Below are positions 1 through 34,923 of a stretch of DNA of 34,923 nt, piece by piece. The stretch is taken from IMG/VR virus record IMGVR_UViG_3300042937_000383, positions 1 to 34,923 of that record; one strand, given 5' to 3'. The stretch is from a virus. The notes beneath the pieces are model-generated. The model was not told the DNA's origin. It saw only the letters and a program-made list of their open reading frames with translations, and searched no databases. The translations under genes were made by a program, and so were the position numbers. Every line of letters starts with the position of its first letter. The stretch's first letter is position 1.

Positions 1-1782
1 ATCCCAGTTAATTGCAGTGATATCAATCGGAATGATTCTGCGGTTCCCGGTTAAGTCATTAAGCAGTTGCGAATCATTTGACGTGCCACAAAGCACGGCA
101 TATCTTTGCATATCGATGTTGCGTTTTTGATATGGTGGCCTAACCGAAAACACTTGTTTTGAGCTTAATTCTTTAAGCAAACTTTCTTCTTTTTTGGACT
201 TACCGCCAAATTCATCATCGCATATTATAAGCTTATTACACATAAGAATAAGATCATCTTTACCAAGATCTAGTTTTGATTCTGCGTAATATTTATGCAA
301 AGGTTCTGGAAGTAACTTTCTAAAAAAGTTCGTTTTACCAATGCCTTGACCACCGCAAAGAACCAAGATTGTAACCGAGTGTATTCCGTGCATTGAAGCA
401 ATTATGCCAAGAAGCCATTTTTTAACGTAATGTTCAAGCGTTGCTGGTGACATATGTTTGCTTTCTTTGTAAATAATTGATCTACAAAGCTTTGCAATAT
501 GACCGCTTGTTTGCACGCCCTTGCATTGCTCAAGATATTCGGTAAAAGGATTGAAGCTTGGCGTGTTATCGCTGTCGATTATGCTGTTTACTATTTGCGA
601 TTGCACGGTATTGCCTAGTTGTTCACGTAGTTGAATAAAGATGGTATTGAATTCACGATCTGTAAAGTTGCGCCCGTCAATTTCCATGCTTTGCGTCACC
701 AGGTTATATTTTAAGTTATGTACGTTCAACATTGCTTTGATTGATTCGATTTCGCCTGAACTTTTTTGCGCTTTTTTCGATTTGATATCAACTTCAAATG
801 CTTTGTCAACTGTTGCAACAACTTCAGAGCCTGTAATACCCTTTTGATCAAGTGCTTTAAGTGTTGAAGCCTTTTGCTGTTCAACAGATTGCGAGTCACG
901 CCCTTTGGCATATTGCGCAACTGCAATAATTGTTTTTGTTTTTTCGGTTTGTGTAATGATTCCAGCTTTTGAACACAGATAAAAGAACGTGTTCAGGCTA
1001 ACAGCACCATTTTTGCTTTTCAAGCATTCGTTGTACTTCGCATCCGTTTGGAATTCATCATATTTCGGGCTTTGCGAGCTCACAGCGTGGAATAGCTGGC
1101 GTCCTTGCTCTCCAAGTCCGTTTGCGAGTGCAAAAGCGATCTGGAGCCAATCGTGGTACCCACCTGCGGTTAAGTCGATGTTCCTTTGTTGAATTTGTTG
1201 AATGATGTATTGATAATCGTCATCAAGTGCAATAATTGACGTACGTTCGACTTCTTTTACAACATCTTTAACATATATTTTGAATACCTTTGGTTCCTGG
1301 TCTCTTTGGTATAAGTGTGGATCAAAAGATACATATCGAAGCCGTGAAACATCTTTACAAGATTTATCAGCAACCACTTTATAAAAGTCTGCTAGGTACT
1401 TTTCAAGGCCGTAATACGCTTGTAAGTGTTTTTCGGGTTCGATCTTGAAATATGCCACCCAACCATAACCGCCTATTGAATGATGAACCGCCCACGTATA
1501 TGGATCTTGCTTCAGTGCTTCAATGTTGGCATCTGCATTGTCTTTTATATCGATGTCAATGCTTATAATATTCGAATGCTGGTCGATTGAATCTGCATTT
1601 CGTTTCTTGAACGTTCCAGATGGTGTCACGGCTGGCATTGTTTTCTTTTCACGCTTGCCAGTTCGAACCTCGTGCACTTGATCCTCCCACCTGCCGTCTT
1701 TTACATAACCTAAGAAGGTATAAAAAGATATGTTTGCTTCTGGCGTTGTATCCATTGCCGTTTTGAATATCGATATATTCAT
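1..1782 (-). CDS. VapE/VirE-family primase-helicase, N-terminal 594 codons, cut by window edge
   Basis: Replication protein expected to prime and unwind phage DNA. The first ~130 residues resemble the BT4734-like VirE N-terminal domain. A PriCT-like helical segment follows at about 180-250. The VapE helicase domain carries a Walker A GGQGIGKT at 477-484 and a Walker B-like LIICDDEFGG near 520, and the visible part ends NRRIIPIDITAINWD. The start at 1782 overlaps the preceding stop (TAATG), so the two genes are translationally coupled. The frame is open to base 1. The missing C-terminus matches the open frame at 34922-34539: merging the shared 4 bases gives a continuous protein of about 720 residues, a normal size for the family. 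Family assignment is confident; primase activity is inferred. Confidence 0.9.
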   Translation of the reverse strand, partial: MNISIFKTAMDTTPEANISFYTFLGYVKDGRWEDQVHEVRTGKREKKTMPAVTPSGTFKKRNADSIDQHSNIISIDIDIKDNADANIEALKQDPYTWAVHHSIGGYGWVAYFKIEPEKHLQAYYGLEKYLADFYKVVADKSCKDVSRLRYVSFDPHLYQRDQEPKVFKIYVKDVVKEVERTSIIALDDDYQYIIQQIQQRNIDLTAGGYHDWLQIAFALANGLGEQGRQLFHAVSSQSPKYDEFQTDAKYNECLKSKNGAVSLNTFFYLCSKAGIITQTEKTKTIIAVAQYAKGRDSQSVEQQKASTLKALDQKGITGSEVVATVDKAFEVDIKSKKAQKSSGEIESIKAMLNVHNLKYNLVTQSMEIDGRNFTDREFNTIFIQLREQLGNTVQSQIVNSIIDSDNTPSFNPFTEYLEQCKGVQTSGHIAKLCRSIIYKESKHMSPATLEHYVKKWLLGIIASMHGIHSVTILVLCGGQGIGKTNFFRKLLPEPLHKYYAESKLDLGKDDLILMCNKLIICDDEFGGKSKKEESLLKELSSKQVFSVRPPYQKRNIDMQRYAVLCGTSNDSQLLNDLTGNRRIIPIDITAINWD

Positions 1783-2219
1783 TATGCCACCCTATCAAAA
1801 TAAAAACTTTCAAAATGCTTAATAAACGCTTTAAAGTCAAGCGAATCGATAAATAAAGATTTGACTTTGATAATTGAGTGCACAACACTTGAAGGATGCT
1901 TATTAAACTTTTCGCCTATGTGGGTTTGAGTAATTGGCAAAGTAAAATACAGTAAAAAGAACAAAATATGTCTTGCATCTGCTAAACTACGGTATCTTTT
2001 ATTTGAATAAATGTCGTCGATATCTACTTGCTTTTCTTGAGCTAGCCAAGTTGTGATTTTGTTGATTGCAAGATCTGGATCTTTATTAAAGCTGTTTTTT
2101 TTGTACATGTATTTTTTCATTATCTCGGGCGTTTCGCCAATAAGCTTTTCTTGTTTTGGCTTGTACGTTATGCCAAAAAGTTTCATGCGCTCTTCTTTAA
2201 GTTGCTCACTAAGTGTCAT
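1782..2219 (-). CDS. DnaA domain IV-like DNA-binding protein
   Basis: 145 residues. The C-terminal half (about 78-130) reads like DnaA domain IV: a basic RYRSLADARHI helix, then IGEKFNKHPSSVVHSI, which lines up with the DnaA signature helix-turn-helix that reads the origin box (IG..F..RDHTTV.HA in DnaA). No AAA+ domain is present, so this is a DNA-binding part only. It overlaps VapE by one base and may guide VapE to the origin, which is inference. The start at 2219 has GGAG 8 nt upstream and overlaps the upstream stop (ATGA). The N-terminus (LSEQLKEERMKLFG) resembles that of the protein at 2655-3125, suggesting a duplication. An alternative is a transcriptional regulator using the same fold. 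Confidence 0.65.
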   Translation of the reverse strand: MTLSEQLKEERMKLFGITYKPKQEKLIGETPEIMKKYMYKKNSFNKDPDLAINKITTWLAQEKQVDIDDIYSNKRYRSLADARHILFFLLYFTLPITQTHIGEKFNKHPSSVVHSIIKVKSLFIDSLDFKAFIKHFESFYFDRVA

Positions 2220-2452
2220 GACGGCATCTCCAGTTTGTCAAGTTCAATGTAATGCGGTTCGGTGTCGAATATAGAATCAATGCTAATTATTTTATTTATT
2301 CCGTCTTTGTTCTTAATAAAATAAGTTTGATTGCTTACATTGTTTTTTTTAATTTCAACAATTTCAAAATTTACATACCCATTATCAGATACTATCCGTA
2401 ATGCGATCCTGCCTGTAGGCCATTTGCCATATTCTAATTTATTCCACTTCAT
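2216..2452 (-). CDS. Hypothetical small phage protein
   Basis: 78 residues, no recognised family. It starts MKW and has a Gly-Arg-hydrophobic strand near residue 15, a pattern loosely like small DUF551-type phage proteins and like its neighbour at 2449-2658, which also starts MKW. The two could be distant paralogues. It overlaps both neighbours by 4 bases (ATGA) and has AAGGAG 8 nt before the start, so it is clearly part of the early operon. Function unknown. Confidence 0.6.
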   Translation of the reverse strand: MKWNKLEYGKWPTGRIALRIVSDNGYVNFEIVEIKKNNVSNQTYFIKNKDGINKIISIDSIFDTEPHYIELDKLEMPS

Positions 2453-2658
2453 TCTCTTATCTCCTTAATCCTAAAGTAAAATGCTGTTAAATTCATTAAT
2501 TCTCGTACGTTTAAATATTCGAAAGGGTGCAAACACATGAAGCCGAAACCATCGTGATCAAGGCGTCCGATTTTGTATCGTATTTCGCCCATAACTTCCC
2601 ACTTCAAAAGAACCCATTCGCCATGGGCTGTGTGGTTTGTTAGTAATTGCCATTTCAT
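2449..2658 (-). CDS. Hypothetical small phage protein
   Basis: 69 residues, rich in Trp and aromatic residues (MKWQLL, GEWVLLKWEV). No family recognised. Both ends overlap neighbouring genes by 4 bases, so it belongs to the same translationally coupled chain leading to VapE. Unlike most genes here it lacks a clear GGAG before its start and probably depends on coupling to the upstream gene. It may share a fold with the next gene, since both have an MKW start and a similar strand pattern. Confidence 0.55.
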   Translation of the reverse strand: MKWQLLTNHTAHGEWVLLKWEVMGEIRYKIGRLDHDGFGFMCLHPFEYLNVRELMNLTAFYFRIKEIRE

Positions 2659-3125
2659 AGCAGTGTATCCAAATAATTAAATAAATCGATATATCTTTTT
2701 TTGTTTATGTAGTCAGGTATATGCCGTTTGTAATTATATATATTCCTTTCAATAAATATATATTGTTGCATAAAACTGAGCTTGCAAACTTCGCGACTTC
2801 TTAAGTAGTAAACCAATGAATAAAGATCATAATTGACTCCAGTGTACTTATTTGCTTTTTTTGTGTTGAAGTCGTCGAAATTTATATCAAGAAAGGCGCA
2901 AGCTTCATTAATAAAATAAAATGCGGTAGTTTCAATTGATTCGACTTTATTAAAAGAAAGTACTTTTGTGACTTGTTCATGTGAATAATTTCGCCGTGCA
3001 ATTTCCGCTTTTTGCTTTTTATTTTGCGGAAACAACTTAAGCCTTTCGGCTTTAAGTTGCACGCTCATTGGAATATCCTTTTTGAATGAATCTGGCATTC
3101 CTAGGTATTGAATAACTTTTTGCAT
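2655..3125 (-). CDS. Hypothetical protein, probable paralogue of the DnaA domain IV-like protein
   Basis: 156 residues from the ATG at 3125, chosen because GGAGG sits 5 nt upstream; an in-frame ATG at 3149 has no such signal. Residues from about 20 (SVQLKAERLKLFP) match the N-terminus of the protein at 1782-2219 (SEQLKEERMKLFG). The C-terminal half has the same run of helices, but the IG..F..HPSSVVHSI signature is degraded, so DNA binding may be lost or altered. The stop overlaps the next gene by 4 bases. It may be a partner or a diverged copy of the initiator-like protein. Function is inferred. Confidence 0.5.
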   Translation of the reverse strand: MQKVIQYLGMPDSFKKDIPMSVQLKAERLKLFPQNKKQKAEIARRNYSHEQVTKVLSFNKVESIETTAFYFINEACAFLDINFDDFNTKKANKYTGVNYDLYSLVYYLRSREVCKLSFMQQYIFIERNIYNYKRHIPDYINKKRYIDLFNYLDTLL

Positions 3126-3186
3126 ACGCACCTCCAGAATAATAACCAAGATGCATATTGACTTCTAAACATTTGTCGTGTCATGT

Positions 3187-3786
3187 TCACAGTTGCACCT
3201 CCAGAGCGTTTTCGAGCCCAACCAAATATAAAAAGTCTGTGTAATCAGAAACCCATTGATTAACGGTTTCATGATTATTTGCGGGCGCAAAAAAGTTAAA
3301 GAATGCGCAATTCTTGAAATCATTTGCTAGCGTGTCTTTAAATTCAAACACATTGTATTGCACTTCTGGAGCTTGGAATACATCGCAATACACACGCCAT
3401 TGCAAAGAATCTGCATAGGTTTCGTATTGGATAGGTGAATACGTTGTTTTGATTTCAACAACCTTATTGCCAATAATTTGATCCGCCATTCCAGTCAGTG
3501 AAACAAGCCCCCGTGTTGTTTCATAAGTTTTACGCACTTTGATTTCAAAAAGCGGGCTCCGGTAATCCATAAAGTTGCGGGATGCTGTTATGCAATCCTG
3601 TGAAAAGTATTCTTTATACGGCGCTGGATCTTTGCTTTGTAGCATCTCGTGAAACTTGGTACCTTTGATCATCTTGTCATTTGGTTCGAAGCGTCTTAAG
3701 ATGGAATCCACAAGCGCATCAAGAGTGATGCGCTCATTTATATATCTTCTGTATGATTCCAGATTTGTTGCACTGACTTTAATCAT
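3187..3786 (-). CDS. PD-(D/E)XK exonuclease, Cas4/RecB-like
   Basis: Predicted DNA exonuclease of 199 residues. The nuclease core is readable: His46 in GTKFHEML, Asp102 in GMADQII, Glu111 and Lys113 in VVEIKTT, and a QWxxY motif at 129-133, which together form the RecB/Cas4-type metal site. Start 3786 (MIKVSATN) was preferred over 3801 because GGAG lies 7 nt upstream. With the Sak4-like ATPase nearby it probably forms a recombination module, resecting ends for strand annealing or exchange. No Fe-S cysteine cluster is seen, unlike classical Cas4. Class is confident; role is inferred. Confidence 0.8.
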   Translation of the reverse strand: MIKVSATNLESYRRYINERITLDALVDSILRRFEPNDKMIKGTKFHEMLQSKDPAPYKEYFSQDCITASRNFMDYRSPLFEIKVRKTYETTRGLVSLTGMADQIIGNKVVEIKTTYSPIQYETYADSLQWRVYCDVFQAPEVQYNVFEFKDTLANDFKNCAFFNFFAPANNHETVNQWVSDYTDFLYLVGLENALEVQL

Positions 3787-4063
3787 GTGATGGCTCCGCA
3801 AAGTAGTAGTTCTGGAGTTCGCCTGTGATATAATCCCAGTCGATCAAGTTGCAAACATCCTCAAGAATATAATGCATAATATCTGTTTTACATTGCGCCA
3901 TTAAGTCACGCTTAATGATTGAGTAAATATCTTTGCAAATATCTGAATTGCGATCTGGCAAACTTATATAGCCTGTGTAATCGTCTTGCAAATCGCTTAG
4001 CGATTGAAAGTCGCTATAATATTCTATTATGTTTTCTTCTATCACTTTATTGATGTTAATCAT
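3779..4063 (-). CDS. Hypothetical acidic early protein
   Basis: 94 residues from the ATG at 4063, which is preceded by AAAGGAG with 7 nt spacing. The open frame extends to 4129, but that part is antisense-like overlap with the small membrane protein gene at 4080-4175 and should be dropped. The product is acidic and helical, with no motif I recognise. Its stop overlaps the start of the exonuclease gene by 8 bases. It may be an accessory factor of the recombination block, with no direct evidence. Confidence 0.55.
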   Translation of the reverse strand: MININKVIEENIIEYYSDFQSLSDLQDDYTGYISLPDRNSDICKDIYSIIKRDLMAQCKTDIMHYILEDVCNLIDWDYITGELQNYYFAEPSHD

Positions 4064-4079
4064 CTCGCTTCTCCTTTGA

Positions 4080-4175
4080 TTAAAAAAATATTCTATACAT
4101 AAAAACGCCAACGCAAAACCCAATCGCAAAAATAGCCAAGATTAATAAAAAGCCTTCAATTTGTTCTCTATTCAT
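4080..4175 (-). CDS. Small single-pass membrane protein, 31 residues
   Basis: A short gene with a polar start (MNREQIEG), one strongly hydrophobic segment of about 20 residues containing a small-residue face (AIGFCVGVF), and a basic tail. The start has an excellent GGAGG 5 nt upstream and overlaps the upstream stop by 8 bases, and the stop is followed directly by the Shine-Dalgarno of the next gene. These signals argue for a real gene despite its length. It is predicted to sit in the inner membrane. Possible roles include superinfection exclusion or host takeover, none of which is shown. Confidence 0.55.
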   Translation of the reverse strand: MNREQIEGFLLILAIFAIGFCVGVFMYRIFF

Positions 4176-4449
4176 GGTCGCCTCCATAGGTTTGTTGATA
4201 GTATTGTTCTGCTTGCGTGTATGCATCTTTTGTCAAATCAAGTACAAGTCCGAGTAAATGCGCATCAACAATTTGCTCTTTTTCTATTTGCTTAGCTTGT
4301 TGGATAATACTCTTAGGTTTAAGGGTTTTACTTTTACCTTCGATTTGCACTTGTAACGGGCTTTCAATATCTTCAATCAGTTTTTGATAATATGATGAAT
4401 TCGATATTTGTTCCTCTAACCACTCCACCGCCGTTTGTTGCTTAATCAT
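4168..4449 (-). CDS. Hypothetical phage protein of the KQQTAVEWL type
   Basis: 93 residues from the ATG at 4449 (GGGAGG 7 nt upstream; ATGA overlap with the upstream stop). The opening MIKQQTAVEWLEEQ, followed by a helical IIQQAKQIEKEQIVDAH stretch, is a recurring architecture in small proteins of Bacteroidota phages and prophages, as far as I recall. No enzymatic motif. It lies directly after the Sak4-like ATPase in a coupled chain. Function unknown. Confidence 0.65.
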   Translation of the reverse strand: MIKQQTAVEWLEEQISNSSYYQKLIEDIESPLQVQIEGKSKTLKPKSIIQQAKQIEKEQIVDAHLLGLVLDLTKDAYTQAEQYYQQTYGGDHE

Positions 4450-5342
4450 TGCACGCCCTCCCACAACTTGCTTTCAACATTGTATGCAAGTCCACGGCTA
4501 TTAAATGTTTGTTGCACACCAGCCCAAACCGCTTTTTTTATGCTTGCTTGCAAATTGGCTTTTGCCATTTCTTGCATAAACTTGTTTGCATCTTTTGAAG
4601 TCATTGCTTTCTGCATCCATTCACTCACAAGGCTTATTGCTTCTTCTTGTTCTTTGGAACGCTTAATAAGTGATTCGTGCGTGTGCTTTATGATGTTTTC
4701 GAGGGTACCGCCCATTGAATCAACTTCTTGAATAAGCACGGGTTCAATCCCAGCGCAATTTTTTGCGGTTACGGTATCGCTTAAATCAAAAGTTAAGATG
4801 CGTTTGTTGTTTACGGTCGTGTAATACCCAACAAGATCACAAGATTGCATAAGCAAGTCATAAGAACCGCCCTGAACAAGTGGACGTTTTATTCTGAAAT
4901 CGCCCTCTTCTTTCTCTTTTGCATGCGCAAGAAATATGACATTTTTACCGCTTAATTTTAACGGTGCAAAAAATTCCGCAAACAACTTTTTTGTTTCGCC
5001 CCAGAGCTTGATTCCGTTTCTTGCAAGTGCTGGCTGTGAAGTTTGCAAGTACATCTGCATAAGTTCAATCATGGTGCCAGCGGTATCGATCACGACAGAT
5101 TCATGCTTTGCAATAAGCTCTGTGAGCTCTTTTTGTGAGCTTATGATATCTTGATATGAATCAAACTGCACGACGTTTCCACGGCGATGCGAAGCTCTGT
5201 GAGAACCTCTGTCGAAATCCAAAACAAGTGGATTTGGTGCGGTGTTTGCGAGTGTGGTTTTACCAATACCAGGATCACCATAAATAAGAATGTTTAAACC
5301 TTGATGCGCTAGGCTGTCTGCTTGGCTGTATACTTTTATCAT
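4446..5342 (-). CDS. Sak4-like RecA-fold recombination ATPase
   Basis: 298 residues. Single-domain P-loop ATPase: Walker A GDPGIGKT at 22-29, Walker B VVIDTAG with Asp86, and a sensor-like FLAHAKEKE strand. This matches the phage AAA_24/Sak4 group of RecA-like annealing proteins. Helical C-terminus from about 210. Start 5342 was chosen over 5396 because GGAG is 8 nt upstream and the ATG overlaps the upstream stop (ATGA). It probably promotes strand annealing with the SSB-like protein (29624-29941) and the exonuclease (3187-3786). Family confident, partners inferred. Confidence 0.85.
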   Translation of the reverse strand: MIKVYSQADSLAHQGLNILIYGDPGIGKTTLANTAPNPLVLDFDRGSHRASHRRGNVVQFDSYQDIISSQKELTELIAKHESVVIDTAGTMIELMQMYLQTSQPALARNGIKLWGETKKLFAEFFAPLKLSGKNVIFLAHAKEKEEGDFRIKRPLVQGGSYDLLMQSCDLVGYYTTVNNKRILTFDLSDTVTAKNCAGIEPVLIQEVDSMGGTLENIIKHTHESLIKRSKEQEEAISLVSEWMQKAMTSKDANKFMQEMAKANLQASIKKAVWAGVQQTFNSRGLAYNVESKLWEGVQ

Positions 5343-5545
5343 CTCAACTTCTCCAGTTCTTTGTAATGTATCAAATAATGTGACTTTTGTGCACAATCTG
5401 TTTTTTGCAAGTTTGTAAATACGGGCGGCGTGGTGTACGTTCTGTTTTTCAACTTTCGCAATCGACCTTTAATAAGGTAATCGACATAGACGCGTGAAAC
5501 TTTCAGCAAGATTGCTACTTCTTTTGGCGTTAGCCATTCGTTCAT
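5339..5545 (-). CDS. Small HTH protein, excisionase/MerR-like
   Basis: 68 residues. The N-terminus WLTPKEVAILLKVSRVYVDY reads as the winged helix-turn-helix of the HTH_17/excisionase group (LTPKEVA.LL.VS..YV). With no integrase in the genome it is more likely a small regulator than a true excisionase. AGGAG lies 6 nt before the start, which overlaps the upstream stop. The gene has its own nearby promoter region at 5739-5770, shared with the upstream small gene. It could control the early operon. Confidence 0.7.
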   Translation of the reverse strand: MNEWLTPKEVAILLKVSRVYVDYLIKGRLRKLKNRTYTTPPVFTNLQKTDCAQKSHYLIHYKELEKLR

Positions 5546-5712
5546 AATAAGCTCCTAATAAATTCGTAAACAATGTCATATTCGACGCTGCTAATCAAAA
5601 TCACAATTACCAGCCCGATCCAGAATTTTGCATTGTCAATTAAGTTGTTGTGCTTATCAGCAACGCTTTTGTAGTAGTCGCGTTGCTTGATTAGTTCTTC
5701 GTACGTTTCCAT
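5542..5712 (-). CDS. Small membrane protein with N-terminal coiled-coil helix
   Basis: 56 residues from the ATG at 5712, supported by AAACGGAG 7 nt upstream and a strong promoter just beyond. A polar helix (METYEELIKQRDYYKSVADK) is followed by one transmembrane segment (FWIGLVIVILI). The longer in-frame reading to 5808 would run through the promoter and is rejected. First gene of the transcription unit that leads through the HTH gene to Sak4. Function unknown. Confidence 0.6.
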   Translation of the reverse strand: METYEELIKQRDYYKSVADKHNNLIDNAKFWIGLVIVILISSVEYDIVYEFIRSLL

Positions 5713-5738
5713 GTTCTTTCTCCGTTTATTTGTTGTTT

Positions 5739-5770
5739 CAAAATTACAATATTTTTTAACCACTTGCAAA
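5739..5770 (-). promoter_or_regulatory. Bacteroidota-type promoter upstream of 5712
   Basis: On the minus strand TTTG (5770-5767), 20 nt spacer, then TAATTTTG (5746-5739). This fits the Bacteroidota housekeeping consensus TTTG / TAnnTTTG exactly. The start codon is 27 nt downstream of the -7 box. The -33 box lies inside a 28-bp repeat that is also present at the promoter at 6012-6042. Confidence 0.8.
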
Positions 5771-5779
5771 ACTTTTTTT
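5752..5779. repeat. 28-bp direct repeat, copy B, over promoter -33
   Basis: Perfect copy of the element at 6024-6051: six T, then AACCACTTGCAAAAC, then seven T on the plus strand. It starts at the stop codon of the gene at 5778-5972 and covers the -33 box of the promoter at 5739-5770. Likely an operator or a duplicated promoter module. Confidence 0.85.
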
Positions 5780-5972
5780 AAGCAATTCCTAGAAAAATCT
5801 CTTCGCAAAAACGTTCGCCATTATGTCTAAAGATTCTTTGTCCTATTTCATAATTACAAAGTTCACGAGCTTCATTAACAGAAAACCAACTATTCAAATC
5901 AGTATTTGCATTTAATATAGTACCGTCTGAATTAAGAATTCTAAGTTTATAATCTAACCAGTGCTTTGTCAT
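5778..5972 (-). CDS. Hypothetical early protein
   Basis: 64 residues from the ATG at 5972 (AAACGGAG, 6 nt spacing); the frame to 6041 runs into the promoter and is not used. Compact, aromatic-rich sequence (HWLDYKLRIL, SWFSVNEAREL). No recognised family. It has its own promoter (6012-6042) and ends exactly where the next promoter repeat begins, so it forms a self-contained promoter-gene cassette. Function unknown. Confidence 0.55.
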   Translation of the reverse strand: MTKHWLDYKLRILNSDGTILNANTDLNSWFSVNEARELCNYEIGQRIFRHNGERFCEEIFLGIA

Positions 5973-6011
5973 TTCCGTCTCCGTTTGTGTTATTGTGCTT
6001 GTTTGTTGATA

Positions 6012-6042
6012 CAAATATAAGGCTTTTTTAACCACTTGCAAA
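6012..6042 (-). promoter_or_regulatory. Bacteroidota-type promoter upstream of 5972
   Basis: Minus-strand TTTG (6042-6039), 19 nt spacer, TATATTTG (6019-6012), a perfect match to TTTG / TAnnTTTG. The start codon is 40 nt downstream of the -7 box. The leaders of this promoter and the one at 5739-5770 both contain CAACAAA and end in AAACGGAGA, so the whole promoter-leader unit looks duplicated. Confidence 0.82.
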
Positions 6043-6051
6043 ACTTTTTTT
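6024..6051. repeat. 28-bp direct repeat, copy A, over promoter -33
   Basis: Identical to 5752-5779 (272 nt away) and flanked on the right by the stop of the gene at 6055-6273. It overlaps the -33 box of the promoter at 6012-6042 in the same phase as copy B does, which makes a protein-binding or promoter role more likely than chance. Confidence 0.85.
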
Positions 6052-6054
6052 TAT

Positions 6055-6273
6055 TTATTTTTTATACACCCTTACTGACCGCATAAATTCAAGGTTTTGC
6101 ACAAGATATTTTTTTTCAAAAAATTTGCACAATATTTGTTTTTCTCTTTGTGTAACAAAAAAGCACTCAATGTGTTGTATATTTGCATCCAGAATAAGTG
6201 CTTCAATCGTGCTTATCTTTTCGGTATATATAGAGAATATTTTTCCATCTACTTTTGTGTAGGTAACTTTCAT
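6055..6273 (-). CDS. Hypothetical early protein
   Basis: 72 residues, basic, ending RSVRVYKK; no family recognised. Its start codon shares the palindrome CATG (6271-6274) with the start of the plus-strand gene at 6272. A possible -7 box TACTTTTG lies on the minus strand at 6381-6374, about 100 nt upstream, with no good -33 match. No GGAG precedes the ATG, unlike most early genes. That and the overlap leave some doubt about the start. The stop abuts the 28-bp repeat of the next promoter. Confidence 0.5.
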   Translation of the reverse strand: MKVTYTKVDGKIFSIYTEKISTIEALILDANIQHIECFFVTQREKQILCKFFEKKYLVQNLEFMRSVRVYKK

Positions 6274-6382
6274 GTTTAATCAAGATTTATTTGAAGAAAG
6301 GGCTGCGATATTGCAATACTGCGACGGCTTGTCAAAAGAACAAGCCGAAAAACTAGCGCTTGCAGAACAAGTGCAAAAGTAA
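6272..6382 (+). CDS. 36-residue protein of the ERAAIxxYxxGLSxExAE mobile-element family
   Basis: Small plus-strand gene, the only recognisable one on this strand. MFNQDLFEERAAILQY followed by CDGLSKEQAEKLALAEQ matches a short helical motif, ERAAI.E..GG(L/M)SR..AE, seen again and again in tiny proteins or domains on phages and plasmids. Function not known to me. A possible -7 box TACTTTTG at 6250-6257 would give a very short leader. It ends just before another promoter-like TATATTTG. The family match makes it credible despite its size. Confidence 0.65.
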   Translation: MFNQDLFEERAAILQYCDGLSKEQAEKLALAEQVQK

Positions 6383-6390
6383 TATATTTG
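6360..6390 (+). promoter_or_regulatory. Plus-strand promoter candidate
   Basis: TATATTTG at 6383-6390 is a perfect TAnnTTTG -7 box, with TTG at 6360-6362, 20 nt upstream. It directly follows the stop of the 36-residue gene. A transcript from about 6397 would end at the terminator at 6541-6571, giving ~175 nt. A minus-strand TACTTTTG (6381-6374) lies back to back with it. Confidence 0.55.
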
Positions 6391-6417
6391 CAATACAAAT
6401 CACTTAATATTACTCGC

Positions 6418-6525
6418 ATGATATTAAGGTATTACAGAAAGTTCAAATTAAATGGGATTAATTTGGACTTTTTTATTATATTGCAATCACTAATTAATTT
6501 TTTATTCCGAAAGGTTAATAAGTAA
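6418..6525 (+). CDS. Possible 35-residue cationic hydrophobic peptide
   Basis: ORF beginning MILRYYRKFKLNGINLDFF, with a hydrophobic stretch (LDFFIILQSLINFLF) and a basic end (RKVNK), 28 nt after a promoter-like -7 box and just before a perfect terminator. The layout resembles small membrane-active peptides, such as those of type I toxin systems, but no homologue is recognised and no Shine-Dalgarno is seen. The transcript could equally be non-coding. It contains ATTACAGAA at 6431-6439, one base off the iteron at 34296-34511. Confidence 0.25.
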   Translation: MILRYYRKFKLNGINLDFFIILQSLINFLFRKVNK

Positions 6526-6540
6526 AGTCTTCTAATTAGG

Positions 6541-6571
6541 CCACAAGGTTCTTCCCCTTGTGGTTTTTTTT
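6541..6571 (+). terminator. Intrinsic terminator for the plus-strand unit
   Basis: Perfect 8-bp stem CCACAAGG / CCTTGTGG with a 7-nt loop, followed by eight T (6564-6571). On the minus strand no T run follows the hairpin, so it stops plus-strand transcription from the 6272-6525 unit. It would also keep plus-strand transcripts from running into the late genes. Confidence 0.9.
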
Positions 6572-6573
6572 GT

Positions 6574-7065
6574 TTAGTTGCGTGTTACCACGATTTGCCC
6601 TGTGATCGTAGCTCCAGATGCGTAGGTTTCAGCCGACTTGCATTCTGGCACGATATACAACGTTTTTGAAGTTGACTGGCAAACAAACGGTAAATTTGGC
6701 GTAACTGTATTAATTGCAACACCTGTTGCTCCGTTTATCCAAGAACCCGCCGCAATGTCCACGTAACCGACCAAGAATGAAAGCTGTGAACTAAGGAACG
6801 CCTGTGGTGCATTTCGTGTGGCTGGTGTGATTGAGTCGCCAAATATCCAAAGGCGCAAATCTGGCAAAGCAAGTGTTCCAGAAGTTGTTTCTTTCAGAAT
6901 GATCCGTTCAATAGTGCCACCCATGCCCAAATAACGGGCTCCACTTACTGCAATTGCTGAACTTGTAAGTATGTCACCACTTGCATAAGCGGCGGTATCT
7001 AAAACGCCAAAATCAAAGCTTTGAAGCGTTGTGTCTTTGCCTGTGAGGCCTGTGTATAATTCCAT
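6574..7065 (-). CDS. Putative virion structural protein
   Basis: 163 residues, beta-rich and Gly/Ala/Thr/Ser-rich, with no charge clusters. Segments such as DTAAYASGDIL and ARYLGMGGTIERI are typical of a phage structural family of about this size found near tail or decoration genes. Last gene of the late block; its stop lies three bases from the T run of the opposing terminator. May be a decoration or tail-tip accessory protein. Exact role not readable. Confidence 0.65.
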   Translation of the reverse strand: MELYTGLTGKDTTLQSFDFGVLDTAAYASGDILTSSAIAVSGARYLGMGGTIERIILKETTSGTLALPDLRLWIFGDSITPATRNAPQAFLSSQLSFLVGYVDIAAGSWINGATGVAINTVTPNLPFVCQSTSKTLYIVPECKSAETYASGATITGQIVVTRN

Positions 7066-7070
7066 ATTAT

Positions 7071-7814
7071 TTATGACGGATTAAGTGTGATTGAATTTCT
7101 TAAGGGGGCTAGCCATATTGCTTGAAGCCATAATTGCGAATTTGCATTTGTAATTGTTATGTCATTACTTAAACCATATATAAAAAGATCAAGCTTAAAA
7201 CCACCGCTTTCAATTGCAGAAATATTCGGCTTGTTTTCTTTGTAAAGATCGAAACCAATTACGGGTACTAATTGTGAAAGGCGTAATGTTGGATAATCAT
7301 TTGTTTCAACGTAATCACCACCATGCAAGACTTGATCTATTTGCTCTTCTGAATATGCTTTAAGCATATAAACATGATTGCCGTGGTGATCACCAATATA
7401 CAACATGGCTTGCACTTGGTACCATCCTGAACGATTAACTTTTATTGTTGATCCATCTGCACTTAAAAAGTAATTCGAATTTTCTGGTCCGTAACTATAA
7501 AAGTAATTTGTTCTAAAAGTTACTGTCACTTGGCTCCAATTTGAAGGGCCAGCGTGGTTGATTGTGAAGTCTTTTATTTCAGCTAGTCCAAAAGGTTCTG
7601 CGTAATTATTTGCAATTGCGCTTGACGCTGCGCTGTATGCAATCACACGGCTTAAGGCTGTTGAACGTGAAACGGCTTCTTGCAAATTAACTTGTGTTGA
7701 GTCGTCGTTTTCTTCTTGTTGTATTAAGTCGATAAGTTGGCCTGTTGCTGGCAAATTGAATGCAACTTGATTGCGTCCAATTCCTTTCGGGCTTATTGGT
7801 TCGTTAAATTTCAT
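7071..7814 (-). CDS. Putative receptor-binding or tail-tip protein with C1q/TNF-like fold
   Basis: 247 residues. The middle has a jelly-roll-like pattern: DGSTIKVNRSGWYQVQAMLYI resembles the I...G.Y.I...I strand motif of C1q/TNF-like domains, and the C-terminus SQLWLQAIWLAP looks like its last strand. Phages use such trimeric domains at the tail tip to bind receptors. The N-terminus (about 1-60) is probably the attachment part. The start overlaps the upstream stop by one base. The fold call is by motif only. Confidence 0.55.
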   Translation of the reverse strand: MKFNEPISPKGIGRNQVAFNLPATGQLIDLIQQEENDDSTQVNLQEAVSRSTALSRVIAYSAASSAIANNYAEPFGLAEIKDFTINHAGPSNWSQVTVTFRTNYFYSYGPENSNYFLSADGSTIKVNRSGWYQVQAMLYIGDHHGNHVYMLKAYSEEQIDQVLHGGDYVETNDYPTLRLSQLVPVIGFDLYKENKPNISAIESGGFKLDLFIYGLSNDITITNANSQLWLQAIWLAPLRNSITLNPS

Positions 7815-9664
7815 TAAGTTTGCACTCCATTTATCATCATTGTAACATCTGCCATTCCAGAATATATATCAAGATTATATTTTGTAATTGTTCCACGTGC
7901 AAGAGTTCCAGCAGGATCCCAGTCGCCAATAATAGGATTAAGACCGTAATAATTTAATGTACCATATTTGCTAAACTTTTCAGGCTTGAGCAAACTTGCT
8001 CTTGTTCTAAATTCTGCAAGTTTGAAAGTAGAAAGCCCCATAAATTGCACAATTGCAAAGCAAGCATTTTGCATCAACCCGCTTTGTTGCTGTTCTGTTA
8101 TTATTTGTTGTACAAGAGTCTGTGAAGTATTAATCGTTGTTGAATAATCAATATAATCATAAAACCAACTAGTTCCGCACTGACTATCAACTTTGCGAAC
8201 TATACCATCGTCACTTAAATAAACAAGAGTACCAATATTGATTGTATTGCGATAATAGTCTATAAATTCTTCTCCATTATCAAAAAAGCCATTATTTGTA
8301 TTATTTCTATACGTCAATAACGGCAAATTATGGAATAAAAATTTAAGATCTTTTGAATTATCGCCGCTTGTTGTTTGCACGCTATAAGACCAATCCGTTG
8401 TATCGCTATCCCCTTTTATATTACTTACAACCGCTTTACAAGTGTTGAGCGTTTCATTGAATAACTTGAATTTGATCGAATCATATAAATTGCTTTGAGA
8501 TGCTGCAAATTGCGCAGAAACTGTTGGTATAACATAATCTGGAACTAAATCTACCGCTATATTTGGTGTGTTCGTTATTTCATATTCATAATTAACTTTT
8601 TGCATAAAGTTTTCAAATAAAGCCGCTGCAACTTCATGAAAATTTGAATATTGCCCAAAACCTTCTTTGTCAAATAGCATACCACCAATACAATTGCCAT
8701 AGATAAGCGGGTGCAAATTACTTGAATATCCTACTTGGTTAATTTCAGATATATAACACACTGTATCCATTTGATCTGTGAAGTTTGTGGGGCTAGTTGT
8801 CCAAGTCCTTTGGCTTTTGAAATTCATTGTGATAAAAAAATTGCCAAAATCCAAAGTCACATATTCACACATTATAGACCTGAAATGATCGCTATACATT
8901 CTAGTAATTTTAGCATATAATTGATAGAATGTTTGAATTTTAAATGTCAATCCATTTGTTAAGCGATCCGTTAAAAATCCTTTCAAGGATCCAGTTTGAT
9001 TATGCGAAGATATTTGTATTTCGCGATACTCTTTATCTTCTTTTACAAACGTTGTGCAATATTGGCCATAATTAACATCATCGTTAGTTGCTTTCAAGTA
9101 AGCGAACCAAATTTCAGGCCGTATCATTTCGCCTATACATCTTGTAATATCATAAACTTCGATACTTAATTTAATAACTGGGCTTAACTTTGTCAGTTCA
9201 ATATCGTTTTCCGCTGCAAACTTTTGGCACCCTATAAAAATTGGCACGTAAGTTGAACCACCGTTGTCACTTCTTGACAAGATAAAAGTATTGAAGCATT
9301 GAAAACCAAAATAACCGAAAGTATCTATAACAACGAATGAATCACTAAATGGGAAATTACTGCTATCAGTACCACGTAAAAGCTTGGTTCTTAAACTTGA
9401 ATAATTAGAAACTCCTGTGCCATCCGCTCCGATATTAAAATTTAATTTAAGTGTTGAATTCATTAATCCGACTGGTATGTCACCAAGATCCAGATCCAAG
9501 GTCATATCTTTCAATAAGAAATCATTTGGCAATTGAGTGACAACAAACCCACTTGCATAAGTATCCGCCGTATCTACTTGATTATGCGAGGGTATGATCT
9601 CAAGTTTATACATTTGAGAATCGTCACTTGTCCACGTCGTGTAATATTTATTTAGTATTGCCAT
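7814..9664 (-). CDS. Large tail-tip/baseplate protein
   Basis: 616 residues from the ATG at 9664, which overlaps the upstream stop (TAATG); the longer reading to 9685 lies within the previous gene. Beta-rich, with many aromatic residues and Asn/Thr, as in baseplate and adhesin proteins. No catalytic motif. Its place two genes after the tape measure protein corresponds to the tail-associated hub or spike position of siphoviruses. I cannot assign a named family. Confidence 0.65.
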   Translation of the reverse strand: MAILNKYYTTWTSDDSQMYKLEIIPSHNQVDTADTYASGFVVTQLPNDFLLKDMTLDLDLGDIPVGLMNSTLKLNFNIGADGTGVSNYSSLRTKLLRGTDSSNFPFSDSFVVIDTFGYFGFQCFNTFILSRSDNGGSTYVPIFIGCQKFAAENDIELTKLSPVIKLSIEVYDITRCIGEMIRPEIWFAYLKATNDDVNYGQYCTTFVKEDKEYREIQISSHNQTGSLKGFLTDRLTNGLTFKIQTFYQLYAKITRMYSDHFRSIMCEYVTLDFGNFFITMNFKSQRTWTTSPTNFTDQMDTVCYISEINQVGYSSNLHPLIYGNCIGGMLFDKEGFGQYSNFHEVAAALFENFMQKVNYEYEITNTPNIAVDLVPDYVIPTVSAQFAASQSNLYDSIKFKLFNETLNTCKAVVSNIKGDSDTTDWSYSVQTTSGDNSKDLKFLFHNLPLLTYRNNTNNGFFDNGEEFIDYYRNTINIGTLVYLSDDGIVRKVDSQCGTSWFYDYIDYSTTINTSQTLVQQIITEQQQSGLMQNACFAIVQFMGLSTFKLAEFRTRASLLKPEKFSKYGTLNYYGLNPIIGDWDPAGTLARGTITKYNLDIYSGMADVTMMINGVQT

Positions 9665-10122
9665 TATAATGTTTTCGCATAACAAGTGAGTGTAAGTTTT
9701 TCATTTCCAGAAGCCCAAGCCTGTGTCACTGCAATATCGCATTTTACAAATTCGAACGGCAATAAAGCAGCGGTAAGCGGAAAGTTTGTTGCATCTGAAT
9801 ACCGTTCAGGAAGCTTTTCATCTGGAGGATTAGCCGCTTTGATCCTGCAATACGTTCTGCTTAGTATATTTTCAATAAGGTACCGTATAGCCTCTGTGGT
9901 CGTGATATTGGCATAATCCCAAGTAGATAATGGGATGCAATCAATTTCGAGCACTGTGCGGAATTTACGGCGCCCTATTTGCGTGCCGTTCATGCTTGTT
10001 TGTGTTTCGGATTCGACTTCGTACGTTGGGAATATACCTAGAATATCAAGTGCAATTGAATAATTGTCTGGGTATGCTGGATCATTACTCCCTTGTATTA
10101 CCGCTTTCCATCTTGCTGCCAT
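9664..10122 (-). CDS. Tail protein directly downstream of tape measure, possible Dit-like
   Basis: 152 residues from the ATG at 10122 (AGGAG, 8 nt spacing, formed by the last codons of the tape measure gene). Beta-rich, with GTQIGRRKFRTVLEIDCIPLS near the middle. In siphoviruses the gene after the tape measure usually encodes the distal tail protein or a tail-tip partner, so position suggests this, but the protein is short for a classical Dit. No sequence family recognised. Confidence 0.55.
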   Translation of the reverse strand: MAARWKAVIQGSNDPAYPDNYSIALDILGIFPTYEVESETQTSMNGTQIGRRKFRTVLEIDCIPLSTWDYANITTTEAIRYLIENILSRTYCRIKAANPPDEKLPERYSDATNFPLTAALLPFEFVKCDIAVTQAWASGNEKLTLTCYAKTL

Positions 10123-10126
10123 TTTA

Positions 10127-13100
10127 TTATCTCCTTGCTTCACGGCGTTTTTGTTGAACAATCATTGCATTGATGCTTTTTGAATCCGCTGTAAGCACGC
10201 CAGACACCTCGACACTGGTATTTCTTTGAATTCGCATTCCAAGCCCTCTGGTCTCTTCACGTAATTTACGCACCTCACGTATTAAGTCGCCGTCTGGAGT
10301 TACGCTCACCGACGTTTGTGGCATATTGCTTCTATAAAATTCACCAATGCTTAAGCCTGTGCGATTCATGAATTCAAGTTCTTCTTTGTTGTTTTTCGTT
10401 GCACGTGCTGTAATCACAGACTCACCACGTGAGAGCCATGCTGGTATCGAATCACTTGTTTCGGTTCCACTGCCGTCCAAGCCTACAACGCCGTCTTTAA
10501 AGCCTGCAGACGACCTAGCCGCCGAAATTAAACCCATAAGAACAATTTGCAAACCCGCCGCAACTGCAAGACCACCTAGACCAAGTTCACCGACTGTAGT
10601 TCCAAATATTTGAGCTGTAAAAATCGGAACCATTTTCATGAGCGCATCGACTGCAATATCAAGTGAAGCACTTGCAAAGTCTTTAAGTGTCGCCGTTCCG
10701 CTTGCCGCTAAGACGCCGAATTGAGTTGCAAGGCCACCCATGGCTTCATACATTACTTTGGAACCGCCTTCCATGGCACTAGCTTGCTTCCTGAATGATT
10801 CGCCCTGCTTTGATAAGACTTCGCTAACAATCTTTTCACCTGCTCGCTTTACACGCTTAAAAACTGAGATTTCTGAATTTTCTTGAGCATCTTGACGCCC
10901 TTTGTTTATGTCTGCTAATTTTGCGGCGTAATCTTCGGCGCTTATTTCACGTTTTGCAAGTGACTTGTTTAAGTCCTTTTCTTCGGCGTCCAAAGCTCCA
11001 AGGCGTTCCTTTTTTATTGCTTCGTTTGTTTCTCTTTCTTTGCGGATTTTTTCGGAGTTGAACTCATTCAAAAAGCTTGTTTGCAATGCCGTTTGAACTT
11101 GGTATTCAAGTGTGTTATTGCCGATTGTTTTTGCGGATTCATCTGTATATTTTTTTAAGCTTGTTTTGGTTGCTTCTAAAGCTTGTGTGTTGTAACTGAT
11201 AATATTGTCTAATTGCTGTTGCGCCTTTTCGTCTCCAAGGCCAATTGCAATATTTCGAGCTTCTTCAATTTCTAAAGATTGTTGTTTAATGAATTGAACA
11301 TAAGATTCGTACTGTGCAATTGTACTGTCTAATTCTTCTTGTGTTTTTGCGCCAATTTCTGGAACCAGTTTTTCTAAAGATGTTTGAATAGTTCCTGATT
11401 CTTTTTCTAATCCAGATAAAGCGGTTTTAAGTTGTGATTGAAGTTCTTTGTCATTTTCACCGCCTAATACAACTTTTACATTAATTGGCTTGTCGTTTGT
11501 TTCTTTTTCAGCTTCTTCTTTTACTTGTTTTGCAATTGCTTTTCCAGTACCACTTTTTGCTTTTGGAGTTACTGTTTTCGCAGAAACTTCATCAAACGAC
11601 TTTTTTAATTCGCCAACTTGGGCGGTCGTTGTTTGCAATTCATTACGTGCTTTTTGCAAATTGCTTGAAAATGCAGAGACCCAAGTTTGAGATTGAAAAA
11701 CGCTTGCAAGTTTGTCCGCTGCTTTGCCAAAATCCAAATTAAGGGCAGCGTCAAAAGATTCTTTAAGAATGCCGAAAATACTTTGAAACGTGTATCCAAT
11801 TGCTTTCAAATATATTTGCACATCATTTATTACTTGTGGCAAATTTGCAAAGAAATTATACACTACATTAAATGCATCTTTAAGACCATTGAACACGGCT
11901 GTTACGCCTGGTATTTGAAGTATTAAATTGCCTATAAATTTACCAAAATCTACGATTGCAGTTCCAACGGTTATCAAATTATTAATCATAATCTTTAAAG
12001 CCGCAACAACGACATCAATAACCATTCTGCCAAAACCAGCAACAACATCAAAAACAATGCTTATTGCTTCTGCAAACCCGTTCATAACATCTTGCAAGAT
12101 TTGTACAGCATCAATACCCTCACCCATTGCGCCGTCAATACCAAGGGCGGATTTTATTGCATCAATAAGGGGCTGGACTGCTCCAACTACTTGATCGAAT
12201 GCATAAATCAAATTGTCAAATATTACATTTGCAACCTCTGTGACAACATTAATAATATTGCCAATTGTTATCATTATCGCTCCACCTATCAATGCCCATA
12301 TTGGTTCAGCAACTGACCAAATTCTTTCAAAATACCCAGTTATTGAATTACTTAAATCTGCAAAAGCTGGCCCTAAAGTTTCTGTAAAAATCGGAATTAT
12401 TGTATTCAATACATCATTTAAAGTTGAGCCAATTTTTTCAAACGCTTCGCTTACTGAATTGCTTAATTTGTTGAACGTTCCACCAGCATCGCTTTGTTGA
12501 TTTTTTACAGTTTCAAAAGACGTGCCAAGAATCTTATTTGCTTCGGCTAGTTTTTCAGTTGGGCTCAAGGTGCTTTTTAAGGTTTCTGCAAGTTGTGGGT
12601 ATTTCTTGCTAAGTGCTTCAATTGCGGCTGCCCCTTCTGGATCAGCAAGTCCACGTGAAAAGGCTTTCGCAACCGCTTCGCCTTTTACGGTTCCGTCTGT
12701 GAAAGTTTCAATCCCTGCTGCTAACTTTGTTAAGCCTTCGGCTTGCGCCCCCGTGACGCCTCCAAGTTGCGCGACTGTAGATGCAAGTTCCCTGGTGCGT
12801 TCAACTGGCATCCCAAGATCATTTGCAAGCCCTAAACTCGACGCCCTTACCTTTTCAATCTCGCCTTGTATATCTTTTACGCCTTGTTGGCTAAATGCAA
12901 CTTCGAGCTTGTCCCCAAATTCATCGGCACGCACGGCACCATCAAAGATTGCACCCCCAAGGGCGGTAATACCTTGTAATGCAATATCAATGCCACCAGA
13001 TGCCAAAGACCTTGTAAAACCAGCTGACAAGCCTTCAATTAACTTTGGGGCTGAAAAGGCTTCTTTGATTTGACTGCCAAATCCTTTGGCATCATTTGAC

Positions 13101-13288
13101 AAACCTTCTAAAGAACTTTTGGCTTGTGTTGTATCGATATCAATTTTTTGATCATCGATTTGACCAATTTCCTTTTCGGCTTTGTCGGCTGTGTTTGCAA
13201 CCTCTGAAAGCTTGCTTACAACCTTGTCAAGATTTGCAAAAAGGGCTCCAACATCCAAACCTAGTTTTACTTTTATATCATCTGCCAT
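10127..13288 (-). CDS. Tape measure protein
   Basis: 1053 residues, the longest gene. An N-terminal helical region (AxKGFGSQIKEAF) is followed by a TP901/PhageMin-type core (GGVTGAQAEGLTKLAAGI near 180). Hydrophobic segments lie at about 325-480 and 915-945, a coiled coil at about 690-830, and the C-terminal AGFKDGVVGLDG and SIPAWLSRGESVI motifs are typical of tape measures. Start 13288 (MADDIK) was preferred to 13306: GGAG lies 10 nt upstream. It overlaps the end of the frameshift product. By the usual ~0.15 nm per residue the tail would be near 160 nm. Confidence 0.93.
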   Translation of the reverse strand: MADDIKVKLGLDVGALFANLDKVVSKLSEVANTADKAEKEIGQIDDQKIDIDTTQAKSSLEGLSNDAKGFGSQIKEAFSAPKLIEGLSAGFTRSLASGGIDIALQGITALGGAIFDGAVRADEFGDKLEVAFSQQGVKDIQGEIEKVRASSLGLANDLGMPVERTRELASTVAQLGGVTGAQAEGLTKLAAGIETFTDGTVKGEAVAKAFSRGLADPEGAAAIEALSKKYPQLAETLKSTLSPTEKLAEANKILGTSFETVKNQQSDAGGTFNKLSNSVSEAFEKIGSTLNDVLNTIIPIFTETLGPAFADLSNSITGYFERIWSVAEPIWALIGGAIMITIGNIINVVTEVANVIFDNLIYAFDQVVGAVQPLIDAIKSALGIDGAMGEGIDAVQILQDVMNGFAEAISIVFDVVAGFGRMVIDVVVAALKIMINNLITVGTAIVDFGKFIGNLILQIPGVTAVFNGLKDAFNVVYNFFANLPQVINDVQIYLKAIGYTFQSIFGILKESFDAALNLDFGKAADKLASVFQSQTWVSAFSSNLQKARNELQTTTAQVGELKKSFDEVSAKTVTPKAKSGTGKAIAKQVKEEAEKETNDKPINVKVVLGGENDKELQSQLKTALSGLEKESGTIQTSLEKLVPEIGAKTQEELDSTIAQYESYVQFIKQQSLEIEEARNIAIGLGDEKAQQQLDNIISYNTQALEATKTSLKKYTDESAKTIGNNTLEYQVQTALQTSFLNEFNSEKIRKERETNEAIKKERLGALDAEEKDLNKSLAKREISAEDYAAKLADINKGRQDAQENSEISVFKRVKRAGEKIVSEVLSKQGESFRKQASAMEGGSKVMYEAMGGLATQFGVLAASGTATLKDFASASLDIAVDALMKMVPIFTAQIFGTTVGELGLGGLAVAAGLQIVLMGLISAARSSAGFKDGVVGLDGSGTETSDSIPAWLSRGESVITARATKNNKEELEFMNRTGLSIGEFYRSNMPQTSVSVTPDGDLIREVRKLREETRGLGMRIQRNTSVEVSGVLTADSKSINAMIVQQKRREARR

Positions 13289-13643
13289 GGCGTCGGCGCT
13301 CCGCATTATATTGTTCTTTTTTGTACGTTATATTAAAGGCGTACATTTGAATAACATCAAGTCTCGAGATCTCATAATAAAGCTTCATAAATTCGCCAAC
13401 ATTGCCATTTGCAACGCCTTTGAAAATAAAATACTTGCTCATTAAATCCTTTTCAAGATACCGCTCCGCTTCGCTTTCCTCTTCTTCAAATTCCTTGTCA
13501 TCTGCATCATTAAATACTGTTAGCTCGCTTAAGTAATATTCAACTAATTCTGATTCGTTTGCAAACTGTCGAACGAAAAAACTTAAGTTCATCCAAGATA
13601 CCATCCAGATCTTGAGCCTGCCAAAATTCTGAATCAATCTCAC
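13278..13643 (-). CDS. Tail assembly chaperone, downstream (T) part made by frameshift
   Basis: This frame has no proper start of its own; the ATG at 13643 lies inside the G gene. Its real product is the C-terminal extension of the chaperone at 13540-14037, entered at the T6C run (13581-13575). The T part is very acidic (DDKEFEEEESEAERYLEKD), as expected for the domain that holds the tape measure. The frame is +1 relative to G (equivalently -2), unlike the common -1 arrangement. The fusion would be about 252 residues. Its stop lies 10 bases inside the tape measure gene. Confidence 0.8.
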   Translation of the reverse strand: MRLIQNFGRLKIWMVSWMNLSFFVRQFANESELVEYYLSELTVFNDADDKEFEEEESEAERYLEKDLMSKYFIFKGVANGNVGEFMKLYYEISRLDVIQMYAFNITYKKEQYNAERRRHGR

Positions 13644-14037
13644 TTTGAATACTTGCTAATAAATCAGCATTATCAATTTTCTTTATGTTAATTACATTTT
13701 TCACAAGTGTAAAGATTGCAGGAATTGTACTCGCATCGATATTAATACAATCGAATAAATCCCGTCTTACTTTCAAGTAAGCATCTTTTACAATTTCTTG
13801 AAACCTAAAGTCGCCCATAATTGCTGTGAATGCGTCGGTTCCTTTGCTTAAATCAATTTGCTCTTGCAAGTGTGGAGTGCTAAAAACCTTTTCCATGATT
13901 TCGGATTCCGCTGCGGTTTGCGCTCCTTTGGTGTTTGCAAGTTGTTGCAATAAAGGTGACACCTTGTCATAAAGCGCTGGCGTCAATATTGTATATAAGG
14001 GAACTTCTTGTTCAATTTCGTTTAGATATAATCTCAT
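13540..14037 (-). CDS. Tail assembly chaperone, upstream (G) part
   Basis: 165 residues from the ATG at 14037, chosen because GGAG sits 6 nt upstream; the ATG at 14049 overlaps that signal. Helical, mildly acidic. Between the major tail protein and the tape measure, with an overlapping second frame at its end, this is the classic lambda G/GT position. The protein binds the tape measure and recruits major tail protein during assembly. Assignment rests on position and the overlapping frames more than on sequence. Confidence 0.8.
   Translation of the reverse strand: MRLYLNEIEQEVPLYTILTPALYDKVSPLLQQLANTKGAQTAAESEIMEKVFSTPHLQEQIDLSKGTDAFTAIMGDFRFQEIVKDAYLKVRRDLFDCINIDASTIPAIFTLVKNVINIKKIDNADLLASIQSEIDSEFWQAQDLDGILDELKFFRSTVCKRIRIS
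13575..13581 (-). promoter_or_regulatory. Probable programmed frameshift site, T6C
   Basis: On the minus strand the G frame reads AAG TTT TTT CGT, the only homopolymer run in the ~100-nt overlap. Moving forward one base (TTT to TTC) or back two bases on the six T places the ribosome in the acidic T frame (TTC GTT CGA CAG). Confidence 0.65.
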
Positions 14038-14052
14038 ACTTTTCTCCATGTT

Positions 14053-14079
14053 TAAAATAAGGGGCGGACTTTCCGCCCC
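14053..14079 (-). terminator. Intrinsic terminator/attenuator after the major tail protein gene
   Basis: Minus-strand hairpin GGGGCGG, loop AAAGT, CCGCCCC (14079-14061), followed by TTATTTT. Located between the major tail protein and the chaperone gene, it probably makes the abundant tail protein transcript end here, with partial read-through to tail assembly genes. Confidence 0.8.
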
Positions 14080-14093
14080 GTTGTAAAATCAGA

Positions 14094-14648
14094 TTACTTA
14101 TTGCAAGTGATCCAAACTTCTTTGTATCCTGTATCGATTGGTATCGTAATCGCCGCCGCTGCTGAAACGTAAAGAACATCAAATAAAGCTGTGCCTACTG
14201 TTACAACAACATCATTGTTTACAACTTCGCCAGAAACTTTTGGTTTTGTATATTTGCCAGATTCCATGTCAAAAGACCCAGTATCTTGTGCCAATTTGCA
14301 AAGCATCAATATAACTTTGCGCTTTGTAGTTGTTAGTGCGTCGGTGCTTGCTAATTTGCCACCGTACACAATTTGTAAAAGTGTTTGACTATTTGCAGTT
14401 GCTGAATTGAATTTTACGCCGTCTTCGTATTCACCAGCATCGCTAGTTGCTTGTTGAACGGGTGCGTAAGCATCAAAAAACGATGTTAATTCTGGGCTGT
14501 CTTCGTTTTGATCTAAAGTAAAATTTGTTCTTGAAACGCTTGTTTTTACTTTTTTTGTAAAAGTTGCAAGTTTTGTTGTGCCTACTGTTCCGTAAACTTC
14601 GTCCGCTGTAAAAAACACAGAGAGGTTACCGCCACCTATAACTGCCAT
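14094..14648 (-). CDS. Major tail tube protein
   Basis: 184 residues, beta-rich, with no cysteine early and small polar residues, directly upstream of a strong terminator and the tail chaperone pair: the standard place for the tail tube subunit. The N-terminal MAVIGGGNLSVFF and the DEVYGTVG stretch suit a tube protein. The start has AAGGA upstream. The next gene upstream is an unexpected glycosyltransferase, so this abundant surface protein is a possible substrate. Assignment by position and composition. Confidence 0.78.
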   Translation of the reverse strand: MAVIGGGNLSVFFTADEVYGTVGTTKLATFTKKVKTSVSRTNFTLDQNEDSPELTSFFDAYAPVQQATSDAGEYEDGVKFNSATANSQTLLQIVYGGKLASTDALTTTKRKVILMLCKLAQDTGSFDMESGKYTKPKVSGEVVNNDVVVTVGTALFDVLYVSAAAAITIPIDTGYKEVWITCNK

Positions 14649-14652
14649 GGTA

Positions 14653-15327
14653 TTATCCTTGTTTAATTAATGTGAATGTTCTATGTAAATAATTCCAGTT
14701 TCTTTCGCTTTTTTCTCGTCGATATTCTCTTATTAACAATTTTGCATTTCGAATGCCTTTAAAATTAAATTCGTCTTCTTCAATCATATAGCCTTCGTGA
14801 TATAACATGATTTCAGTATCCGCCCAAGTTCCTTTATGTGCGTCGGCGTCTAAAGTCTCGTGACAAATACCGCTCCACTTCAATCCAGCCGACCGCCTAT
14901 GCAATCTCATGTTTGGATTTGCATATCGATCTCGAATCTTACCGCTTTTATTAAGCAAGCCGTATACAGTTACGTATCCTGCCACCGCATCTGTCTCATC
15001 TAAAGCATCAAGAAACGCCCACAAATCGGCGTGGGGCGTCGTTAAGTATTCATCCGAATCAATGTGCAGTATCCAGTCGCCTTGGGCGTACTCATCGCAT
15101 TTGTTGCGCAAATATGAAAAGTCGAATTGTTCTTCAAAGTCGTTGTACTTCCATTGCAAAGCTACCAGATTTGGCGTGACTCCAATTTCTTCAAATATTG
15201 GCTCTGTAATTGTTTCATCGTGCGTTGTTTTAAGTGCAATCATTTGCACGTTTTCGATTGGCAAAGCTTTACGCCATCTAATTAAATTTTCGTTGTCTGA
15301 ATAAAGAACACATACAGAAAGACGCAT
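14653..15327 (-). CDS. GT2-type glycosyltransferase inside the tail operon
   Basis: 224 residues. GT-A fold features: FSYLRNKCDEYAQGDWILHID at 70-90, continuing S-D-E. This is the R...A.GDWIL..DaDE signature, with the metal-binding acidic residues at 90-93, of family 2 transferases such as SunS-like enzymes. It transfers a sugar from a nucleotide-sugar donor; the acceptor is unknown. Placed between the tail completion gene and the major tail protein, with 1-4 nt gaps, so co-expressed with virion proteins. Glycosylation of a virion protein is a reasonable guess; host surface modification is the alternative. Confidence 0.8.
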   Translation of the reverse strand: MRLSVCVLYSDNENLIRWRKALPIENVQMIALKTTHDETITEPIFEEIGVTPNLVALQWKYNDFEEQFDFSYLRNKCDEYAQGDWILHIDSDEYLTTPHADLWAFLDALDETDAVAGYVTVYGLLNKSGKIRDRYANPNMRLHRRSAGLKWSGICHETLDADAHKGTWADTEIMLYHEGYMIEEDEFNFKGIRNAKLLIREYRREKSERNWNYLHRTFTLIKQG

Positions 15328-15328
15328 A

Positions 15329-15784
15329 TTAATTCCTGTAATAAAGTGTTCTGAATGTCATGAATGCAACGCCCTTTGTTTCATCGTCTGAAAAGGTCAC
15401 GGCTTGCGAGTCAACAAAGTGCACGGGCGCAAACTCTGTGCTTTCGTAGTCAGTTATGTACGATTCAATACCATGGTTTTGCAACATATACTCCACCTTT
15501 TCGCAAAGATCTGCAAGTGCGTTTCTTAATACTGCTTTTTGTGTGTTTGACTTCTTGACTTGCACGCCAACAAGCAAATAAATTTCTAATGATCCACGGT
15601 TTGCATATGCTGAATCATCTTCAAATAATTCGTTTTCACGGGTGTCCGCTCCGCTCAAAACGCCGACATAATTAAAGTTGTACGTATTCCATTTATCAAT
15701 CTGGACTTGATCGTACACTTTTACGCCTTCCATTTTGCTAAGCTCTTCAATTATGCTTGTGATCGCCGCTGATTCTCTTGCCAT
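15329..15784 (-). CDS. Putative tail completion/terminator protein
   Basis: 151 residues. In head-to-tail gene order it follows the HK97 gp10-like protein and precedes the tail tube, the position of the tail terminator (lambda gpU-like) in siphoviruses. Segments such as KVEYMLQNHG and ETKGVAFMTFRTLYYRN at the end suit this class (mixed alpha/beta, ending in a conserved strand). It overlaps the upstream gene by 34 bases. No named family recognised from sequence alone. Confidence 0.65.
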   Translation of the reverse strand: MARESAAITSIIEELSKMEGVKVYDQVQIDKWNTYNFNYVGVLSGADTRENELFEDDSAYANRGSLEIYLLVGVQVKKSNTQKAVLRNALADLCEKVEYMLQNHGIESYITDYESTEFAPVHFVDSQAVTFSDDETKGVAFMTFRTLYYRN

Positions 15785-16293
15785 GCTCTTATTCCTTTTA
15801 TTACATTTGCTTTTACATCTTCTTGATATTTGCCATTGCTTTTGAACTTGCTTACCGACGGCGCAAAATACGGACGTTTGGGAATTTGCACACCGCCTTT
15901 TTTTTGCACGTGCAATGCCAAGTTTTTAAAGTACGTGTTTTTGGTTTCTGCAAATCGTGCCCAAAAATACTTGTGCATCTTACCTTTTGACTTTATAAAA
16001 CCGCCGTATTCATGGATTGCTGCATACGGCAAACTCGAACCGTATTCAAGTTCGTATAAGTCGCCGCTTACTTTTGCCTTGTATATATTACCAACGCCAC
16101 CCTTTGCAAAGCTTCTGAATAAATTTCCTGTGTTGATTTCAAGCCTTGCATTCGTGCTGGGTGCGATCCTTGTTTTCAATCCAGTGTTGACCATGTTCGA
16201 ACCGATGTACGCTTGCATAACAAACGGAAACCGCAACAACTGATCATTAATAATTGGCTTTAAGATGTTTTCCAGTTCGTTTATATTCAGCAT
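15751..16293 (-). CDS. HK97 gp10-like head-tail connector protein
   Basis: 180 residues from the ATG at 16293, one base after the upstream stop; the frame to 16341 lies inside that gene. Contains YELEYGSSLPYAAIHEYGG, the Y..yvE.GT..YA..hEyG motif of the HK97-gp10/minor tail family. Basic C-terminus with IPKRPYFAPSV, matching the family's RPFL..A. pattern. It joins the head connector to the tail terminator. Confidence 0.82.
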   Translation of the reverse strand: MLNINELENILKPIINDQLLRFPFVMQAYIGSNMVNTGLKTRIAPSTNARLEINTGNLFRSFAKGGVGNIYKAKVSGDLYELEYGSSLPYAAIHEYGGFIKSKGKMHKYFWARFAETKNTYFKNLALHVQKKGGVQIPKRPYFAPSVSKFKSNGKYQEDVKANVIKGIRAWQENQRRSQA

Positions 16294-16294
16294 C

Positions 16295-16921
16295 TTACAC
16301 CGTTGGGATAACGTACTTTGCAAAGTACTTTTGCCAGTCAATCTTTTCTTTCAAGCTATTCGACACCGTTTGACCAGCCCCACCGCTTGAGATCGAACCA
16401 AGCCCGAACCAATTGCCACCGTTTGGCGATTGCTTGTATATTAATCCTGCCATTTCTGCAATACCTTGCAAGATTTGATACGGCATATTTGTATCCGTCC
16501 ATCCTGTGGACAAAGTAGCTTTGAATTGCCCTGTGGACTTGTCACGAAATACGATATAATTTGCATACGGCTCTTGATTATAATTATAATTCGTTGCACT
16601 GTAATTTGCATACGTTGCAAACTCATTTTCACGCCATTGCAAGGCTGTGAGCGTTGTGTTTGCGTTATATGGTACGAACTTCCATGAGTGATTCGCTTCG
16701 AGCCCCTGTTGGCATTTAGAAGCGTAAAATTGGTATTGTATTGTACCTGTCCGCAAAGGCTGACCGCAATAGCTTTCAGCCTCTACGTAACAAGTCGTGA
16801 ATACATCATCAAACCAAGTATACAAGGCTGTCTCCTCCGCCGTTGGATCGCCTGATGTTTCCATGTTAAGAAACTTCATAAATGCTGTGAATTGCTTTGG
16901 ATAAGCACTTGTATATGGCAT
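16295..16921 (-). CDS. Head-tail connector (gp6-like adaptor)
   Basis: 208 residues, located between the major capsid region and the gp10-like protein, where the ring adaptor is encoded. Opening EETALYTWFDDVFTTCYVEAESYCGQPL matches the start of phage gp6-like connectors (helical, then Y.G..L). The end SLKEKIDWQKYFAKYVIPTV is typical. It binds the portal ring and forms the platform for tail joining. Start ATG at 16921, one base after the stop of the small gene upstream. Confidence 0.75.
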   Translation of the reverse strand: MPYTSAYPKQFTAFMKFLNMETSGDPTAEETALYTWFDDVFTTCYVEAESYCGQPLRTGTIQYQFYASKCQQGLEANHSWKFVPYNANTTLTALQWRENEFATYANYSATNYNYNQEPYANYIVFRDKSTGQFKATLSTGWTDTNMPYQILQGIAEMAGLIYKQSPNGGNWFGLGSISSGGAGQTVSNSLKEKIDWQKYFAKYVIPTV

Positions 16922-16922
16922 A

Positions 16923-17078
16923 TTATTTACCTACCTTTTTGGGTTCAATTTTTGCAACTGGTAAAGCAATTGCAATTCCTTCTTTAATTAGTTTATCTGC
17001 TATTTCTTTTGAATATGCTGTTTCATATCCAGCCGAAACACCGCCGTATGCTTTTAATAAAATTACGCTTTGCAACAT
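16923..17078 (-). CDS. Small hypothetical protein after the major capsid gene, 51 residues
   Basis: A short gene in the 170-nt gap between capsid and connector genes. It begins MLQSVILLKAYGGVSAGYE, continues AYSKEIADKLIKEGIAIALPVAKIEP and ends in a basic tail, recalling small phage head proteins of the FluMu-like, A..Li..G.A type. AGGA precedes its start, and its stop is one base from the next start. The tight spacing and sensible composition support a real gene. Function unknown. Confidence 0.6.
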   Translation of the reverse strand: MLQSVILLKAYGGVSAGYETAYSKEIADKLIKEGIAIALPVAKIEPKKVGK

Positions 17079-17091
17079 GTCAAATTCCTAA

Positions 17092-18288
17092 TTAGGTGGT
17101 TGAAGTCTTAAGAACACCGATTGCGCTTGGTGCAGGGAATGCAAAAGCAACACGCTCAACAACTTCAATACCTTTTTGATGTGTACCGCCTAAACCAGTT
17201 GCGCCAAAGTATTCTTTGTATTCGTTTACGCTTACATCTTCACGAATTCCCATTACTGTGAATTGATTCCAGTCAGCATAAAACGCACTTGCTGTGTTCG
17301 CTGCGCTTGTTGGGAATAAAGAATCTGGCACGACGTGCATTGGACGGCCTGTAGGTGTGAAGTATGAATTGCCTTCTAAAGCTGTCAAGCCAATTGATGC
17401 AATTTCGATTGGACGCACCATGTCAAATATTGGGCGTGATCCGCCTGTTTCTTTCATTAAGAAGCCGAAAACTGATTGAGGTACTACGAACGCACCATTT
17501 GCACCAACGCCCGAATTAACACCTAAGCGTAAATTCCACAAGTCAGTCCATGAGATTTCGCCGAATGTATCTTTACCAGAGTTATTCGCTCCGCCTTGTC
17601 TTACAACTGTAGTTCCTGACACGCCTGTTAAGCCTGTGAAATTTGGCGCATTGCCGTCGCCATTGAAAAACTGCTTGTCTTCTGTTTCTGCAAGTGCACG
17701 ACCAAGGCCGTTAATTACATAATCTAAGAACGCTGGTGTTGCGTCTTGTAATTGCTCTTCTGACACGATGGCACCAGCAACGATTTTCTTGGCTGTCATT
17801 GCAGTTGCTGTAAAGAATGATGTTGAGTCTGTAAGAGTTAAGCCAGAACCTTCGGCAACCACGGCGCCTGTGAAAGCTCCAGAGCTTACAAGGTTTTCAG
17901 TTTTGCCACGCATTGGATAGATTTTTGCAAGTGCACGTGCATATCCAAAACGATCGGCAAAATTCATGATTTCTTCGATCCAGAATTGTGGAACCGCTGC
18001 GCCGCCTTGATTTGCAGTGCCTGTGTTGAAGTTTGCACGTGTTAAATACTTTTCGTTTGCCTTTCTTGCAATATCGTCTGCAGCACCTTCACGTCCTTTG
18101 TGCACTGCTAAAATGTAATCTGCAATTACGCGCGCTTGGTCACGACGTGAATCATGATCTGCTTTGATTCTTACATAGCCGTTTGAATTGCCTTGCACGT
18201 TTAAGGGATTTGAGGCTCTTAATGTGTCTTGAACTTTTCTGTTTACAACTTCTTTTAGTTGTTCTGGTGTTACTATTAAATTTTCCAT
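17092..18288 (-). CDS. Major capsid protein, HK97 fold
   Basis: 398 residues. An N-terminal helical segment of about 100 residues (LKEVVNRKVQDTLRASN) probably acts as part of the scaffold and is removed by the protease encoded just upstream. The rest has Phage_capsid hallmarks: WIEEIMNFADRFGYARALAKIYPM, EEQLQDATPAFLDYVINGLGRALAETEDKQFFNGDG, a variable loop, and a C-terminal GVLKTST. Strong AAAGGA before the start. Order protease - capsid - connector is canonical. Confidence 0.92.
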   Translation of the reverse strand: MENLIVTPEQLKEVVNRKVQDTLRASNPLNVQGNSNGYVRIKADHDSRRDQARVIADYILAVHKGREGAADDIARKANEKYLTRANFNTGTANQGGAAVPQFWIEEIMNFADRFGYARALAKIYPMRGKTENLVSSGAFTGAVVAEGSGLTLTDSTSFFTATAMTAKKIVAGAIVSEEQLQDATPAFLDYVINGLGRALAETEDKQFFNGDGNAPNFTGLTGVSGTTVVRQGGANNSGKDTFGEISWTDLWNLRLGVNSGVGANGAFVVPQSVFGFLMKETGGSRPIFDMVRPIEIASIGLTALEGNSYFTPTGRPMHVVPDSLFPTSAANTASAFYADWNQFTVMGIREDVSVNEYKEYFGATGLGGTHQKGIEVVERVAFAFPAPSAIGVLKTSTT

Positions 18289-18311
18289 TTTTTAAATTTT
18301 CCTTTATTGAT

Positions 18312-19265
18312 TTAGATTAAATTCATTATTTCGTCAGTTGACAATTTTGTCAACGGCTTGATATTTATTGACCTTGCGCCTTCGCTTACAATTGCTTTAT
18401 TTATTATCTTGTATCCATCTTGAATCATGCTTAAGCCTTGACCGATTTGCGCTTGTGTTGAAGCCGCAATCTTTTTGCCGACTCTTTGCACGGGTGCTTG
18501 CACGCTTGCTGTTGCAACTTCTGGAGCTGGTGGCTCTTCAATTGGAGCTTCTGTTGGTGCAACTTCTGGGGCGTTGCCGTTTAATATTAAGAGCATCGCT
18601 TCGGCTGCTGCCATGGTGCCAGCTTCGGCCGCCGCCGCTGCTTCTTCTTCTGCAATGCCTAGCTCGTCACGTAAGTAAGTGAGGGCGGCGTCTTGCAATA
18701 TCGGCAGAAAGTTATCTGTTATTGCTTGGGTTTGTTCGGGGGTTAACATTCTGTAAACCTTTTTAAGTTTGTTGAAAATTGTTTCTAATTTAAGTTTGAT
18801 TGATTTCTTTATTAAAGCCTCTCGATTTGCTGGTATTGAAACCACACTGAATTCTACTAGTTCAGACTTTGTATATACGATAACTGTTTTACCGTCGATT
18901 GTTTGCTCTTCGCTTTCAATTGGTATAATACCGACAGAAACCGCACGCACATAACCAGCCGCAACCAAGTCCGCAACCTCGCATGCTTCTTCTGTTATAC
19001 GATGAAATTGCAAAGTTGCTTCTAAGTTTTCGCTATTCATCATGAAACCTAAGCATTTGCCAATCGGCCAATCGTCTGAATCATGTTGCGCCAAAACAAT
19101 CGGATTGTTTAAATATGCTGTGTAATCGATACCGCTTGGAACTATGATGGTTCCGTAGCGGTCAACTTCTGGAGTGCTTACAACAAACGTGTATATATCT
19201 TGTTGTTCGCCGTGTTCGTAATAATCTTTTTTTATAAGATCAAATTCGCGTTTTATTATATTCAT
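18312..19265 (-). CDS. Prohead protease fused to a scaffold-like domain
   Basis: 317 residues. Residues 1-150 are an S78/HK97-type protease: His61 in VLAQHDSD, Ser110 in VRAVSVG, and ELVEFSVVSIPAN at 135-147. The C-terminal ~150 residues are Ala/Glu/Pro-rich (EEAAAAAEAG, PTEAPIEEPPAPEV) with helical ends, the expected scaffold part that fills the procapsid and is then digested. AAGGA precedes the start. Confidence 0.88.
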   Translation of the reverse strand: MNIIKREFDLIKKDYYEHGEQQDIYTFVVSTPEVDRYGTIIVPSGIDYTAYLNNPIVLAQHDSDDWPIGKCLGFMMNSENLEATLQFHRITEEACEVADLVAAGYVRAVSVGIIPIESEEQTIDGKTVIVYTKSELVEFSVVSIPANREALIKKSIKLKLETIFNKLKKVYRMLTPEQTQAITDNFLPILQDAALTYLRDELGIAEEEAAAAAEAGTMAAAEAMLLILNGNAPEVAPTEAPIEEPPAPEVATASVQAPVQRVGKKIAASTQAQIGQGLSMIQDGYKIINKAIVSEGARSINIKPLTKLSTDEIMNLI

Positions 19266-19280
19266 TTTATATCCTTGTTT

Positions 19281-21272
19281 TTAGCCTTCTACTGGAAATA
19301 TTTGACATCTGCAATTAACTGCATTCCCTGCGCTTAAGCCCGCACCAAGTGGCCTTGTTGTCTTTTCACCACCAACTGTAAAATACCCGTCCGCTCCTTG
19401 CATTTCGCCGTCGGCTTCTCTGTGTGCTGGTCTTACAAGGCCGTCCCTTTGTGTCAACCACATCATTTTAAAGCCTAGATCTTTGTACACAGCGTGTTGC
19501 ATTCCGCTTGTGACATTGGCGGCGGTCGTGTTTGCAATCGTGCGTGCACGCCCTTCGCTAAGTTGCGTAAATTTTGTTTGTAGCTTTTCTTTAAGCTCTT
19601 GCTTTGTTGCGCCAGCGTTGTTTTCAATCACTTGCACAATTTCGGATTTCATAAAGTCAACACTTTCACGAATTTTCACTGCGGACTCATTTGCAAGATT
19701 CTTAATTTGTTCACCAACGGTTCCTGTTAAATCTTGTTCTTTAAGATCAAAGCTTTTTAATAATTCATTTTGCACGTTCAAGCAAGCCTTTTCAACTAAA
19801 GCGTTAAACTTTTCGTAATCTTGATCACTTATTTCAAGATTTGCTAAACTCAAATAACCTTTGTCAATATTCGATAAAGTTTCTTGTTTTAATTGTTGAA
19901 TGATCTCTTGCACTACGGTATCAATTTTCACGCTCGATTTTTCTGTAAGTAAATCATAATCACGCCAAAAAGCGTCTTTGCTGTCCGCTGTTATAATTGG
20001 CAATTTTGCACGCTTGTTAAAGGTAAAACTTCTTGATGCAAAAGCTGGCGCAACTTTTGGGATACCAACGTTATCTAAAGGAATATAACCATTGCCAATA
20101 AGCGCAACATTACCGCCTTCAATTGCATCGTACCCACGTTCTTTTCTTGAATCATTGATTGTTTTGATTCCCCATTTCAATTCAAACTCTTCTTTTTTCA
20201 TGTCAAGTTCTGGATCCGCATATGCATACGGAACGGGCTCAATTAAAATGTCTTCTTCGAATCGTCGAAAATGCCTGGTAAACTCTTCTGCTATGTATAT
20301 CGCTTCTGGATCAATTGTGTTCTGTCTAAAGATTGCGAATTGCACTTCGGCAGTTGCCCTGTTTTGGAATTCACCTGTAAGCATTCCTGGTGGCACGCCA
20401 AAGACTTGCGCAATTTGCGAGCGTGTATCCGCACTGACTGAATCGTAGTTCACACCAAGCTCGCTTTTCGGTGGCAATTGCAATTGCATACCACCACCAA
20501 GCAAAGCACGCAACTTGTAATCTGGTAACTCTTCATTCCAAGATGCTTTGAGCTTATGCCACTCTTCGATATCAAACCTTTCTGGGAATGTAGCAATCAA
20601 AGGTGGCACGGCATTATTTGCAAAAAGCCTGTGTAAGTATTCACTCACTTCAACATCAATATTCGCATAATCCAAACAAGCGGAAACCAAGCCGACCCCA
20701 AAGATATTCATTCCAACAATCTCATCTGGCCTTGCACCAGGATGAACTCTTGCTAAGTGGATCATTTCATTTTCTGGTATTGGTATTACGCCCTCTGAAA
20801 CGCTTTGGTACGTATAGCCTTGAATAAAGTTATCCCCACCCATAACAACACGCACGCGCGTTGGATTCAATACCCACATTTGAAGCGGTACTTTATAGCC
20901 AATTGTTGGCGTCCATATGAAAGCATTACCGTTTATTGATAACCAATTTTCGATAAAACTGAAAACCTGCGATCTAGTAAAATACGGGTTTGGATTTGCA
21001 ATTAAATGCGCCGCCCAGTTATCATTGCCAACTTCAGACTTTGTAAAGTTGTGCTCTTTGAACGTGTTAAATTGAATTGCGCTTAATGCGTTCGCCCTGT
21101 GTTGCAAACAAGCAAACACCGTGCCACGCAAACTCATTGAAAGCTCGTTCCCTGTTGGTATTGCAGTTACTTGCCTATAAGAAGAACTCGATTGATAAGG
21201 GCGTTGCAACCTTTTGCCACTTGGTAAAATGGCATTTGAAATTCTTTGTCTGATATCGTCAAGTAAGCTCAT
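19281..21272 (-). CDS. Portal protein fused to a MuF-type head morphogenesis domain
   Basis: 663 residues, much longer than a standard HK97 portal (about 400). Residues ~1-400 are the portal: ASVFACLQHRANALS-like start, PLQMWVLNPTRV, QVFGVPPGML near 300. A helical linker follows. Residues ~580-663 form a MuF domain: RARTIANTTAANVTSG, MMWLTQRDGLVRPAHR, and the diagnostic NCRC near the end. The portal ring is the DNA gate; MuF-type proteins are minor head proteins. The fusion puts one MuF copy on each portal subunit. The start overlaps the terminase stop. Confidence 0.9.
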   Translation of the reverse strand: MSLLDDIRQRISNAILPSGKRLQRPYQSSSSYRQVTAIPTGNELSMSLRGTVFACLQHRANALSAIQFNTFKEHNFTKSEVGNDNWAAHLIANPNPYFTRSQVFSFIENWLSINGNAFIWTPTIGYKVPLQMWVLNPTRVRVVMGGDNFIQGYTYQSVSEGVIPIPENEMIHLARVHPGARPDEIVGMNIFGVGLVSACLDYANIDVEVSEYLHRLFANNAVPPLIATFPERFDIEEWHKLKASWNEELPDYKLRALLGGGMQLQLPPKSELGVNYDSVSADTRSQIAQVFGVPPGMLTGEFQNRATAEVQFAIFRQNTIDPEAIYIAEEFTRHFRRFEEDILIEPVPYAYADPELDMKKEEFELKWGIKTINDSRKERGYDAIEGGNVALIGNGYIPLDNVGIPKVAPAFASRSFTFNKRAKLPIITADSKDAFWRDYDLLTEKSSVKIDTVVQEIIQQLKQETLSNIDKGYLSLANLEISDQDYEKFNALVEKACLNVQNELLKSFDLKEQDLTGTVGEQIKNLANESAVKIRESVDFMKSEIVQVIENNAGATKQELKEKLQTKFTQLSEGRARTIANTTAANVTSGMQHAVYKDLGFKMMWLTQRDGLVRPAHREADGEMQGADGYFTVGGEKTTRPLGAGLSAGNAVNCRCQIFPVEG

Positions 21273-22423
21273 ACGTATATACTCGGAGTTTTGCGAATAG
21301 CATTAAACGCATGACTTAATGCGTCTATATAATCGTCGTGCCTATCTTGTGGCGTTCCTGTAAAGCTCAAAAGTTCGTCTGTAAATTCTGGATCTAAGTG
21401 CGTCACGTGATACACAAGCCCTTGTTCGTACCTTGCTTCGACGGGTTGAAACCGTGTAATCTTGTCACGGGTTGAGTGCACACCAACAACGTTCATTCGT
21501 GTGTTCCTTTTCAGTTCTTGCACCATATACGCTTGCGCTTGGTTTGATTCGACCGCAACCACACGGGCTTGCCACTTGGCTTCCATTGCGATAATTTCAG
21601 AACCTATTTCAACAAAGCTCCAACGGCCACGTTTTGCATCAACGATCACAATCTCACCTTGTGCAGTCGTGCCAATTGTAATGATCGCCGTATAATCTGC
21701 AGTTTCTTTTTGTGAGATCGCAAGATCGACACCAATATAATAAGCCGTGATCTGTTTGTTATCTGATAACTTGATCCAATCCCGCTTAACTTTAGACGCG
21801 GAACGGTCAACGTATTCAGCAAGGAATTCTTGAGCGAATACAATTGACGGCATCTGTTCTTTTTGGCGATCAATTTCGGATTCTTTAATCTGTCCGCCCT
21901 CGTAAGTTGAGTAATGGAACGATTGCCAATCGGAGTAAATATTTGAATTTTGGTCAAGTTCATGAAAGTGATTTTTGCCTTTTGGTGTCGAAAAAAAATA
22001 CGCATCGCCTTCGTAATCTGCTAGCATCGGACTTATAACAAAGTTCCAAGCGTCTTCTGCATTTGGGCAATGCGCCCACTCGTCAAGGATCACTCTGTGA
22101 AACTTATTACCGCGCAACCCGTCTGCACGCCAAATACCTTCTAAGTTTAATTGCGAGTTGCCTAGTTTAATCTCGCCGTCTTTGAAAGTCGCTCCAAGTG
22201 GTGCGAATAATTGCCTTGCTTCGTTTTGCCGTCCTTTGAGTTCCGTGTAACTTGGCGCCGTGTATAAAACCATTGCGCCGTCAACTTCCAGCATCTTTTC
22301 AAGGGCAAGAGCAAAAGCGAGATAAGACTTACCAAAGCGACGACCGCACCGAATAACATTAAACCGATTGCGAGTGTTAATAATTTCAAGTTGTTTTGCA
22401 TGGGGCTTAATCCTTATTTTCAT
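21269..22423 (-). CDS. terL: Terminase large subunit
   Basis: 384 residues. ATPase: Walker A CGRRFGKS at 26-33 and Walker B VILDEWAHC with Asp114-Glu115, plus FFSTPKGK (motif III) near 143-150. Nuclease: Asp233 in YIGVDLAIS, Glu292 in VAVESNQ, and Asp363/364/367 in RHDDYIDALSHAF, all three acidic positions of the RNase H-like fold. It cuts and pumps DNA through the portal. Overlaps the upstream small-subunit candidate by 17 bases and the portal gene by 4. Confidence 0.95.
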   Translation of the reverse strand: MKIRIKPHAKQLEIINTRNRFNVIRCGRRFGKSYLAFALALEKMLEVDGAMVLYTAPSYTELKGRQNEARQLFAPLGATFKDGEIKLGNSQLNLEGIWRADGLRGNKFHRVILDEWAHCPNAEDAWNFVISPMLADYEGDAYFFSTPKGKNHFHELDQNSNIYSDWQSFHYSTYEGGQIKESEIDRQKEQMPSIVFAQEFLAEYVDRSASKVKRDWIKLSDNKQITAYYIGVDLAISQKETADYTAIITIGTTAQGEIVIVDAKRGRWSFVEIGSEIIAMEAKWQARVVAVESNQAQAYMVQELKRNTRMNVVGVHSTRDKITRFQPVEARYEQGLVYHVTHLDPEFTDELLSFTGTPQDRHDDYIDALSHAFNAIRKTPSIYV

Positions 22424-22721
22424 GTGGCACGCCCCAGACTAATTCAAGCCTTGCTTTTGGTTCGTCGTCGTGTTGCTTACTTTCAGGATACGCACGCTTA
22501 AGCAAAAGTTCGATTGCACGGATATTACCTTTTGTAGCTTCACGTCTTAAGATTTGCAAAATAAGTGACAAGGCATTCATTCCGTCCTTTTCATCGCTTA
22601 ACAACTTTGCCATTTCTTCTTGCAAAGATGGCAATTTTGGGCGTCCCTTTTTGTTGATGCGTTCTGGATTCGTATGAAATCCTTTGCCTTTGAAATTTTC
22701 TGGGTTACCTAGTTTTGGCAT
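22407..22721 (-). CDS. Putative terminase small subunit (DUF5681-like)
   Basis: 104 residues. The N-terminus FKGKGFHTNPERINKKGRPK resembles the basic N(F)..GN.GGRPK motif of DUF5681 proteins that precede large terminases. The rest is helical (MNALSLILQILRREATKGN). Directly upstream of, and overlapping, the terminase, so DNA recognition for packaging is the likely role. Confidence 0.7.
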   Translation of the reverse strand: MPKLGNPENFKGKGFHTNPERINKKGRPKLPSLQEEMAKLLSDEKDGMNALSLILQILRREATKGNIRAIELLLKRAYPESKQHDDEPKARLELVWGVPHENKD

Positions 22722-23191
22722 TATCTTTTCGCTCCTGACACAACACCCAAAACCAAACCAAGCCCAAACGAACCAACCAAGAACCCGTAGTTCTGTTTTG
22801 CTTCAACTGGTATCGTGATTGTTTGCACTTGTATTGAATCTGGACGTGGTCGATAAACTAAAGAAAAATAGCCCCTGCGGTTTGTGTAATTAAACGCCAT
22901 GTTGATCGTGTCATTTGTGGACGTGATTACGCTATCCGCTTGAGCTATAAAGTTGGTATCATTGCACGGAATATCGAGGGTGTCAGTGTGAAAATAATCT
23001 TTGTATTTTAGTTGCACGCTTTTTACTTTTATTGTATCTTTAATATATACGGGACGTTCAACAATCCTTGTCACAATGCTTGTATCGTTTTTGATTGCAG
23101 TTCCTTTATTGCATGAATGACCAAAGCTCAAGCCTATCAAAAGCATAAGCAAAGCCCACATAACACACGCAAAAAAGTCTCTGTTCATCAT
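22721..23191 (-). CDS. Membrane-anchored hypothetical protein with N- and C-terminal hydrophobic segments
   Basis: 156 residues. An N-terminal membrane segment (FACVMWALLMLLIGLSFG) is followed by a Thr/Asp/Val-rich middle that looks extracytoplasmic (VERPVYIKDTIKVKS, DTLDIPCNDT), and a second hydrophobic stretch near the end (GFLVGSFGLGLVLGVVSG). Such proteins occur in Bacteroidota phages; a spanin-like role is possible, but position between phosphoesterase and terminase genes gives no support. Start at 23191 or 23188 (ATGATG). Confidence 0.6.
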   Translation of the reverse strand: MMNRDFFACVMWALLMLLIGLSFGHSCNKGTAIKNDTSIVTRIVERPVYIKDTIKVKSVQLKYKDYFHTDTLDIPCNDTNFIAQADSVITSTNDTINMAFNYTNRRGYFSLVYRPRPDSIQVQTITIPVEAKQNYGFLVGSFGLGLVLGVVSGAKR

Positions 23192-24042
23192 TGCAATACA
23201 ATCCCGTTTTCAATTAAATAATTTTTCACGTTCCCAACTTGATCGATAATCGCAAACCCGTGATTGCTATTCGAATGTGGCATATAATTCATGACCAACT
23301 TGCACAAACAACCAATCGAATAACACTTGATAAATTTATTGTCTAAGCTCCGACCGCTTGAAAAACTTGTTCTGTGCACGTGCCCTATAACCGTGTCGAC
23401 GTACGTTTTTAAAATCAGCGTTCTTGCTGGATTAATACCTCCGCTCACCTTGAATTCGTGACCATGTGCAATAAACGTTTTGCCTACTTTCATAAACTGC
23501 CCTGACTCAACAAATTCAATACCGTATTCATCTAAGTGCAAAAGGCTAGGCCAATTTATAAGCTCTTGCACGGCGTCGGCATTACGAATTAAATACGCTT
23601 GCAACCTGTCTTCGTGATTCCCAGCCTTGAATATAATCCGCACGTCTGGAAACTCATTTCGCAACCCCTGTAAAAATTGCCTTGTTATTGCAAGTTCTTC
23701 GGTAAAACGTGGTGCCTCTGGTTCCTGTGGATGCCTTGATAATCGATGTGAGTCAATTACGTCACCATTCAACACAATGTTAATACACTTTTCACGCTTT
23801 GCCGTTTGTATCGCCGCTTTCAAAGCTACGATGTCGTGCGCCCCGAAATGAATATCGCAAAACACCGCCGTCTTTCCTTCAATCCTGACAAGGGCGTGTG
23901 ATTGGTTCCGACCGTCTGGCATTGCATCCAACCAGTCCATAGGGGCGTCTGGTTCTGCGATACCTCGCATCTTGGATATCACTTCGGCCTCGTCCATTTT
24001 AAGGCGTAGACGAACCGTGTGCTTGGTTTCTTGATAACTCAA
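23188..24042 (-). CDS. Calcineurin-like metallophosphoesterase
   Basis: 284 residues with all five metal-site blocks in order: DIHFG (63-67), NGDVID (92-97), GNHED (141-145), HGHEF (193/195) and GHVH (220-223). This is a two-metal phosphoesterase acting on a phosphodiester or phosphomonoester bond. The substrate cannot be told from sequence: nucleic acid and nucleotide second messengers are both possible. Located between tail-fibre and terminase genes, and overlapping both neighbours by 4 bases. Confidence 0.9.
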   Translation of the reverse strand: MSYQETKHTVRLRLKMDEAEVISKMRGIAEPDAPMDWLDAMPDGRNQSHALVRIEGKTAVFCDIHFGAHDIVALKAAIQTAKREKCINIVLNGDVIDSHRLSRHPQEPEAPRFTEELAITRQFLQGLRNEFPDVRIIFKAGNHEDRLQAYLIRNADAVQELINWPSLLHLDEYGIEFVESGQFMKVGKTFIAHGHEFKVSGGINPARTLILKTYVDTVIGHVHRTSFSSGRSLDNKFIKCYSIGCLCKLVMNYMPHSNSNHGFAIIDQVGNVKNYLIENGIVLQ

Positions 24043-24278
24043 GATAAGCCCAAAGGAGATTCAGTACCGCCGTATTTTTCTAGCAATAATTGTAATAACT
24101 TTTGTTCTTCATTCAGTTCAATGGGTTCCACGTAATTTTGCAAGCTCCATTCGGTTTCATGTTCTGGAGTGCAAACAACCGCTTGTATATTACTTGCTAA
24201 ATCAATTGGCGTTAAACCATCCCAAATAATAATATTTTCAATTTTGCCAGTATCTTTGTTTATTAAAGCGTAATTCAT
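24039..24278 (-). CDS. Small protein following a tail fibre gene, possibly fibre assembly
   Basis: 79 residues. MNYALINKDTGKIENIIIWDG matches a recurring N-terminal strand pattern (M.YA.I....V.NI..WDG) of small phage proteins coded next to tail fibres. The remainder is helical (NEEQKLLQLLLEKYGG). It follows the fibre gene by one base and overlaps the phosphoesterase gene by 4. May assist fibre folding or form a fibre-linked domain. Confidence 0.6.
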   Translation of the reverse strand: MNYALINKDTGKIENIIIWDGLTPIDLASNIQAVVCTPEHETEWSLQNYVEPIELNEEQKLLQLLLEKYGGTESPLGLS

Positions 24279-24279
24279 T

Positions 24280-25746
24280 TTAACCTATCGAAAGTATAAC
24301 ACAAATACCACCGCCACCATTACCACCACGTCCACTTGCATAGCCATTGTCACTACCAGCCCCACCACCACCGCCCGACCCGTAAGAGCCGTCACCACCA
24401 CGGCCAGTTGCTTGTGCTGTTTTATAGGATCCTCCACCGCCACAAGTACCAAGCGTTAAATATCCATAAGTAAAGGTTACGCCGTCATTGCCATTGCCGC
24501 CGTTGGTGCCACCGCTTGAAGCGGCGACGCTTGGCAATAAACCGCCCCACACATTTATACCACCACCAGTTGCAGTTGCAGTCCCATTTGTCGGAGCCCC
24601 AGCACCACCGCCACCCGAATATCCACCTGTAACAATGTTATTAGTAACTGTAAGGTATGTAATATCCGATACAGAAGCGTTACCACCATTAGACCCGCTA
24701 CCTAAAGAAAAAGCTCCAAAAGGAGTTGTATTTGCCATGATTTGACCTCTTAATCCAGAAGAAGCGGAACCACCCGAACCAAAGTTAGTCGCCAAAGTAC
24801 TAATCAAAGAACCAAAAGAACTTACACCGCCGTTAGTGCCATTATCTCCGTTTGTGTTGTTTACGGTAATTGAAGCGCCACCCGTGCCACCAGCTCCAAT
24901 TGTAACTGTTTGGTCGCCTGTAACTTGTGCGTCTGAAAATTCTGCAATCACAATACCAGCCCCAGCACCAGAACCCCCGCCGTATCTTACTGAACTAGTT
25001 GCCCCCCTTCTGCCAGAACCACCACCAGCACCGCCACCAACCAAAAATACTTTAAAGTATTTTGCCCAAGCTGGCTTTGTCCATGTGCCTGTGGATGTGA
25101 TCGTGTCAACTTGCACTAAAGCACCCGTGCCACCGCCACCAGATGCGCTTAATGTCGTGCCCGTCATTGCTAAACCAGAACCTAGAGTGATTTCTTCCGT
25201 ATCACCAGCACCAGCTGCGGAACCACGGCCAAGAAGCTTTGATACCGCCGAAACGTTTTGCATCTTTGCATATGTTACGGCGTCATTATCGATTGTCCAA
25301 GTAGCTCCAGAAGCACTGACTGTAATGTCCCCTTTATCACCATCCGAAACACCACCGCTAGCCGCTAGCGTGGTGCCTGTCATTGTTAGCCCCGTGCCAA
25401 GTGTAATTTCTTGAGTATCACCAGAACCTGAATCGCCACGCCCCAAAAGCTTCGAAGCAGCGGAAACATTCTGAATTTTTGCGTAGCTTATTGCATCATT
25501 GTCAACAGTCCAAGTGGCACCCGACCCGCTTACAGTAATATCCCCTTTGTCACCATCGGACACACCACCACCGCTTGCTGTAATAAAGCTCAAAGCCCCT
25601 GCGCCGTTGGTACTTAAGACTTGTCCGTTCGTACCGCCAGCAATTGTAAGCTTTGTTAAGTCGGTACTAATCGTATTTGTACTGTCAATTGTCTTGCTAG
25701 TTAAAGAAGTGCCAAGTTGACCGCTTCGTACTTTTGTTTCTGGCAT
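24280..25746 (-). CDS. Tail fibre protein with internal repeats and a glycine-rich tip
   Basis: 488 residues. N-terminal part [16 protein letters not shown]. Two ~70-residue tandem repeats follow ([20 protein letters not shown], and the same with [12 protein letters not shown]), each ending in [15 protein letters not shown]. The C-terminal half is a poly-glycine collapsed domain ([23 protein letters not shown]), like the tips of some T-even-type fibre adhesins whose glycine-rich loops bind receptors. Such low-complexity tips vary quickly and probably fix host range. Confidence 0.85.
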
Positions 25747-25755
25747 CTTAAAACC

Positions 25756-26577
25756 TTACTTTAAATAATCTGCAATTAATACATCGCCACTTATCGGAGC
25801 CGTTGTCATTGTAATTGTGTTTGTGCTTATCGTGTAATCATTGCCAGCACCGCTTTTCAATCGGATGCCGTTCAAAAACAACTTCAAAGAACCAGCCGTT
25901 GGCGTGTTTGCAAGTGTGTAACTTGTGTTCGAACCATTTACCGAACCGCTTGGCGTTTCTTCAGTCACGATATTAGCAACACCAAAAGCACCCGCCGTGT
26001 CTTGCACGTATGTTATAGCAGTTGAGCCTAGCGTGCCACCTGTATTTGATGTGCAATAGAACCTGGTATCTGCATTCGTTGCGCCTTGATCGACAAAAAC
26101 CAAAGTTCCTGTGATCTCATCCCACACGTTCGAATCGCTTGAACGTGTCATTGCAACGCCCGTGCCGTTAAAATCGTAGATTCCGTTTTGGCTTGTTGTT
26201 GATTGGTTCTTCAATAACACCCGTTCGCCACTTGTCAAAGAGTGACTGTCGATTGAACTAGGAGCACTCGAAATCGTGACGTCTGCAATACTTGCAACGT
26301 GTACGTTTCTGTACTTATAAGCACTTGACAAACCAGCAATTGCAGTATCTACATAGCCCTTTGTTGTTGCATCTGTAGAAGCACTCGGAGTTCCAAGGCT
26401 TGTAATGGTTTGATTGCCAAGTGATACGGAACCTGTAAAAGCAACAGAGCCGTCTTTCTTTATAAAGTTCGCACCGTCCGCAAGTTTTGAACTTTCAATA
26501 CCAGCACCCGCCGTAACTTTGCTGTTATTTATTGCACCGTCTTTTATTTGTCTACCAGCTATTTGCGTTTCTGCCAT
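25756..26577 (-). CDS. Tail fibre protein
   Basis: 273 residues. The middle contains the phage fibre repeat IKKDGSVAFTGSVSLGNQTI, then TTKGYVDTAIAG, the GYVD..I motif common before coiled or triple-beta segments. A ~65-residue domain at the C-terminus (EETPSGSVNGSNTSYTL to the end) is repeated in the protein at 26581-26937. It is probably joined end to end with the neighbouring fibres in the adhesion device. Confidence 0.85.
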   Translation of the reverse strand: MAETQIAGRQIKDGAINNSKVTAGAGIESSKLADGANFIKKDGSVAFTGSVSLGNQTITSLGTPSASTDATTKGYVDTAIAGLSSAYKYRNVHVASIADVTISSAPSSIDSHSLTSGERVLLKNQSTTSQNGIYDFNGTGVAMTRSSDSNVWDEITGTLVFVDQGATNADTRFYCTSNTGGTLGSTAITYVQDTAGAFGVANIVTEETPSGSVNGSNTSYTLANTPTAGSLKLFLNGIRLKSGAGNDYTISTNTITMTTAPISGDVLIADYLK

Positions 26578-26580
26578 TGT

Positions 26581-26937
26581 TTAAACCTTGTAATTTGCAC
26601 GTAATAAGTCGCCCGTTGCAAGGGAATAAGTAAAGTTTATTGTATTGGTTCCGCTCGTTGTGTAATCAATGCCCTTTGTCGCTTGTATGCCGTTTACAAA
26701 CAATGCGATTGAATCCGCATCAAAGTTTTGCGCCGTCGTGTACGTTGCATTAATTCCGTTTATTGCACCGCTTGGCGTTTCACCAATTACAAACGAACCG
26801 CTCGACGCCGTTAATGTCGAACCAACTTGAATCTTAATGTATTCTGGATTCAAACTTACATCAACATCATTTGTAGACGGTAAGATCGAGATTCTTACAG
26901 CATCCGTGTTTGCTGTAACGTTTACGGAATCATTCAT
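26581..26937 (-). CDS. Tail fibre/baseplate accessory protein with shared C-terminal domain
   Basis: 118 residues. The C-terminal part (GETPSGAINGINATYTT ... LFVNGIQ ... DYTTSGTNTINFT) matches the end of the fibre protein at 25756-26577, so the domain has been duplicated between neighbours. The N-terminus DSVNVTANTDAVRISILPST is unlike it. Overlaps the upstream gene by 4 bases (ATGA). Confidence 0.7.
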   Translation of the reverse strand: MNDSVNVTANTDAVRISILPSTNDVDVSLNPEYIKIQVGSTLTASSGSFVIGETPSGAINGINATYTTAQNFDADSIALFVNGIQATKGIDYTTSGTNTINFTYSLATGDLLRANYKV

Positions 26938-27272
26938 GTTGTCACCGTGTCAACTAAATCTACATCCCCACCAAGCCAATATTTGGTGTCACCACCAGCC
27001 CAAGCAATTTTAACATCGTACACCAAGCCTTTTTGTGGTGTCAAACTTGCACTACTTGAGGCTGGCAACGATAGCGTAAAAATGCCGTTTGTTGCTGGTG
27101 CTTGTATTGCAGTGTTAAAGCTGAATAAAGTTTCGTTTGTGCTCTTGATCTTGCATTGTGATGTGATCGTGGCACCTGTCAAATTGATTGCAGTACCGCC
27201 CGTGTATTCAAGATCCACAACAATCGAAAAGGTTTCACCACGGTAAATTGTCAAGTTAAGTTTGTTTCTCAT
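26934..27272 (-). CDS. Baseplate upper protein-like (BppU-type) domain protein
   Basis: 112 residues from the ATG at 27272. TIYRGETFSIVVDLEYTGG, then INLTGATITSQCKIK and FTLSLPASSSASL, follow the RGD/E.F...V.....G..iDLTGat.....R pattern of BppU-like N-terminal domains that attach adhesion modules to the baseplate. Fits its place at the head of the fibre gene cluster. Longer starts lie inside the upstream gene. Confidence 0.7.
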   Translation of the reverse strand: MRNKLNLTIYRGETFSIVVDLEYTGGTAINLTGATITSQCKIKSTNETLFSFNTAIQAPATNGIFTLSLPASSSASLTPQKGLVYDVKIAWAGGDTKYWLGGDVDLVDTVTT

Positions 27273-27463
27273 GGATTCTCCGCAAATAATTTGGCTACAA
27301 AAGAACCACCAACTGCAAGAAAAAGCAACACAATCGCTAGCCATATTTGTTCACGTAATAAAGCAAAACCACAGCCCGCTATTCCAGCACTTGCAAAAGC
27401 ACCCGCAACTCTTCGGACAAGTTTGGGCGTTGGTTCGTTCCAATATTCAAAACCAAATTTCAT
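27269..27463 (-). CDS. Small membrane protein, holin-like
   Basis: 64 residues, two closely spaced hydrophobic segments (RVAGAFASAGIAGCGFALL and IWLAIVLLFLAVGGSFVA) with a short basic/acidic link, typical of a class II-type holin hairpin. Adjacent to another membrane protein and close to the endolysin gene. Start overlaps the upstream stop by one base. Holin role inferred from topology and position. Confidence 0.6.
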   Translation of the reverse strand: MKFGFEYWNEPTPKLVRRVAGAFASAGIAGCGFALLREQIWLAIVLLFLAVGGSFVAKLFAENP

Positions 27464-27753
27464 TATTTATTTGCCATAATTGCATAAATCTGATCAAGCC
27501 GTGCGTTCACTTTCTCGAACTGTTCATCCATCTTTATAGCATTTTCTTTCTCTGTTTTTTCTAGTTGCTTCACACGGTATTCAAGTTGCGAACTGTTAAA
27601 CACCGCCCCCGCCGTGTCTTTGATTATCGAGCTAATCTGATTTGCATGGCCGACTTGTGTTTTATTCATGTATCGCAAAAACATTAAAACAATCGTGACC
27701 GTGCTTACTAAGCTAGCTAAAATGTTCTTTAAAATGTCTGGTACAAATTCCAT
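27463..27753 (-). CDS. Membrane protein with C-terminal coiled coil, possible holin or lysis regulator
   Basis: 96 residues: one membrane segment (ILASLVSTVTIVLMFLRYM) followed by a long charged heptad region (LEYRVKQLEKTEKENAIKMDEQFEKVNARL). This resembles XhlA-like or hemolysin-type lysis proteins that work with a holin. First gene after the double-terminator region, so it opens a new transcription unit that runs into the fibre and head genes. Confidence 0.6.
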   Translation of the reverse strand: MEFVPDILKNILASLVSTVTIVLMFLRYMNKTQVGHANQISSIIKDTAGAVFNSSQLEYRVKQLEKTEKENAIKMDEQFEKVNARLDQIYAIMANK

Positions 27754-27797
27754 TTTCTTTATATATTAAAACAAGGGGTTTGCAATGTTGCGCCCCC

Positions 27798-27812
27798 CTC
27801 GTCTGGAGAAGG
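27798..27812 (-). other. RNA hairpin candidate in the leader of the late unit
   Basis: On the minus strand CCTTCTC, loop CAGAC, GAGGGGG can form a 7-pair stem with two G-U pairs, adjoining a run of six G. The plus-strand RNA could not form it. It lies about 45 nt before the start at 27753. A role in stability or control is speculative. Confidence 0.25.
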
Positions 27813-27865
27813 AGCATGAGAAGTAATCGTATGTTAAGAAATATTTTTGACAATTCCAAATAAAA

Positions 27866-27897
27866 ATAAAAAAAGCCCTCAACTTTCGTTAAGAGCT
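27866..27897 (-). terminator. Intrinsic terminator T1
   Basis: Minus-strand stem AGCTCTTAAC (27897-27888), GAAA loop, GTTGAGGGCT (27883-27874) with two G-U pairs, followed by seven T and then ATTTTTATTTG. Ends the short transcript that starts near 27963, or read-through from the lysis genes. Confidence 0.85.
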
Positions 27898-27963
27898 TCT
27901 TCAACAGGCAGAACCAATGAGAGCTGAATTCTTTTTGCAGTTACTTAAAATTCTCCGTTCTAA
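27868..27963 (-). ncRNA. Candidate ~95-nt phage small RNA between promoter and terminator T1
   Basis: A promoter-like pair (27970-28000) lies just after terminator T2 and is followed 70-95 nt later by terminator T1, with no convincing ORF between. The stretch contains partly complementary segments (GAGAATT and AATTCAGCTCTC). The simplest reading is a short independent transcript. It could also be an attenuated leader for the gene at 27753. No known RNA family is recognised. Confidence 0.4.
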
Positions 27964-27969
27964 GTGATT

Positions 27970-28000
27970 GCAATATACGGGTTTTTCTTTATGTAACAAA
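27970..28000 (-). promoter_or_regulatory. Promoter candidate between the two terminators
   Basis: Minus-strand TTTG (28000-27997), 19 nt spacer, TATATTGC (27977-27970): spacing is ideal, and the -7 box keeps TA..TT but deviates at the final TG. The 15-mer TATATTGCAATCACT from this site recurs on the plus strand at 6477-6491. Confidence 0.5.
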
Positions 28001-28008
28001 TTAAAAAT

Positions 28009-28028
28009 AAAAAAAGCCCCGAAGGGCT
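28009..28028 (-). terminator. Intrinsic terminator T2 after the endolysin gene
   Basis: Minus-strand AGCCC, TTCG tetraloop, GGGCT (28028-28015) followed by T6 and ATTTTT. Compact and strong; it ends transcription of the helicase-to-endolysin block 26 nt after the endolysin stop. Confidence 0.9.
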
Positions 28029-28053
28029 AATGTCGAAAACTCTGGGAGGAGCT

Positions 28054-28602
28054 TTAAAAAAGTATAAAGTCTGTGATCCTAAAAAAGTTACTTGGATCAA
28101 TTGCACGCCGTCGCCTCCAAACGCCATCGCCATCGCTTTGACTACCTCTAACACCGCTTGACGTGTTGCCCTCGACCGTAGTGCCCTTGGTGCCGTTCCA
28201 CTTTTCAACAACACCAGCATGACCAAACAAGGTATTGCCACGACGCCAAACAATGATCGTGCCAGCTGGTAATTCGCCGTTAAATGTATTGGCTTTAATT
28301 GTTTTGTTCTTTGTTGCGAAGCTTCTTGCAAGGCCTGACCCTGTGAACGGCAAACCCTTGACGCCAGCGGAATCAAGGCAGAAGTTAACAAAGGCTGCAC
28401 ACCATGGCGAACCCTTTGGAGCCTTTGAAACTTTCTGGAATCTTTGCACCCAGTAACCGCCGTTATTGCCAACTTCTTTGGTGCCTATAAAGCCCCGTGC
28501 AATTTCGTACGTCTTATGACTGCGAGAAACACAAAGCGGCTGTGAGTATATTGGCTGTAAGAAACAAGCTGTAAGCAATAGGATTTGAAGAAATGATTTC
28601 AC
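28054..28602 (-). CDS. Secreted CHAP-domain endolysin (TIGR02594-like)
   Basis: 182 residues. A signal peptide (1-20, ending LQPIYSQ) suggests Sec export to the periplasm. The CHAP/NlpC-P60-like domain follows: Cys68 in SPWCAAFVNFCLDSAG, His128 in FGHAGVV, and Glu144-Asn146 in VEGN, the expected Cys-His-Asn/Glu triad. Motif GTKEVGNNGG plus WCAAFVN is that of the TIGR02594 group. It cleaves peptidoglycan peptides. Its own signal peptide means it need not depend on a large-hole holin. Its start lies 89 bases inside the upstream membrane protein gene. Confidence 0.88.
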   Translation of the reverse strand: MKSFLQILLLTACFLQPIYSQPLCVSRSHKTYEIARGFIGTKEVGNNGGYWVQRFQKVSKAPKGSPWCAAFVNFCLDSAGVKGLPFTGSGLARSFATKNKTIKANTFNGELPAGTIIVWRRGNTLFGHAGVVEKWNGTKGTTVEGNTSSGVRGSQSDGDGVWRRRRAIDPSNFFRITDFILF

Positions 28603-28777
28603 GGGTATTCGCCTCTTTAATTAATAATGAATCTACAAACCAAGCGCAACCAATTGCAAGCGCATACTTGCTTAAGCCAAATGCAAAAGTGCTGAATTGC
28701 CAATTTGAATTAATGGTAAAAAAGATTGCAAGAAATGCGCCCAAAAATAAGGGCAAAAAAGTCTTAAGAGCTTGCAT
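28514..28777 (-). CDS. Small multi-spanning membrane protein, holin candidate
   Basis: 87 residues with three hydrophobic segments (FLPLFLGAFLAIFF, YALAIGCAWFVDSLL, SLFLTANILTAALCF). It overlaps the start of the endolysin gene by 89 bases, a common holin-lysin arrangement. Three membrane spans suit a class I holin. No family-specific motif is seen; the two proteins at 27269-27753 are rival holin candidates. Confidence 0.55.
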   Translation of the reverse strand: MQALKTFLPLFLGAFLAIFFTINSNWQFSTFAFGLSKYALAIGCAWFVDSLLIKEANTREIISSNPIAYSLFLTANILTAALCFSQS

Positions 28778-28786
28778 AAAAAAACC

Positions 28787-29413
28787 TTAAATGGATACTT
28801 GTAAAATTGATACTTTTGAAGTTAATATTTGTTTATATTTCGGTTTGAATTCTAGTGTCGTTAAACCATCGCTGGTGCCCTTTACATAAAGCTCAAAATT
28901 TGCTTTTGCGCTTTCTGGATCTATGTTAATTGCATGATCCAAACTTTCAAACACACCGCCCTCACGTCTTGTGATTACTAGCTTTTCTTGTGCACACCTT
29001 CTGATCAAGTCATCATCTTCGGAGCCCCATCCCCAGAAGTCATTCGAAAAACCATTCACTTGCATAAAGTCTGCATTCGGAAACATTGTCACGCCCCCAA
29101 AATATGTATCGTACGGAATACCCTTTTCAAATTGCGTTGCACTTGCAACCAAGTGCGTTGGGCTTAAGCACGCCGAATAGTCTGCAGTAATTGGTAACAT
29201 GTCAACATCGTGAAACACGTAGTAATCGGCTTGCACTGAATTATAGCCAACGTTACACAGTTTGCCACGGTTAAACGGCTTACCGTGCTCTTGCTCAACA
29301 ATCAAGATCTCGAAGTCGTGCCCTTGCATTGTCAAGTACGTGCTCATGTACGGAATAAACTTTTTTAAGTGTTCATGCCTGTCCCTAAAAGGTACAATGA
29401 TTGCTAATCGCAT
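28787..29413 (-). CDS. GT7 (beta-1,4-galactosyltransferase-like) glycosyltransferase
   Basis: 208 residues, matching animal beta-1,4-galactosyltransferase catalytic domains along almost the whole length: IIVPFRDRHEHL (5-16), FNRGKLCNVGY (47-57), the metal-binding FHDVDMLP (67-74), YFGGVTMFPNADF, then VNGFSNDFWGWGSEDDD (119-135) with the catalytic acids, and a final SDGLTTL. It would transfer galactose or a related sugar from a nucleotide donor. No signal or anchor, so cytoplasmic. GT7 enzymes are rare in phages as far as I know. Acceptor unknown. Confidence 0.85.
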   Translation of the reverse strand: MRLAIIVPFRDRHEHLKKFIPYMSTYLTMQGHDFEILIVEQEHGKPFNRGKLCNVGYNSVQADYYVFHDVDMLPITADYSACLSPTHLVASATQFEKGIPYDTYFGGVTMFPNADFMQVNGFSNDFWGWGSEDDDLIRRCAQEKLVITRREGGVFESLDHAINIDPESAKANFELYVKGTSDGLTTLEFKPKYKQILTSKVSILQVSI

Positions 29414-29646
29414 ATTGAGTAGTACTCCGCTTTGTCTTTAGCTTCTTGCAATGTACACTGTCTAAACCGATATTTGATAATTGCTTTGTTGGCTTCTGAA
29501 AAGATCGTGAACTTCCAGCCGTTATCGTACGGGATCAAAGTGCAATAGCATTCACTTGAATAGTATATTACTTTGGTCTTGTAACCTGTTTTATATTTTT
29601 GCCAATCAAAGAACGGCATCGCATCAAAACGGTATAGTTTCGGCAT
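29404..29646 (-). CDS. Hypothetical small protein
   Basis: 80 residues (71 if the ATG at 29619 is used, which would avoid most of the overlap with the upstream gene). Aromatic-rich (FFDWQKYKTGYK, VIYYSSECYC), with a helical C-terminus TLQEAKDKAEYY. No family recognised. It lies between the SSB-like gene and the GT7 gene, overlapping both. Confidence 0.5.
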   Translation of the reverse strand: MPKLYRFDAMPFFDWQKYKTGYKTKVIYYSSECYCTLIPYDNGWKFTIFSEANKAIIKYRFRQCTLQEAKDKAEYYSICD

Positions 29647-29941
29647 TGCTAATCGGCTCCACTTTGTTTATTGCACTTAGCTTCACACTTGTAAAGTAAG
29701 CAACTTCGCCAGTCGGCTTGTTGTACTTTCTGCCAGTCAAATACACACTTATTGAAACCTCGTCATCTTGCTTGTAACCGTTCAACAAATCGCAAGCTTG
29801 GTTGGTTGCTTCGCATCGGATGAATTCCGAATACTTGCCAGATTCAATCCTTAACACAAGATCACGCTTTGAAAACTTTTCGCTAATCTGTTGCACGTCG
29901 CCAACTTGTTCAATAGTTCCTTTCAATTCAATCTTACTCAT
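29624..29941 (-). CDS. DUF3127 protein, SSB-like
   Basis: 105 residues from the ATG at 29941, which overlaps the upstream stop; 29953 lies inside that gene. IELKGTIEQVGDVQQISEKF, then FSKRDLVLRIESGKYSEFI and VSISVYLTGRKYNKPTGE, is the DUF3127 pattern, a Bacteroidota family with an OB-fold-like layout and a hydrophobic C-terminal end (ETIPF) recalling SSB tips. Likely single-strand DNA binding for the Sak4 and VapE machinery. Role inferred. Confidence 0.8.
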   Translation of the reverse strand: MSKIELKGTIEQVGDVQQISEKFSKRDLVLRIESGKYSEFIRCEATNQACDLLNGYKQDDEVSISVYLTGRKYNKPTGEVAYFTSVKLSAINKVEPISNAETIPF

Positions 29942-30539
29942 GTCCAATTCCAAATTCTATTAATAAATCTTGCATTTCTTCTTGCGCTGTTTTACCGTTC
30001 GGCAAAATCCACGTATGTGAACTCACAGGCTTCACGTGTGAAACTTGCACGGCGTCAATGATTCCAAGCTTGTAATTGCCACTCATGGCGAACCACAAGT
30101 GATCCAAGCCCCAGCCCGAAAAGTTTAAGTCAAAAGTCCACAGCATCTCTTTTAAAAACACGCTTGTAAACAAAGGACACATGATCTCGACGAAATTCGT
30201 TTCACGTGTTAAGCTGTTTGGCACGTGCTTTGTAAGTTCCCAACTTGCAAAAGAATCACTTGACAAACTTGGTTGACTTAAATCGAATCCGCTTGCCCTT
30301 GTCAACTTAACTAATTTTCTTAAGTCAGCATCATTTATTTTTATATCGTAATCTGGAAACCAAAAGAAGTCGTAAGTATTCAGCATGTCACGGTCTTCAA
30401 TAAGCTTCTTGATTGCTTGGTATTTGTAACTCCCGTCTGTTTCGTAATCAATCACAAACAAATCGTAATACAAAGCGGAATACTGACCAACGCCCTCACG
30501 GGCTTTGTTGGTGGTTAAGATCACAGCAAGTTTACTCAT
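29934..30539 (-). CDS. DUF707-like glycosyltransferase
   Basis: 201 residues. Features of the DUF707 family: FFWFPDYDIKI (57-67, DxD-like), GFDLSQPSLS, TNFVEIMCPLFTSVFLKEM, SGWGLDHLW and GIIDAVQVSH. These match the order seen in DUF707 proteins, best known from plants and some bacteria (SQPAL, W.E.MAPVFSR, WGLD, G..D...V.H). Probable GT-A type nucleotide-sugar transferase. AGGA before the start. One of three glycosyltransferases in this genome. Confidence 0.75.
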   Translation of the reverse strand: MSKLAVILTTNKAREGVGQYSALYYDLFVIDYETDGSYKYQAIKKLIEDRDMLNTYDFFWFPDYDIKINDADLRKLVKLTRASGFDLSQPSLSSDSFASWELTKHVPNSLTRETNFVEIMCPLFTSVFLKEMLWTFDLNFSGWGLDHLWFAMSGNYKLGIIDAVQVSHVKPVSSHTWILPNGKTAQEEMQDLLIEFGIGHE

Positions 30540-30586
30540 TTCTTAATCCTATTTTTGTAGCAAATACATGCTAAATTTGTGACAGT

Positions 30587-30621
30587 AACTTGGACACCAT
30601 GACCAAGCTATTGTCCAAGTT
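30587..30621. repeat. Perfect 10-bp inverted repeat
   Basis: AACTTGGACA (30587-30596) and TGTCCAAGTT (30612-30621) separated by 15 nt. The right arm spans the last codons and stop of the gene at 30608-30766. No T run follows on either strand, so an operator or an RNA hairpin is more likely than a terminator. Confidence 0.75.
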
Positions 30622-30766
30622 TGGTATTTGGATGCTTCTTAATTTCACTTAGTACTGCATCGATAGCCTCTGTCAATTTCTTTGGCTCGTGAATGATATC
30701 CTCACGTTTACCTAGTCTCCATTCCTGATAGTATTCCAGTATCTCGATTGCCGTTTGTAATTCCAT
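30608..30766 (-). CDS. Small phage protein of the AIEIL..WR...P..LxxAID type
   Basis: 52 residues from the ATG at 30766, two bases after the upstream stop. MELQTAIEILEYYQEWRLGK, then PKKLTEAIDAVLSEI, matches a small helical protein found across many phages (AIEIL...N.WRRG....P..LG.AID..I). Function not established to my knowledge. The stop lies within an inverted repeat. Confidence 0.7.
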   Translation of the reverse strand: MELQTAIEILEYYQEWRLGKREDIIHEPKKLTEAIDAVLSEIKKHPNTKLGQ

Positions 30767-30768
30767 TC

Positions 30769-31089
30769 TTATTTGCCTATTGCTTGCCAAAAGTCTTCAA
30801 TCGATTTAATTATTGCATACTTGCACCCCACGCTCAAAACCCTCGCTTGCCACTCGATCTGAAGCACGCTCTGGCGCCCCTTCAAAGCCTTGAATTCCAA
30901 GAACACCACGCCACCAGGATGCAAGTACGTCATGTCAGCAACACCAGCAACCAAGCCAATCGAACGCAAGTGCATCCCGTGCCGTGCGTTCTGGGGATTG
31001 TTAAAGTTCATGTACAAAAGTCCACGTTCTTCGGGATATGCATTCCAGTGTGATTGAAAACAAAGGGCTTGCAGTTGGGATTCATTCAT
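30769..31089 (-). CDS. VRR-NUC domain nuclease
   Basis: 106 residues. The PD-(D/E)XK core of VRR-NUC proteins is complete: an N-terminal ESQLQALC helix, GLVAGVADMTYL (Asp52), VVFLEFKALKG (Glu65, Lys67) and SVLQIEWQ (Gln77). Such phage enzymes act as structure-selective nucleases, for instance on branched recombination intermediates. Overlaps the upstream gene by 8 bases. Confidence 0.88.
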   Translation of the reverse strand: MNESQLQALCFQSHWNAYPEERGLLYMNFNNPQNARHGMHLRSIGLVAGVADMTYLHPGGVVFLEFKALKGRQSVLQIEWQARVLSVGCKYAIIKSIEDFWQAIGK

Positions 31090-31621
31090 AGTGCTTAAAA
31101 TCTATTTTTTTGTTTAGTGCAAAATAAGCAAAAGGTATCTTAAAATAACTGTTCCCATCGCCTTTAACAGTATTCATATAGTTATTTTCAAAATATTCTT
31201 TGTTGCTTTCAATAGTCTCTATCAATTGTTTCTTATTAACTATTATTGCTCTTTGCATAATCATGTCTTCATTACTATCCATCTGAATATGATAAGAACT
31301 TATTAATGGGTAATCTTGCATTCTTTTGTAAACTTGCAAAGCCTTTTCGTACTCTGTTTTAGTTCCGTTTTTTCTTTTGTATCTTATTGTCAAATGCTTT
31401 TGGGTATGTTGTGCAAAGTTTACTCTTGCAGATATACCGTAAACACATCCGTTTTTTATAGATATAAAATCTATATTGCTATACTTATCTAATATTTTAC
31501 ATATTTGATCTGTTTCATATTCAATGTTTATACTTAATTCACCAAGAATTTTTTTTATTTTTTGATCATTGTTTTTATAAAATTTTGCAACTCTGTCTTG
31601 ATCTTGAATAAAAGTACTCAT
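31082..31621 (-). CDS. Hypothetical protein coupled to the methyltransferase, possible PD-(D/E)XK nuclease
   Basis: 179 residues, Lys- and Tyr-rich. A segment IDFISIKNGCVYGISARVNF, followed by HLTIRYKRKNGTKTEYEKAL, resembles proteins I recall next to phage or mobile-element methyltransferases, and the D...(S)ISAR strand pair could be a degraded nuclease core. The start overlaps the methyltransferase stop by 4 bases, so the two are co-translated. A restriction or repair partner is a hypothesis only. Confidence 0.6.
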   Translation of the reverse strand: MSTFIQDQDRVAKFYKNNDQKIKKILGELSINIEYETDQICKILDKYSNIDFISIKNGCVYGISARVNFAQHTQKHLTIRYKRKNGTKTEYEKALQVYKRMQDYPLISSYHIQMDSNEDMIMQRAIIVNKKQLIETIESNKEYFENNYMNTVKGDGNSYFKIPFAYFALNKKIDFKHYE

Positions 31622-32886
31622 ATTTTTTTTACCTCTAAGCCAGCCATTCTAAAACGCATTATAGATGCTGCGGCAAAAGATAAATCTTTTTCAACAAGAT
31701 AACAAGTCCGACCTGTTTCATGACAAGCTATTAAAGAAGCGCCTGAACCAGAAAATGGATCAAGTATAAACTGACCAGCTTGTGTAATTTCGTAAGTCCA
31801 TATAAATAATTTCACAGGTTTTTGAGTCGGATGTATTCTTTGCTCATTTCTTTCGCTAGCCTTAATCATTCCGTTCCATTTATGATGAAACAACCTAGCT
31901 GAATTAACCATGTTTGACCATGCTAGTTCGCAATCGGAATTGTTATTTATTGCATCGCTTTCACGCTTATCCCAAATTAACCAGCCAGCAGAATTATGTA
32001 ACTTATTTGCATAATGATTAGCACCCCATGAAACAACGTTGTTGCTATATTCAAATAATATTGAGGGATCAAAATCTTTGTTATCATCAATAATAATATT
32101 GTAATCACCTCGTTTTGTTTCACCTGAACCAGAAGGACTCTTGTAATTTATACCATACGGAGGATCGGTTATAACGGCATCTATTTTGCCAAATATCTTT
32201 TTTATTAATTCTATATCATAAGCATCTGAAATAATTAGTTTGTGCCTATTGCCTATTAAATAAATATCCCCATATTTTACGCTTAATTCTTGAGCAATGT
32301 ATTCATTTGCTTGTTGAGCGGTTTCAACTTTTGTATAATTATTTGCCATATCTATTGCACTTGAAAATCTATTTTTGATGTGCTCTTGTTCCCTTACAGC
32401 TTTTAAAACCGCCGTGCGAGTTGCAAGATCATCATTTGCACGGGCTTCTTGTTTCACTTGCTCAACAACGTCTTTGTTTTGTGCAAGGGTTTGAAAACGT
32501 TCAACTTGTTGCTTATTGAACCCTAGTTTTGTGGCCGCTTCTTGTTTGGTTTCAATAGGCTTGGGTTCTGGTTTAGGGTCAGAGTGAAACTCCTCACCGC
32601 TGAGGATTTTCACTTTTTCTTGTACATATTGGTTATTTTTACCGCTTGCCTTTGGCATCGCTAGCAAAATCTCACCAATACGAACTTCCGCATCCATCAA
32701 AGCTTCTGCCAGCATTTGGGCTTCTTGTTTCTTTTGTTCTCTTACATCTTTTGCCATATCTAATTTATCAAGAGCCTTAATTCCAGCCCTTACCATATTC
32801 AATTGATCACGGCCAATAAGCACGAACTTTGCAAGGTCTTCAATCTTGCTAGGTAAAGTGTTACCTATATTCATTAATTCAGCCAT
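31618..32886 (-). CDS. DNA N6-adenine/N4-cytosine methyltransferase with N-terminal helical domain
   Basis: 422 residues from the ATG at 32886 (TGATG overlap with the helicase stop; GGAG 9 nt upstream). Catalytic motif IV DPPY at 241-244 precedes the AdoMet site FSGSG at 378-382, with RIHPTQKPVKL at 351-361 between: the beta-class order, typical of N6-adenine or N4-cytosine enzymes. The first ~215 residues are helical (QKKQEAQMLAEALMDAEVRI; QEAATKLGFNKQQVERF resembling a helix-turn-helix), probably for DNA binding. It probably protects phage DNA from host restriction; target site unknown. Confidence 0.9.
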   Translation of the reverse strand: MAELMNIGNTLPSKIEDLAKFVLIGRDQLNMVRAGIKALDKLDMAKDVREQKKQEAQMLAEALMDAEVRIGEILLAMPKASGKNNQYVQEKVKILSGEEFHSDPKPEPKPIETKQEAATKLGFNKQQVERFQTLAQNKDVVEQVKQEARANDDLATRTAVLKAVREQEHIKNRFSSAIDMANNYTKVETAQQANEYIAQELSVKYGDIYLIGNRHKLIISDAYDIELIKKIFGKIDAVITDPPYGINYKSPSGSGETKRGDYNIIIDDNKDFDPSILFEYSNNVVSWGANHYANKLHNSAGWLIWDKRESDAINNNSDCELAWSNMVNSARLFHHKWNGMIKASERNEQRIHPTQKPVKLFIWTYEITQAGQFILDPFSGSGASLIACHETGRTCYLVEKDLSFAAASIMRFRMAGLEVKKI

Positions 32887-34295
32887 CACTTCTTTCTCCA
32901 GTGCATCCAGAGCCACCCGCTTGCGTAGCCCATTAAATCTGTAAATTGTTTTGCTTCTTGCAAGTTACGACATAAACTCTTAACAACCCAAATCGAATTA
33001 ATCTTTTTTGCTTTTGATAGCAATGACCACGTTTCAACATCTGCAGACCGTGCCATTTGCATCGCTTCGCTTCTTGTGAGTTCCTGTAATTCCGCAACAA
33101 CTTCACGCTCTGTCTTCGGTATCACACAACCGCAAAACACGCACGCCCGTGCAACGTTAGGAATCAACGCCCCGCAATCTTTGCACAACTTCACGGGCGC
33201 AACGCCACTTGATTTCTTCTTTTCTTTCTTTTGCAAACTCCACTCCCGTGGATCATCCCAGAAACCATGCGTCAAAACGTTATTACCAAAGTCAAGAATC
33301 ATGAAGCCGTCTTTGCCATCCGCCGTTCTGGAACCACGCCCACACATCTGCAAATACAAGGGCACGCTTTTCGTGGCACGGTAAAGAATTATGCATTCTG
33401 TTGTAGGTTCGTCGAATCCCGTTGTAAAAAGCCCCACGTTTGACAAAACTGCGTCGGGTGTCACTTTATACCAGTCGAGTGCGTTTCGTCGTTCTACGGG
33501 GCTTGTAGAGGCGTCCACGTGCATTATGGGCACGCCGTGCGCTGTGAATTCCGCACAAAGTTCTTTGGAGCTTGCAATGTTCGAACAAAACACCAAAGTT
33601 TTTTTGCCGTTTGCTAACCGCTTGTAATTTTGCAAAACGCCCTTGTAAATTTGCGAAGTGCTGTACATTGCCGAAACTTGATTCGGATCGTAGTCACCAG
33701 CAACAGTCTTGATGCCTTGCAAATCAACTTGCACGCCGAAATAAGAAGGCTTGGCTAAATACCCTTGTTCAATCAAGTCTTGCACGTCCACAACGTTTAC
33801 AATGTCGGTATAATGCTTGTCCAGGCTTTCTTGGGTTCCTTGTCGATATGGTGTCGCCGTTGCGCCTATTACAACTGCATCCGGGTTCACGAACGGCATA
33901 AGCTTTGTGAATGTTTGCTTGTGCGCCTCGTCAAAAATAATCATATCCAGACGCTTGAAAAGTGCCAAATATTCGGGCTGGCTTAAGCGCCTGTAGATTG
34001 TCTCAACCATTGCAACATAAATCGAATATCTATTCAAGTGCGTTGTAAAGGCTTGAATGTATTCTGGTAGTATTTTAAGGCGGTTTAAGGCGCCACCAAA
34101 TTGTGTTAGCAACTCCACGCGGTCTGTAATGATCATAACCGTTTTGCCCTTTTCAATTGCACTTCTGCACATCTCTGAAAAGATCACCGTTTTGCCCGCT
34201 CCAGTCGGAGCGCAAAGAATGACTTTCTTGTGACCACTTGCAATTGCATTGCGAAGTTTCTGGATTGCTTCAATTTGGTAATTTCTTAGATTCAT
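32886..34295 (-). CDS. DEAD/DEAH-box SF2 helicase with C-terminal zinc-ribbon-like motif
   Basis: 469 residues. Motif I APTGAGKT (29-36), motif II DEAH (122-125), motif III GATATP near 144-150, and motif VI QMCGRGSR near 320. A CxxC...CxxCxC cluster at 371-390 may hold zinc. Related to Res-subunit/UvsW/RecQ-like translocases that remodel forks or R-loops. First gene after the iteron region: an ATTACAGAT copy lies 3 bases upstream of its start codon, where a bound protein could block expression. No GGAG precedes it. Confidence 0.92.
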   Translation of the reverse strand: MNLRNYQIEAIQKLRNAIASGHKKVILCAPTGAGKTVIFSEMCRSAIEKGKTVMIITDRVELLTQFGGALNRLKILPEYIQAFTTHLNRYSIYVAMVETIYRRLSQPEYLALFKRLDMIIFDEAHKQTFTKLMPFVNPDAVVIGATATPYRQGTQESLDKHYTDIVNVVDVQDLIEQGYLAKPSYFGVQVDLQGIKTVAGDYDPNQVSAMYSTSQIYKGVLQNYKRLANGKKTLVFCSNIASSKELCAEFTAHGVPIMHVDASTSPVERRNALDWYKVTPDAVLSNVGLFTTGFDEPTTECIILYRATKSVPLYLQMCGRGSRTADGKDGFMILDFGNNVLTHGFWDDPREWSLQKKEKKKSSGVAPVKLCKDCGALIPNVARACVFCGCVIPKTEREVVAELQELTRSEAMQMARSADVETWSLLSKAKKINSIWVVKSLCRNLQEAKQFTDLMGYASGWLWMHWRKK

Positions 34296-34538
34296 GTTAT
34301 TACAGATATTACAGATTATTACAGATGTTTTGCACGATCTGTAATATTTAAGTTATTTAAAATTCAAGAAGTTAATAAAGTTATTACAGATAAACAGATA
34401 AAAGTATATAAATAAGTATAATATTATTATTATTATATATATATACACATACACATTTTTATATATATATAGAACTACGTTTATTACAGATTTTATCTGT
34501 TTATCTGTAATACTTGTAAGTACCTTTGTTTTCAATGC
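34296..34538. repeat. Iteron region: candidate replication origin or operator
   Basis: A 243-bp gene-free stretch with the 9-mer ATTACAGAT at 34299-34307, 34308-34316, 34318-34326, 34383-34391 and 34483-34491, and inverted at 34337-34345 and 34503-34511. Two further ACAGAT cores occur at 34394-34399 and (inverted) 34495-34500. A 22-bp perfect inverted repeat (34382-34403 against 34491-34512) brackets a nearly pure AT core rich in ATT and AT steps. It lies between VapE and the helicase gene. TTATCTGT is loosely like a DnaA box. An origin, a shared operator, or both would fit. Confidence 0.75.
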
Positions 34539-34923
34539 TTAAGCAAATTTTTCAAGCGGTTCGCTTCTTTTTGCCACAAACCAGCATCCAGAAGTTTTGC
34601 CGTTTATTACTTTGTGTTCTTTCACATAACCGTAATTACTCAACACTTGACCAAGCTTTTTTGGCGTCAATCGCAAAGTTGTATCCTGGCTGATGATGTT
34701 TAATATTTGGGTGTTGGTTAGCCATTCGGAGTACTTTGCATTTGGTTCTTTGAAGTATTGCAATAGCAGTTCCTCTTCAACGCAAACGGACTTATTTGCG
34801 TATGTAAAATCGTTTAAAATGCTTATTTCTTCTTTGTTCAATTGCCATTCTTTACCACACAATACATACTCATTATAAAGCTCTGCAAACAACATATCTT
34901 TATCAACTTCGTTATAAAGATCC
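34539..34923 (-). CDS. VapE/VirE-family primase-helicase, C-terminal ~127 codons
   Basis: Open from the window edge; the first full codon is at 34922. DLYNEVDKDMLFAELYNEY, then ILNDFTYANKSVCVEEELLLQYF and RLTPKKLGQVLSNYGYVKE, is the C-terminal helical and winged-helix-like part of VapE proteins. It continues the gene at 1-1782 if the window ends are merged over their shared 4 bases. The ATG at 34895 is therefore an internal codon, not a start. The stop at 34541-34539 borders the iteron region. Confidence 0.85.
   Translation of the reverse strand, partial: DLYNEVDKDMLFAELYNEYVLCGKEWQLNKEEISILNDFTYANKSVCVEEELLLQYFKEPNAKYSEWLTNTQILNIISQDTTLRLTPKKLGQVLSNYGYVKEHKVINGKTSGCWFVAKRSEPLEKFA

Follow-up and report, generated by a model that had tools for sequence, protein, structure and literature searches.

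At oriC, asymmetric 9-mer DnaA boxes lie near an AT-rich unwinding element, and in P4 the alpha protein carries a C-terminal winged-helix origin-binding domain (1ka8) and ori/crr has iterons. P4 alpha is also a single protein that serves as both primase and initiating helicase (PMC7145576). The C-terminal domain of SaPI Rep helicases recognises iterons directly downstream of rep, and the SCCmec protein Cch2, a probable self-loading helicase, binds direct repeats immediately downstream of the gene that encodes it (PMC7581432). The origins of E. coli PICIs contain two sets of iterons, one on each side of an AT-rich region (PMC6092414). No description of replication origins in Bacteroidota phages was found in the literature searched, of which coverage was partial and without bioRxiv.

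The locus described here is the gap between the genes for VapE and an SF2 helicase in a 34,923-bp window, comprising the whole of virus record G000, and on the basis of its sequence it is very probably an iteron replication origin. It resembles the SaPI/PICI pri-rep-ori arrangement in that the gap lies directly downstream of the putative initiator gene in the window and ~60 relatives (with the exception of L150), iteron sets are present on both sides of an AT-rich region, and the VapE helicase core is homologous (PF05272, E=9.4e-28; profile match to PDB 7pds, ‘Similar to D. nodosus vapE’, E=2.9e-11). In contrast to SaPIs and PICIs, this type is found in tailed phages of apparent Bacteroidota hosts rather than satellites, the window’s VapE is a primase and helicase in one protein with BT4734-like_N and PriCT_2 domains, the iteron words are different, small DnaA-like proteins are encoded nearby, and the VapE C-terminal domain has no sequence match to SaPI Rep. 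On these likenesses the element is filed with the SaPI/PICI rep-ori replicon type, in an apparently ordinary tailed phage and with a putative C-terminal recognition step; as the window appears to be a phage and not a satellite, replicon type alone is claimed. The window’s VapE is also, like P4 alpha, a single primase-helicase protein with a C-terminal winged helix (here predicted), although this domain matches the 1ka8 fold weakly (rank 39, probability 0.21) and the iterons differ from those of P4 in sequence and position. SCCmec differs from the window in having three short iterons only, a separate primase and a different host group. As at oriC, asymmetric 9-mers lie near an AT-rich core, but the window’s repeats are not TTATNCACA and changes in the iterons do not follow the phage DnaA-like proteins.

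All seven exact copies of ATTACAGAT in the record (five on the plus strand, two on the minus strand) are located within 34299-34511 (Table 1). This recount agrees exactly with the first-pass annotation, which reported five direct and two inverted 9-mers, here starting at positions 34299 to 34503. Outside the VapE-helicase gap, the 34.9-kb record contains no copy, in line with the rarity elsewhere that this annotation’s reading implied, and shuffled sequence contains a mean of 0.35 and a maximum of two, versus the seven observed. A tenth base is common to 7/7 copies, making the unit an asymmetric, non-palindromic 10-mer, TATTACAGAT, which reads ATCTGTAATA on the gene strand. The perfect 22-bp inverted repeat reported earlier was likewise recovered; its arms are 87 bp apart, and each contains a full iteron and a degenerate one. 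Inside it lies a 79-bp core that had been described as AT-only, and while its AT-richness was borne out (87% A+T), the AT-only portion is a run of just 29 bp (34417-34445). The proximal copy was correctly placed 3 bp from the helicase start codon at 34295. A BLAST search of the gap against phage records returned a sole match of 22 bp (E=0.2), and no GC-skew switch was detected at the site, where skew is uninformative because nearly all genes are on one strand.

Table 1 Coordinates of the putative origin and flanking genes in the 34,923-bp window.
Feature	Position	Strand	Remarks
Putative replication origin: iteron gap from VapE stop to helicase start	34296..34538	.	80% A+T; ~60 relatives with clade-specific iterons in same gap
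Three tandem iterons (34299, 34308, 34318; spacing 9, 10 bp) abutting helicase start codon	34299..34326	+	Helicase-proximal tandem group in nearly all clades
Lone opposite-orientation iteron	34337..34345	-	
First arm of 22-bp inverted repeat: full iteron 34383-34391 and degenerate TAAACAGAT 34391-34399	34382..34403	+	
AT-rich core, probable DNA unwinding element	34404..34482	.	Equivalent AT/alternating cores in relatives
VapE-proximal iterons: 34483 (+), degenerate 34495-34503 (-), 34503 (-); contains other arm 34491-34512	34483..34512	.	
VapE N-terminal and ATPase parts (BT4734-like_N, PriCT_2, VapE helicase core)	1..1782	-	Severed from C-terminus by record ends
VapE C-terminal part, DUF3874-like, predicted winged helix; proposed iteron-binding domain	34539..34922	-	Pfam, phrog_15962, AlphaFold2, co-variation with iterons
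SF2 helicase (ResIII / phrog_16), start codon abuts putative origin	32886..34295	-	
Small DnaA domain IV-like protein (PF08299)	1782..2219	-	Not iteron-specificity determinant in testable relatives

The record is a circular permutation whose ends (1 / 34923) overlap by 4 bp (ATCC) and split VapE: residues 1-594 are read from the start of the record and the C-terminal part from its end. The junction is unbroken in L012 and L013, and the gap therefore truly lies between VapE and the SF2 helicase, as originally proposed. Both flanking genes are on the minus strand. The VapE C-terminus matches Pfam DUF3874 at E=7.6e-4, which is below the family’s curated cut-off. Of the two DnaA-domain-IV-like proteins that had been reported beside VapE, the one at 1782-2219 is upheld by a PF08299 match (E=1.5e-10), while that at 2655-3125 has no Pfam match. 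Elsewhere in the window are ORFs that resemble terminase, portal, capsid and tail genes in their length, order and residues.

The same layout was found at the same place in ~60 other VapE phage contigs. Reading from the VapE stop codon, one or two sites are followed by a core that is AT-rich or alternating, then by a tandem pair, one inverted site and, on the helicase side, two or three further sites in tandem that run up to the helicase start codon. Close relatives (L008-L013 and L017) keep six or seven copies, consistent with the conservation that the earlier reading anticipated, and in L014-L016, L077 and L079, whose VapE and DnaA-like proteins are 78-81% identical to the window’s, the sites are kept in place as ATTATAGAT or ATTACAGAT. 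L061, a fragment of a distantly related phage, carries nine copies beyond the end of its own VapE, including the same 9/10-bp triple and inverted copy as the window. A search with a VapE profile (A2) recovered 70 further contigs at 43-47% identity, nearly all of which have a cluster of 9-mers around the VapE stop codon, with the word specific to the clade (CTTACCACC/T/A, CTTACTACA, CTGACAACA, CTTACCACA, AGTGACTAC, AGTGACTAT, AGTAACCAC and CGACTACC). Clusters exceeded all 40 dinucleotide shuffles in 15 of the 18 gaps tested, with L108 marginal; by the same test, Nonlabens P12024L and Cellulophaga phi46:1, which have related VapE proteins, showed no significant iteron cluster after VapE. In some relatives iteron copies extend inside the VapE coding end, and in L150, exceptionally, the array is upstream of VapE rather than downstream. 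Analogous arrays are present in a Mucilaginibacter MAG (L151; word CCTGTAAC) and in Flavobacterium mumin phages, where AGGTAAC arrays occupy the gap before VRR-NUC. Judging from the named relatives and MAGs, the hosts are apparently Bacteroidota, from which the window’s own host is inferred. The gap after VapE provides a sequence rule for locating these putative origins in dozens of contigs. Most other contigs with a match to TATTACAGATATTACAGAT contain only two or three copies, which look like chance, and the copies in L064 lie inside a degenerate tandem repeat. A scan of genome contigs returned two loci only.

Comparisons between close relatives with different iterons point to the C-terminus of VapE. 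For example, L094 and L102 have helicases that are 97% identical and VapE C-termini that are 56% identical, and at the helicase start codon their DNA identity increases from ~60% to 96%. In an ORF-by-ORF comparison, VapE alone among the recognised replication proteins differs substantially between them; a methyltransferase also differs, as do several small ORFs, one of them 248 aa long. Similarly, L114 and L148 have VapE N-termini that are 98% identical and helicases that are 97% identical, with C-termini at 58%, and the sister pair L085/L101 shows 97% identity between its VapE N-termini against 52% between the winged-helix parts. In partial Mantel tests across 59 contigs, which serve as a guide only, as they permute related sequences and use hand-curated iteron words, the iterons correlated with the VapE ATPase part (r=0.25) more strongly than with the C-terminus (r=0.15; both p=0.001), and correlations with the VapE N-terminus and the helicase were not significant. 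Taken as sequence comparisons, these data support the C-terminal domain as the part of VapE that co-varies with the iterons and that would determine specificity. However, the swapped tract runs unbroken through the VapE C-terminus and the gap, and linkage, rather than co-selection, could therefore explain the joint change. Natural swaps of this kind, in which DNA-binding domain and iterons change while the rest remains near-identical, lend themselves readily to testing how specificity between initiator and origin evolves.

The predicted structure of the C-terminal domain (AlphaFold2, mean pLDDT 85) consists of helices followed by a winged helix, with a predicted recognition helix at residues 87-97 and a two-strand wing. 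Its closest folds in the PDB are winged helices, including the RFX DNA-binding domain (probability 1.00, E 0.03-0.06), while searching the PDB by sequence gave chance-level matches only. K88, the second residue of the predicted recognition helix, occurs in the window, L061 and L150, the only three phages with ATCTGTAAT, and in 0/23 others; among the 26 sequences it is the sole position with a residue common to these three and absent from all the others. Sharing is partial at R84 and at the wing residues K109/T110. The C-terminal domains of L061 and L150 are 29-31% identical to the window’s, and since the L150 array is upstream of VapE, an identical neighbourhood does not account for its matching word. 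In this small sample, the association of K88 with ATCTGTAAT is no more than suggestive.

It is likely that the gap serves as the phage origin and that VapE is the initiator, binding the iterons beside its own gene via its C-terminal winged helix. From these comparisons we infer physical binding, melting and priming, as well as origin activity. The initiator would be VapE, a VapE/D5-like fusion of primase and helicase, whose C-terminal winged helix would bind the asymmetric ATCTGTAATA iterons on both sides of the AT-rich core. ATPase rings would then assemble on either side of the core, melt it and unwind outward, and the N-terminal domain would prime; once bound, the iterons nearest the helicase gene could in addition dampen its expression. 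A tentative extension, on balance doubtful, is that the winged helix and iterons form a matched cassette exchanged among phages by recombination, in a tract ending at the helicase start codon. If so, closely related phages would acquire mutually incompatible origins, and a readable recognition code (e.g. K88 for ATCTGTAAT) may decide interference during co-infection.

The first-pass annotation had named the DnaA-like proteins as the binders of the repeats, which would make the iterons diverged DnaA boxes. Most of these phages do encode a small PF08299 protein (31 of 37 records searched had a match, two of these being a MAG’s chromosomal DnaA only), and the iterons are, like DnaA boxes, 9-10 bp long and non-palindromic, some of them (CTTACCACA) resembling the DnaA-box sequence TTATCCACA. 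The proposal is nevertheless improbable and is contradicted by a double dissociation in relatives. L094 and L102 carry different iterons (CTGACAACA versus CTTACCACA) but encode 146-aa DnaA-like proteins that are 100% identical and 187-aa DnaA-like proteins identical at 186/187 residues; the DnaA-like proteins of L114 (AGTGACTAT) and L148 (AGTGACTAC) are also 100% identical, and those of L115 and L130 are 98% identical, again with differing iterons. Conversely, L143 and L148 have the same iteron and DnaA-like proteins that are about 79-80% identical. Moreover, L129 (46 kb) and L128 (30.8 kb) have iterons and no PF08299 match, although many contigs are fragments, making a missing gene in them weak evidence (as in L128), and phi46:1 has a small PF08299 protein but no iteron cluster after VapE. 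The DnaA-like proteins are thereby ruled out as the specificity determinant in these relatives, independently of the linkage caveat above, and by analogy would not fill that role in the window; they may have a non-specific or accessory function. This corrects the plausible idea that these widespread small phage proteins read the repeats. A further apparent mismatch, L124/L163, was dropped because its 47.5-kb contig has a second VapE (L172).

Two other functions were weighed against an origin initiated by VapE. In favour of the repeats being operators of the helicase-methyltransferase operon, the proximal iteron borders the start codon of the helicase in almost all clades, and a protein bound there would probably affect helicase expression. 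It is, however, very unlikely that they are operators instead of an origin, given that copies flank both sides of the 87% A+T core and in some relatives lie within the VapE coding end, that no Bacteroidota-type promoter match occurs within the gap, and that the L150 array is upstream of VapE; autoregulation by an initiator would fit an origin too. The original proposal of a ‘phage origin or master operator’ is well supported for the origin, through its conserved position and layout, AT-rich core, iterons and accompanying replication genes in ~60 contigs, while nothing separately supports the master operator. A packaging, recombination or attachment site is suggested by L061, where VRR-NUC and terminase genes follow the array, but in the window the terminase-like genes are ~11-13 kb from the gap and none of the ORFs is evidently an integrase, and almost every clade has the array after VapE, leaving such a function the most improbable of those considered.

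Several additional features were observed in the window and related contigs. Two VapE-helicase modules are present in the L124/L172 contig, which may be chimeric or represent two phages joined in tandem. The small DnaA-like phage proteins (1782-2219; L152-L163) often occur as adjacent pairs and have the N-terminal motif LSEQL(R/K)EER in common. At L068:12532-12713, five copies of ATTACAGAT occur in ~180 bp at a contig end, by terminase-like genes, in an otherwise different phage. In the window, an identical 19-mer, TTTGCAAGTGGTTAAAAAA, is present twice, at 5739-5770 and 6012-6042 (-), each time followed by a TAnnTTTG element, and these duplicated sites ahead of the replication operon look like Bacteroidota-type promoters. 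Finally, in Flavobacterium phage mumin9-1 (L071:8500-8785), approximately ten AGGTAAC(C/T) repeats surround an AT-rich core before VRR-NUC, and by its sequence this array is a candidate origin in cultured phages.
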